Positions 1-64,000 of a stretch of 64,000 nt of DNA are shown here, piece after piece. Every line of letters starts with the position of its first letter. Position 1 is the first letter of the stretch. Source of the DNA: Dichotomocladium elegans. Its lineage: Eukaryota > Mucoromycota > Mucoromycetes > Mucorales > Lichtheimiaceae. The position numbers and the translations under genes are program-made. A model generated the notes under the pieces. That model had not been told where the DNA came from, ran no database searches, and worked only from the letters and a program-made list of their open reading frames with translations. The stretch lies in NCBI GenBank assembly GCA_025716815.1, contig JAIXMN010000007.1, positions 947,501-1,011,500 of the forward strand, in the 5' to 3' direction.

Positions 1-1071
1 TGGTAATGTTTTGGCCCCGTCAGGTATGTTCCACACAAAGAGTTACTTCAACCAAGCGCAAAAAATTAACATGGACTTTATAAATAGTCAAATGGATTTC
101 TTGCCAATGCCGGTGACCATGCCATGGAGGTAAATGATCCAAAGCCACAAGATCTCCCCTTCAAGTACCAAAGCATAAAATTCTAATATACAGCCTGTCC
201 TGCTCCATAGACGCTGCACAAGGCTTGTCTGGCTGCGCTGGACGCTGTGTTGCGCCTCATTGTTGTTGAAATAACCGGTCAGAAAAAGCAGCAACAATCT
301 TCGGTCCGCATAAGCATGCTGGACTCTATCCGATTCAGTCTCAACGGTCTAGGAAGTAGAAATAGCTCAACACAGCTCCATCACATCCTCGAAGAAGTCG
401 ATTTACTGCTGCTACATGACCGCTGTTTACTGACCACAGCAACCCTTGCTCAAGTTGGGCGCGCCCTTGCCTATGTCCTACACCGACTCAATCGCTCGAC
501 TGATTACCCCTCCTCTTGCACCACTCTTGAGTTTACACAGGTCTGCCACGACTTGCTAATCGCTCTCAATAACGCGCCTGTAACGCTTGATCCGTATACA
601 CGCCCTTTGATGCAAGCCCTCACCCTAGGAGAAGACGAAGAGCCTCCTGCCTATCATGCTAGCAACGACTACGCGACATCAGTAGGGAACGTGAAGCCAC
701 CAAAATATGATGATGAGTTGGATTATATCATGAGCACATTGTCACGTCACTCGCTCCACTACGATAAACAGCGCGTGGATCTGGCACATCGGAAAGAGCA
801 GACGCAATCCCTTGCTGACTTGCTGGCTAAGTCACAGTATCGACCGGAACTCTATCGGCAACGCTATACGCTTTCAGCCACAAAGGAACGCGACCTCTTT
901 TTGATTGGACTCTTTCACAAGATTGACCGCCTGCAAAGCCGCCGGCTTAGCAATCAGGATGCAGAATTACCAAAACATGGCCTCGATCTTTTACTACACC
1001 ATATTGCACGCACTAAGCGACCAGGATTCGACAATCAACGTGCTGCATTTTCCTTTCCCTCATCTGCATGA
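1..1071 (+). CDS. 3' part of an unrecognised gene, left-truncated by the window
   Basis: Only the last three exons are visible: 1-23, 88-129 and 211-1071. The introns have good GT..AG ends (donor at 24, acceptor AG at 86-87; donor at 130, acceptor AG at 209-210), and the reading frame is continuous across all three in phase 0. The visible part encodes about 307 residues and is mostly helical. It contains a Leu-rich stretch (LLLLHDRCLL) and an acidic/Pro patch (GEDEEPPAY), with no transmembrane segment. I do not recognise the family and assign no function. The stop at 1069-1071 is clear. If the first two exons were wrong, the protein could start at the ATG at 316. Coding confidence rests on the long open frame and the phase agreement of the splice sites. 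Confidence 0.6.
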
Positions 1072-1332
1072 ACCAACTTGCATATTATATCATTATATTC
1101 CTTCGAAAATCATCCTTATCGTTTTCTGTGCATACTTCCTGGCGCCTGCTTCTCGTGAGCATCATTCATTCCCGCAACCTCGTTGTAAGAAAGAAGACAT
1201 CATCGTCTTAAAAGATTGTGGTTCAGCGTGCTGCCCATCTTTTGTTGATTTCTCTTTCACTCTCTCTGTTTCAATATGAAAGGGAAAGGTAGATACAACA
1301 CAAATATATACATATCTATCTATCTATCTATT

Positions 1333-2200
1333 ATACATAAATTAAAGTCGTACCCAGTCAGTTCTGAAGTCGCAGGACTACAAAAATAAAAGTCGCGTTT
1401 TGCCCAGAAATCTTTACGCATGATGACAAAGCAAATGTCGCATGCACAGCGAAAGATGTCGGTCCAAAAAAATTGGCAAATCCATCTCTACCCATTTACA
1501 TTCTGAAATGAGCAATCTATTTTTTTACGATGGTCAAGGCCACGTCGTTGATGTAAGAAATGTACTCTCTGCAATCCGTTTGTTCTCATACAGAATATCT
1601 GCGCAGCATATCTTGCAAAGATAACTCTGAGCTTACTGCCACGCACATTCCCAAGAGAAAGGATACAGACATTCGGATGAAAGAAGCGGGGATCAAGCGC
1701 AGTACACAGCGTACACTGACCAAGACAAGGTCAGATTTTTCAAGCTGATGTTTGAGAAGGTATTGAGTGCATCAGCTGCTGCAAAACAGCTAGGAATCCA
1801 TGTTCGTTCAGTTCAGCGACGGGCATCACAGTACGAAAAGGACCCTGACAGCATTTTTAAGAAACGTAGAGGCAGAGGTCGTTCATGTATTCTATTTAAG
1901 ACTGGTTGATGAGAAATCCGTCAATTGTCCTAGAGCAGCTGATGGAGCAACTCCTCCAGAGATTTGAAGGTCTAAAAGTATCCAAAACTCCATCGATTTA
2001 TGAAAAATGAATGCAACTTGTCATTGAAAATGGCTTTGTTTCAGCCTGTAGACAGGAATAGCGATGCAAAGGTCCAAGAACGCCTTGACTGGGTGCGCGA
2101 TGGGACACATGACCGACATCGACTTTAGAAAAAACTGCGTTTTTCTTGATGAGTCTGGATTCCATATTAACATGAAGCGCAGCATGGCATGGTCCCAGAA
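1333..2200 (+). mobile_element. Tc1/mariner-type element, decayed copy A
   Basis: Starts with the subterminal sequence shared with the copies at 4.4 kb and 55.6 kb (AAAGTCG, then a repeated ATGTCG motif), just after a (TATC)n run at about 1313-1331. The transposase N-terminus is readable in pieces: MSNLFFYDGQGHVV at about 1508, the helix-turn-helix region with AAAKQLGIHVRS at about 1777-1812, and FRKNCVFLDESGF (first catalytic Asp region) at about 2125. Several frameshifts and stops break it. The similarity stops after a KRSMAWSQKG-like segment near 2200, where sequence resembling a Fanzor C-terminal tail begins. Catalytic Asp 2 and the Glu are absent. Compared with copy E this is a 5' two-thirds remnant, and it cannot encode a working transposase. 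Confidence 0.8.
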
Positions 2201-2345
2201 AGGTTTCGGCGAGCACCTGCGGGTGGTGACAGGCGTCTAGCAAGAAGGACTAGATCACCAGAGCCCGACGAGCGAAGGGTGAGACCAAGAAGACCAGGAC
2301 GAGGTCGCCAACAGCGATGAGTTTCCGTGTCGGTTATCGCCGGCA
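2196..2345 (+). pseudogene. Fanzor C-terminal tail remnant (Arg/Pro-rich)
   Basis: Translating here gives an Arg/Pro-rich tail (RSPEPDERRVRPRRPGRG) followed, one frame over, by FRVGYRRHTSGY. The same two blocks in the same order (RPHSPESEQRNVRSQ..GRPRRARSGRS, then FRVSYRRRTHDY) follow the zinc-finger region of the better preserved Fanzor at 51.3-52.9 kb. The link is my own comparison of the two loci. No nuclease domain remains here. It directly follows a truncated Tc1 transposase in the same orientation, as at the 51 kb locus. Confidence 0.55.
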
Positions 2346-2377
2346 CACATCTGGATACCTTCGGGGTAAGTTAAAGT
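2322..2377 (+). other. Conserved stem-loop motif, copy Y
   Basis: TTTCC, then a 7-bp stem (2327-2333 GTGTCGG with 2340-2346 CCGGCAC, one G.U pair) closing the loop TTATCG (2334-2339). This is followed by ACATCTGGATACC and the block TTCGGGGTAAGTTAAAG, which can itself fold (TACC..GGTA). It matches the motif at 52942-53000 and the reverse-strand motif at 2804-2858, with different stem sequences but almost unchanged pairing. It lies at the end of the Fanzor tail remnant. It could be a guide-RNA scaffold fossil or a structured transposon end. Confidence 0.6.
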
Positions 2378-2803
2378 GTTGGGGAAGGGACATAATTTTT
2401 CCCCACTTGCGAAATTTAAGCTTAGTCCCAAGACACTTGCCTTGTCATACAGTAATGTGACCATATATGTGTGTACGAATATCAAGGACGCATTCCAAAA
2501 AGATTACCAAAGTCATTGTAATAAAAATATGTCAAATTCTTCTGCCCCGACCATCCCTTCTGTTATCAACTCATTCAGCATTCAAAGGTGAGAAACCGAC
2601 TTATCGACGAAGATTGGCAGGACCATAGCGTTAACGACTATGTCGAGTCTGTGAGCGCACAATTTGGGAGCACATAAAGGCTACATCCATGTTCCAATAA
2701 TAATAGCGATACTGACCACGCTGTAGGAATATTACTTTATAAAAACATAAAATTTGTCCCATGCCTATCCGTTAGTCAACAGAATATATGCCCTCTTCTT
2801 ACT

Positions 2804-2858
2804 CTTCAACTTACCCCAAGGGTAGCTAGGTGTACCATTGCGGTAACAATGGCGGAAA
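2804..2858 (-). other. Conserved stem-loop motif, copy Z (reverse strand)
   Basis: On the minus strand: TTTCC, a 7-bp stem (2853-2847 GCCATTG with 2840-2834 CAATGGT, ending in one G.U pair), loop TTACCG, then ACACCTAGCTACCC and TTGGGGTAAGTTGAAG. It faces copy Y tail to tail, with about 430 bp between the two GTAAGTTRAAG ends. I see no Fanzor coding remnant upstream of it on this strand, so it may be a stand-alone, non-autonomous end. Confidence 0.55.
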
Positions 2859-2885
2859 GGGGAGGGAAGGAAGGAGCCGAAGCTG

Positions 2886-3236
2886 TTGAGCATCGACGGC
2901 GGTAGTGGTTGGAATAAGGAACGAGGAGGGACGACTACGGACCAGCAACAATATCAGCGGCAGAAACATCAGGAAGCAACAGAGGAAGTAGACGAAGACA
3001 AAAGCACCTCGACGAAGCCATGGTGGGAGACCTGCGCGGGTGCAGCCAAACCACGGTCCTACCCAAAGCCCATATTCTCTCCTCTCAATGCACTGGGGTT
3101 AGGCTTATATCATTATCTACAGAGGATCCGGGATATTAGAAGATTGCAGGATGGAATTAGTCGGTATGACAGGATGACCTGTTGCCTTTTACTTTGCTTA
3201 ATCGGATTGAGTTCAGTAGAGTATGGTGGAAGATAA
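2886..3236 (+). other. Open frame of uncertain status between mobile-element remnants
   Basis: A 116-codon frame that is hydrophilic, with a Gln/Glu/Lys-rich middle. It begins MSIDGGSGWNKERGG and lies between stem-loop copy Z and Tc1 copy B. The Gly-Gly plus charged stretch vaguely recalls the basic linker of some Fanzor proteins, but no zinc finger or RuvC residues can be read in it. It could equally be chance coding in GC-richer transposon sequence. No neighbour or promoter supports expression. Confidence 0.2.
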
Positions 3237-4477
3237 GCACATCGATATCCTCGACACTCGACATATTTAGCGACATCCTCAGCCTTATGGATAGGTGCAT
3301 TATTCATTACCAAATAATGGCCCTTCATATGTTCATACTTATCCATCTCATCCATTGTAGCCGTAAGGAAGCTGAGATAATGTCCAGTTACAGTTCCTCT
3401 GATCATATCTTCAGATTGACCTGTCCTCTTTCTTCTTGATTGTTGGCTGCGGGGAGTCTCAAGCAACATTTAATGATCCCTGATGTTGAGATTGCTCCCA
3501 AGATTGTGGTTGTCTTTGCTCTTGTCTTTGGTATTGTGACCACTGCAGGGGTCCCTTTGTTGAACCATGCCATGCTGTGTTTCATATTAATACGGAATCC
3601 AGCCTCGTCAGGAAAGAAGCAGTTTTTTCTAAAAGTCAATATCGGTCCTGTCCCATCTGCGCACCCAGTCAAGGCACTCTTGGATCTTCGCAGCACTATT
3701 CCTGTCTACAGACTGAAGCCGAGCCATTTTCAATGACAAGTTGCATTCGTTTTTCATAAATCGATGGAGCGTCGTTTTAGATACTTTGAGATCCTCAAAT
3801 CTTCGAAGCAGTTGCTCCATCAGCTGCTCTAGAACAATGGATGGATTCTCATCAATGCATTCTAAAATAAAGCTCTTATGCTCTTCGTTGAGAATACGCC
3901 AACGACCCCTCGCTTTAGGCTTCTTAGAGATGCTGTTAGGGTCTTTCTCGTACTGTAATGCTCATCGCTGGGCTGAAACGAACATGGATTTCCTAACTCT
4001 TTTGCAGCAGCTGATGCACCTAAAACCTTCACAAACATCAGTTTGAAAGATCTGACCTTGCCTTGGTCAGTATATGCTGTGTAACCGCGCTTGATCCCCG
4101 CTTCTTTCATCTGAATGTCTGTATCCTTTTGCTTGGGAATGCGTGTGGTAGTAAGATCAGAGTTATCTCTGCAAGATATGGTGCGCAGATATTCAGTGTG
4201 AGAACAAACGGATTGCAGAGAGTACGTTTCTTCATCAGCAACATGACCTTGGCCGTCTTCGTAGAAAAATAGGTTGCTCATTTCAAAAGAGAAAGAGTCA
4301 AAAGGACGAATTTTTATAGAGATAGATTTGCCAAGCTTTATTGTGCGACATGTTTCCGTGGATACGTGTGGCATTTGCTTTGTCATCATGCGTATTCTGG
4401 GCAAAACGCGATTTTATTTTTGTGATCCTGCGACTTCAGAACTGGCTGGGGTGCGACTTTGATTTTGGAAAATGGTG
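3113..4477 (-). mobile_element. Tc1/mariner-type element, copy B (inactive)
   Basis: The right end is clear: the outer sequence on the minus strand is CACCATTTTCCAAAATCAAA, bounded by a TA dinucleotide at 4478-4479, as expected for Tc1/mariner insertion. The transposase reads on the minus strand in four frame-shifted pieces: 4404-3862 (N-terminus, MSNLFFYEDGQGHV, HTH), 3820-3629 (VSKTTLHRFMKN), 3696-3403 (FFPDEAGFRINMK, first catalytic Asp) and 3469-3113 (HYLVMNNAPIHK and PPYSTELNPIKQ). In the family the second and third catalytic residues lie in DNAPIH and NPIE; here they are Asn and Lys, so this copy is dead even apart from the frameshifts. The left end near 3113 is not defined. Confidence 0.85.
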
Positions 4478-4562
4478 TATGTTCCTGTGATTTTACAAGA
4501 CGCCTTTGCTATAGATTTTATCAAGTAATTTACAGCTTTAATCATTTTATGAGTTCTGTACT

Positions 4563-6290
4563 TTACAAAAGCAGTGTTGATACAATAGATCCAGCTGCAC
4601 ATATGAGCAACAGCTGGTACGGGGATGCTGTCATGATCCCCAGTGGCAGTGCACTGGACGACCCTTTGCCACCATGATTACCGTTGCCCAGGTTATCAGA
4701 GCCTCCTTTCTCTGATGCAAGTGAAGGCTTTAACATGCTGCATTTATCAATATCCTTGCGTTTTGGATTTGCGACCTGCGCATTGCCATCGAAATCACAC
4801 TTTCCACCTTTGTTCTTCTCCATATAACTGTGGTAGAGCCAGCCGAGTTTCTCTGACGGACTGCAAAAGGAGTATGCACCGTAAATACCCTTTTCCGCAT
4901 CAGCGCTGATCTCGTTGCAAGGGACAATCCCGCAAAGCATGTCGATCTGGCTGCCAATTCCGTTCTTATTCGTACTGTCCGTGCTCATTACCTTGTCGGA
5001 AGCCATGCAGGATAAGTTGTCACGCATGCATGCGCATGCTTCATCTGACGGCGTGGGCGGCAACATGGCGGATGGCTTCCAATTCTCTGATTGGGACGGG
5101 CAGGCCGGTGCTGGTTTCAGAAGTTTGATAGCAGCATCCATGGTGACCCCCTTGGGTAGAGACACTTTGGATAGTGCTTTCTGAAGGGTCTTGTAGTCAT
5201 CGAGCTCTTCAGCAGTGCCGTCAGATTCAATTTTGACCAGACCATAATTGTTGTTTTCCTGACTCCATTCGTACACAACACCACCCGACCATACGCCCGT
5301 CATCTCCTTTCCATAAATTGCCTGGACTTCTGTAAAGACTCTGGGGGTAACAAGGTTGCATCCGTACTCAGATAAGAAGACTGGTTTGTGATAGTCCTCG
5401 AACTCTTTGGTACGATCGGCATAACCCGACTTTTGAAACGTGGAATCTCCACACCATTCGTACATGTTGACACCAAAGAAGTCAACCTGCTCATCTTCCT
5501 CGCCGCACCCAAAATAGTCCTTGATCTCCTCCCGAATGTCTTCGTCATCATTGCTTGCGTAGCCTACAGGTATCGCCTTGTTCTGAGCCTTTAGGTACTG
5601 CTTCACATCTCGCACAGCGGCCTTGACAAAAGCAGATGCTTGGGTGTTTGTCTTATCGTTGGTCACCTCATTTCCTGCAATGAAGGCGAGCATATTATCA
5701 TATTCCATAAACGCATTGGCCGTGCGAGTGTACGCTTCGTAAAGATGAACACCGTACTCAGGTGTTTTACGGTTGATTGAGAATCGGGGGGTTGCGATGT
5801 CTAGCAAGAGATAGATTCCCGCGTCTGCAAATGATTTCATACATAGATCGTGGTTTTTGTACGGATCAACCTGTTGTTACCGTTAGTTTTCTCCAGATAT
5901 TTATCATCGAAGGAGTGTTTTCTTCCTACCTCATATACCCGAATTACATTCAATCCTAATTTCTTCATTAACGCAGCGTCGCGTGCACAGGCCGAAGGGT
6001 CGGCAAGAGGGTCATTAATAGCGTTTTTATCGCTGCTCACATCACCACGTGGTTGGTATGCGACCCTAAATCATGGAAAAGATGAGCCATCTAATCCAGG
6101 TATCTGCTTCATTGCTCTAATACCCTTTGATAAAAAATTGGGTCTTTGTGACCGCGTCGAAGAACTTGTTGCCTTTGATGACAATCTGGTTAAGCGCGTG
6201 TGCAGCATCTATGGCGAAGCATAGCAAGACCAAAAATGGGCCAAAATGCATAACGACTGTTCTTAGACGGAAACCTACTGAGGATGGCAT
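4563..6290 (-). CDS. GPI-anchored 1,3-beta-glucanosyltransferase, GH72 with X8/CBM43 module
   Basis: Three exons on the minus strand (6290-6124, 6065-5930, 5870-4563) join in frame to 536 residues. Residues 1-30 form a signal peptide ending near DAAHALNQI. The GH72 domain has the two expected glutamates in AGNEVTND (about E169, acid/base) and LSEYGC (about E269, nucleophile). A Cys-rich X8/CBM43 module follows (CACMRDNLSCM to CDFDGNAQ), then a Ser/Gly-rich stretch and a hydrophobic C-terminus typical of a GPI signal. The family (Gas/Gel/Phr) cuts and re-joins beta-1,3-glucan chains in the cell wall. It is the only intact gene in the 1.3-7.7 kb transposon cluster, flanked by Tc1 copies B and C. 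The ATG at 6290 fits the signal peptide best; an upstream in-frame ATG at 6386 would bury it. Confidence 0.93.
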
Positions 6291-6779
6291 TCTTTCGTAG
6301 TTGCGATTAAATGGAGAAAGCGCTATTTGTTTGCTGCTAGAATTTTTTTTTTGCAAGAATGATTTGGAACCCGAGGCCATTTTCACTCATCGGACACAAA
6401 CATCTTTCATTTACTCATTAGACAGTGGTTCTCTGATAAGATGTATGGCGCTGGTCGTTTTCTGGCAGAACATTGCTCTTTCCTGGTATTCTCCCGCGTA
6501 GAATTAATTGGTGTTCCCATTATCGTTGTAAACAAAACGCATCTTATCGGTCCACACAACTTTTCGCCAGTCTGGTCTAGATGTAACGATATCGGTCTCG
6601 GTCTACCCATTAAGGGAAAATATAGATCACCAGAGAGAACGGCACCTGTCAGTATGTGCCTGTGTTAAGGTATATTTTATCTCCCAAAATAAATCTTTCA
6701 TGGAATTTTCGTATCAGTTGGTAAAAAGTCTTTGTTAATCGACAGAAAAAATTAACCGCACTCCCTATACTTTGAAATG

Positions 6780-7690
6780 GCACGCGGGCCACATCCAAGT
6801 GTATCCAAATGCGCACATGGTGACAAGCAATCCTCCCCTTTTTTTGGTCGGTGGCTGTGGAGGTCTCAAGCTGCATTTAATAACGCCTAAAGCGGACGCT
6901 GTTCCTAATATTTTAGTTGTTCGCACAGTATAACCATTGCAAGAAGCCTTTTTCTGAGGCAATGTCATGGTGCGCTTCATCTTGGTATGGAATCCAGACT
7001 CATCAAGAAAAATCTAATTTATGCTACAATCACCGTCAATCATGTCCCATCCGCGCATCAATACTGCCTTCTTGTCCATGGACTGAGACCGAACCTTTTC
7101 AAAACAAGTTGTCTTCATTTCCATAAACAGATGGATTCTCATCGAGCCATTTTAAAATAGCCTTTTATGCTTTTCATCAAGAATACGTGAATGACTTCTG
7201 TTTCTACGTTTGTTAAAAATGCTGTCAGGGTTCTTTTCATAATGTAATTCCCGTCGCTATGGTGAATGAAGTTAGATCCCTAGTTGCTTTACAGTAGCTG
7301 ATGTACTTAAGACCTCCTTAGCATTAGCCTGAAAAATTATATCTTGGCTTGGTCAGTGTAGATTATGTATCTGCACGTATAGACTGCTTCATTCATCGGA
7401 ATGTCTGTGTCCTTCCTCCTTGGAATATGTGTCGTATCAAGCTCAGAGTTACCATTGCAAGATAGACTACTGTAAAGAAGGTATTCTGCGTGCGAACATG
7501 CCTCCTTACCAATGACATAGTCCATAGGTTTAGGGCACCGTCCACATCAACAATATTACCCTATCCATCTTTGTAAAGAAATCAATTATCCACTACAGAA
7601 CGGTGAATGTGTATGTAAGGAAAAGTACCTTGGCTGATTTACTTTTATAGAGTTGAGCTTTCCACGATTTTGTTGGTCATATTTCCTACG
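6780..7690 (-). mobile_element. Tc1/mariner-type element, copy C (heavily decayed)
   Basis: Minus-strand similarity to copies B and E runs in order: the segment with GIIKC-like spacing and VAVATDQK near 6840-6900, the DESGFHTK-like first-Asp region near 6980-7010, the HTH region near 7150-7260, and DTDIPMNEA..PRRKDTDI near 7380-7440. Nearly every segment is in a different frame. Ends are not identifiable. This is the most diverged of the larger copies and therefore probably the oldest. Confidence 0.7.
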
Positions 7691-10600
7691 TATGCGACGT
7701 TTTGATGGGAATTACTACGCGCACCGATGAAAAAGTAGAGTAACTTAAGACGTCGCTCCGTGCATAACCTCTTGCACAAACTTACGCACCGAAATGATGG
7801 TCCTTACAATGACATATATACTCATATCAATCAATATCTTATCCTCCCAACTCCGGCCACACGCGCGAGATCAATTTCCCATAGAATTTGTTACTCTATC
7901 CCTCAAGCTCCGAGAAACAGTATCAGCAAATAATAACTTGAAGACCATCCACTCAGCATATGTCACACGACTTCTTGTTGCTATCCCTTGACATAACGTC
8001 CCAGTGGTTGGAATCAAAAAATGACATTCTACTGCCCATTCTACTCTGTTGAACTTGCTGACAAGTTTGCCTACGTTATAATGATAATCTTAATCTGATC
8101 TCACCCTAATACCCGACTTACATAACCTGTTATATGGCTGAGTTTGTGATAATCCCTACCAAATCATCATGGTAGACGTTTCAAATCAGCAATAGTGCTC
8201 AATCACCGAACTAGAGATATACTGCGGTCATGCATGTCTTTTTTGATCGCTGCTTGGATTGCATACAAGCTGCCTGACCTCACTGATCTCAACAGACAAT
8301 ATCCTGAAGATCCCAAGATGGCTCATGTATATCCACAACAGTCCAGTACAGTAGGCGTTTTTATCGTGTTTGCCATCCACGACTGCCCCTTGTTCTCGGC
8401 TACTATCTGCCTGCATTTCGCTACGCGGTTACTAGTAAGAGTTTGAAAAGTATGTAAGAAATATTTACCAACAGCATCTATATTCAATGAGATGCATCGA
8501 GTATCCACCTTTGGTTTAATTATAATCAAGCTAGTATATATTGTTTGGTTATAGTAGCGAAGATGGCAAACCTATTAACTGCAGCCTAATCAGGATCGGG
8601 TGGTTCAAGTGTGGTATAACGGACATTCGGGTATCATTAGTATCAACATTGGATGCGATATCCCTTCATTTGACTCCACTGATACGCGCTTTCTCTGCTG
8701 TATCCCTTGAGAATAAAGAGGGAAAAAGGGAGATGTGTCATAAATAGACGGGTATAGTTGAAGGAGACTTCGTCTTTCAAAGAAGCTCTGGACGATTTGA
8801 TCATCTACCATTGCTTTCAGTGAAAATGGTTACGAATGCGAACTTTATCGCTACTGAACCTCCCTGATGATAGCAAATGCTTGGCAACGTCCTAAGCCCC
8901 AATGCCTCGTGTTTATTGTTTCATAGGAAACTGACACTGATCGCCTAGCATAAGATTTGTATATATGCGCCATTCGTAATACTTATCGCTGCATTCTTGA
9001 TGCTGAATCTAATGGATGCACTCCACATCATTTTATGCATGTCTTAATTTCCGACTCTGGCATCTGAGCATTGGAGTACGCAAGGGAAGTTCTCGCAGGC
9101 CGTCATTTGGCTTGAGAAGGTTGGAGAGTGATTATCAGAGCGATGATAATCCGTGGAAAGTTACAGGTCACATTAACATCTGAACACGAAACGAAAAAAT
9201 ATTAACGGTCGTTTTTGCATGATCTCAAAAACCACATCCCACTTCCTCCATTGCTTAGCTTTGGAAATATTCCCTGTTGTTCACCTTTACCAGACAAGGA
9301 AACTAGTAAACAACCATAGGAGATACCTTCTTTTTCTGTTCCCTTAGTTTCGAGCAAGTGAATGGATACCCATTCGTCAAGTCTTGGTTACTTTCCATTT
9401 TTCGAATCAATGAAAGCAAAGATGTCGTATCCATCCCTACGCACTCACATATTCACAGCACCAGAGCTGATATGGGACAGTATTTATCATTGTAATCCGT
9501 GGGAAATGTGCTGGATTGTCTGAGCCAAGGTTCAGGGGCATACGTATTTCCACACCTTCCAGTGCAATGCGAAATTGCACATATGAAAGATACAACTTCT
9601 ATCTGGCGATTTTCGGCCGTACTGAAAAGTAGACAAGCAACTAACCGATCAATGATTCTATGTGTTATTCTGTCGTGTTCTCCATGTCAAAATGTGATCT
9701 ATTCAAATCCGTCGTCATGATGGATTTCTCTTATAAATACAAACTGACCTGCTACCTCTTAATGAACAGTCCTTTATAGAGTCTTACAGAATCTCTTTTT
9801 CTCTATTCGCATTGTCTCCAGTCATTGATTTAACAAATGAACTCGAATATTAAAAGAGAAAACGAAATTAGATAGTCAGCTTTACACGCTGACTATCGAT
9901 TGTGCATGGGCATGCTCAAGTGCATGTTCATCTTTATGACAGGTTTCTATGTCATGACGTCAATTCCATAGAAAAGGCGAGGAAGAATAGATCGGCTCAG
10001 ATTTCTCACTGCTCGCTTTTCTTGTGCCAACTATTTACTCCTTCCACTTTTTTTTATTTCATCAACGTTGGCTTCATCACCTATTACTCGCTTTTGTCAG
10101 CCGCTGCTACCCTTTGCCAAGTCAGTGCCTAAATAGGGCCATATCGGAACCCGGACAAGCTATCCATCCTGCCGATATTAGAGTGTCAATAGAAGCCGTA
10201 TGAAAGTCTCCCCGTGTATATTCAAGCTGATAGAAAATAGAGGCAAGTGGAAATGTCAGCAGCGCACCCCTTATGCCTCGGCACTGTATGTTCTTTTACG
10301 ACGAACAATTCAGTTTTTACCAGAGAATTCCTTATATATAAAGACGTTACTGTAGCAGATAAGGTTTTATGTATGAAAACGGCCCTGCTTACGGACTTCT
10401 TGTCAAGGAAATTGCCTCCTTTGAATATTCACTCATCGTGATGGAAGGAAATATACTGTCCGCTGTTCAGGTTTTCGTATCTCTACATGTTTTGGTATCT
10501 ATCAATGTTTTTGCTATTAAAGTAATACCAAGGCCCAAAGATGAGTAGATGATGAACGGGAACAGATATGATAACATCACGTGGACGTGATTCGCGCAGC

Positions 10601-11056
10601 AGCAGGTGTGAAAGCAGCCTCCTTTTCATCGTGTTGTCAAAGCTGTATCTTGTGCTCTTCTTCCTTGCAGACTACGCACGAACCTTATCATCACGTACAT
10701 GATGCAAATACCTTGTTGTAATCGCGCATACAGCTTACTCCAATCACTCCGATCCGTCGTAGCAGATCCAATGATCAAAGGGGCAACCAATAGCATCTTG
10801 TTGTCTGAATACGTGAGCGATAAACATGGTGTTTAACACTATTTCCACTACATGCCACTAGGAGATGATTTCATGATTATTTCCTCAATATCCATCACAT
10901 ATCTTTCGGCAACTGTCAATAAATATGCAGATGTAATCGCTGGTTGCACTGTCTTCGTACCTTGCTCTCATTACTGAAGATACGATTCATTCAGGACACT
11001 ACTGTACATAGAGTATTCTTTTTATCTATAGCCCTTTCTCCGTTAATGTGTACCAT

Positions 11057-11087
<31 letters not shown>

Positions 11088-11650
11088 ATGCATGTTGATG
11101 TGACAAACTCACTCTCTTCCTCTATTAGCAAGACCTACAAGTTTTGCTCATCCACATACCTTAACGACAAGAAGAGCAAACTTCAAGCGCTGCCGTGCTG
11201 ACTGGCCTTTCTTATGTTTCGGCCTGAACTTCGTGTTGCAGCTCTAGTGTTCATTGGTGTACTTTCCTCTGATGTTCAAAAGAGCCTACCAACACACGGT
11301 TTAACATGACATATTTGCTAGCCATCTCCTATATCATAAAAGCCCCGGTTAAAACTTGCCTGTAACAAAACTGTGGGATTGATAAACAAGAAGCATCGCG
11401 AAATAGCAGCGATGAGAGTCTTAGATGTAAGTCTTTTGAAGAAGGATATCATCTGATACGTCACGATACTTGTTTCAGCATAGTCCATCCCGCAGATGTC
11501 CGATTTCTCATAAATAATGTTGAATCTAAGCGAACTATTTCCTCTTTATCAAATTCTTCCTTTGCCTCTCTTCATGAGTTATCCAGTATGAAGATTTATA
11601 TCGACTTGCTTGTTACTCGAATAACACCTTTGTATATTGGCTAATCGGCC
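7691..11650. other. Gene-poor, AT-rich stretch
   Basis: I see no gene here. The open frames are all short, lack splice partners in phase, and resemble no family I know. There is a CT/GT microsatellite at about 11057-11088. Composition is more AT-rich than the gene block that starts near 11.7 kb. Very old mobile-element sequence is possible but cannot be shown by eye. Confidence 0.5.
11057..11088. repeat. CT/GT dinucleotide microsatellite
   Basis: A run of TC units changes directly into TG units. The compound dinucleotide repeat lies in a gene-poor region. Confidence 0.9.
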
Positions 11651-13727
11651 CTGTGCTTGATAAGCCATGGAAGAGAGGTCAAGAAGGATACCCCATCATA
11701 TCTGGTGGGGCGGCGATGTGGCTGCCTTGGGGCAGGGCCTTTCTCTCTTGTCTTTTTGTTTCTTGAGTTTCTTCCACCTCAGATGCTTGCCTTTTTCTTG
11801 CTGCGTCTTCCTTGTCCCCCCACGCGCGCCCCGGTGTCATTTGCTGATGCCTCGCCTCTCGCTGGCTTCAAGACCGCCATTATGCCCCCTAGCATATTCC
11901 TGCCCTTTTACCTGGCGTCGACTGTTCCTTGCTCCTACCGCAGATGACACGAAGCGTTTAACACCCTCCAACTCTGTGGTTTGATCCATGCGGACATATG
12001 TACTTGTCGCGAGGGAGTCAACAACGACACCGTGTCCGATTCTATGGAGGGCAGCTACCGCCTTCTGGCGCGCTGAGCAGCCAAAACCTGTATGCCGCAT
12101 CGTGTCTCTCTGAACAAACCACTCAATAAGTAAGGGAAAGCTTTCAAAGATTGGCGAAAAAACGCATGGAAGAATGATCGCTGTTCATTGCGAGTTTGGG
12201 GAAAGAGGGACAGGAGCACAGCAAGCTAGCGACTTTCGGAGGAAGCTTCCACGTTGGGTATCGTCCGGGCATGCCAAATGATTTGACTGAGAGCTACTGG
12301 GGGGGAGGGGAAGGGGTATCAGAAGCGTCGAGGAGGCGCAGCTCCTTCTTTTATTGGTATCTCCGATACGATCCAAGAGAGACGAGCCACACCGCCTGGG
12401 CAGGGAGATGCGCTGATCATTTGTTGATGAGATAAAAAGAGTGGGCACGGATAATGAAGGGAGAGCGAATGCGCGCACGTCTAGAATGGATACCTTCACA
12501 TTTGTATGCATCAAAAGCATGATGGGCCTATTACCACGGCCACCGCCACGATTTTTTTTTCCCTGAATGGTGTGCAGGCGTGAAGACAAAAGCTCAGAAG
12601 CAGTGCTAATGCGCAACTTTGTTCGTCATTTGCACTATCACATTGACGTTGGGATGACCATCTGGCATCTCACTCCGCAACCTCTTCCGCTCCCAAAATC
12701 TCGTGGAAACCGTTATGCGAAAAAGGAGTGAGTGATTGCTTCTTACGTAAGGTGGAGTCAGTAAATAGCTTGGCTGCATACACCGTGCAGACTGCAGTCG
12801 GCTTTTGTATACATTTTGGGTGGTTCTGCGAGTCTATAACATAATCCCGAACGGATACAACAGTATGGAGGTGTACGTTTCTGCTGCTAATCTACACGCA
12901 TCTGCATGCACTATGCAATCTTTGGAAAAAAAACAGCAGACATATATACACATATGCTTGTGACCAGCGCCCATCACAATAATTCATTCACCGGATCCAA
13001 TTCCGAAATAATAAAAAAAAAAAGGTTGGGTTTGTCACACCCACGCATCTTTTTCCTTCTCCCCTCATCTCACATAAACGCGCATGGTCTAACACACCTG
13101 TTTCCAAAACCTCCCCTCAACACCCCCCCCAAAAAAAAGTGTACAGTAGCACTAGTTTATTATGGATGTGCCTCGGCGATGTCTGGATGTGTGGTACAAA
13201 ACGCTTGATGGAAAGTGAGGTTGTCAAATATGATCCATGTGTACAAATGGTGCAACTGGCTCCTAGTCGTCATAAAGGGAAGGGAGGGATATGGCGCTTC
13301 TTTGATCGAAAAAGGTAACGCAACGCGCACGCCCTCGCCCTTTTCAGCGCCCATCAAACAAATGTGAACCTGCAGCATATTTATAGGGGCTCTGATGTTG
13401 TCCGATCCTTCTTTCTGCAAAAAAAAAAGAAATCTTCTCGCTCCCTGGCCAGGAGATGTTTATTTTAGGACGGCAAAAAAGGGGAGGAGACTTTGGGTTG
13501 GAAGGTGTATGTGCGGAAAGAGAGGAGCATGCGTATATATTTGTGATGTGTATATATAGAGTAGGTAAAAAGTGTGTACAAGAACAGTAGAAGATAGGCT
13601 TGCATATGTTCTTGGTTTTCCTTCAAGGAAAACTATCTTTCCTCCCGCCTTCCCTCGGGAAAGAGACGAAAAGGGGCAGTGGGTGTTGGGTGTCTGTGTG
13701 CCTAAATAGGATGGGGTGTGTTGATGC
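11651..13727. other. GC-richer stretch without a gene I can support
   Basis: Base composition rises here to that of the gene block. Frames exist on both strands: 11657-11984 on plus, and 12100-11837 on minus beginning MRHTGFGCSARQKAVAALHR. The minus frame has some protein-like character and a possible donor (CAG/GTAAAA near 11920), but no second exon can be joined in phase, so I do not call it. The part 12.9-13.7 kb has homopolymer runs and the 3' flank of the E2F gene. Confidence 0.4.
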
Positions 13728-14621
13728 TTATTTCCTCAGAGTGAAGATGTTGAGCGGTTGGCTGGTGTGGTCAGGCACACGGATATAGCACTTTTTTGTT
13801 CCACGAGTGATGAGATTCTTTTTCTTATTCCTTTAACCAACGTTCCACATGAAAGAAAAAAGAGGTACCTTTGGGTAGGGCTGCATCCGAGGACGATGAA
13901 GGTGAGGGAAGGCCTGTTTCGGCTGTCGGCTGATCTCGACGTTCGACGGCCCGTTCACAACGACGAGGACATCCTTCCCTCCAAGTTTTTCCTGGAACTT
14001 TCCGAGATCCGCCAGGGTCAGATAGCAATAGCGCTTGTGGCGCTTGAGGACTTGTTCAATCTCGAAATCCACCCTTTGCTTGATCCCGCACAGTCGATCA
14101 CGGTCTTCTTCTAGTGACACGTTGCGTTTCCTGAGGTAGGACAGTCGGCGTTCTAACTCATCCAGTGAGGTGCTTGGGATGGAAGAAGCGGCTGAGAACG
14201 GGGACGATGATGTGGACGATGTGGGTGATGCAATTGATGACGGGCTTTCTCTCGCAGAGGATGGAGTCGACTTCCGATCGGCATTCCCTCTTTTTTTTTT
14301 TTTTTGTCAAAAATGAAAATAATAGACACCCCGTGGATGTGTGAGGTTGGTGAATTTTATCTTCTTTGGTACAGAAAGCGCATGTAAATAGAGGGAGTGT
14401 GCTTACATCCAACGGACGTGGTTCTTCGAGTTTTTTTCAATGAGGTGAATGCCCTCGAGGACATTAGTGATATCGTAAATCCGGCGCTTCTGGACCTTGA
14501 GTTGTTTGGCAGCCCGGTTGAGGTCCAAGTCGCCGTGGGTGCTAGAATGAAGCAGTTCAATGAACTTCTTTGTCAGCAGGCCCAGCGAGGAGTCGTAGCG
14601 ACACGATGGGGTAATCGGCAT
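13728..14621 (-). CDS. Small E2F-family transcription factor
   Basis: Exons 14621-14407, 14289-13869 and 13790-13728 join in frame to 232 residues. Residues 1-71 are a textbook E2F winged-helix DNA-binding domain: [35 protein letters not shown] and SKNHVRW. A Ser/Thr/Pro linker follows, then a Leu-heptad dimerisation helix ([15 protein letters not shown]) and a marked-box-like region ([12 protein letters not shown]) ending [18 protein letters not shown]. The family binds TTTSSCGC sites, usually with a DP partner, and controls G1/S genes. The DNA-binding domain starts at residue 7, as short as in animal E2F4/5. I see no separate acidic Rb-binding segment after the marked box, so this may be a truncated form. 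A perfect E2F-type site sits upstream of its own ATG. Confidence 0.93.
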
Positions 14622-14689
14622 GGCTAGTTCTCCAGGGCGTTGGATCTGATAAGGCTCTATTTACGTAGTAAACCCTATAAGTTTGTTAC

Positions 14690-14700
14690 TTGGCGCCAAA
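14690..14700. promoter_or_regulatory. Palindromic E2F site upstream of the E2F gene
   Basis: TTGGCGCCAA at 14690-14699 is a perfect palindrome. On the minus strand it reads TTTGGCGC, matching the E2F consensus TTTSSCGC. It lies about 70 bp upstream of the E2F start codon at 14621. Self-regulation is inference, based on known E2F promoters that carry E2F sites. Confidence 0.65.
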
Positions 14701-14701
14701 A

Positions 14702-16274
14702 AAATAACGACTATACCGTTTTCATGCCGAGAACGTCGATGGCTATTTGTCATGGTGATTTAGAAATGGAAAAGAAAGTGTAAGTGGAAGAGCGAAAAAA
14801 GAGAGGGAAGGAGAAGAGAAAGAGTTGAAGATATGGGAACAAGCGAATTTAATATGAAATGGGTGTCAGTGGAAAATACGCTTTATAAAAAGAGCGCCAT
14901 GCCAAAAAAAAAAGTTCCCATTTCCCTTTTCTTCTTCTTCATCTGCATCTCGCCTGAAAAAAACATCATACATTATTTTCTCTTGTTCTCCTATTTTTTT
15001 TCCTACGCCCGAGCGATGACAAAGCGCTGCTCTATGGAGTAGCGACAAAATCCCACCCACCTGTTCGTAAAGAACCTCCCCAGTGAAATGCGACCCCCCC
15101 ACTCCCTTATTTTTCTGCAGATCACCTGAGCGTCGAATGTGATGTCTCTTGTTTTTAATCACCGTGACCCGCAGCAGCAAATGAAGGGGTGCGGTGGGGG
15201 GGGGCGAGACGATGATGATAATGTGATTGCGCTAGAGCTTGTGTATGTGTGCTGCATGGATGTATCACACCTCTGTCGTCCGATTTCAAGGGATGTTAAT
15301 TTATACGGAAAAGTATTCTAAATGGTGTCGGCAAAAGCGGGGGGCATAGCGACGATCATGTGGCCCAGACTAGCCTATTGTTTGTTGTTCATACACGCCC
15401 AGCTCCCTTCATGGGGGGGACCACATGATACAAGACTGAGAGGCGTTGCTTTCTTTTTTTTATTACCATGGCATGGTCCCGCGCTTCTTCTCGTTCCCGC
15501 GCGCATGTGCGACAGAGACGGGCGGCCGTAGCATCTTGTTGCCTCGCTTTTGTTCAAAAGTTCTTTTTGCATGAGCCTCGTCGTTCTTGACTAAAATGGA
15601 TGGAGCTGACATTGTGTTGACGCGTGCATACACATGACTTTTTTTTTTTTCCATAGAACGGCGCGGAAGGAAAGCAGCTGTACCGAAACGTCACACCCCA
15701 CTTTGAATATTTTGCCATGGCGGATTGAATCACAATCGGGCTCAAAGACCCACGGTGAAGCTCAGTGGAGAACCGCTAACGTACACAGTGTGGCAATCCC
15801 TGTATCTGTCCCCGATCTCCCTCTTCAAGTCCAGGTTTTTGCATCGAGGAGCATTGAGAATAGCCGTTTCAGGAAATCAAATGTTCGTTATTGCGACAGC
15901 TCAATATTTACCATTATCCGCTAAAAATGGAAAACCCGCTACTCGGCAAGTCAACCCCCCCCATAGATCATCATCATTAGGGAACGCATCCCTTGACCCC
16001 ATTAACAAATAGCAGCTGTCTTCTTTGAGCTACAGTTAAAAATTATGTACCTGGATATGAGTGAGAGTCCAGGGCTTCGTCAACTGTTGATCAAGAAAAT
16101 ACTCCCCCTCAATATAGCATGCTCGTTATGTCCACCAAATTTCGCACCCCTACTGCTTACCATTTATTCTGCCGTCCATATTCATCTAGCTCATGCATGT
16201 CATAAACGAGGTAAAATGCCGACCTCATCCATGGCGTTTTACCAAGGCTACGAGTCGGAGCTAAAGAAATCTAT
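14702..16274. other. Intergenic, no supported gene
   Basis: Contains the 5' flank of the E2F gene and the 3' flank of the RCC1-type gene. The frame at 15725-16012 (+) has protein-like stretches but no start context, splice partner or recognisable motif. Homopolymer runs are frequent. I call nothing here. Confidence 0.4.
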
Positions 16275-17899
16275 TTATTCTCTACACAAAGCAAGTGCAT
16301 GGTTTGTGCCCAGTGCAACGTCTTGCACAGCTTTTTCAAGTTCCACACGGTGCGGCACAAACCCGTGGTGTGAATGACCTAAACCAAGCCTTCCGCTTGG
16401 CCCATTGAGGCCCCATGTAAACAGCTCGCCCGAGTCTAAATAAATCATCTTTGGTTAAACATGGATTTCTTGTAAGCGCCCCTCTTCGCGTTCTTGCATG
16501 CACCATACCTGTGATTGCTGCTGCATAATCCGTCGTAGCAAACACACGTTGGACATTACTGAGTCCTGGTATCCGCTGCAGTTTCAATGTCTCGATCACG
16601 CCCTCTCCAAGTCCAAGCGCACCATAGCCACATGTATGCACCGATCCATCCTCTAGGATGTTTTTTAACAATTGTAAGCCAAAACCGGGAAGTCGAGAGT
16701 TTCCTTCTCTCTTACCTGTCAAGACAACGGAAAATGGACCGCCGGCGGCAATGTCTATCACGCCACTGTGTTCTAGCTCGATCGGTTCAAGAATCTACTC
16801 GTTCCGAGAAGGAAAACAAAAAAAGTCTCAACTTTTTGAGCCTTAACAAGGAACCCAGGGATGCTTACTCGATCGATCTTGCTGCCCGTCATGCCTTGAC
16901 CGTATTCTGAGTTACCCCACGTCCATAACCGGCCGTCATCTGATTCGTACTTATGGGTGAGAAATCTTACTCTCCTCCGGCAAGCCGCTTGTAGTGTGTG
17001 CGTGTGTGTACCTGTCAGGGCCAAGGTAAAGTCGGTTGACCCGGTTAGTTTCTTGATGGTGGCGCCGAATGACACGCGCAATCGGGTCGGTTCATCCCGA
17101 TCAGTTGTGGTTCCCAGGCCCAGCTGTCCATCGGCTCCCCATCCCATTGCATAAATGCTTTGGTCCTCTTTATGCGCGTGGATCATGCGAAAGCAAAGCT
17201 TTAGTCTGATCTTGCTCGGTTCCTTCTTTTACACTTGTACCTGTCACAAAGACCGTGTGGTCGAGCCCACATGCAATATCCATCACTCTTGTGGCCGTTA
17301 CAAGCGCAGGCGAAGATTGAACGACAAATGTCCCCGGATGGCTTTGTTTGCTTTTGGCCAGCCCCAGTTGGCCATGCATGCTGTTGCCGAAGGAGTAGAG
17401 CCCGCGCGTGGTCGCAATATGCGAATGCTCGCGGCCGCACCCGAGTTTGACGATCTTGCCAACTCCTTCGAGCAAGAGCCCGTTCCCTTGACAATGCTTT
17501 CAGCTATTCTTGCTTCTCACTCACCCGACCCCGGCATACAACACACACACATCACACAGACAAACCCGCACGTTTGTGTCTCTCTATCCGGCTTCTGCTT
17601 ACCCGCCTGCCCACACCGATTCAAACCAAACCCATAAACGCGATCGCTGCGTGTTGCTAACAGGGAATGGCCCCAGCCTGCTGCAACCATGGTCACACTG
17701 TCCTATGGACAATGACCACAAAGCATATCTTTGCATCAGCACATTGCCATCAAATGCCATGTGGGCCATGCCAGCGGGTTACATTAATTGCATAATCAGG
17801 CCGTCCCGTGAGTCGCACCGGCTTCTTAAATACGGCTTCTCGGATGCCCCGTAATGGCAATGCGTGCGCTTGGCCCCATCCGTAAACGCTCGTCAACAT
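16275..17899 (-). CDS. RCC1-repeat beta-propeller protein (RCC1L/WBSCR16-like)
   Basis: Eight exons (17899-17783, 17702-17603, 17486-17241, 17167-17012, 16939-16869, 16794-16716, 16652-16509, 16435-16275) agree in phase and give 357 residues. Seven RCC1-type blades can be read: VYGWGQAHALPL, VYGFGLNRCGQAG, GLYSFGNSMHGQLGL, SIYAMGWGADGQLGLG, RLWTWGNSEYGQ, VHTCGYGALGLG and LFTWGLNGPSGRLGLG. The propeller fills the whole protein and no second domain is attached. This fits the RCC1L/WBSCR16 or yeast Fmp25 type (mitochondrial) better than nuclear RCC1, but that assignment is inference. The ATG at 17899 is a choice: an AG acceptor lies just upstream, so a further 5' exon with a targeting peptide is possible. 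Confidence 0.85.
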
Positions 17900-18105
17900 G
17901 TATGCTGCAAATCAAAGAGAAAAGAGAAAAAGGATATGCATCCTCAGCCACCCAATCGACGCCGCCCGGCATCATTAACAAACATTTTTAAAAAAAATAT
18001 CCCTGCTGTGTATTGTCTCTCTCTTGGCCACCAGGCTGTTGCAATCTCCTGGGCCCAGTCTCGCTAGCAGACATGCCTCCTCACCCATCAAGTGTGCACT
18101 TCGCT

Positions 18106-19598
18106 TTATTCTATGCAACGCTCTTGCGTAATGTGCCGCTGAAAAAATGCAAATCTCAAGAACCCTTTGATGTGGTACACCAGCTCCTGCCGAATCTTCA
18201 TTTTCGGTGACGCATCAGCCATGTTACTTTGATCATTTTGCTGGGGCGCCACCTGTTTTTTCTTACGGATCAATACCAGCTTGGTCAGTAGCCTTGAGGT
18301 CTTGGTCATCCCACCGTTCTTTTTCTTTTGATCCTGAGGCACAACAACGGACGCGTGCGGCAAGGTTTTCGTGGGGCCCGATGGTTGGGTGCCTGTATGG
18401 ACCGATGTGATTACATTCGAAGATGTCTTTCTACCCAAGGCGCCGGGGACGTTGAAGGGCAACGGCTGATGGTTGAGCCAGGGATGTCTCAGGCACGCTT
18501 CGGCTGTGATACGTTGCGCTGGGTTTTTCGACAGCAGCCGGCGGATCAGGTCCGCTGCTTCCTTTGAAACATACCCCGGAATCGAATACGTCGCATTGTT
18601 GATCCGCCGAAAGAGCTGAGGCATGTCCTCGCCCTGGAAGGGCAGCGTTCCCGCCAACATGGCATACAGAATCACACCGCAGCTCCACATGTCCACTGGT
18701 GGCCCGCGGTAGGGCGTAGCCGTCACCATCTCCGGCGCGGCATAAAACGGACTCCCGCAATATGTACTTAGGACCTGATGCTGTTCACAAAACTTGCCAA
18801 ATCCGAAATCGCAGATCCGAATATGATGATGTCGATCGATCAGCACTACATCATTCTTTAGGAGAATGCGGAGGGGAAAATAGTTGATTTCCGTATGTTA
18901 CCGTTTTCTGGTTTCAGATCTCTGTGCACAATGCCATTCTGATGAATATAGTGGACCGCTTCAATAATTTCTCGGAACCAACGTCGCGCCAACGGCTCCT
19001 CAAGCCGATGGTTCTGCTTGATCTTCTCAAAAAGCTCGCCTCCCTCAATATATTCCATTGCCACGTACACGCTCTCATCGTCCGATGCCACCCAGTGCAC
19101 TCGTACAATGTTCTTATGTTTCAACCTTCCGGAAAACTTTTCACAGATCGCCTTTTCATTCGTAGCATGTTGCCGTTGATCGTTGCTACGAAATGATGTC
19201 TTGTCAACCACCTTGATGGCAACCTAGAAAACACTCGTTTTTCGCCCCCGCTTAAGTGTTCCACAAAAAAAAAACTCGCATGAATTTTTTTTTTACCTCC
19301 TCACCCGTATTACCGTCCTTGGCTAGATACACCTTGCCAAAATTTCCCCTTCCTAGTGTCCGTATCTTTTCGTACCGCCCGTCGAACCAAGTGACAGCAG
19401 TGATTTCGTCATTGGTTGTCTTTATTATTATTATAATAATTGTTAACGTGGTGTGCCCTTTACTCCCGTGGGAGCATATGCATCGCTCACCTCATCTGTC
19501 GTTGGCTGGTGTGCTGGTGTTGCTATAAGCGTCGGTACATCAGCAGCAGCAGCAGTAGTAGTAATAGCAGCAGTCGTTGTCGTCGTCGCCATCGACAT
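18106..19598 (-). CDS. CAMK/CAMKL-type serine/threonine kinase
   Basis: Exons 19598-19491, 19419-19297, 19223-18902 and 18845-18106 give 430 residues in continuous phase. An Ala/Thr-rich leader precedes a complete kinase domain: glycine loop LGRGNFGKVY, VAIK lysine (about K81), HRDLKPENVLID (about D179), CDFGFGK (about D197), and APE with the CAMKL-like YCGSPFYAAPEM activation segment. The C-terminal third is basic and Ser/Thr-rich with no UBA or KA1 domain I can see, so it is not a full Snf1. All catalytic residues are present. The acceptor for the last exon is TAG at 18848-18846 rather than the AG slightly upstream, because only this restores PENVLID. The substrate cannot be inferred. It lies head to tail with the RCC1-type gene. 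Confidence 0.9.
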
Positions 19599-19776
19599 GG
19601 ATATAAAGGGATCGAATGGAGAATTTTTTTTGAAAAAAGGAGAGAAGAAGAGGAACGCAAGATGGGAGGGAAAAGGGGGGGGAGGTAGAAGAATAGATCG
19701 GAAACTTTTATGAGCGCAACGGACGCGACAAACAGTAGGATCTCATTCGGCTTTGAACTGCCCTTTGTGCTGATGA

Positions 19777-20561
19777 TCAAAATTCATCGCCATACTGTGC
19801 CAATAGCAGTGTCAAAGCCTGCCGGGCCCGCTCATCGTCCTCAGCGTTGTTTCCGTTTCCTTCGCTATCTTCCTCGTCCGAGTCAAGAGGGAAAAATTCC
19901 TCTAGATCTTCCAGCAACGCTGTTGGCGATTCGTTCGATCCACTCCTGCTTTCTTGCTGTCCCGCATTGGTTGGACGTCGATGTTCTACAGCCGCTATCC
20001 GGTCTCGTTGATGTCCACGCTGTGGCTGCTGTCGCCTGATCATTTGAGCGTCTTCGGGTCGATTCAGGCTCATATCCCGAAGCATCTCATAGTCCATCTA
20101 AACAATAGCATAAGCCTATGTGCGGGAAATACTGCAGCTTGCATTTCGCCATTATTTTCTTTCCATTACCTCGAGTTGAGCCAGCTTGGCTAACCAAATC
20201 TCTCGCATTCGATACAAGAAAGTCAAATCCTCTTGCAGTTCGTTGTGCAGTTTTTTCGTGCGTGGGCTACAAGTGTAAGCAAAAAGAAAACAGGAATATG
20301 GATCAGAATGGACGTCTATCGAGCAAACCAAAACCAAAAAAAAAAAAACCCTGCAACGCACGCTTCTTCAAAAACCATACCCGGCCGCATGTCGTTTTTG
20401 AGCTTGAAATGAGCGGCAATGGAGGCAAAGTATTCTGGATTTGCCACATCGATCACGCCCAGGATTGAGTTTGCCTTTGAACTACCCCGTAACCGGCTGT
20501 ATATTTCTTTCACAGCTAATGGTCGTGGACCTTTATATGATTGTGGGAAATCATTGGACAT
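19777..20561 (-). CDS. Small acidic-tailed protein of unknown function
   Basis: Exons 20561-20362, 20266-20170 and 20097-19777 join in phase to 205 residues. The donor of exon 1 is GTGCGT (20361-20360); it is the only one that keeps the frame into exon 2. The N-terminal 70 residues look globular (GPRPLAVKEIYSRLRGSSK, ANSILGVIDVANPEYFA). The middle is a helical, coiled-coil-like segment (TKKLHNELQEDLTFLYRMRE), and the C-terminus is acidic (LDSDEEDSEGNG). No known domain is recognised. It sits between the kinase and the metallopeptidase in the same orientation, 178 bp before the kinase ATG. Confidence 0.75.
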
Positions 20562-20633
20562 TATGAATGAGAGAGAACAAGACGGAGAAAAAAATAGACT
20601 TATTTTTTTTTAAAAAAAAAAAAAGAAAACAGG

Positions 20634-22571
20634 CTACAGATCCTTTGCAATTGGATAGACCGGCCGAATATCCACGGGGATACCTACAAGATATCAAACC
20701 TTAGGAGAAAAAATAATCAAACGCAAGTTTATGTCTATTTACCCGCATGCTCAATACGATCCAGCGCCTTCTTTGTGTCTTCGGACAAGATGCCATATTT
20801 CCTGATGAAATCGTCAACAGCTTCCTTGTCGCCATCACCCTGGAGAATCATGATGTCGTGGGTCAAGTCCGATACTGCCTGCTCCATCTTGTCAAAATTA
20901 ACGCTGAAGCGATTTGTCACTGCATCGCAGAGGACTCCTCCCTTTTCTATCAAGTAGTTCAACTGACAAGCCTATAGACCCGCCCAGCATTAGGATACAT
21001 TGGCATCGCTGTCCCCTCTGCAAGATCCAAATTACCTGGCCAAGTCCATGGGCTTCCTGGATACCGAAACGGATACTCCGGAAAGCAGACGCCAAGAAAG
21101 TGACCCAGAACTCCTTGTCAGTGACCTTGTCGATTTTGCCCTTTTGTACCATCAGATGGGCTGCAAACAAACCCGCGATATCTGTTCAAATGAAGTTAAT
21201 GTGATATACGCTTATACAACGGTCCCATCAGCTTTTACCTGCTTTAGCTTCTTCCATTGCCGAATGGTGTTCTTGCAACTTTGATCGGACCGTGTCTCCC
21301 GAAAGCGTATGATGTGGTCCATTTGAGTGGCACACCTCGTGCAACAAAATGTGGGTAGTGAATGCTTCGCTCGTCAGGTATGAAAGCTGGTCCTCCGCAA
21401 GAACTTGGTGCGCAATGGGCGTCAACACCTTGGCAAACTTGCCTTCTTGGATATTTTTTATCAGAACGAGCTTACTACCGCCCTTCTTGATGGCCTCTTC
21501 GTCGTTCGGCAGGTTGTAGGCGGCCGTCATGGGTACCTTCAGGGCCCCACATTATCAGGACACGCCGGGTGATCTGTTTTGGTTCCTCCCATGACAATAC
21601 ACTTACCGAAACATCTCCCGCGTCAAAGAGTTGGTTTACGACGACAATTGGCGCAGGGATCAACTTGTCGTTGCGATATTTGTCGGGGATGGGCAGGTGA
21701 TTCTCCACAAACTGGAGATCGCTGAACGCTTCCAGGAGTTTCGACGATCCCTCGTCTCGCACATGGATGTAGAACTCATACGCACTCTTGAGACCAAGGA
21801 GTCTATCTGTGTAGACCTCGTAGGGGCCAACGGTGACCTCGAGTTTGTTTTCCTTGCTCAGCGCAAGCCAATCCAGTTCGGACGGCAAGTAGTCGTTGGA
21901 GAAGAACGACGCCGCACGCGACCGCAAGAACTCGTCGATCCGGGTGCCATCACTTTTGAGCGGAGGGAGCGAGGCCAACTCTGCAGCGGCTGCCTCGAAA
22001 TGTTCGGCTGCAGGAACCAGAAGGTCTTTGTATTCCTCAGCATAGGGAACGCACTCGAGTCTTTTCGTTTGGTCATTGCGCCGGATCCGCGTATAGAAGC
22101 TCATCGCCTCCTTTCGCTCCTCGGCCGACAGACTCGCTGTCCAGTCCTCAAATTCTTCCTTCTTCATGTCCTCGGGGTAAAAGTTTCCACCTGGAGGGAG
22201 CGACGGCACTCCATCAATGAAAGGCACGTTATCATCCTCCCCGGCCTGCGTGTGTAGAAAAAAAATTCCCACACTGCGTTGTTAGCGGGAAAGATTCACA
22301 CTCTTTTCTTTCTTTTCTTTACCCAAGGGCCCTTGTACATTTCGAAAAGCAGGCAAAGCTCTGTATCGCCCTGGTCCTGAAGTTTCTTCTGGAGAGCTTC
22401 ATTCCCAGACCACTTCTGTCGGAGGTAGAGCTGATCAAAAAGTCGGCCGGCCTTTACAAGGTGCTTGATGGCCGCGCGTTCGGCGTTGCTGAGGTGACTG
22501 AGATCTGCTGTGCACTCGTAGACTGCATAGCGAGCTAATCGGCTGGCAAGGGAGCGCGTTATGGCCGACAT
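20634..22571 (-). CDS. Zinc metallopeptidase of the dipeptidyl-peptidase III (M49)-like group
   Basis: Six exons (22571-22323, 22245-21607, 21536-21239, 21181-21036, 20971-20743, 20683-20634) give 536 residues. The zinc site is visible: HEVCH (about H362 to H366) followed by EHHSAMEEAKAD (third ligand Glu about 391/392). This HExxH spacing and the HHTLSGD block are those of the DPP III-like domain in Nudix-hydrolase-3 type proteins, not the HExxxH of classical DPP III. There is no Nudix domain here. It is probably a cytosolic peptidase; the substrate is unknown. The ATG at 22571 begins MSAITRSLASRLARYAVYEC; an in-frame upstream ATG near 22778 exists but adds low-complexity sequence. It is divergent from the Tup1 gene, with about 900 bp between starts. 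Confidence 0.9.
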
Positions 22572-23469
22572 TACTGGGGACAAAAAAAAAGGGGGCGGAG
22601 AAGGTAAGAGCTGAAAACGCTGCGCAAAAGTATTTCCTATGCGGCGGAGTTTCCCTACGCACTCGTCCGGTGGTGCTACGGATTGAATTGAAAAAAGCAA
22701 GTTTTCACCCTTTTGGGGGGATTCTGACTGAGATTCCATCGGCGTTGGGTCCCCAACCACACCCTCCCCACCATCCAATGTCGATGAATAAGGGAAACAC
22801 TCTGCACATAGAGGCTAGTCCCAAAATACGTATGGGTCTCATATGGGGAAGGCATCGCACCGGCGTTGAGACTTTTATCCAGTTCACTACGCTTATTTGG
22901 GCAAACAGCAGCAAAGGCCATCGCGTGACTGCGTTTGAAATAGGGGAAGCGGGGCTTTTGCATAACATAAAGTTCTGAGTATGGTTCATGGTGGGAAGGG
23001 GAGGCGGAAACAATCCCGCATGCCGGAACAATCATTGATTGGCCCCTGGGCTCTCTCACCCCTCGCGTAAAAAACGCATTGGCGACAACGTCACAAACCA
23101 GGCGGGGCACGGGATAGGAGTTCTACAGAGAGAGTGTGTGAGTGAGTGTGTGAGTGTGTGTGTGCATGTGAGACAGAGGGGAGACAGCCAGCTGCTGTTA
23201 GTGAGTGCTGGAGTCCCATTTTTTTTTTATATTTTATTTGTTGGTCTCTCTTGAGGTTAACGTAATATTAGCCACGGTTGATTTTACTGCTCACGCACAT
23301 TTGAGGAGGTAACGTTTCAAAGAAAAGACCGAGCGTGCCATCCCGTGGATTCGCAGGCATTGGCACCTCGAGTATAGTAAAAAACCACTTGCAAAACCAA
23401 TCTAGATGACATCGCTCATAAATCCTTCCTCTACCGAAGACATCGCTCTCAGTTCTGTCCTCAAACACA
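22572..23469. other. Shared 5' region of the metallopeptidase and Tup1 genes
   Basis: Divergent intergenic region of about 900 bp. It holds a GT-rich microsatellite (about 23130-23167) and T-rich runs near 23220, but no gene. It presumably contains both promoters. I found no strong TATA box for either gene. Confidence 0.5.
23130..23167. repeat. GT-rich microsatellite
   Basis: Imperfect GT/GA dinucleotide run about 300 bp upstream of the Tup1 start codon. Confidence 0.8.
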
Positions 23470-25996
23470 ATGTCTGTATACAATCATCGACCCATGGTGC
23501 CTGCCCCACAGAGCCGCATCGCGGAAATGCTAGACGCCATCCGTGCCGAGTTTGACCAACTTTCGCGCGAAATCTATGTCAACAAATCAGAAAGAGATAA
23601 CATTGAACATAAAAGTACCTCGCACCGCTTTCCTGGATCATCTCCCCCCCATCAATTGGAATCGCTGACATTTTTTTGTACGCATCTGGAATCTAGTGAA
23701 TACCCAGCTACAAGAGATGCATGTATTCCAACAGAAGCTAATGGAGTTCGAAAGGCAACAGCAGGCAATGAAGAAGCAGTAAGCATATTCATGAAATTTA
23801 TCTGTGCGCGAAAAGAACGCTTCTGATCGTGTTTTTCTCTCTTCTCCCTTGTGGGTGGTGTTGGTGAACTGTGCTAGATACGAAGATGAAATCGCTAGGT
23901 TGCGGCAGCAGTTGGAACAGGTTCAAGGTCGAGGAGGGGGAAGTGGTGCTGCTGCTGCTGCTGCTGCTGTTGCTGCTGCTGGCGGTCATTCATCGAGCGT
24001 ACATACACCACCTCTCTCGGCATCAAACCAACAACAGCAACCACCACCAAGTATTGGCCCGGGTTCCAATTATTTCGGGGGTATCATGAACCCACACGGA
24101 AATGGTAGTAGCAGTCAAGGTCCTCCACAGGTGGTAGCACCGCCAATGGGTGATCAACACCCGACTACCCCACATAGCGGATATCCTCCTGCGATGCAAT
24201 CCGGCCCACTGCCGCCCTCTAGTTATATAGCCGGATCAAATAATCAGCAAGGTTTGCGTGCGGTCGAGCGACATTGGGGGAGGGGAGGGGCTGGAGGGAA
24301 ATGAGCGTCCAAGGATTTTTAACAATCGTTTGTTTGTTTGCCTAAAATATAAGGTTACGGATATACGTCGCGTGGCCCTGTACCTGGTACTCCTTCTGCC
24401 ATATCAAGCGAACCAGGAACGCCCAAACGCAAGCCGGCGTCTTCTTCCGCGATACCTTCTACGTCAGCCGCTCCGCCAATGAATACTGCTGTTGGTCCTA
24501 CCCGTCCAAAATCATCTCAAATGGGACTTGCGGCCTCGGGTGCCCTCGGAGATGTGGACCCTGAAAGCGTCCCATCTAATATGAAGATTGAAGGCCGTGA
24601 TTGGTTTGCATTGTATGGAGAGATAGGATTTAGGTTTGCTTGAGGTCTTTTGTCATCCATCTCATCGTTCGTTCTGTAGATTCAATCCAAAGACCCCGCG
24701 TTATCTCACCGTCAGTCTCATGCACAGTCTTGATCTTCCAAGCGTCGTCTGTTGTGTCAAGTTTAGTTGGGATGGCAGATGGCTTGCTGCTGGCTGCAAT
24801 CGTGCAACGTACATTTATGACGTACAGACAGCCCGTCGCACTTGGTAATACCAGGGACAATTGTGTGCGTGAGTAAGCTTGGTCTTTTTGTGACTCACAC
24901 TGCAGCCTTCATTTTTCCCTTCCCCCCTGCCTCCCTCTTCTCTTTCTCACGTCTCACGTAGTGTGCTTGAAGATACGAACGTGCAGCGGGATGGTGATCT
25001 CTACATTCGCTCAGTCTGCTTCAGTCCCGATGGCAAATTCCTTGCAACTGGCGCGGAGGATAAGCAGATTCGCGTAAGTTGAGGATCTGGAGAAGAACCA
25101 TGCCAGTACTCTTGGCTAACAATAGAGGGGGGGAGGGTTCTGTAGATCTGGGATATAGCGGCTGCACGCATACGCAATACGTTCATTGGACACGATCAGG
25201 ATATTTACTCTCTCGACTTTAGTCGGGACAGCCGCGTGATTGCATCTGGCTCAGGCGATCGCACCATTCGCTTATGGAGCATGACCGAGCAAAAGGTATT
25301 GCATATCATCCCGATCCAGGATCTTGACCAGAAAGACTCTGGTGTGACGAGTGTTGCGATCTCGCCCGACAGCCGACTCGTGGCGGCCGGCAGTCTGGAC
25401 AAAATGGTGCGGGTGTGGGATATTCACTCTGGGCAGTTGCTCGAGCGTCTGGAGGGTCACAAGGACAGCGTGTATTCTGTTGCATTCATGCCTGATGGCC
25501 GAACGCTGGTAAGCGGCAGTTTGGACAAGACAATCAAGATGTGGCAATTAGGTGAAGGAATGGACGGCCGTTACGGAATGGAGCGTGATCGGTCCAAAGG
25601 CGCTTGCAAAATGACCTTCACCGGGCACAAGGTATGACCGGCATTGGAGGAGGAGGGAGGTTGGATGAACTATGATGTCTTATTGAGAATGTATAGGATT
25701 TCGTACTCTCTGTTGCCTGCACGCCTGACAGTAACTGGATCGTGTCTGGGTCTAAAGATCGAAGTGTACAATTTTGGGATCCTCGAACAGGAGCGACCCA
25801 GTTTATGTTGCAAGGACATAAAAATTCTGGTAATGTACACCACCACGATGAGAGGAGAGGAGGAAGCCGTATTGATTCTTTACTCGTTTCCGATGCTCTA
25901 GTGATCTCTGTGGCAACCAGTCTGTCGGGTCAAACGCTCTTCGCCACCGGTTCTGGAGATAACCGTGCCAGGATTTGGATTTACGAACCTTTATGA
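23470..25996 (+). CDS. TUP1: Tup1-type general transcriptional corepressor
   Basis: Nine exons (23470-23614, 23697-23778, 23878-24251, 24354-24612, 24680-24844, 24962-25073, 25146-25631, 25697-25829, 25902-25996) join in phase to 616 residues. Residues 10-100 are the Tup1 N-terminal tetramerisation helix ([41 protein letters not shown]). A Gly/Ala/Gln/Pro-rich spacer follows, encoded partly by a GCT-type triplet repeat at about 23945-23978. Then come seven WD40 repeats starting with the Tup1-like [17 protein letters not shown] and ending RIWIYEPL. The family acts in the nucleus with Ssn6/Cyc8 to repress genes through DNA-bound regulators and histone tails. The start at 23470 gives the canonical N-terminus. 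The gene appears intact. Confidence 0.96.
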
Positions 25997-26616
25997 GGTA
26001 ACTGACGGCGGAATCACTTCCTCAAGCCCTTTACCTATCCACATTCTAAAAAAAAAAAAAGACGGAGAGATAAAGCGCATAATTCAACAGATTGTTTAGT
26101 CGGCAGTGTGAAACAAAGCATATGTTTTTTTTTAAAGGAAAAAAAAAAGAGCAGCAGGGGGAAGGCGAAGTAAATTTAAGTAATACGATGCAGGTATAGC
26201 AAATCAACAGTCTGTCAGAACTCTCCATCTGGGCAGACACTTGCTGCATCGTGGACCTTGCGTAGTTCAGTTTCTGCATATCAAGCGATGAGGGCATCTT
26301 ATGCAGTTGATGCGCCATACAGTAGCACAATGAAAATGTCTGAGTGATGTGTAACGTGAAGAATGATAGCGGGGAGTAGACAGACGATAACGACTTATCG
26401 CTATCTTCATTGCCTTGACAATACGCACGAGAATATACTTCTGCAGGCAGGCAGGCTTGAGATTATAGGGTGTGTAAAGAAATGGAAGCGACATACCCGC
26501 CCCGGGGGGTGGGTGACACAATGCATTCTTGTCCGGTATAAAACAAACGCTACTTGCAGGCCCTCCTCCTTTCTTTCTTGTTTGTGTTGAAAAAAAAAAA
26601 AAACCAGTATTACGCA
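25997..26616. other. Intergenic between Tup1 and the amidohydrolase
   Basis: 3' flank of Tup1 and 5' flank of the amidohydrolase gene, with several A and T homopolymer runs (26048, 26140, 26590). No gene seen. Confidence 0.5.
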
Positions 26617-27779
26617 ATGACTGCAGACAGCCTGTAAGTTTTTTTTTTTTTGGATTCATCATTTGCGCTATCTATCATAGCCATACCGATCTGGAATCTT
26701 TACGTAGGGTTGTCGACGTCCACACGCACGTCTACCTTCCCGAATATCTTGAGCTCCTCCGGCGCCGACAACAGGTACCGCGCATCCTTCCGCCGCTCGA
26801 GGAGGGCCAGGATGAGCGCCTGATCATCCTTCCGGACGAGGACAAGGGCGAATCGACAAAGGACGGGCGCCCGGTTGGGGCTGCGTATTACGACGTGCGT
26901 GAGAAGATTGCATTCATGGACCTTCACCAGATCGACGTGTCGATCATCAGCCTTGCCAATCCCTGGATAGATTTTCTGCCGGCGACGAAGGAGACTGCCG
27001 ACCTTGCAAGGCGGCTCAACGAGTCGATGGAGAAGATGTGCGCCGACCCTGCCGCAGCGGACGGCCGGCTCTACGGATTTGGCACGCTGCCGCTCGCGTC
27101 CGTCGCCGACGCGGTGGCCGAGGTGGAGCACATCGCATCGCTGAGCCGGATGCGGGGCGTGATCATGGGTACGTACGGCTGCGGCGGCAAAGGGCTCGAT
27201 GATCCGGCACTGGTTCCGCTCTTCGAGGCCATCGAACGCAACAACCTGGTCATCTTCCTCCATCCGCATTACGGCGTCCATCTGCCCGCCTCGGAAAACA
27301 TCGACACCGGCCACTCGCTCGCGCTCGCGCTCGGATTTCCTTTCGAGACCACCAACGCCATCGCCCGCCTCATCCTCTCGGGCATCTTTGATCGCCTGCC
27401 TAACCTCAAGATCCTCCTCGCCCATTCCGGCGGCACACTGCCCTTCCTTGCCGGCCGCCTCGACTCCTGCGTGATCCACGACCCGGCCGTCGCCAAAAAA
27501 CTTGCTCACCCACCTTCGTACTATCTCAAGAAACTCTACTATGACGCAGTCATCTATCACACCACCGGCGTCAAGGCCACAGCCGATTTCGTCGGACCTG
27601 AAAACATGCTCTTTGGCACGGACCATCCCTTCTTCCCGCCCCTCGAGACAAAGGGCGAGCGATGGATGTCCGTCGATAGCAACCTCACCGCGATTCAGAC
27701 CGCAGGTCTCACCCCATCTCAAGTTCAGGGCATTCTCGGTCGAAATGCACTTCGGATCTTCAATATCGAGAAGCCATAA
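26617..27779 (+). CDS. ACMSD-like amidohydrolase (decarboxylase family)
   Basis: A 17-nt first coding exon (26617-26633, MTADS plus two bases) is spliced to 26681-27779, giving 371 residues. Metal and catalytic residues of the ACMSD/amidohydrolase-2 family are all present: HTH (H20, H22), LHPHYG (H200, H202), AHSGG (H254) and GTDHPFF (D320). The family holds metal-dependent decarboxylases, including aminocarboxymuconate-semialdehyde decarboxylase of tryptophan breakdown and fungal 5-carboxyuracil decarboxylase. I cannot tell which substrate this enzyme uses. Part of the coding region (about 26.9-27.5 kb) is markedly GC-rich at third positions compared with its neighbours, which might mean strong expression or foreign origin; the intron shows it is at least adapted to this genome. 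Confidence 0.88.
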
Positions 27780-27870
27780 ATAATAAAAAGCTCATTTTAA
27801 CAACAACAAAACACCCTCTTCCTCATAACAGCCAGACATGGATTGGGTACGTGGAAAAACAGAATGTCTC

Positions 27871-28810
27871 TCAATGAATGGGCTGGTACGCATACTCGGG
27901 AGGACTGAGGATGGCAATCAGCGAAAGCACGGCCGCAAGAAAGATGCTGAAGCACCAGCTAACAGTGCAGAGAATAAAGGACAGGTTGTAGCGTGTCCCT
28001 ACATAGAACGTCGCGCTCGAGTTGAACACGTACGCAACCACGCCCATGGAAAAGGCTTGCGGCAGTGCGTGGAGCACAAATAATCCCGAGAGCGTCACCC
28101 ATGCCCGAGCGCGCTTGCGGCGGCTGCTGCACATCGTCCCCAGCAGAGCTAGAATCGTCAGTGCGCCCAAAATGGCTGCCAACACCATGCCTGTGGCGGC
28201 CGCCCGCCTATTTTTTTTTTTTTTTAGTCCAAGTGTTGAGTTTTGCCAACACTCATGCTATTATTTTTTTTTTACCATAACTCGCAAAAGCCATCTATTT
28301 AGAAAATAAGTCAAATGAAAGAACATAAACGATTGATTACAAAGAAAACAATGATATACCTTCACTGCAGTCTCCTTGATCATCCGAAGGAAATGGCCTG
28401 CAGTCTCGTGTGTAGCTTTTTTTTTTTAGCACATCCAAATGAAAAGAATGTGAGGTTGAGGAAGAAAAAGTAGAGTCAAAAAATAGATAGAGATACTAAC
28501 TCCTTTGTCTGTGTGTTTTCCCTTCCCCCGCTCTCCTCTACCCTCTTCAGCTTTTCTTACCTCCTGCATAATCGAAAGAGGCCGTAGTCTGTTTCCATAT
28601 AGATCGGCATTGGTGCAACAAAAGAGAGCCTGGCATAAACAGAGCGATAGGCTGAGTTGCTGGACACTGTGCAGGTGTCCCTTTTTACCTGGCAGCTGAT
28701 AACAAAAAAAGTCCTTACCATTTCGGCATCGCAATGGCTGCAATTGTCAGCGCATAATTGCACAAGAAGATAAAAAAGGTGATCACATAGGCTAGAAGCG
28801 AAACTGCCAT
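27871..28810 (-). CDS. Four-helix membrane protein, claudin/Sur7/PalI-like
   Basis: Five exons (28810-28719, 28695-28561, 28415-28360, 28294-28276, 28207-27871), including a 19-nt exon, join in phase to 212 residues. Hydrophobic segments are at residues 4-27 (LLAYVITFFIFLCNYALTI) and three more in the last exon (GMVLAAILGALTILALLG, LFVLHALPQAFSMGVV, LCTVSWCFSIFLAAVLSL). The first extracellular loop carries a GLFRLCR..C pattern with spaced Cys, like the G-L-x-x-C-C motif of claudin/Sur7 proteins. Family members organise plasma-membrane domains or act in pH sensing. Function here is inference from topology. It is convergent with the amidohydrolase, with stops about 90 bp apart. Confidence 0.75.
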
Positions 28811-29296
28811 ATCAAACAGATATTTGGTAAGTGGTCAAAAGTGGCTGAGAAATGGTAAAAAAGTAAAAGAGAGAGAGAAGGACGAACAACAAAGCCCGAG
28901 GCATCCCACAAACTCATCACCGCCCTCCCCCCTTTCTTTCCATCCTCCCCCATCTCTCAACGCATTCGGAGTTTGCGATTGGGAAATGTGGTCATGCCGA
29001 TTTGGGAAAAAGAGCAGCACTGCACCTCCAACCCCTCCCCCCAAGAAGCCCACGCGTCAAGAATCATGCGTGTTTTTAGACTTTCATGATGTGTCGGAGG
29101 TATTTAAATTTGTTTGCATCTACGAGATGAGAATGATAAAGGATCAACAGCGAATAATGGGCAGGCTGAGCCGGACACGTAAGAGGACAAGCAACGCCTA
29201 CGGCGGGGATGGATGCATGGATGACAGGACTGGCTCACATATACACGTTAGCCGAGGGAATAAAAGGGAGAATGCCTCGCAGAGACTCAGCTTGGG

Positions 29297-29606
29297 CTAT
29301 CGTCGGTGTTTCGATCGAAGCACAAAGGCAGACTTTGGATGGCTCGATTGTTCGTCCGCATCCTTCGATGCTGGCGAGAGTGAATTCGGTGCAGTGTTGG
29401 ACATGGAAGTAATTGAAAAGTTCAAATGCGATCCAATGACGCCGCGTCCGCAGCCGCTGCCGCTGCTTTCTGACTTTGAAAGCGACGCAGGATGTGTTTG
29501 ATGCGGCTGCTGAGACGGGGAGAGCGGATTCGATGACATGGCGCTAGAGAACGATTTCGCGGTGGAAAGAGAAGAGTGAAATGAAAAAAGCGACTCGAGT
29601 GAGTCG

Positions 29607-29637
<31 letters not shown>

Positions 29638-31097
29638 TCTGGGACGATGGCTCTGGGATTGCTGTATCATAATCAGCACAGGCGCGCTCCTCTTTATTAC
29701 CTTATCCTCACCTTCTTGTCTCGGAGACACGAGATAGTCTTGGATCGAAGACTGAATTGTCTTTGGTTTTTCAGCATGCAGGCTCTGTGTACCTTGGATG
29801 GACACCTGGCTGTCATCGTCATCATCGAGCAGCAGTTTGTCGAGGTCATCGTCCCGCGGATCCTCTTTTTTTTTGGGTATGACGGTGAAACTGAGACCCT
29901 CCCAAATAACCGGCGGCACCATGAGATCGTCATCCTCATCCTCATCGTCATGCACATGAGATTGTACTGTCTCGTTATGGGGCGGTGTAAGCGAATGGAC
30001 CGATTCGGCCGGGTCATAATCAATGGTTGGCGCATCGCTATCTGCTTGGGATACATGCTGTTGCACCGGCGAACATGGCTCTTTTGGTGAGTGCTCTAAA
30101 CCGGGCCCAGTTTGGCTCCTGGCACGCGAAGATGTAGAAGAAGAAGATGATGATGATAACAGTGATAAACGTCCCAGGGTAGCGGCATCGCGTGTTGCTA
30201 GAGGCGTGATGGCCTGCGGATGATCAAGGATATCTATGTTCGGGTGGGTGGCCATGAGCATCGCAGACTGATGACGCGAAGGGTCGAAGAAGGCGCCTTT
30301 GAGACGGTGTCTCGGCGATCCCTGTTGGCTGTGGATGCTGTCATTGTCGAGTGATTCTGGCGGAAAGAGAGGCTGATAAAACGGTTGCGGTGGTGGGGAT
30401 GAGAATGAGATGATATCGCTGTTCGCCTGGTGCAAATTTTCGCTGTCGCTTGGGAAGGACTGGAGCGGATCCTGGGATGGGCTGCCTTGCGATAGCTGAG
30501 GTTGACAATCGTCGTCGGAAAAAACATCGATTTCGTTTTCAGGCACTATTGCAAAAGCTGGTTATTTTCTTTGCGCACATGTGCAAACCCAAAAAAACGA
30601 ACTCGCGTGTCCCCATTCTTCTGCTTCTAATATAAAATGATCCATGCACAGCGCAATGTCATGAAGCAAAAAAATGAAAAAGAACAAGGGTATAGTTTTT
30701 TCTGGGAGCGACTGAAGGATTTTTTTTCTTCTTCGGCTACCTTTTCGCTGCAAATCGTTCACTGTTTTCTGGAGCCAGTCTTGAACACGGCCATCACGAT
30801 CGTAATGAGAAGGCGTCGTTGCCACAATGGTAGAATTCCGTCGCGCAAACTGAGCACCAATCTATACGATCGTGTCCCACCATGATGGCAAAGGGTCAGC
30901 GCCCAACGTAACGTTGAAATGTATCATTTGTTTAAACTGATAATGCTCACGTCAGGAGGATGCGGCGAAGGATCTATGGGCTCATCCTCTGATGAATGCA
31001 ATAGCTTTAGCTCACGATAAAGTTGGGGCTGCTATTGAAAGGGATCCAAACCTTCGTCAAGCAATTGCCATGGCTCGCCTCTAGGTTTGAATGCCAT
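29297..31097 (-). CDS. Ser/Asp-rich protein of unknown function with an in-frame UAG at codon 22
   Basis: Exons 31097-30951, 30849-30741, 30545-29701 and 29638-29297 join in phase. The first exon reads MAFKPRGEPWQLLDEGLDPFQ, then TAG (31034-31032), then QPQLYRELKLLHSSEDEPID in the same frame. Downstream comes YDRDGRVQDWLQKTVNDLQRK, then long acidic and Ser/Pro-rich stretches, a short conserved-looking block (VPPVIWEGLSFTVIPKKK), and a poly-Gln start of the last exon. No domain is recognised. Without the TAG the protein would be about 480 residues. Only one GT lies in the first exon before the TAG, and using it would give a 20-nt intron and break the frame, so splicing does not remove the stop. 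It is either a recent null allele, a read-through site (context CAA UAG CAG) or a sequence error. A TATA-like TATAAAAT lies about 95 bp upstream. Confidence 0.7.
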
Positions 31098-31568
31098 TTT
31101 AGGGTAGAGGAGAACGAAAAAAAAAGAGCATCCCTCTCTTTTTTATAAAAAAAAAATTGCCTAAAGTCAGACAGGGGCGAAGGGAGCATTTTATACGGGC
31201 AATAGATCACAGAGACATGTAGCGGCGGAGAGCAGCAGAAGCAGAAAGAGCAGGCATATGTACAGCACTTCTTTCGCACGGTAAACGTAACTGTCGATAT
31301 AGAAGAACAATGATTTTTTCTTTGGTTTCTCCGTATTAAAAATGTCTAGGTTATTGTATCACTGAACGGCGGGATTCACACGAGATAAGAACGGGGAAAG
31401 AAAAAAGAAAGAGAGAGAAATGACACTTCTGCTGCTTCTGCTTCTGCTGTTATGATTCGAACGCGCACAGAGTGCGGGAAAGTAAAAAAAGGGCGGCTTC
31501 TACGGGGAAGATTAGTCTTCAAGTCAATACGTCCTATCACATTGCACCTACAACGCAGATAACCCGGT
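31098..31568. other. Intergenic, 5' of the Ser-rich gene and 3' of the Zn2Cys6 gene
   Basis: Holds a probable TATA box for the minus-strand Ser-rich gene (31189-31196), poly-A/T runs, and a GCTTCT repeat near 31430. No gene. Confidence 0.5.
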
Positions 31569-32895
31569 TTAGGCTTCTGAAGTCGCGTTATTGCTGCTAT
31601 TCGCGGACGCTTCGCGAGAATGCGGTGCGCTCCCATTGCCAACTGGGGTTGCTGTGCCCGACTGCTGGCCGGCACTGGTCTCCCGCTTCGTGTTACTGTC
31701 CTGCTTTACCTCCGGTGTCCGGTCAAGCACCGCGCTGCAAAGCTGCGACAAGATATCCAGTTTCGATCCTTCGTCGTCTGACTCGGCACTGTTCTCTGTT
31801 TTGGAAACACCAGTGGGTGTGCTCACACCTGCAGATGTTGCAGGGCTCCCTTCATGTGACTGTTGCTGGTGATCGTTTGTACCCTGCGGTTGGTGGTCTT
31901 GCTGCTCTGCTTGATGTGCTTGCTGATGGCCGTCAGCGGAACGGTAGCCTGCATACAAGCTCGGCGACGGTTGACCATGTTGGGGAGAGAGCATGTTCAT
32001 CGCAGCTTGATAGGACAACACCGCGTTGGTAGGATACATTTGTTGAATTGCTGTCGCAGGAACCATGTATGAATGGGCCATTGGATAACTAACACCTGCT
32101 GCCGTCTGGAATGCCTCGTACGTGCCAGATTGGAATGATGGGTAGGCCAACACAGTGCCATTCGGACCGCGCACACCACTTGCTGCTGATACACCCACAT
32201 TCTGGCTCGTTGCTCCTGTTGCGTACAGGCCACCGGCGAGCGCGGATCCACTCGACACGCTCCCACTGGCCGGAGGTGTCGTAGAGTCGCCTGATCGAAC
32301 ATGAGAACATCAAGGTGTTAACGACGACTGTCTTTCACGTCCTCTTTTCTTTGCATGTTTCCACACAACATACCCTTACTTCTTTTTTTGTACGGACCAC
32401 GCTTAATGCCCTTCTTTCTTTCTTTGCGGATAGAATTGGTACAGGTATCTTGGAGACCATACTTGATACAGCGCTGGCATGGACGACCATCATCGCATTT
32501 CTTGCAAGCCTTTTGACAGTTGACTGGCATACGTGTGGCCATTTAATTCATTGCATTGCCAAAAAGAGCGTTTGCAATAACACACCACACACACACAAAC
32601 ATACCGCAAGCATTCTTCACCTGCTTTCGCTTTGGTTTGCCCATAGCGTTCAGTTCAGGAGCCATCGCACTGGGTTGACCAACAAAAGCGTGAAGACCCG
32701 CTGGGAGACCGGCGAGTGCTTGAGACTGAGCAGCAGCAGCAGCGGCAGCGGCAGCAGCAGCAGCAGCCGCTGCCGCTGCTGCCGTGGTGCTACTGGGTGC
32801 CGGGGATTGATGTGGTGAATTGTGCTGAGAATGTGGGTGCTGTTGTTGTGTCTGCTGCTGCTGTTGATGTGGCTGCTGTTGCTGTTGCTGCTGCT

Positions 32896-32926
<31 letters not shown>

Positions 32927-33028
32927 TGACTGTGGCTGCTGTTGTTGTTGAACTTGTTGCGATTGCTGTGTCCCGTTTGCGCCAGCAGTGTAGCCATTAG
33001 GAAAATACGGAGTATGAACGAATTGCAT
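31569..33028 (-). CDS. Zn2Cys6 transcription factor with poly-Gln and poly-Ala tracts
   Basis: Exons 33028-32605, 32523-32380 and 32290-31569 give 429 residues. Residues 1-140 are dominated by poly-Gln and poly-Ala encoded by CAG/GCA-type runs (about 32740-32970). The binuclear zinc cluster spans the first intron: Cys 141, 144, 151, 157, 160 and 169 have the C-x2-C-x6-C-x5-C-x2-C-x8-C spacing, with an extra Cys at 148. The basic tail is RKERKKGIKRGPYKKR. Unusually, the cluster lies in the middle of the protein and there is no fungal_trans middle homology region. The rest is Ser/Gln-rich and probably disordered, likely an activation region. The target is unknown. The intron inside the cluster is supported because only splicing assembles the six cysteines. 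Confidence 0.88.
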
Positions 33029-33512
33029 AGTAGCTGTGTCTAATAATCAATCAGCATCACTTCGGGCTCCTAAAGCGCGGTTTCGCAATTCTAGCCCATT
33101 TTTCTGGCTATATACCTTTCTGATCACCAAAGCGGGATGAAAATAGAACTAGGAGGGCGACGAATGACTGCGACAACAAAGGATAATTCGAGGCGACGGC
33201 TTTGGTGAAGAGACAAACTGTCAGAAGGAGGGAAAAAATAAGAATGAATGAATCTCAGCAAGGCAGAGGACGGCTAGAGCACACGTTTTCTCTCGCAAAG
33301 GGGTGGGGGACAAGCGGGGGTGAAAGGGGGAGGCTTGGAGAAAGAACAATACCAAAGAATAGAAAGCGGAGAACCAAAGGATAGACGAAAAGGCAACAAC
33401 AGACGGAAAAAGACGTCGTTGGGTCAGAAAAAAAAAAAGAGGTTTACTTTACGACACCTTTCTAAATAAAAAAAAATTTTTCCACAGTATAAAATCAGAA
33501 GCCGCTGATTGG
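33029..33512. other. Intergenic, 5' flank of the Zn2Cys6 gene
   Basis: Purine-rich stretch on the plus strand (33200-33440) and an A/T run near 33470. No gene. Confidence 0.5.
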
Positions 33513-34615
33513 CTAGATTCGGCTCTCTCGATCGCATCCATCGGCAAGGAAGGACGCCAATGATTTTCGAGCAGCCGCTGTGGAAGGGACGAAATGGCTA
33601 ACGTGAGAGAGAAGAGGGTGTGTGTAAGAAGGAGATCACAACAATGGCTAGCGCATGGGGAATATCCCAGTTTCCCTTTACCCTCCTGCATGACGGAAAA
33701 TCACCGGGTTTTTGAAGGCAGCGGTCAGGGCATCCATCCGCTCGGGAGCGACCACTGTATCGACCTCTCCGATCATATGCAGACTTCGCGTTTCAACCTT
33801 TCGCTTCGAAGAATAGAGGATTCCTTTGGTTGCCTGCTGAAGCGGCTTGAAGCCCCCGGCAAGAATGACAAACTGTAGAGGCGGATGTGGAAAATCTCGT
33901 GGAAGTAATTGTACATTGTCATCTGGCAACGATCGGAACTCGAGCGCATGTGCAAGGATGCCTGCTAGACATGCTCCTAATCCGATGGAAAGAAAACAAT
34001 ATCCAGCGTCATACACGCAGTTCAATTTCTTGCTCGCTATCAGATGACTTATGCATGCATGCCTTACCCTGGGAGAATCCGAGAACTCCATCAAAGGGCC
34101 CCTAGAGATGAAGAAATAATAGTTGTAGCTTTTCGAGTGGAAATTGCTATATCCAAACATACTTCTTCGAGCAATATCTTCTTTATATACGCCATCGTAT
34201 CTTTAAATCCATAATAGTAGCCATCGTCTGTTCCTGGCCCCTGTCGATTCGCAAACCACCACGCATATGGCCGCAATTCTGTGGCCGAAACAGGGAGCAC
34301 ATGAGCACTCTCGGGACCCGCCAAATCCCCCTATGGAACACCTCCACTTACCTTCGGACACATCGTTGCCAGCCTTGGTTGCCCGCTCTACCATGGATGC
34401 ATATTCAGGATCGAGTACCACATGCGGACCGCGCACATAGACTATGCAATGCATTAGCAATCAGCTCATTGCCCCATTCCCTGGAGCAAAAGCGCATATT
34501 TACCTCGTTCTATTGTGTCTTCCATGTCTCTGAACAACGCAGCCGTCTTTTTCCGGAAGAGAATGGCATTTTGAGCATACCCATGCAAGCACAGGATGCG
34601 TAGCTTGTTTTTCAT
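33513..34615 (-). CDS. FSH1/OVCA2-type serine hydrolase, with a probable frameshift
   Basis: Pieces on the minus strand: 34615-34504 (MKNKLRILCLHGYAQNA), 34441 to about 34340 (VYVRGPHVVLDPEYASM), about 34330-34163 (GPESAHVLPVSATELRPYAWWFA), 34101-34068, 33976-33682 and 33597-33513. The FSH-type alpha/beta-hydrolase triad is visible: Ser in GVLGFSQG (split by an intron), Asp in MIGEVDTVV and His in RHAGGHF. All junctions agree in phase except near 34326-34352. There the only GT..AG pair would give a 21-nt intron, and the downstream frame is off by one base at a run of five C (34327-34331). A one-base indel, real or a sequencing error, explains it. The family hydrolyses small esters; the substrate is unknown. 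Confidence 0.75.
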
Positions 34616-34845
34616 GAGATTGCGCAAATCCGAAATGACAAAACTCAAACCTTCTTTTATTTTTTCTTTTTTTGTATTAAAAAAAAAAGGTCTATGCAGA
34701 CCTTGTCTTCTTTCTTTCCCAAACGCATCTCCCATCAATATACCGCCTTCAATTGCGGGGTTCTCATATAAAGAAAAACGTCTCCATGCGTCTTCAGCAA
34801 ATGCCTTTATTAGACCATACGGCCATTTATTGACATCTTCGCAAC

Positions 34846-35096
34846 CTACGAAAAGGTCTGCGAAAGGAGGTAGCGTACACCAGCCGGCGCCTGCGCAAAA
34901 ACTGGATTTGACCACGTTGTCGTCCGTATCGCCGGCAGCGTCGTATCATCACCCGAAGCCCTCTTGTCTTATGGTGGGCTTTAACATCGGTCAACCTCAG
35001 ATGGCCGAACCGTCGAACAAGCTCTGTCTCGTCATCAGAAACATCAGGTGCCAGTAACCGATGGCCATATGCTTGATTCCCTCGAGACGAATTCAT
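34846..35096 (-). CDS. Possible small two-exon gene, unknown
   Basis: A frame from 35096 encodes MNSSRGNQAYGHRLLAPDVS and continues for 48 codons to a possible donor (CGG/GTGATG near 34952). An acceptor about 59 nt on leads to a short second exon ending at 34846, giving about 62 residues. Unspliced, the same frame stays open for 89 codons. No family is recognised, and it overlaps the likely 5' flank of the FSH gene. It could be a 5' leader ORF of that gene. Confidence 0.3.
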
Positions 35097-35296
35097 TTTA
35101 CATCCATGGCCAGTTCATTCGCCAATTTCATGCATAAAAATAGAAAATAAGTGTTTGCGTGAAGAAAAGAAAAAAAAGCCTGTAGTGCCAACAGAGGAAG
35201 TTATCTCATTTCCAAAGCTATTATTCCTATTGGTTTCGTCTTTGAACAAACTTATGCTTTCTCTCCTTTTCTCATACAAAAGTAAATCTTTTCTCT

Positions 35297-38200
35297 TTAA
35301 AATCCTCCAAAACCTGGAGGGACCATCGTCGTCGCCCCTGTCGGTGCCGCTGTCAGCATTAATGGATTACCAAGCCCGGGTCCTAATGATGGCATTGGTG
35401 GAACTTTTGTGTCCGAGAAAAAACGATACGTTAAAGGACGTGTGACACTAGTGGTGTTCCATAAATCAATCATACCATTGGTTTCTTCTTGCTCCTTTTT
35501 CTCGGTTAAAATCTTGAGTTCTTCAACATCATTACCCAAGCTCTTGATCTACTAATCTCATTAGTCTTTGAGGTCCCCGGAGCATCGTTCCATCGAAAAA
35601 AACAACTTACCCTGGTGGACTGTTCATACATTAGGTTGATCAAATAGGGCATTGCAAAGTCCTTAAGGTTGTTGCGCCATGCAAGCTCAATGACAACATC
35701 TGGGCGCATAAGGTCATAACAAGTATACAGCATAGCAGCAAAACATTCTCGCTTGCCAACTTCGATAAAGTATCGCAGCAACTCCTCCGCAATGTCCCTG
35801 TCATGCGACTCAGCTGCCGTCTCCATTGCATCACGGAACAGTCGGTCTTGCTTGGATAATGCGATAGACTGGCGCCAGCGGCGGTTCTTCTTGTACAAAT
35901 GCGCTGCAATGCGCCTGAATTCCAAGAGTTCATGTGTTTCCAGGCGTTTGGCAATATCCATCTGATCAACGTTGTTATGCTGATCAATCGAATCACGGAG
36001 CGCGATATAATTCTCTTCTTCTATATGCAGCTCGTTTAGCGCGCTGTTCACAGCCTTGTTATTAATCTAAAGGAACACGATTAGCCCAGATTTTCCATTT
36101 GGCTCTTTTCCAATTTTTCGAGCCACTTACATGTTGGATGGAGATCAGATAGGGCTGGATGAGAGGAATATTATCGGAACGTTCGAATATCTGGACAACG
36201 CGCGTATGGTTGATGCGGGGGACCATAACCGTAAGGAGATCATTTAGAAGTAACGGGTGCTCGTTTAAGTAGAATCGTATAGCCTTGTAGTAGAGTTCGA
36301 CGTTCGACACCTTGACGATAATATCCTTGAACGCTGCATGTTCCCAGCATGTGGATGCATAGTCCATCAGCGTATTAGCAGCATTATCATGCTCCTCGTA
36401 CTTGACGTACAGATAGGCGAGTTCGCGCCAAAGATGCGCTTTGGTACACGCACGGATGACCTTTGGGATATTGATCCGAGATACATATACCCGAATGTGC
36501 TCCATCAGTTTCTCAGGCGCATATTCTGAGTAAAGGACAGCAAGCTCTGTAAACATGCCCATGTGTGCACGTTCAAGATTTAGACCCGCCTCTAGGAGAG
36601 AAACGAGCTGCTCGAAATACCCATTGTTCTTGTACGACTTTATCACTTGCTCCAGCTCCTCAGCATGCACAATGATATGAAGGCCGCAGATCTGTGCCAG
36701 CCGGAATTCACGCTCTTGAATGCAGACATAGTTGACCTCCTTCCATACTCGGGTACTGTTGGCTTTGCGAGCGCAGTCGACAGCACCCTGATAATCTTTG
36801 AGGTGCACTAGCGTTGTGGCTAAGCTCGCGTAGTTGGAAATGCTGGTATACAAAATCTTCGCAGCCTCAAGCATATGCGCCTGGAAGCATCGGTCACCTA
36901 CTTCCTGTACATGGGCGATGTTGGGAGTAGAGATGAAGTCTTCGAGGTCAGTCAGTCGCTCCGTCTTTGCATAGGCATACAACAGCTCCGTTTCGATATA
37001 GGGTTCACGCGATTGCTGGCGAGCCAACTGAAGATATCGTACAAGATCATCGTACCCTCCTTCCATCTCGGCATAGCGGGTCACCTCCATGTAATTGGTC
37101 GTGTCCTTTGCTCGGATATAGGAATCTTAACGTGATAGGTAAGTATGCGCCATATCGTTTATTTCTGTACAGTTCACTTTACCGATAGCCTCCTTGATGT
37201 GCATGTGATCTAGCTGCGCTTTGGCAAGCTTACTCCACACATCGGATTCATCGCATCGCTCGGCGTATTCATACGCACGATCCAAATCTCCAATCTTGTC
37301 AATAAGCACCGCTATCGCATTGCCGTTGACATTGTACTTTTTGAAAATGGAAAATGCTTCCTCGAAGAGACCCTCGCCGATACACACTTCTGCGACATCT
37401 GGAGCGTCAAAATTATCAAGGCGTGCAATATAATCCATCACCTTTGATGGATCCGCCTAGTATTTGCGAACAATTTTAGATATCTGTCAGGAACAATGTG
37501 TGAAAGACCAACCCAGGTACTAACCTTCACAGCTGTGAAGATAAGGAGATTCTGCAATGTCTTATGATCACTGAATGGACTATCCTCAAGCACAATACGC
37601 TCCAGAAGTTCAATGAGTTCCATAGGCAGATCGGCATTCATAAACGCCTTGACAGTGACCGATACATCCTCGGGATCGGTGGATTCTGGAAGGGCAGTCG
37701 CCACGATCTATTATAACGGGTCAGTGTACGTGTTTAGGTTCTGCCTGGTTTTCCAATCCTTTTTTCTATACCTGATCAATCAATTCGCGTCGGTTTTCAG
37801 TGTCTTCGTTCAAAACGAATTGCCATAAAGACATGTCGCGACGATGAACCAAGTAGCGCGCTTGATGCTTGAACATCCCATTTTCACTCGTAATATGGAT
37901 CAGCTCATAATCACATTGCCCCTTTTCATAACAAATATAGGCCAAAGTCGGATCGCGCTTCTCGCAGTATTTGCCAATAACTCTAGGATCATAGAACTAT
38001 TTATAGAAATGTTAGTGCAGTGACCAATACTGCGGATTTAATTATTTTACCTCATTGTCTTTGAGGAATGGTTCGGGATTGTTGTTGGTATCGATGTAGA
38101 TCTTCGCAAGTGCATTGTAAACTTCTTTGTCCGTGCTTCCGTCAGTCACTCGCATGTTCAACCAAGGGAGTAGAAGCTTCAAGTTGTTGCGCTGCTCAAC

Positions 38201-41200
38201 TTCTTCACAAAGCTTTGCCACAGGCACATCCCCGTTGACTGACATGAGCAAGCCCTTGATGATATCCTCGTCGCACCCGACATCAAGAAGTCCACCAATC
38301 ACTTCTGGGGTACGCGACGGATTGACTTTTTGAACATAGACTTCGATAAACTTTTGCAAATTATTGTGATATAGGTAAAGGACTAGATCATGGACAAATC
38401 CGAACCGGTCACAAACAATGATCAATGGGAGCTGATCGCTAAGCCTTGCTTCCTGCAACATCGCTCAGTGTGTTTACTAAAAGTACTCAATCGCTTCTCA
38501 TACCTTGAGGAAGTTTTTAACTTTCTCGGCATCGTAATAATTGCTTTCTCGGCAGATGCGCTCCGCCTCACGTACATTTCCAGTGCGGCAAGCAGCTTGG
38601 ATGTACTTGAAATGGACAAGTGAGTCGTGGCTGACATTGACAATAGAGCCAAGGTAGTAATACAGCCCTTTTACTTAAGTTAACAACAATTCTTTCTGCA
38701 GCAAGTGTTGGAGGCTGGACTGTCTTACCTTCGTTGCTCTTGAATTGCTCAAAGAGTTCAATGAGATTGCTTGGTTGGAGTTGCTCGGAATACTTGATAG
38801 CAACCTGCACAACCACCTGTAAATTCTGTCGCAGGTTGTTTGATAGCATCTCGTTCAGGCAATCTAACGTTTGATCCACTGAAAGATGGCCAAAATAACT
38901 GACAAGCCATTCTGGGTTCATCATATGAGTGTACGGGATTACACGCTTAATATCATGGATATCCGTGTAATGCTCAAGCGCCTGAAATGAAAATAAGGAT
39001 CAAGGACGTAAAACACTGGCTCATTCAAATTTACCCTCTGATATAATCCAGCTTTCTCGCAAAGATTACCGATGGCCACACGATCATAATGGGTCAACAT
39101 TCCAGTACCCAAAATCGCGTCTGCAACCTGAGGTGCATGGATGAGGTTCATCTCAAGGACACGAGTCTGCAGGTTAGAATCCTCTGGTCGGTTATTTTTG
39201 AGATAATCGAGAAGAAAGGACGTCGCTTTTTGGAGCATATTCTGTGACATAAGTACATCGACAACCTAAGAAAGTAAACATTTTAGTATGCAAGAAAGGA
39301 AGAGTACAACAAAAGAAATCTGTACCTTTTCAGGTTCAATAAGTGGGCCGGTCTCATCACGAATAAGGGCATTAGCAAAATCGATCGCATGTTCTGGGTC
39401 CGACCGTGCGATGTTGTATAAAAGAGAGTTATAATCAGGTGTGAAGCCGACAGTCTTGGAGTAGGCAACAATCTTGTCGTATTGGCCAGTTTCGGCAAAG
39501 CACAGGACAACTTTGTTTGGCGCATTGCCCCGAAGGTATACTGATAGAGCAAGCTTCGGATCATATTGCTTGACGAGATCGCCCAATTCTTCGCTGCACT
39601 CGAGTTTGTCGTCCTTGAGCCATTTCTGGAGGAGCGGTAAACGATTTTGGAGAAGAAGAGGCTTAGCCATCTCGATGGATTCATAGCGGTTCAAGCTGCC
39701 CTTCTCAAGAAGAGTACCGAAGTAGTGCAAAATGGGTGAAAGTTGATTTGGAATGGAAGGCAGCTGTCGAAGTCGCTCAATGGTTTCCGGAGTGCGAAGA
39801 ATACCCTATATTATTTTATCAGATGCCGAGCAAGCGTGAATAATAGCAGAATGCCCCATCATCTACCCTTGGCGAATTGGCAGCCAGTTTGGCAGCATCC
39901 ATATATGCACCCGATGAAAAGAGTTGGTTGAAGCGGCTGATGCACAGATTGTCAGCGCCAGGGAGACCACCGCGACTTGCAAGTCGAAGTGCCAATTCGG
40001 TATTACCGAGCGTGTTGACGATGTAGGGAATGATGTTTTGTTCGTCAAGAGACAATGAGAGGACCTATAATCAACATTGAGTTGCCGCAACCTGAAGTTA
40101 AAGGTCGCAAAAGCCCCGCTTTACCTGTCCCTTCTTGTTGACTGAGATAGCACCTGATGTCGACTCTTGATCAGCAGCAACGAAGATAGTGTCATCACTT
40201 ATACGGTTCATATAAATGCAGGTGCCAGTCTCAAGATCGTAAATATGTATGAATCCTTGCTTGGTTAGAAGATATACGACACCATATCGTGCGCCAACTT
40301 GCATTGCCACTGGAAAGTCGTTGACGGCTTCGGGAGGAAATAAGACTTCCACAGTCTTCTTCTGAAAAACAGGGTTATTTTCTGGATGGTCTATTTCAAT
40401 GATTTGTAGCTAGCATCGGTATGAGATGGATGTAATTATCACATAACAGATCCTGTATTTCCCCCCTTCTTCAAGTACCTTAGAGATGCCCGTGGCAGAA
40501 CGGACGGAGAAAACGAAAAGTTTTGTCGGCTGTGGAGCGTCTTCGAGCTGAAGTGTAGCAAATGCGGCGGCATGGCCTTCAATAGGTTGACTGACACCAC
40601 GCACTTTTGAATAGAGTTGCATCGAACCGACAACGCGACCCTGGAGGGAAGAGATTCCGATCAAGACCATCCAATTACCATCAGGGGAGACACGGTAGTT
40701 GATGATCTGACAACCTGCGAGGTTCCCATGTCGTTCGAAGACCTTTGTTGGGCCAGATTCACCCTCAATCGACCAGTGATACACAGACGTAGTGGTAATC
40801 ATGCCGATAGTCTTTATATCAATCCATTTCCAGAAAACAATGTCGTCATGCATAAGGTGGGACTTCATCTTGGATTTCAGCTCAAGATTGAAAACTTGGA
40901 GCTGCCTCTGAGCTATTGTATGTATTCAAAAGCATTAATGGTTTTGAGTTCGAATATTGTTGGCCTTATCAGCGCATACCTCTCAAGGCCATGATATTCA
41001 TGGTCGGGTGCATAATAACTGATTCGGCGGTAATGGGTCGTCGAATCATGCTGTTGTTATTTGCCAAGTCTATAATGGCGACCTGGCTTGACCCGCTCAC
41101 TTGTTCGCGTACACATACAAAACGTTCGGATTCTAACGTAAGAGTGTTAAACCCTATGCTTGCAGCATTCACGCCTAGTGATTGGAGCTATGATTCCCGA

Positions 41201-41294
41201 AATGCAGAGTCAGAGACAAGTCATCACAGTCAACGGGAGCGGTCATCCTTACCTGGGCAAGCTGCTCGAATCTGATGGGCAGTTGTTCAGCCAT
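35297..41294 (-). CDS. CHC1: Clathrin heavy chain
   Basis: A long, intron-rich gene. The first coding exon is 41294-41253 ([14 protein letters not shown]), the second 41187-40980 ([20 protein letters not shown]..), and many more follow down to the stop at 35297-35299, for roughly 1,650-1,700 residues. The N-terminal seven-blade propeller (to about residue 330) is followed by the linker and clathrin heavy-chain repeats. Typical segments are [20 protein letters not shown] (39250), [18 protein letters not shown] (38920), [20 protein letters not shown] (38420), [15 protein letters not shown] (37430) and [20 protein letters not shown] (36960). The C-terminal trimerisation region ends ..VPPGFGGF. 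The protein forms the triskelion of clathrin coats in endocytosis and Golgi/endosome traffic, with the light chain. No frameshift was seen. Individual internal splice sites were not all fixed. Confidence 0.97.
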
Positions 41295-41914
41295 GCTTCG
41301 GCGTAATATTCAGACGATGCAATTCTAATGGTTTTTCAAGTATAGCCCGGGATAAGAGCAAAATAGTAGAACTATACAGGGGAGTGAAGTGTAGTATACT
41401 GATACAAGAAGCAGAACGGGGCGTCTAACCGAATAACGTGTCGACTATTGGGAGCGATACCGACTTTAAATTTGCCCAGCCGAAGCTGCGCTAAGCTGGC
41501 GGAGTTTCATGGTCGTTCTTGCGTGGAGCCAGCCAGTTCAGGGTGCTATTCTCTGCAGGAACCTTATTTGTACCCCGCCTTCCGGTTGTGAGCAACCAGA
41601 CCTTCGCATTGAGGGATTTCCTACAGTAGAAAGCTGATCCTTTAACTTAAAGTACAATGCCCTTTCGACCTCGCAAAGACTGTGATTATCCTGCGTGCGT
41701 CAGCAATAGCTGGCACGGGAAACATCTACTATAGTACAGTATTGTGGTCGCGGTTCTCCCGATCTCATGCCCTATCGCCCTGGCTCGAGGCAACAAAGCC
41801 TTCAACCAGCTATAGGCACGTCTGCAGTAGTTCCTTTCTTACCGTCTTGCTGGGATGATAACATCCGGCCGAAGTTTCAAAACTATTTCAATAGAATTGT
41901 ACACAGAATGAACA
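41295..41914. other. 5' region of the clathrin gene and unassigned sequence
   Basis: The first 150 bp should hold the clathrin promoter. Beyond that I see no gene. The frame at 41767-41961 (+) runs into a transposase fragment and is not supported. Confidence 0.4.
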
Positions 41915-42400
41915 TGGCGGAAGACAGACACATCGATACCCTCGACGTTCTATACATTTAGAGATAATGTATTCAGCCCTTTTGGATAGCTGCATTATCC
42001 ATTCGTAATCAACAGTGGTTTCTACGATAATTAATCCATTACGTATGGCCTTAAGAAATTAAAACCATGTCACGTTACAGCACCCGTGCTTGAAACTTCA
42101 GTTTGTTCCTTTCTTCTTCCCATTTTCCGGCTGGTAGTTACGGAAGTCTGAATGATACCTGGTCCACATATGAATCCCAAAATTGGGATTCATTACTGTT
42201 GTTGTTCTGGTATTAAATTATTCAGGATGTTCATTTTCTCTCAACCGTGTCCATGGAGCGCACCCAGCCGATGATGTACATGGACCTTCCCGCTGTCTGC
42301 AGTTGAAATCAAACTTTCAATGTGCTTTAAGACCAAGAATGGATTTTTATCGACGCAGTTTACGTAGAATCAGCATCTCTTTCTGTGTATGTACCTCTTA
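41915..42400 (-). mobile_element. Tc1/mariner-type fragment, copy G
   Basis: Read on the plus strand, 41925-42060 parallels 3240-3370 of copy B (the minus-strand VAKYVE..HKAED region). 42110-42330 parallels the following transposase segments, including the GCGCACCCAG block. The order is kept but decay is strong. The fragment ends close to the fused terminal palindrome at 42533-42552. Confidence 0.6.
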
Positions 42401-42532
42401 ACTTTGTACGCCATTCATCGACTTCTGGTTTTGAGAAATACAGCATTGCAAAAACCAGCAGCTGAAGTTTATATAGAATGACTTTTTTCCGTCTTGGATT
42501 CTTCTACGGAGAACACACATGTAATCCAGGCA

Positions 42533-42552
42533 TTTTATTTTCGAAAATAAAG
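42533..42552. repeat. Head-to-head fused Tc1/mariner terminal repeats
   Basis: TTTTATTTTC joined directly to GAAAATAAAG, a near-perfect 20-bp palindrome. GAAAATAAAG followed by TA is the right terminus of copy E (56883-56892). Here two termini abut with nothing in between. The base after it is T with TC rather than TA, so one flank has mutated or the event was not a simple insertion. Confidence 0.55.
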
Positions 42553-42752
42553 TTCACAATGGAGGAAAATTACGATGGATACAAAGTAATGTCGCAAGAA
42601 AAAAGATAAAGACCAGTTGCAGTGCCATTTCTCTTTTATGAACTATATACCTGCGCTTTGGCTTCGTTCCTCCCGAGGTACCCAGCCCCAACACCAATCT
42701 TCAAGGTCCCGCCGAGCCTTACATTATTCTCGAACGACATCATATAATTGCC

Positions 42753-44861
42753 ATGTTGCAGTCCCTATCAGCCCATGATTTCACAGTTAATGGTGGTCAG
42801 CAAGCAGCCTTCGACGTAATTTGCCACTCATTAGAGGAACAGACAAATCCGACAAAGTTACATTTTATTGATGGTCTAGGTGGCACCGGCAAAACATATC
42901 TATTTAGTGCACTGCTTGAGCATGTACATTGTCGTGATGATATCGCCCTTGCCGTTTGTCGCATAGGTGATTACGGATTGAAGGATCCATGACGTCACGT
43001 TATAACCATATCCATTTCCACAGTCTTTTTCCCTCTATTTTTCTCCCACTGGGTTTTTATGAGGTTTTACCGACGTGAGGATGGTCTGAAAAGAACAAGA
43101 ACACATAATCTATGATAGAGGTCACCGATACACACACAAGCACCTTATCTGTAATATTGCTACCATCTCCGAGTACCCGTGTAAGACGTAGTACCCAGTT
43201 GACCTAACTAGGACCTCTCCCAGAAATCATATAAATAGTAGATAAATGTGTAGCGATGGAGGATCAAAAATTCCGATTTCATTCGAATAAAAGATATCCA
43301 CGAGTCTCATCGTATTCTAACTGTCCAACTTAAAAAACAACTAAAACACCACACTGTTGCAGCAAGTGGAACGGCGGCTATACCTCGTGATGGTGGACGC
43401 ACAGCACATTCAACATTCAGACTTCCGCTCGATGTTTATAGCAACAACACCTGCTCCTTTGCACCGCGTTCTCATACTGGATGTCTGCTCAAACTGACCT
43501 CTCTCATAATATGGAATGAGGTATAAAAGATAAACCATGATATTGTTGACTGCGTGACTCGTAGTATGCAAGATCTGATGAAATAGGCAGACCCATCGCC
43601 TGAAGATGACTCTCTAATGATAAACTGGTTGATTTTGATGGCAATTTCCGGCAGGTATCACTATCAGATTTACTGTTTTTGTTGTAACTATTTTTTATTG
43701 ACATATTTTTATATTTTGTAGATGCTTCCTATTATTCCAACCGCATCGCGGCCACAAACTGTCTCACAGAGTTTCACGCTCTATTCAAACGTTTGGCCTC
43801 ACATGGAGGTCCAACGTTTGCAGACAAATACGTATGCGTGTTCAGCAGGCTAAGAACACGCACGACGCTTTGACATTGGAAGAGTTTCGTGTTTCCTGCT
43901 ACGCATAGGCTCTGACCAGAAATCTATTGCTGAAGGTACGGAGGATAAAATACGTTCTCCATATGCAACGGTTTTGCCAGGATTCAACTTTCTAGCCTTA
44001 ATCGCCATCATCTTTGGTCATATAAACAATGGATCTATCCTTGCGACAGAATTCATTACATCCCGCGCCATTTTGACGCCAAAAACCAAGGACGACCCTG
44101 AGGACCGAATCACGTACCCGCCTGAGTTTCTCAACTCGCTCAACCCATCTGGGCTTTCCCCACACTCACTCAAACTAAACCAACGATGCCCACACATGCT
44201 CGTCCGTAATTCTAATACTGCTAAAGGCCTATGTAATGACACTCGGCTGGTATGTCATTCATTTCAACGCTTTGTCATCGAAGCAGAAATCGCAACTGGA
44301 ACACATATCGGCCAAATAACACCCATCCCTTATGATGACTCCAGCAAATAAACCGTGCCCCATACAGTTCAATAGAACACAATTCCCTGTATGTCCGACC
44401 TTCGTGATGACAATTAATAAAGCCCAAACGGCAGACGTTTGAAAAAGTGGGTTTGTATCTGCCTGATATAGTATTAACCCATGGTCTTATATACGTGACT
44501 ATGTCTCGAGCTCGCATCCCATCATCACTATCAATTAAAAAGAATCGAGAGAATTCAACACTTGGCGAAAGATCAGACCTTTATGGACGAAATGTTTTAT
44601 ACAATGACATGCTTATTCAACCATATTATCATTAACAATACCTTCTTCACTTATCTTCCTGTATAGATATAGATATATATCACAAGTGCACATTTTTATG
44701 ATCATTATCACTACATGCACCTATTCGGCGCAACGTTTATATATTGATAAAATTCCATACCGTCCATTATACTGAATCATCTACAACTCATTGTGATGGT
44801 CGCTGGGGGGTGCGAAGCCCCAGCCGACGCAACAATCGAGCGAAGTGAGATGCGTTACTAG
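42753..44861 (+). mobile_element. Helitron relic with Pif1-type helicase remnants
   Basis: Pif1-helicase motifs appear in order on the plus strand. Walker A is HFIDGLGGTGKTYLF at about 42862-42905. The next motif, VAASGTAAIPRDGGRTAHST, is at about 43350-43410, then LIIWNE at about 43500. Late motifs are GLCNDTRLVCHSFQRFVIEA at about 44227-44286, FPVCPTFVMTINKAQ at about 44380-44425, and YVTMSRARIPSSLSI at about 44490-44535. About 375 bp of unrelated sequence interrupts the first two motifs. Stops and frameshifts are many. The order and wording (GLCNGTRL, INKAQ, MSRAR) are those of Helitron-borne Pif1 helicases. No Rep (HUH nuclease) part was found upstream. The 3' end of the element appears to be present at 44861. 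Confidence 0.75.
44802..44861 (+). repeat. Helitron-type 3' terminus
   Basis: A perfect 7-bp hairpin (44802-44808 GCTGGGG with 44818-44824 CCCCAGC) is followed by a weaker imperfect stem (CGC..ATC / GATGCG) and then CTAG at 44858-44861 with T next. A hairpin close to a terminal CTRR followed by T is the Helitron 3' signature. It sits about 220 bp after the last helicase motif, the expected place. Confidence 0.6.
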
Positions 44862-45169
44862 TATTTTCCTATAATTCTTCGATTATGTGAGCCTCTTTTT
44901 GTTGATTGGCAGTCGTATGTAGTCTACTCGTAGACCAACGTCCCTGGCAATTGGGGAATTTGGTACCTGCGGATGAGATCACTGAGATTCATGCAATGGT
45001 CATCATTGTCAGTCCTGAAGACAGCAATTATCCGTCCGTTGTGCCATCGCCAAGTCTTCCAGGTAGTCGAATACCCTGAAGTGTAGAGCGTGATGCTCAG
45101 TCACCAGAGGGGTGAAAAGGGCTAGCGTAAAAAATCAGGTCACCTGAATTTCAAGACACAGCCCGCAGT

Positions 45170-45580
45170 GGTCCGTGTGGATGGAGTGGGAAGGGGATAA
45201 ATTCTACCACAACTCCCCCTTTGAAAAAAGGGGGTATAAAAAGGGGCCTTTTCCCCAACTTTTCGTCTCTCTTTATCCTTCGGGCCCGTTTGGGTACGTT
45301 CTCTCCCGCCGAGAGTCCCCTTCCCCACCCCTCTCTCTACCCCCCTCCCCCTCCCCTCCCCCTTCCCCTTCCCTATCTCCCTCTCGGCCTTTCCCATCGT
45401 ACCTTGATGAGTCTGGAGGATCTCTCCGAGGACGCACGATTGGCGCCGGTCATGCAGAGGAGAGGGGATACACAGCAGCCGGCCTTCACGTGGCTATCCC
45501 TGTTACGGGGCTCTCTTTTGAGGACCTCAACCGACGGGCTGCTCAGTTAATGAAAATGAAAACCCCCCAAAATATTTAAA
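45170..45580 (+). other. Isolated GC-rich island with promoter-like start and short ORF
   Basis: Inside AT-rich decayed sequence, this block has a strong TATA box (TATAAAAA, 45235-45242) set in complementary CCCCCTTT/AAAGGGGG arms. A C/T-only stretch of roughly 50-60 nt follows (about 45330-45385), then an ATG at 45407 opening a 47-codon frame (MSLEDLSEDARLAPVMQRRG) to 45550. Another frame stays open to 45579 (AGLHVAIPVTGLSFEDLN). Both coding readings stop where AT-rich sequence resumes. It looks like the promoter, leader and first codons of a gene moved here without the rest. The family is unknown. Confidence 0.4.
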
Positions 45581-45949
45581 CGAAAACAAAAGAAGTAAAC
45601 GAAAACCTTTTTTAATTTAAAAATGAAAACGAAAATTACTTGGGTGTGCGTATGTGGGTGCTGTGAATGGGTCTATGAAGCGGCATGATAAGGATCAACC
45701 AGGAATAGTCTAATGACAGGAGCATCTGCCTACTATGGCCCATCATGTATAGATCCTTAGGCACCATACTTCCCCTGCGTTGTGAAATATAGAGTTGCTG
45801 CTCAATTACATAACATCTGCAAATCGCTACGGAGATGCTGGTGTGCGTTTCTCGGTGATCGTATCTAATATGACGTCGTGGTCCAATGTATAAAAGGAAT
45901 CTTGATGACAGCAGGGCTTTTGACGCAGAAACCTGCTGCCATGACAAGC

Positions 45950-46312
45950 ATCTAGTGTCATAAAGAATTAAAATTTGCCTCATGGATAAAAGTCTGCTCC
46001 TTCATCTGAGTACTTCCGCTTGGGGATATGCGTAGCAAAAAGGCCAGAGCTACCCCTGCAAGGTAGGCTACGCAGGTATTCTGTGTGAAACAAACGGATT
46101 GAAGAGAGTACATCTTTTCTTCAACGGCTAGTCCATAGGTTCAGGGCATCCATGCTCATCAACCTCATGAACTTGCCCATCTTTGTAAATAAATAGACTG
46201 CTCATTTCAGAAAGTAAAATGGATATAGAGATGGAAGATTTTTTGTGCGACATCTTTCGCTTGTATGCGACATTTTGCTTTGTTGTTCACGCGTGCGATT
46301 CTGCGCCGTCAA
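45950..46312 (-). mobile_element. Tc1/mariner-type 5' fragment, copy D
   Basis: On the minus strand this matches the 5' part of the copy at 50.9 kb: ATGTCG subterminal repeats, LFIYKDGQVHEVDEHGCPEP-like N-terminus, and an ending in a PKRKY/STD-like segment near 45960. It belongs to the same subfamily as that copy (FIY..KDGQVHEVD) rather than that of copies A, B and E. It abuts the 3' end of the Sec24 remnant. Confidence 0.7.
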
Positions 46313-46315
46313 AAC

Positions 46316-48200
46316 GGCTACTGCACGGCTTCAACGTTGGAAAAGATGTATGTTTCTATCTCGGCATTTCCATCCTCTACCATCCACATGGAGAAAACAG
46401 CCTCGTCGGCATCTACTCCTTGGCATACGAAGCATAGCTGCAAATACTGCGTATGATTTTCTTCCAGTTGAAACATAATGCTACGAATTTGTTCAGACAT
46501 CACGCCAGCGACAACCGGGAATGCCAGCTATCAGAAAAAAGAATTAAGTATATAAATGTGAAGAGTCTGACATAACACATACCATATTGATGTCCACCTC
46601 GTGGATATTCTGGACATCAAAAGGCATCTCGAGAAATTCAGCAGGAACCTCGCTGCCAATATAAAAGTACAATCCAAAACTCATGTCTGGAACGAATAAC
46701 TGATCAGAAGTCGCTTGAGGCCACCGCTACCATCGCAAATCATACCTAGCAAATTTGCACCCTTACGATTAAATCGTCCATAGGATATCCGCACCAAAGG
46801 TGGCAGTTTACTCCGACCCTGTTCATCCCGCTTGACACATTATGATAGCAGCTATCCGTAAGCATATATTGAAGAGACCAGCCTTCATTCAGCATCATCG
46901 TACATCTTCTGCCAACTCGTGTGCCGCATAGAGCCGTGGATAAAGCGCCAAGACAAGGCCACCTATGCCCATACTATTAAACGATTTCGCAGCGGCCATT
47001 CTTGAATCTGAAAAATGAAGCTATTCATTTTCGTTCGTTCGGTATATTCACAAAATAATATAATATAATATAAGATAAACTGTTACCTCCCCCCAGAGGA
47101 AGTTCTCGCAACGTAGCATTAATATAAATAGGAGGAGTTCGAATGCCTACGTCAAAGCCACCTGACCGTCTATTGCGGTATTTTACACTTCGCACGATAA
47201 GTAGTCATTCAATCCTGGCAAGGTTCATTTTCGGATATATCGGTGTTCATACGATGATTCCCAGAATGATACGTACGCAGGTTGAAGGCCTAGAATGTCA
47301 TGTAAGTATCGTAGATGGTCTTACCACTTGAATGTATATATTAATACCATCCGAGTATCAAACACGCATGATGGCATCATATCCTGTCTGACGATGTAAG
47401 TCTTGGTTGAGCTTGTATATAATCCTTGAAGCTTTGAACGTTTTAAAATTAGGATAATGATGAACTGTACCTCCTGTCAAACTTGAGATAACTCTAAGGA
47501 TTTTCACGTTAGTGTTCTGAGATGAACAGAGCCAGGTATGGACACACAGAATGATGACACTGTAATGGACCGCCACCCCCATGATCCACTGCTTGCAAGG
47601 ATATTTCGTGCTTCTTTGTTCGCACAAGAGGCTTAATGACAAGCTCCATTAGTATCTTTGCCTGTCGAGAGAGCGTTTGACTGGCCGAGATCGTTTTCAA
47701 ACTGGATCACATGTATCGATGTATGGAGTTCCTTAGCGAAATATGCTATAGACGATCGCTTTTCTTTCAATATAATAACCCACCTTCGTCTAACTCTCTG
47801 TAGGCTGTTCTCTCAAGAGGAACGTGCTCCCGCTCGTGTGTCCAAAATTTTTTGATCCACCCAAAGAGCTGATGGTTCTTCTCTCGTATTTGTACAGGTG
47901 AGAGGATGTGCCCAGGTCCAACGTACTGATGAGGTTGTCGCTGCCGCTTAGAGTCTGCGTATGGCGCGTGAGGATCCTCAATTCCGGCACGTGCATTACT
48001 AGCACCGCTGGACGCGTATTTCTGGGTGCTTTTGTGCCCGAGGAACGAACTGACTCCATGGGCTCGGCTGGTTTCGCGCATGGAGCCCATGTGGCCAAGG
48101 AGCTGTCGATGATACTGACTTCTGCTTCTGCTGCTTTGGAGGTGGAGGTGGAGAGGACAATACGGGATATGCTGATCCCGTAGAAATATATTTGGAGTTG
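46316..48200 (-). pseudogene. Decayed Sec24 (COPII cargo adaptor) copy
   Basis: Minus-strand pieces follow Sec24 order: GPGHILSPVQIREKNHQLFG (about 47900, trunk), SSLTGGTVHHYPNF..YKLNQDLHRQTGYDAIMRV (47480-47360), FNSMGIGGLVLALYPRLYAA (about 46960), PPLVRISYGRFNRKGANLL (about 46780), LYFYIGSEVPAEFLEMPFDV (about 46660) and QIRSIMFQLEENHTQYLQLC (about 46470, C-terminal helical/gelsolin part). Stops and frame changes separate them, for example two stops after LAEDV near 46900. Some gaps could be introns, but not all. Sec24 selects cargo in ER-derived COPII vesicles, so an intact copy must lie elsewhere; this would be a dead paralogue. Confidence 0.65.
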
Positions 48201-48206
48201 GGTCAC

Positions 48207-48760
48207 TATAAGGATTTATACATTTTAAAGCTTCTGTCCATTTGATGTTCGTTCACTTTAGAAGTGTATCTTCATAGGAATGCCCACAGTGCTGACTAAT
48301 TGAGGAAACCGATGGCTATTGATATGCTTGGTCCTGTCCTTGCTGTCGGCATGTCTGCCTAAGTGTGCAATGGAAGGGAACAAAACACTCGCACCAGGTT
48401 ACTAAGGGAATCAACGTGATGAGAACTCGGTCCCTTTGGAGCTGATGGTGCATGCATGGGATGGACTTAAACCAGGTTGAAGAGAGCAAACTAGAACGGA
48501 TGAAATAGCTTATCGGGTCTTTCTCTTCTGTAGTACTTTCCAGAGTGTCGTGTATCTATTTATGCGATTGGGCATTGCAGCTAAGGCCCTGGAGAACACG
48601 GGTGAATGGGCTGAATAAAGAGTCAATCCCGGCTATAGTCCTGTTCGAGATAGCACTGTGGACGAGGTGGGGCGTTTATGAAATCTACTTTGAGGATATA
48701 GCTTGAAGAGATCATACGACGATGCAAAAAGGAATCTATGAACAAAGATGTGTGTAACTT
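48207..48760. other. Intergenic, nothing recognised
   Basis: Between the Sec24 remnant and the end of UTP15. No frame with motif or splice support. Confidence 0.5.
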
Positions 48761-50477
48761 TTATTTTTCGGTAAATGATGTATGCTCGCCACCAGCTCTC
48801 GATTTTGCAAAAAGCATATCGAGTATACCCATGCAATGAATTAGGTCTTTTTGCAAATCAACCTCGCGATTCACTCGGAATGATAGTTGTGTTAATAAAT
48901 CGTCTATGAGAGGTGATTGGCCAACCACAGGTGCATAAATGTCTATTTCCGTTGCCCACGAGTTAGATATCTCGCGATCCACTCATAAAGAAAATCATTA
49001 CTATCGTTTGCTTACCCAACAGGACTTCTGCTACATCGGCCAGTAAATTCGTGTACCTTGGTTGGTTGATATACCGTATCAGAAAAGTGACCAATGGCTC
49101 AAGCCCAACGTCATCCCGACCGGACAAGGCTGATTCGAGGCCACCACGGTGGATCAGCTCTTGCAGCATTGCTGCCGTGACCCCTGTATTCCGGATGCGA
49201 AGTACTTCGTCCAAGGCATTGTGGTATTCAAACTTCTTGAGATACTTGTCATATTGCTTCAATTTGTTTCTGCGAGCACGTTCAACCACGAACGCGTCTT
49301 GATCGGGTACATTTGTCTTGCCGCTCATAAAGTATCGATATGTCCCACTCCGGATGTAATCCTCCTTTTGTGATTTTAATGCCTTCTCCTGACTCTTAAC
49401 TTCCCGCTTTCGGATTGAAAGGTAGCCATTTGCCATACCAGCGACGAGATGTGTATCGTCTGGAGAAAGGCCGACGGACATGACAGGTGCAGAGTACTTT
49501 ATGCTGTGAACGACTTTATAATCTTGAACGTTGAACACCTTTACGTGATGATCCAAAGAACCGGTAAGAATCCGTGATGCCGAACTGTCAAAACACATGC
49601 TGGTAACTGTCTTTTGGTGAGCCGAGACCGTCTGAATGCAACGACCGCCAGCTAATAGATCCCAGACTTTCATAGTCGGTCCACCAGCTGAGACCACAGC
49701 GCCTCCGCCTGGATACATAAGAATCGACTCCACAGGTGCTCCATGTTGCATTGTCACAACGCACTCATTTTGCCGGGTATCCCAAAGCCGAACAGTTTGA
49801 TCGTATGAACCAGTAAGGATCAGATTAGGATTATCGTCGCTCACTACACCGGCGCGCACATAATCTTCGTGATCCTCAAACACGTTCACACTGGTTTCCG
49901 ATGGTATATCCCACAAGCGCACTGTTCTATCGTCGGAGGCGGACAAAATGTGCGTCTTGTCGCTTGAGAATTTTGTAACATGCACAGGCCTATCATCCAA
50001 ATCACCACAGTAAATCAACGGTTTTGTTCTAAGAATATCTCTCGATATATCACATACAAATTATGTTCTCGGAATGTTCGAAGGATAGCACGCGAATTAA
50101 TGTCGAACATCTGTACGAGACCAGTAGCATCGCCAGCAACGATGAGTTTGCCATCTTGTCTGAACGACGCTGAGTATGCAATGTCTTTAAAGCGGGAGAT
50201 CGTTTTCTTGGGTGTATGTGTCTTTGATGAATAGATCTGAACTCGAGCTGACGAAGAGATCGCGAAATCGTAAGGTGATATAGGAGAAAAGTCTATCGAA
50301 GATACGGCGCCGTACTCTTTGATCAAGATCGGGTTCTTCCAATGGAGTCAGAAAGGCGATCAAAGTAGTCCCTACTACTTTACATACCTTGAACCGCCGC
50401 CAGTACTTTGCCTCGGGTGTCTCCCGAAAAAGGAGACGAGGATTCTTATTAATGACAAGTTTTTGGTATTCACCCAT
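48761..50477 (-). CDS. UTP15: U3 snoRNA-associated protein 15 (UTP15), small-subunit processome
   Basis: Exons 50477-50388, 50335-50058, 50028-49016 and 48942-48761 join in phase to 520 residues. The start MGEYQKLVINKNPRLLFRET, WD40 repeats (from YGAVSSIDFSPISPYDFAI to VMSVGLSPDDTHLVAGMANG), the linker SIRKREVK..RSGTYRYFMSG, and the C-terminal helical domain (LKQYDKYLKKFEYHNALDEV) are all in UTP15 order and length. In the nucleolus the protein is part of the t-UTP/UtpA complex acting in early pre-18S rRNA processing and rDNA transcription. No defects seen. It is one of only a few intact genes in the transposon-rich right half. Confidence 0.96.
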
Positions 50478-50924
50478 GGTGATCGGAGAACAAGCTCTTG
50501 TGGAGACCCGGAAGACCGAAAAAATGCCTACAAAAAGCGTCGGTGACTGTCTTTTCACGTCCAGATGAGGGGCTTCTTTTTCTCGTTGACAACATTTTGT
50601 CCCTGAATAGAATGTTATGCTGAAGTTCCAACTTTACCTCGGAAGGAGGATTAAGTCCTTGAATCTTGAACCTTAGATTCACACGCTCCAAGATTGGCAA
50701 CACTGTTTGGTATGTATCGCTTCAAATGATATAAAAAGCCATTCCATGACATACTCGCAGCTCCTAAATTGTACTTCTCGCCACTGTCTAATCCCATTTT
50801 CGATACACGATTTAATAATATGAGAAAGTACCGACATTGAGCAGTTCAATAGATAGACTATTTTAAGTTGATGAACGACCCGTGGCCTTGCTACAAGAAC
50901 ATACCGTGTTTATCCTAAATTAAA
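50478..50924. other. 5' flank of UTP15
   Basis: Likely promoter region of UTP15. No gene or clear TATA box seen. Confidence 0.4.
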
Positions 50925-51289
50925 ATTACGCCCTAGCCGTTCAGGAGTCGCAGAATCACAGAAATTGAAGTAGGATTTTGCTCATAAATCTTTATGCGTG
51001 TCGACAAAGCAACTGTCGTACAAAAAATCTTCCATCTCGATATCCATTTTACTTTCTGAAATGAGCAGTCTATTTATTTACGAAGATGGGCAAGTTCATG
51101 AGGTTGATAAGCATGGCTGCCCCGAACCTATGGACTATGCCGTTGAAGAGAAAATGCACTCTCTTCAATCCGTTTGTTCTCACGCAGAATACTTGCGTGG
51201 TCTATCCTGCAGGGGTATCCCTGACCTTGCTGATAGTATAGCCCCAAGGAAAGGATTGAATAATATTTAAATGCGCCTTGGACAACAGC

Positions 51290-52920
51290 TTCGTGTTATC
51301 AATGTCGTTCTGAATCTTCGTCAGCGAAAGCCCACCGCAAGCGGGAACTAATCGCGCAGGGGCATTCCCCTGATAAAGTACGCCAGAACCTTTATGAAAT
51401 ATCACCCGGCGTTCGACAGGATTCAAGATTGCCATTGCTCATTGAGGTCTTATGAGGGGAGATACACCTACCGAGCCTGCGTTTCTTCGGGAAGCATACG
51501 ATATTATAAAACTTGGTTTGAACTCATGCTCCCGGAACTACCAGTTTCAGCACCTGAGCATCTACTACGACGGCAAGGCCCGTCCCGATAAACATCTCGA
51601 CGCTTTCTTTCAGTTCACTTGCGTCTGTGAAGAGCATGTGATACACGGGTTCAACCGTTTTCCACTTCGTCGGTCGTGGTCACCATGTTACACGGAAATC
51701 GGTACCAAAATCCTCTGCTACCATATCCTTGGGTGCAAAATGGAATCTCACATAAGCAATATGGAGTACTGGAGACGAATTCCAAACCTGAAGTTTAAAA
51801 CTTTCAAGCCCCAGGAGTCCGAGCTGCTCCAATTTCGTGAGACTATTCACATCGACGGCGTCGGTGTTAGTGTTGAAGAAAACAAATGGCCTTCAATATG
51901 GTTTTGGACAGCGGTTGGGATCCAGAAAGAAGATTTCGAGTATATCACTCCACAGATAAGCTGGAATGAAGATCATATAGGCCGGTGAGTCACAGTTGAT
52001 CCTGGCAGAAGGAGACGTGTTACGTTGTATCATGATAATACTTCATCCGATAACCACCAAATCTTCTGCTATACAGAGTAGCTTCAGCATCATACACGAA
52101 AGACCAACTGGTACCGCGGGTTGAGAGAACGGGTCGAAGTATAGCGGCCTGAGTGCTGCTGGTCGAACAGTTTCCACCTCAATTCCAAAGTCGTACACTT
52201 TCCATACTCGACTACGAGGGATACCTCACTGCCAAGAACCAGATCTCTACGCGTCTCAAGACTTTCTATGCAGCAACCACAACGAACCACCTGGATCCCA
52301 ATTTCCATTTCGAAAACTTCGCCTGTCCGCATTTTACAAGGAGGAATAAGCTGATAACAAGCTCCTCGACTCTATGAACGCGAAGTTTAGAAGTAATCCT
52401 ATGTTCGTGATGGGAAATTGGCCTTCGCCAAATACCAGATATCCCGAGCCTATCCGCAATGTAGGCTTTCGGAGGCTGTCGAAGAAGAACAAATGTGTAT
52501 TTAATGATCGACTACAAAACCAGCAAGTGCTGGCCCACCTGCGGTAACGAGTCTCTCACTACTTCAAAATGATGCCTAATCCACGCCCATATCAACGACC
52601 CAACAATGCAGTCACCCTCTGCCATGGCCAGCTTCGATATGAAGTACTACCAAAATATGTATATTTTTCCAAAACTTTCCAATCTATTGATGTTTCAATA
52701 GACGTTCAAACCAAAACTGTAAAGAGGTTTGACAGAGAGCGTTCGCAAACCAAGGTTATGGAATCGGGATCTCATCGCAGCAGGTTTCAGAGAGAAAGTA
52801 CTGCATAAGCGTCTGCAGCTCGTGGAAGGCCACACTCACCTGAATCAGAGCAGCGGAATGTGAGATCACAGCGGGCAATGCCAGGAAGACCACGGCGTGC
52901 ACGCTCAGGCCGATCGAGAC
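51290..52920 (+). pseudogene. Fanzor (eukaryotic TnpB-like RNA-guided nuclease) relic
   Basis: Segments in Fanzor order across all three frames: FPLRRSWSPCYTEIGTKILC (about 51660-51718), HIDGVGVSVEEN (about 51850-51885), VTVDPGRRRRVT (about 51988, RuvC-I with the catalytic Asp), an alpha-helical stretch with SRTLSILDYEGYLTAKNQIS (52190-52250), LLDSMNAKFRSNPMFVMGNW (about 52362-52420) then NTRYPEPIRNVGFRRL, and YKTSKCWPTCGNESLTTS (about 52510-52563), the first half of the zinc finger. A second half (NNAVTLCHG) follows. The position of the alternative catalytic Glu before YKTS reads Asp. At least four stops or frameshifts make it non-functional. The C-terminus is Arg/Pro-rich. The family binds an omega RNA and cuts DNA. 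Confidence 0.75.
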
Positions 52921-52941
52921 GGCTATGAGCCCGACCCATCA

Positions 52942-53000
52942 TTTTCCGCGTCAGTTATCGCCGACGCACTCATGATTACCCACAGCCCTTAGGATAAGCC
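52942..53000 (+). other. Conserved stem-loop motif, copy X (possible omega-RNA scaffold fossil)
   Basis: TTTTCC, a stem (52948-52952 GCGTC with 52963-52967 GACGC, plus an A.C mismatch and an inner G-C pair), loop TTATCG (52955-52960), then ACTCATGATTACCC and a diverged CCCTTAGGATAAG. It matches copies Y and Z near 2.3-2.9 kb with different stem bases but kept pairing. It lies directly 3' of the Fanzor coding remnant and about 165-220 bp inside the right transposon end, where omega RNAs of this nuclease class are normally encoded. The RNA role is inference. Confidence 0.55.
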
Positions 53001-53094
53001 CTTTTCCGTCAGAAGAACAGTGTGTAAATTCACAGATGTGATGAAGGAGTACCATACCTTAATCCATGAATGCGAAATCTTTTTACCTGTTGAT

Positions 53095-53222
53095 ATGTAT
53101 TCCCTCACGTAGTTTATACGCCATTGAATTTATCTGGTGTATGAACTTTATTATGGAAAATAAAGTATGCGTCATACTGTATTGTCCGTCCATTGAAATT
53201 TCTTTTTTTGGAAAATAAAGTA
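53095..53222. repeat. Right-terminal repeats of the composite element, two in tandem
   Basis: GGAAAATAAAG followed by TA occurs at 53155-53167 and again at 53210-53222. The first is preceded by TATGAACTTTATT, giving an inverted pair of termini (CTTTATT..AATAAAG) 20 bp across. Subterminal ACGCCATT matches 42409-42416. The second copy ends 118 bp before the uL15 start codon. Confidence 0.65.
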
Positions 53223-53339
53223 CGACTGATGCGGATGAACCCCGCTCACGCTTGAACACTTCGACGGCGGAGTTAGAAGACACACACAGAAGGCTTCACG
53301 AGCGCCCACTGGTCGATTTCTCCCTCTCTTGTCGACAAT

Positions 53340-54113
53340 ATGGTGAGTCCTGGAAAGGAAGGGGACAGGGACAGAGGGCAAGGCATGGCGAGAGGTGAAT
53401 GGATAGATAAATGGATGAATGAAAGGATGGATGGATGGATGGATGAGGACACAGCATTTTGGACTTTCTTGAAGAGTTCGTCCTTTTTTGGGATACAATG
53501 ATCATGGAATTACGATGGCTCACAGTAAAATTGACTTGCTATTCTATAGCCTACTAGACTCCACCACAACAGAAAGAAGCGTGGACACGTTTCCGCCGGT
53601 CACGGTCGTGTTGGTAAGAATATCTTGTAATCGCATGGTAATCGTTATTGTCTGAGGTGTAACCTCGATGACACTTTTTAGGCAAGCACAGAAAGCATCC
53701 TGGTGGTCGTGGTCTTGCTGGTGGTCAGCACCATCACCGTATCAACATGGACAAGTACCATCCTGGTTACTTCGGTAAGGTCGGTATGCGCCACTTCCAC
53801 TTGAAGCGCAACCAGTACTGGAAGCCTGTCGTCAACCTTGACAAGCTCTGGACCTTGGCTGGCGAGGGTGTCCGTGAGAAGTACAAGAACACCGAGAAGG
53901 TCCCCGTCATCGATGCTTTGGAAAATGGCTACGCTAAAGTCTTGGCCAAGGGCAGCATCTCCCAGCCCGTGATCGTCCGCACCCGCTTCGTCTCGCGCCG
54001 TGCTGAGGAGAAGATCAAGAAGGCTGGTGGTGGTATGTATGACGAATACAACAAGGAATCTTTAGTTATGATTGTCTCATTCTTTCCTGATAGTTGTGGA
54101 ACTTATTGCTTAA
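53340..54113 (+). CDS. RPL28: Large-subunit ribosomal protein uL15 (yeast Rpl28, human L27a)
   Basis: Exons 53340-53342 (only the ATG), 53550-53613, 53682-54032 and 54094-54113 give 145 residues beginning [20 protein letters not shown] and ending AGGVVELIA, the usual ends and length of the eukaryotic protein. [20 protein letters not shown] and [20 protein letters not shown] are family hallmarks. A first coding exon holding just the start codon is common in ribosomal protein genes. The first intron contains a GGAT-type tetranucleotide repeat (about 53396-53446). The protein sits near the peptidyl-transferase region of the 60S subunit. The promoter is short because a transposon end lies 118 bp upstream of the ATG. 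Confidence 0.97.
53396..53446. repeat. GGAT-type tetranucleotide repeat in the uL15 first intron
   Basis: Imperfect (ATGG)n tract within the 207-nt first intron. Confidence 0.85.
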
Positions 54114-54236
54114 ATGGAGCTCAAGGCGACACTTCTGAGCATGATAATAAAAAAAGGCATTTTTGTTGCAAAAAAATAATAGATACATAGTATCAAAAGG
54201 GGGATTCAGTGACAGGGTATGCGCCAAAAAAAACGT

Positions 54237-55213
54237 TCAGGAGAGGTATCCACGGGCCCGTCTTTGCTGCTTACGATATGCCCGGTACTTAGCATCGGTT
54301 CCGAAAAGATAGTCCCACCAACGGAATGACGATCCATAGTTCCCTACAAACGCCTGGTGGTGATAGTCATGGTGATCAGCACCTGTCCAGAACGGCAGGA
54401 AATGCCGCAGGGACCAAGGAAAATCGTAACCGGAGTGTGCGTCCACTGTCTGATGCAGACGAAGCACAATCCACCACAGCATTGTTGTCATATGGAGATG
54501 CCATCCGGTGCCCCATTGGAAAAAGTGTACTGCGAGCAGGTGGTAGGCGAGTGGGCCGGCTATGGTCCCAAAGCCAAGCAAGATTGTTTCAATTGGGTGG
54601 GCGTACTCTGCTGCAATTCCGAATGGAGCAGCATACTCGTGATGGATCCTGTGTATGTTCCGATAAAGGAAAGGCGAATGCATAAGGCGATGGACGTGAT
54701 AGTGATAAAAATCTTCCAGTACGAAAAAAATAATGAGCTGGGATAAGACCTGGTACCTGTATTCGGTCTCTTAGTGCCACGGTATCCAATGTAATGACAG
54801 AAGCATACCAGCAGGGGAACGGCGCTGTGATGCGCATGCCGAGCAGCGTCGCACTGGGATGAAAGAAAAATATGATAGGGCTCTCAATAACAAAATGACA
54901 ATACAGTACTCGCTTTGTGCATCTCCAATAGTCAATATGCGAGTTGTGTTTATGCTGGATGAAAAAAGTTTAGCTCTTGGTGTCGACCATCCTACTTGCT
55001 GCAACGTACAGGTTGTAACTTATATTGCCGAAGGTATGGAATGTGGTCACAGATGAGATAAGGTAAGAATCGTCCGAAGTAGATGAGTTCATGAACAGCG
55101 AATGCAAGAACACCAGTGACAAGCATGGGATTTCGGCCCTTGTACATTGTCTCCCAGTAGATCTCCAACGCGTTAAGTTGATATGGCTCTCCTAGTAAAG
55201 CTTCTGCATTCAT
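54237..55213 (-). CDS. C-4 methylsterol oxidase (ERG25-like)
   Basis: Exons 55213-55010, 54954-54757 and 54737-54237 give 300 residues, the usual ERG25 length. Three histidine boxes of the fatty-acid-hydroxylase superfamily are present: HRLMH (about 150-154), HRIHHEY (about 163-168) and HHDYHH (about 256-261). Hydrophobic helices precede them ([19 protein letters not shown]). ERG25 enzymes sit in the ER membrane and oxidise the C-4 methyl groups of sterol precursors using a di-iron centre. The acceptor of exon 2 (TTTTTTCATCCAG) lies beyond a nearer AG; it is chosen because it gives [20 protein letters not shown] in frame. The 20-nt gap between exons 2 and 3 (54756-54738) is very short for an intron but has GTACC..CCCAG ends and removes a frame break, so this junction deserves checking. 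It is convergent with uL15. Confidence 0.85.
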
Positions 55214-55637
55214 CGTGGTAGAAATGCTAAGATTACTGTGACATACCCCACCCTCGCTACTTTTTTTCACATGAAATTTACACGAAGAGGATCCACGTTG
55301 TTGATCACGTTTTATTAAATCATGCAAATCACGGGTGCCAAGCCTCTTCTATTTTTTCACCATCGACCAAATGTCTCATATGTCACTTGTGATTCGGTTT
55401 TTCCCAGAATCCTCTTAACCTGCGCATGTCCAGCGAGTAAGCCAGTTCATTTCAACAATTGAGCATGCGAAAACGGCGGGTGAATACAAAGAGTGGGGTT
55501 CAAACTATCCCAGACTGAAATACTCCAAAAAAAATAATTAGAGCATCAGTGCATTAGAGAGTAGTTATTGTTAGATGTAGTAACCAACCAAACTAAGATA
55601 TCAATGCTATTGCCGACATACGCACGCTTCCTACATA
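55214..55637. other. 5' flank of the ERG25-like gene
   Basis: Intergenic, presumably with the promoter. No gene. Confidence 0.4.
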
Positions 55638-56892
55638 CACTATTTTCCAAATTTAAAGTCGTGCCCAGCCAGTCCTGAAGTCGCAGGATTACAAAAATAG
55701 AAATTGCGTTTTGTCCAGAAATCTTTACGCATGATGACAAAGCAAATGTCGCATACACGGCGAAAGATGTCGCACAAAAAAGCTCCATCTCTATAAAAAT
55801 TAGTCAGCATTTTGCACTATGAATCCTATTCTTTATACCCATTTACATTCTGAAATGAGCAATCTATTTTTTTACTACGATGGTCAAGGCCATGTCGTTG
55901 ATGAGCGTGGCTGTCCTGAGCCAATGGACTATGTCGTTGATGAAGAAATGTACTCTCTGCAATCCATTTGCTCTCATACAGAATATCTGCGTAGCATATC
56001 TTACAAAGATAACTCTGAGCTTACTGCCACGCACATCCCCAAACGAAAGGATAGAGACATTCGGATGAAAGAAGTGGGGATCAAGCGCAATTACACAGCG
56101 TACACTGACCAAGACAAGGTCAGATTTTTCAAATTGATGTTTGAGAAGGTATTGAGTGCATCAGCTGCTGCAAAACAGCTAGGAATCCATGTTCGTTCAG
56201 CTCAGCGATGGGCATCACAGTACGAAAAGGACCCTGACAGCATTTTTAAGAAATGTAGAGGCAGAGGTCGTTCATGTATTCCCAATGTAGAACATAAGAG
56301 TGCTATTTTAGAATGGGTTGATGAGAATCCGTCAATTGTCCTAGAGCAGCTGATGGAGCAGCTGCTCCAGAGATTTGAGGGTCTCAAAGTATCCAAAACG
56401 ACCCTCCATCGATTTATGAAAAATCGAATGCAACTTGTCATTGAAAATAGCCCGGTTTCAGCCTGTAGACAGAAATATCGATGCAAAGGTCTAAGAACGC
56501 CTTGACTGGGTGCGCAGATGGGACATGACCGACATCGACTTTAGAAAAATCTGCGTTTTTCTTGATGAGTCTGGATTCCGTATTAACATGAAGCGCAGCA
56601 TGACATGGTCCAAGATCAGGCATCATTAAATGTAGCTTGAGGCTACCACAACCACCAGCAAAAAAAAAGAAAAAGATTGGGACAGTCCATTGCTGCAAGC
56701 AAAGGAACTGTAAATGGACACTATCTCAGCTTTCTTAAAGCTACCATGGATGAAAAGGATAATATTTTCTGTTGACTAACGAAATCTCCTTTCCTATTGA
56801 TATGACAACTTTATACAGTTCTATGCGTTATTTTTTGCACTTTGTACGACATTATTTTATCTTGTTCACGACATTTTTTTTTGAAAATAAAG
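55638..56892 (+). mobile_element. Tc1/mariner-type element, copy E (most complete ends)
   Basis: Flanked by TA at 55636-55637 and 56893-56894. The left terminus is CACTATTTTCCAAATTTAAA and the right terminus, read inward, CTTTATTTTCAAAA; these are imperfect inverted repeats with ATGTCG-type subterminal repeats on both sides. The transposase runs 55819-56505 (MNPILYTHLHSEMSNLFFYY; HTH with SAAAKQLGIHVRSAQRW at about 56159-56209; second helix block VSKTTLHRFMKN), then shifts frame near 56430 to MTDIDFRKICVFLDESGFRIN, and stops at MTWSK near 56610. The part with the second Asp and the Glu is deleted, so 1.25 kb remain and the copy is non-autonomous. Confidence 0.88.
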
Positions 56893-56894
56893 TA

Positions 56895-59800
56895 CCATAG
56901 GTATGACACTTGCCATTTCAGGCACGCTGTCGAAAAACCTCGGGCCTAGCACTCCGCAGATAACGATCTGGATACTAGTTTACACTGACGAAAGCAAAGC
57001 AAAATATTATGTTGACATTTAAATAAGCCTGCTGCTACAGAACATATATATGTCGGCTCATTCAAGGCTGTAGAATCGCATCCACTAAAAGAAGTTTGAT
57101 ATTATATTTTACTATTATAAGATGTAGAAGCAGCGGTCGTTCGCTTATCTTAAACAGCATTAGATCACTATTTCCAATGGGAAGACGGGGGGCATCATTT
57201 TTCAGGAATGACTGATAAAAGCGCGGTGCGCTTCAGAAAAATAAGCGCGGAGACTCGCCAAAAAAGGGAAAAACGACTGCTTCATCTACTTGAAAACCAT
57301 AATGTATTCGAAAATAAAGGTTCATGAACTCTGTAAAGAACGGATGTAACTTAGTGATGTAGAAGTTTCAGCTATGTACATCATATATATTATTACCTTA
57401 TCTTATTAATCGCTCTCCAAAATGTAGGATTGAGAAAAAAAGGTGAGAATGCATGAGGTAAATTAGCATTCAATACTCTGGGACGGTGCTCTTCGGACCA
57501 CCGGTCTGCTGCTGGTAAGCACGTGCTATCTTTCGCACGTTAGCTGAGAATGGCTTAAAGGAAATCTCTTGCTCAGTCAGATACAATTTGGCTGGACATC
57601 TGGATCAAACATGGTAGTCCAATTCATCCGCATTGATTAGATAACATTATTAAGGACATGTATTTGGCTATAGTTAATACTTCTGCCATATATACTTCAG
57701 TGCAGAGACATGCTGTACCATAAATTCTTACAACTGAAGAATTTTGTTCTTCATTTTATTTAGTTTTCGCGACATTTAAACGTCACTTTACCATGCCACT
57801 TAACGGCATTACAAACACTCCCACAAAAAAAAATGACGATAATGATTGCGATCTAGTATCGACGAAGGCCAAAAATCAGCAGGGGCATGGCGTGTGAGAA
57901 CAGTCAGTGCCACTGTCAACAAGTACCTGGATGCTAATCAAACGACTGCCAAACTACCCACTAGACGCCCAAGTCTGCCCATCGACAGATATGTATACGC
58001 GCCACTTGATCCGCTTCGTTGAATGAGATCCATTTGAGTCTTACCATGTCTATCGTGCAGACCTTCCAAATGAAGAAGTAAGCATAAACGCAATTACGCG
58101 ACCGTTGAAAGATAAAAGCTTTTTCTTCCTGTAAACCCACCATGAGCCTTCCCTGACTGACAAATCAAAGCATATTAGACTTGAAAGGGCTACAGTAGAG
58201 CTTTAACCGAGTATGGTAGCGTGGAAGGCAGTGATTTCATCTGACGAATGTAAGTTGCTATTAAATCATATGAACGAGAGTACCAGGGCCAAGAGAAAGG
58301 CGGGAGAGAGGGTTGAGGATCGTTCGAAGCGAGATGGGTAGCTCGTTGAAAATCCAAGGCGGTGTGGGCCACGGCAATGTCTACTATCTCAGCGATAATT
58401 TTCTTCCAAAACTCTATCAATCGCCAGAAGGGCATGGGAGGGTTAATCTTTCAAGAGGACGGAACCAGCTGTTTTTCTGGCTGTTATGCGTCCTGGTATA
58501 CGAATAAAGCTGGAGCCAAAGGTTTTGACATCTCGCTAATTCAAAATCCATATTTAACGCACTGAGCAACTTCGGGACATTATGTGCAATCAAATCAAGA
58601 CGAGGAATCACATCGTCATTATTGTTGGATGAGAAACCTGCTGTCCATAAAAATAGCATAATATACCCCAGGGATGTCGTTGCCAATTTTGTGGATATAC
58701 AGCCACAAATATACTAAGAATCATACTGTAGTTTCCCTGGGTACAATCAGCGCTCGATATATTGAAATACTCTGTGGGAGCAGGTATCGTACGGTGAAGC
58801 GAACATTTGGTATAACAATTTATTTGCCACTAGACCTGCATAACAAGTGGAGGTATGTTTAACCGATGCTCAGAAGAAGTAGATCCGTGTTTATTTAGGA
58901 ACACTACTGCAATTAGAGAGAAAGCTCAGGATCCTTGCTAACTGGTCTAAGGAGTAATTTAAACACGCAAAGCGTCGTAGTGTTACCACGATTAGTGACA
59001 TCCGTAAGATGGAAGACAAGCTGATCAGGCCCTGCAATTTTCCATTCTGACCCGCTTCGACGTGGCTGCTAGAAGGAAAAATTATTATCCACCAAGGACG
59101 CCCAAAAATTTAAGAATTCTGGCTGGTTTTCCACAAAGCAATAAAGCAGAGGTATATTTATGCATTTTTATAGGTTATTTCCTACACTGAAACAGTTGGG
59201 AAGTTCATTTGGATTTCGTTTAGAGAATTACCGAAAGTTGCCTGCCCACAAAATGCGTGGATGCAGAATTCATTCGGTATAGCGGATTTTCGGTGTAGCG
59301 GCTTCCGTCATAAACAGCGCTGACTGTAGTAATACCGGCTATTGAGAAATTCAGCAATGATTGATATATGTTCCAAGTTTGTATTCATTATGAAAAAGGC
59401 TTTCTTAATTAACTTAACATGTAGAAGAACCGCACTGCTGAAGAATGATGAAGGACAATAATGTAAATATTTGAATATAGAGGATTATTACTTATCCCAC
59501 AATATTCTCGACTTCATTACATGTGCACACGTAGAATATGGGGCTGAAGAAAGTTACACTCAAAAGCATGTGATGAAGGATAATGGTTTCGGGGGACTAG
59601 TTTCTTACCACGTTGATAGTGACATTGCCTCATTTGCGTTAGACGAATGAGTCCTATGCCTTACCTTTGGGCGTAATTGATGTTGTTGATGTTAAAAGTT
59701 AAAAACAGCAAACACCTTACATATAAAATAAACGTCGCGTATTTCTATCATAATTGCTATCTGTCATGACATTTTGTGTATCTTGCGGTCCGAGGAGGAT

Positions 59801-61279
59801 GTGTGATTGAAACCTCAGAAGTCAATGTATTGTGGATTGCAGTGTTGTAGTTGTCCTTCTTCGGTGGAACTCATGGGTTATCCGTATTTCGTCCCATTAA
59901 GTTACTGCGTACGTTGCCTTCGATAGTCGTCTAAAAAGCAGCTTACTGCTAATTTAAGTATGTAGTGACCTATCAGCAGTTGTTTGGTGTCCTTACTGGG
60001 AACATTCGCAAGGTGTCATGCCGCTAGTTTCATAGATGGAAATGCCCAACACATAGTGACCGATAATCCTGATTATCTAAAGCTACTACTACCCATATTT
60101 ATTATTACACTGTCATACGGAAGTCCATGTATTACGTTCGCTCCACATTAAATGATTAAACCTTTATTCGTCACACCCGTCAATTCCAATATAGGGATTC
60201 ACATGCACCACAACATGCACCCAGAATGCTCGAGTGCTAAAAGAGCACATTTATCGGCCTTTCTAGATACGATCAATGACTTTATCAAATGAATGTTTCT
60301 AGACAAACATCATATTTATATTAAATCACCATATAGATTGGGACTGGTGAAGAAAAAATAAACCGAAAAGCAACCTCAAAGACTTGAGGAGATGATCGGC
60401 AACCATGGTCCAATCTTCCGTCCTTTCCAGCAATACCGCCTTTTTCATGGTGTGCCGCTAGCCGGGGAGAATGCCCGTTGGGCAAGGTAAGGAGTGCGAA
60501 TCAACCCCTTCCATCAATGCTACGGTTTTACTTTGTACTAGCCATGTGATATGTCGCTTTCTGAGGCGCGGCACACATAGCTAGTCTCAATATTTTAATA
60601 GATAGAAAGCCCATCTTTTTGATTATTTCTTTATGACATTCGAAATACATGGAAAACTAAATGGTTTTTGTATGACATTCGATTATTCAAAACAACCCCG
60701 TAGAGAAGTAGAGTGCGCTTGTCTTTTCTTTTCATTCATTTGGATAATAGATGAGTTTCCTAGCTAACAGTCCACTGTGTTACAAGGAGCCCGTCAATTA
60801 TTCTGACATGGCAGATACTGAAATTGATGGCGCAAATATGCACAGAAGGTCACATTTGCTACTCAATAGCACGTTGATGGTGGCTATACTGGGCTATGAA
60901 GCTGTATTAAATTTCCTTTATGTTACCCATCAAACTTTAGAGAGTATCCTTTGTTAGGAGTGACAAACAAAAGGTTCCTTCTGTGTGACACAGTTGAACA
61001 GAGCGGATGACAGCTATTTCAGGACGACGTGTAACGGCACAGGGAATCTGATGATCTATTTTTTTCTTTTCCCATGGATTGAAAAAGAAAGCTGTTGGGA
61101 AGTTGATATACCCACGCTATTTACTAATGACAAAAATGTCAAATCGAAGGTATTTCAGCGCATCTTGGGGAAATAGATGAACCCACTGCATTTTGCTATA
61201 GTGAGTTGAATGCTTCAGGGTATGGAATTGTTGCGGTGAATCTCGCATTGACCTATCAACTCTTCCGTTATGATGCGAG
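56895..61279. other. AT-rich, gene-poor stretch
   Basis: No gene can be supported. A solo GAAAATAAAG terminus lies near 57313. Minus-strand frames at 58686-58190 (VIPRLDLIAHNVPKLLSALN in one frame, then FWKKIIAEIVDIAVAHTAL in the next) look like the remains of one broken protein, family unknown. 60,640-60,700 has two ATGACATTCGA repeats that recall subterminal transposon repeats, weakly. Confidence 0.45.
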
Positions 61280-61699
61280 TCACAAGCATGCATCTAGAGC
61301 CAGTTGATTTAATATTCTCTGAAGCGACCGAAGCTCATCTGATGATAATAAAAGCTTTCCCAGAGAAGGATAGATCCCGCGAAATGCGCCTTTGTCTATA
61401 AGTATGTCTTTCTGTGTCTCTGTCTCGTCTCCACTCCCACCCCCCAAAAAAATGGAAACCGTTACACTGGTTGTATTTCCCAAACAAGCCAAGCTCACCA
61501 TATTTAGAAGTTTATTCAGATGGTCAAAGCGTTCTTCTCTAACAAGTAGAGGAAAGGTGCATTGTAGGCATAGGAATCTCCATATCCCAGAGATGGAATG
61601 CTCCGGGAGAAAGAGTTGGGCTAGATTAATCTCTGCTGAGGCAATGTAATGTTGACCAAACCAGATAAGCTGACTGAGTATGGCAATTTGGACCGACAT
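61280..61699 (-). CDS. Hypothetical protein, possibly a gene remnant
   Basis: A 139-codon frame from the ATG at 61699 (MSVQIAILSQLIWFGQHYIA) to 61280. A GTGAGC donor near 61520 and a CACAG acceptor near 61430 could remove a low-complexity GGGSGDETETQ part and leave KDILIDKGAFRGIYPSLGKL in frame. Character is helical and protein-like with Leu-rich segments. No family recognised. It stands alone in AT-rich sequence, 259 bp upstream of the divergent homeobox gene's ATG. Confidence 0.35.
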   Translation of the reverse strand: MSVQIAILSQLIWFGQHYIASAEINLAQLFLPEHSISGIWRFLCLQCTFPLLVREERFDHLNKLLNMVSLACLGNTTSVTVSIFLGGGSGDETETQKDILIDKGAFRGIYPSLGKLLLSSDELRSLQRILNQLALDACL

Positions 61700-61957
61700 G
61701 TATGGCTTTTCCTCCAAACGATATTCTAAGCCGAGATGTCATTTCAAGTTTTATTTTCTTTCCTTCGATGGATCACGCGTTGCACAGGTGGCTTTTGTAA
61801 TATAAATGGGAGGCGCATGCCAAGAATCGTAATATTTCTTTCTTTGTTGCTTCCGCCAAAGCATTTAAACTACATTTTGACGTGAAAAGATCTTCTGAAC
61901 AGCATACTGGTCTTCTGCCTTCGGAGTGTACTTCACTACTAAAGCTCATTTCCTGTC

Positions 61958-63194
61958 ATGAACATTAACATTAGCTCAGCATCCCAGGAAAAGGTAAATG
62001 AGTGGAAGCTTGATAAATAGATTTTTCGAGCAAGCCGGGTTCGCTGACTGTATTGCTGAGCGACGCCTCTCACTAGCTACGAACATTTAGCCCATTAATA
62101 CTTTTCCATGACCACCAATTTATCAAGGAAGAAACCGGAACGCCAGAGCAAACCTGCACTCTGGGTAGGGAACGGCTCCATGCGCAGCTGATTGAGGCCC
62201 GCAAAAAGCGGATTCATCATATGTTAGAAGAGAACGGGCGTTTCTGGGCCGATATTCGAGGCATGAGACGCATACTTTTTTTTGATTCCGAGAGACCGGC
62301 TAACGTCAGAATCTCCATAGCGTACAGCAGTACCAGCGACAGGGACAGTTGTGGCAGCAGGAGAAGTAGTATTAACAGTGGCAGTTACAACATTAAGGCG
62401 TCGCCGCTGAATACAGAGCCTTTGTATTCGCGTGCTGCAGGTTTGTCCGCAGCATCTTCTCGTGCACGATACTACGTTCATCCGTATCGGCGGCATCCAC
62501 CGTCACATTCGCAGTCGTACAACCATCACCATTGTCAGACAACGAATGATCACTCAGCACAACCGAATTCTTCCAGGAACTGCGCTACCGAGAAATTAAC
62601 AATACCTTCCTCTGGAGTTCCCGACAACGCATCGACTTCATCTGCATCCCTTCCACCGTCTCCAATATCTCCGGAACTATCACCAAAAGATTTATCGAAG
62701 GGATCTCATCTTCATGGTCCCACTAAGCGACGGCGCGGGAATTTGCCAAAGCATGTCACTGCCACTTTACGCGACTGGCTGGCACACCATAAAAAGCATC
62801 CTTACCCGACAGAAGAAGAGAAGACTGCGCTCGCTGCCCAGACAAACCTTACACTCAATCAAATATCGAACTGGTTCATCAATGCTCGCAGGAGAATATT
62901 ACAGCCCATGATCATAAAAGAGCAACAGGAACGAGCACTAGGACATATGAAAAATGACGATGACGACGGAGAAAATCAATTGAATGGACTTGACATATTA
63001 CCTTATATTGGAGGTAAGGTGTGATTAGGTTTCTGTGTGAGAGGTATATAACTCCCATTCATTCATATAAATCGATAAAAGATAGTCATCGTTCCGGTTC
63101 ACCGTCGCAGACGCACAGAAAAGCTCATCAACTGGCGGCTTCGTCAAAGTATGTCCCAGTCGCCCGCCGACGTGCTGCTTTGAATCGGCGGTAA
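61958..63194 (+). CDS. TALE-class homeodomain transcription factor
   Basis: Exons 61958-61993, 62077-63013 and 63082-63194 give 361 residues. The last exon is supported by phase and an open frame (SHRSGSPSQTHRKAHQLAAS..) to TAA; without that splice the protein would end four codons later. The homeodomain (about 229-287) is of the three-residue-extension type: RRRGNLPKHVTATLRDWLAH, then HPYPTEEEKTAL with the added P-Y-P, and recognition helix NQISNWFINARRRI carrying the invariant W, F, N and R. The N-terminal part has a basic helix (LIEARKKRIHHMLEENGRFW) and a Ser/His-rich linker. In fungi such proteins regulate mating type or development; the role here is unknown. Confidence 0.93.
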
Positions 63195-64000
63195 ACTTCC
63201 TTTCCTTCCGCGACTTCGTTCTTTTTTCGAGGCCGTCCTCTCATTCAAGAATTCCCATTGTCATTTTCCGAACTTATCTCTTACCTTTCATTGCCCTATT
63301 TCGACTCTCTCCTTGTATCTATACTTCATTATTGTTTTGTGTCCTGACTACACCATTCTATGCCTTACTGTATACAGCTGGATGTCATCCTTGCTTCCTC
63401 TTCCACCGCAAGTTAGGACAGAAACCTTTCCTATGTACGTATTCCATCATTAGCTTTATCTTGATATTAGGAAAAAGCAGGTATCCATGTAATTTGCGTC
63501 ACGTGTATTCAACCTGAATATGACCAGATTCAACACTGTTACGGATGCATACTGCACCTTCTAAATAATGCTTTCTGTGTCTCATGCATTGAGTCTTGTT
63601 GCATGTGTAAATTTTCTAGGAGATAGAGCATAGGGGCAGCTCAAGTGTATATTCTACTAGTGTTCAGAATATTACCATTTCATTTACTTTTATTGCGACC
63701 AGGCTAATCATTTAATTGACCTTTCATTCTTCAATGATTCGTCCTTTGGTTAATTCTCAGAAAGTGAATTTTCTTCTTGTTCAGCATGTCTAAAATATCG
63801 TTCCATGCATATTCGATGTATCCAACATGATACTGCTGATTCTGTGGTAGCAGCAGGAGTACCAGGCGTTGCGTTGAAACAACAAACAAAGCGATGGAAA
63901 AACGTCTACCCGATTGCCTCCCTCCTGCACTAACTCGAATGCATATAAAGGGGCTTGACAACAGCAGCGACTAGATACCCAAAACTCTTTTCCAACAACA
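63195..64000. other. 3' flank of the homeobox gene and promoter of a gene beyond the window
   Basis: No coding sequence supported. The last 60 bp look like a core promoter (see the TATA box entry). Confidence 0.5.
63944..63950 (+). promoter_or_regulatory. Probable TATA box of a downstream gene
   Basis: CATATAAAGGGG, preceded by a C/T-rich stretch, 50 bp before the window edge. The gene it would serve starts outside the window. Confidence 0.45.

Follow-up and report, generated by a model that had tools for sequence, protein, structure and literature searches.

A predicted spliceosomal intron between a Fanzor1 omegaRNA scaffold and the last base of its Tc1-like transposon in Dichotomocladium elegans

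A hairpin found three times in the window (the whole stretch of 64,000 nucleotides analysed) is, judging from its sequence and position, almost certainly SL1 of the omegaRNA scaffold of a Fanzor1 nuclease carried by Tc1 transposons. Between the scaffold and the transposon's terminal AG there is probably a spliceosomal intron, predicted from splice signals, and the guide is likely to be completed by the spliceosome: the 3' splice site would be the last base of the transposon, with the scaffold fused to the host flank and the element's own insertion site as the target. The TA at the junction would then be used twice, closing SL2 in the RNA and serving as the target-adjacent motif in the empty site. 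New here are the position of the scaffold end, which directly adjoins the predicted 5' splice site, and the presence of the hairpin in lineages that lack a Fanzor (C and K).

The places given for the motif in an earlier note on this DNA (copies A, B and C below) are confirmed: TTTCCN7TTAYCG matches the window exactly at 52943 and 2322 on the plus strand and at 2858 on the minus strand, and nowhere else. Their arms pair at 6/7, 7/7 and 7/7 positions, the 20/21 claimed, the exception being an A.C mismatch in copy A. The downstream ACNNCTNGNTACC, which had been ascribed to all three, is present in copies B and C, and copy A departs from it at two positions. A covariance model run on the window places the three copies at the top (E 5.2e-7, 7.9e-6 and 2.4e-6; next match 0.56), its training set having included the window copies or near-identical ones. 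At the gathering score, Rfam gave no matches to curated RNA families in the window, and searching plasmids with a host gene was likewise without result. Recognizable parts of the elements are:

1790..2204, plus strand: Tc1 transposase remnant of the copy-B element
2185..2320, plus strand: end (~137 nt) of a family-B Fanzor gene, joined through an internal deletion to a piece of Tc1 transposase
2321..2346, plus strand: copy B leader and SL1, 7/7 pairs
2347..2365, plus strand: copy B linker and SL2 region (ACATCTGGATACCTTCGGG)
2366..2372, plus strand: predicted 5' splice site of copy B, GTAAGTT, the element having lost its branch point and right end
2733..2734, minus strand: TA target-site duplication of copy C, the predicted guide being next on the minus strand
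2735..2814, minus strand: copy C predicted 80-nt intron (GTAAGTTG ... TTGACTAAC ... TATAAAG), ending at a probable right end
2815..2833, minus strand: copy C linker and SL2 region (ACACCTAGCTACCCTTGGG)
2834..2859, minus strand: copy C leader and SL1, 7/7 pairs
3328..3976, minus strand: Tc1 transposase remnant of the copy-C element
51256..52883, plus strand: decayed Fanzor1 upstream of copy A, matched in pieces by tblastn of a 709-aa Fanzor
52942..52967, plus strand: copy A leader TTTTCC and SL1 (7-bp stem, TTATCG loop), old, with one A.C mismatch
53022..53033, plus strand: copy A counterpart of the family-A 5' splice site, decayed to GTAAA
53150..53167, plus strand: right transposon end of copy A, ...GGAAAATAAAG followed by TA
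53207..53226, plus strand: right end repeated 55 nt beyond the first, again ...GGAAAATAAAG and then TA
56179..56896, plus strand: related Tc1 remnant without SL1, with a branch-point block and right end; a derivative

Copy A is an old Fanzor element with two right ends, in which both the gene and the 5' splice site have decayed. The Fanzor remnant (63% identity over 256 aa plus other pieces, E 1e-147) and the right end at 53150..53167 lie on either side of its hairpin, as had been claimed for the 53 kb copy. The further claim that two copies directly follow Fanzor C-terminal remnants holds for the one at 2322, where ~137 nt are fused through a deletion to a transposase fragment, and fails for the one at 2804-2858, before which none was found. 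Copy B is a mobilised deletion derivative whose internal junction is common to another element (L021), and copy C is a Fanzor-less element with one AG in its tail between branch point and end. None of the three looks active, and the copies appear to be decayed or Fanzor-less derivatives. The 56 kb Tc1 was considered as a Fanzor-free control and rejected, since it retains the branch-point block and is therefore a derivative. The doubled right end beside copy A lies just upstream of a ribosomal-protein-like gene (~53330-54040, by eye).

Across the genome (39.4 Mb in 122 contigs), TTTCCN7TTAYCG has 231 matches (133 plus, 98 minus) and the reversed pattern has 57 (27 and 30), so that perhaps a quarter of the 231 are due to chance. 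Copies were sorted into lineages by stem sequence (A, GCGTCAG/CTGACGC; B, GTGTCGG/CCGGCAC; C, GCCATTG/CAATGGT; D, GGCCCTG/CAGGGTT; K, GTCCCGG/CCGGGAC; and further lineages F and G), with a leader and loop that are near-invariant throughout the family. A selected alignment of 28 rows is 90.3% paired, against 64.0% when shuffled and 32-50% when slid; it omits 11 of the 39 distinct 27-mers, seven because they have 1 to 6 paired positions (L003, L005, L011, L013, L026-L028, L043, L048) and four because they differ from a kept row in the first base only (L015, L066, window copies B and C), and it retains four rows in which no more than 4 or 5 positions pair. The covariation test was therefore redone on all 39, non-pairing ones included: 230/273 stem positions are paired, whereas exchanging arms between 27-mers gives 166.7 on average, and none of 10,000 swaps reached 230. 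Among seven lineage representatives, 47/49 stem positions pair (arm permutation mean 34.0, with 2/5,040 as high). Covariation in the stem, noted earlier from three copies, is strong across the family. One repeat with the stem TTCTCCG (L026, L027, L028), whose arms pair at 2/7 positions, was counted as a chance match; it is a separate dispersed repeat containing TTTCCTTCTCCGTTATCG, with non-pairing arms, and lies outside the hairpin family.

The hairpin is found just 3' of Fanzor1 stop codons, the leader TTTTCC in family B following the stop codon directly. A Fanzor C-terminus lies no more than 1.5 kb upstream on the same strand at 34/99 motif places (of the 100 listed), as counted with 58 of the listed Fanzor protein matches; by stem, the listed places give 22/27 for GCGTCAG and 0/4 for the non-pairing TTCTCCG. 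In the reverse direction, 14/20 Fanzor 3' ends selected by protein bear SL1 according to the covariance model, the 20 having been chosen by group, not randomly, and the hairpin of one (L083) having been known beforehand. The covariance model found no hairpin in the six of these 20 that belong to lineage H (L071-L075, L086). Lineage H, which has no recognizable right end in the 380 nt examined, possibly represents a different kind of transposon or copies that have become fixed in the host. The hairpin also occurs in elements that have no Fanzor, namely lineages C and K and deletion derivatives, and among 20 right ends without a canonical motif listed nearby, nine have the K hairpin and two the C hairpin by eye.

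In family A (L049, L050), a protein of 709 aa is obtained by joining a 639-codon frame to a second exon across a predicted 69-nt GT-AG intron. Its best match among solved structures is PpFz1 (E 1.1e-129), with SpuFz1 at E 2.8e-52; there are 108 database matches, the named ones mostly from Mucoromycota and Zoopagomycota (Mucor, Rhizopus, Syncephalis and Coemansia among the genera), and in Pfam a weak match to Cas12f1-like_TNB (E 0.058, below cut-off). Visible by eye are IDPGRRDLLY (the DPG RuvC signature), TSKCCPVC...CHGLLRCTNQNC (a C4 zinc finger) and RLWNRDLAAALN (the terminal RD motif), motifs as defined in a figure legend of PMC10711439 and the abstract of PMC3627910. Homology to solved Fz1 proteins and these motifs identify the predicted product as a Fanzor1. 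In PpFz1, the two matched stretches are separated by about 93 residues that the predicted protein lacks, probably the FRI domain. A 737-codon frame with one internal TGA recurs in at least 16 rows among the listed Fanzor matches, L049 and L050 included; in these two the TGA falls within the predicted intron. Family-A Fanzor copies look intact, with many that are near-identical in the genome. The Fanzors of D elements have 23-50% identity to those of A over matched pieces, and the hairpin is the same.

The host elements can be assigned to Tc1/mariner-like transposons with TA target duplications. A full family-B element (best seen in L019) of ~4.3 kb carries a Tc1-like transposase, the Fanzor gene and the hairpin in that order, starting with CAGTGTTTTCC after TA and ending with ...TTTGAAAATAAAG and then TA. 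A partial transposase frame of 227 aa gives matches that stay below the family cut-offs to DDE_3 (E 8.3e-6) and HTH_32 (E 3.4e-5), and the terminal inverted repeats are short and imperfect by eye. TA is present at 38/38 right flanks, the search pattern having required it. The 38 distinct flanks have T at position 3 in 30 and A at position 4 in 29, a bias that points to a TATA insertion preference. The base before TA is A, giving ATA, at five left ends (L016, L019, L020, L049, L050), with some uncertainty over the boundary in L049 and L050. One right end, TTTGAAAATAAAGTA, has 263 exact copies genome-wide (reversed control, 0). L049 and L050 are near-identical and apparently recent, with an intact-looking Fanzor and a transposase match of 38 aa; given so short a match, family A may need transposase in trans. 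In lineage K, CCCGGTTATCGCCGGGA has 60 exact copies genome-wide (e.g., L094, L096, L097, L100, L106; reversed control, 0). Two K elements (L111, L112) have transposase remnants and no Fanzor of their own, L112 including a reversed Fanzor fragment; the hairpin and splice signals are retained in most copies of the lineage.

The omegaRNA is the best reading of the hairpin because it lies 3' of the stop codon, has the 7 bp of solved Fz1 scaffolds, covaries, and is placed between the gene and the right end that adjoins TA; the suggestion in the earlier note of an omegaRNA scaffold belonging to a Tc1-borne Fanzor is supported on these grounds. In the available text of PMC11423790, SL1 is always 7 bp in the omegaRNAs of GtFz1, SpuFz1 and PpFz1 and is bound by the same protein surface; PpFz1 has the smallest of the three scaffolds, with an SL2 of 4 bp and an omegaRNA of 75 nt. 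Here too the hairpin is followed by a second helix downstream. The same note allowed for a structured DNA end, and the hairpin might in that case be such an end, or a transposase-binding site of Tc1, and have no role as RNA. Its presence in Fanzor-less elements (C, K) would agree with this; the idea is disfavoured, and highly improbable, because the hairpin lies ~90-275 nt inside the right end and is absent by eye from several right ends of the family (L098, L099, L103, L109, L110), while its stem length and position match SL1 of Fz1.

In 11 representatives, picked as better-kept copies, the second helix is immediately followed by GTAAG (A, B, C, G, K, M, N) or GTGAG (D, D', F1, F2), lineages A, M and N having two candidate splice sites from which one was chosen. 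Copies without GTRAG at the scaffold end include L004, L011, L015, L025, L034, L040, L091, L101 and window copy A. Downstream are CTAAC-type branch points (TGACTAAC, TGACTAAA or TGCTAAC), followed by a tract of ~65-130 nt that contains hardly any AG and ends, at the last base of the transposon, in an AG abutting the TA. SL2 and TA are about 70-210 nt apart in the DNA, where scaffold and flank are not contiguous. In a fungal intron, ~65-130 nt would be a long way between the branch point and the terminal AG, and the AG found right after CTAAC in A and K would be too near the branch point for use.

Right ends for counting tails were located by four fixed end sequences; 62 distinct ones were collected, and setting aside five without a branch-point match left 57 tails. 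Ends outside this count include those of L008 and L068, with one AG each, L025, with none, and L002, for which no end was matched. GTRAG occurs no more than 130 nt upstream of the branch point in 49/57 tails, and 50/57 are AG-free from two bases past the branch point to the terminal AG. By lineage, 28/29 are AG-free in A, 6/6 in B, 4/4 in D, 7/8 in K, 0/1 in C and 5/9 among unassigned tails. The A tails, 3,503 nt in all, contain one AG against 215 GA, and equal lengths upstream contain 260 AG. Since the copies are related, the fair numbers are those per family, and here shuffling gives the scarcity of AG a P of 0.013-0.043 in A (with the AG next to the branch point counted in) and 0.003-0.004 in D'; in B it is 0.028 for full-length tails, 0.09 for the short tail of L020 and 0.54 for that of L068. 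When an A tail receives an equal number of random substitutions, an AG-free outcome has P 0.10 for B-like, 0.33 for K-like and 0.04 for D'-like tails. Conserved parts of the intron in A, B, C, F, G and K may reflect common descent. D alone looks clearly different between the 5' splice site and the branch point; D and D' have the 5' site and TGCTAAC in common, with an intervening stretch that differs in length and has no obvious likeness by eye. By our estimate, common ancestry cuts the independent tests to roughly two to four, and the depletion of AG is a good but not overwhelming signal once ancestry is counted. The first intron base is G in 54/56 K copies, the TAA following it having been fixed by the search pattern. 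A candidate for a retroposed, spliced family-B scaffold (GGATACCTTCGGGTA) was rejected: its single place in the genome, C13:861713, is L018 minus one base and is not spliced.

A further clue comes from the linker between the two helices, which has UA (UG in D') 5-18 nt after SL1 in 10/11 representatives. The two bases past this UA pair with the last two exon bases in 21/22 cells, and both sides vary between lineages. With representatives chosen by the authors and the register set by eye, swapping gives a mean of 11.9 and 0/20,000 as high; taken three deep, the pairing is 28/33 against 19.2 (9/20,000). The linker UA would face the splice junction, and the TA of the target duplication would pair with it. 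With TA included and a hyphen at the junction, SL2 would be UACC/GG-UA in B and C, UACU/AG-UA in D, UACUC/GAG-UA in F1, UAACC/GGU-UA in G, UAACUC/GAGU-UA in K, and UAA/UU-UA in A, with a C.U mismatch beyond. TA is thus predicted to close SL2 after splicing in most lineages. In GTGAG lineages a UA is available through splicing only; in the seven GTAAG representatives the intron's own GUA could replace TA, with a bulge. A ranking of all 16 dinucleotides was discounted as circular because the register had been set at UA. In a register-free test, TA reaches 50 (shuffled mean 35.4; 5/5,000 reach 50), second to TG at 58 via G.U. Minimum-energy folds are mixed, with a TA-closed SL2 in the spliced fold of 5/9 representatives, B using only the U. 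Fold energies show no preference for spliced RNA, the unspliced form being lower in 7/9 representatives, in a comparison where the flank was masked in the spliced form and the energies are not strictly comparable. With its TA, the spliced family-B scaffold is 47 nt; the PpFz1 guide would start near nucleotide 47 as well, because its guide segment C50-C58 comes after a heteroduplex of 3 bp (from the available text of PMC11423790).

If these signals are used, transcription would cross the Fanzor gene, continue past the right end and enter host DNA, a transcript of a ghost element being an alternative source of the RNA to be spliced. The scaffold (~45-90 nt) would stop at the 5' splice site, and the intron would extend to the transposon's terminal AG. 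Splicing would take the constrained transposon end out of the RNA and connect the scaffold with TA and the host flank, which would become the guide, and the TA duplication would complete SL2; unspliced family-A RNA would instead read on through ...AAAATAAAG. After trimming, the spliced product would bind Fanzor. The guide would match the DNA beside TA, which would make the empty site the target: the loaded Fanzor could cleave beside TA, in the empty donor site or on the sister allele, favouring recopying of the element, as the biology of TnpB suggests. Fanzor-less elements (C, K and deletion derivatives) could supply omegaRNAs in trans.

Does the guide need an intron at all? One possibility is a contiguous omegaRNA, with a scaffold of ~120-300 nt running through the right terminal repeat and a guide after TA, the splice-like signals being due to chance or ancestry. 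There is precedent in SpuFz1, where a scaffold of 75 nt extends across the right inverted repeat and a guide of 14-15 nt follows (available text of PMC10432273), and the unspliced folds are at least as stable as the spliced ones in 8/9 representatives. Such an RNA would leave unexplained both the GTRAG at the end of SL2 in 11 representatives and the scarcity of AG ahead of the terminal one in A, B, D and K, and would fit the length of the 75-nt PpFz1 omegaRNA only with the tail removed; it is possible, if rather unlikely. Alternatively, the intron could be part of the Fanzor mRNA's 3' UTR or of chimeric transcripts with downstream host genes, guide production being incidental or separate. Identical splice signals would serve, and the predicted 69-nt coding intron of the family-A gene means that Fanzor transcripts would meet the spliceosome in any case. 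This is quite improbable, however, given a 5' splice site that abuts the SL2 helix, an acceptor flush with the target duplication, where a guide must begin, and a lineage (K) that keeps the hairpin and splice signals and, in the two elements examined, lacks its own Fanzor.

Introners, like the elements described here, are transposable elements that bear splice signals. They turn into host-gene introns (PMC9860276), whereas the intron proposed here would finish a guide RNA. The closest solved protein to the family-A Fanzor, PpFz1 of Parasitella parasitica (PDB 9CF0-9CF3; PMC11423790), has an RNA resembling the one predicted, with a 7-bp SL1, one short SL2 before the guide and a similar scaffold length once the predicted intron is removed, and its TAM, 5'-ATN, fits the ATA at five left ends; the word intron is absent from the available text of that paper, and an intron is what is predicted here. 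As in SpuFz1 and ghost Spu-1 of Spizellomyces (available text of PMC10432273), the omegaRNA would lie between the stop codon and the right end and take its guide from the variable flank, and many Fanzor-less copies of ghost Spu-1 retain the RNA region, as do lineages C and K. The SpuFz1 scaffold is contiguous through the inverted repeat, in contrast to the intron-like gap of ~70-210 nt here; contiguity of scaffold and flank in the DNA, described for SpuFz1, may not define all Fz1. In IS607 TnpB, a fixed target base by the right end belongs to the scaffold, not the guide, a part that TA would play here; that system is bacterial, with a contiguous, unspliced RNA and a serine-recombinase transposon (available text of PMC10711439), unlike the present one. 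Bao and Jurka (2013; PMC3627910, in its available text) described Fanzor1 alongside a Mariner transposase in elements with terminal repeats and TA duplications, as here; in that text the word intron is absent and a guide RNA undescribed, and both are proposed here. The circular isoforms of archaeal IS200/IS605 omegaRNAs (available text of PMC12558985) are a case of ends altered by RNA joining, as would be the case here, through circularisation as opposed to spliceosomal joining to a flank. A literature search for Fanzor or TnpB with splicing or introns, covering titles and the beginnings of abstracts (most subscription journals and bioRxiv being outside its coverage), gave no description of a spliced omegaRNA among the papers listed.

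If guides are completed by the spliceosome as proposed, this would explain how a TnpB-like nuclease can reside within transposons whose ends cannot double as a guide scaffold, and would be a case of spliceosomal splicing producing an RNA guide. The role of Fanzor in eukaryotic transposons would become testable via a single RNA-seq junction, and the arrangement suggests a way to find omegaRNAs missed when the scaffold is expected to abut the end of the transposon. The near-identical, intact-looking Fanzor copies, together with Fanzor-less elements bearing the same RNA, would offer a natural system for the use of guides in trans. Elsewhere in the window, 36062-37090 on the minus strand is a clathrin heavy chain fragment, its five best database matches being 74-83% identical.
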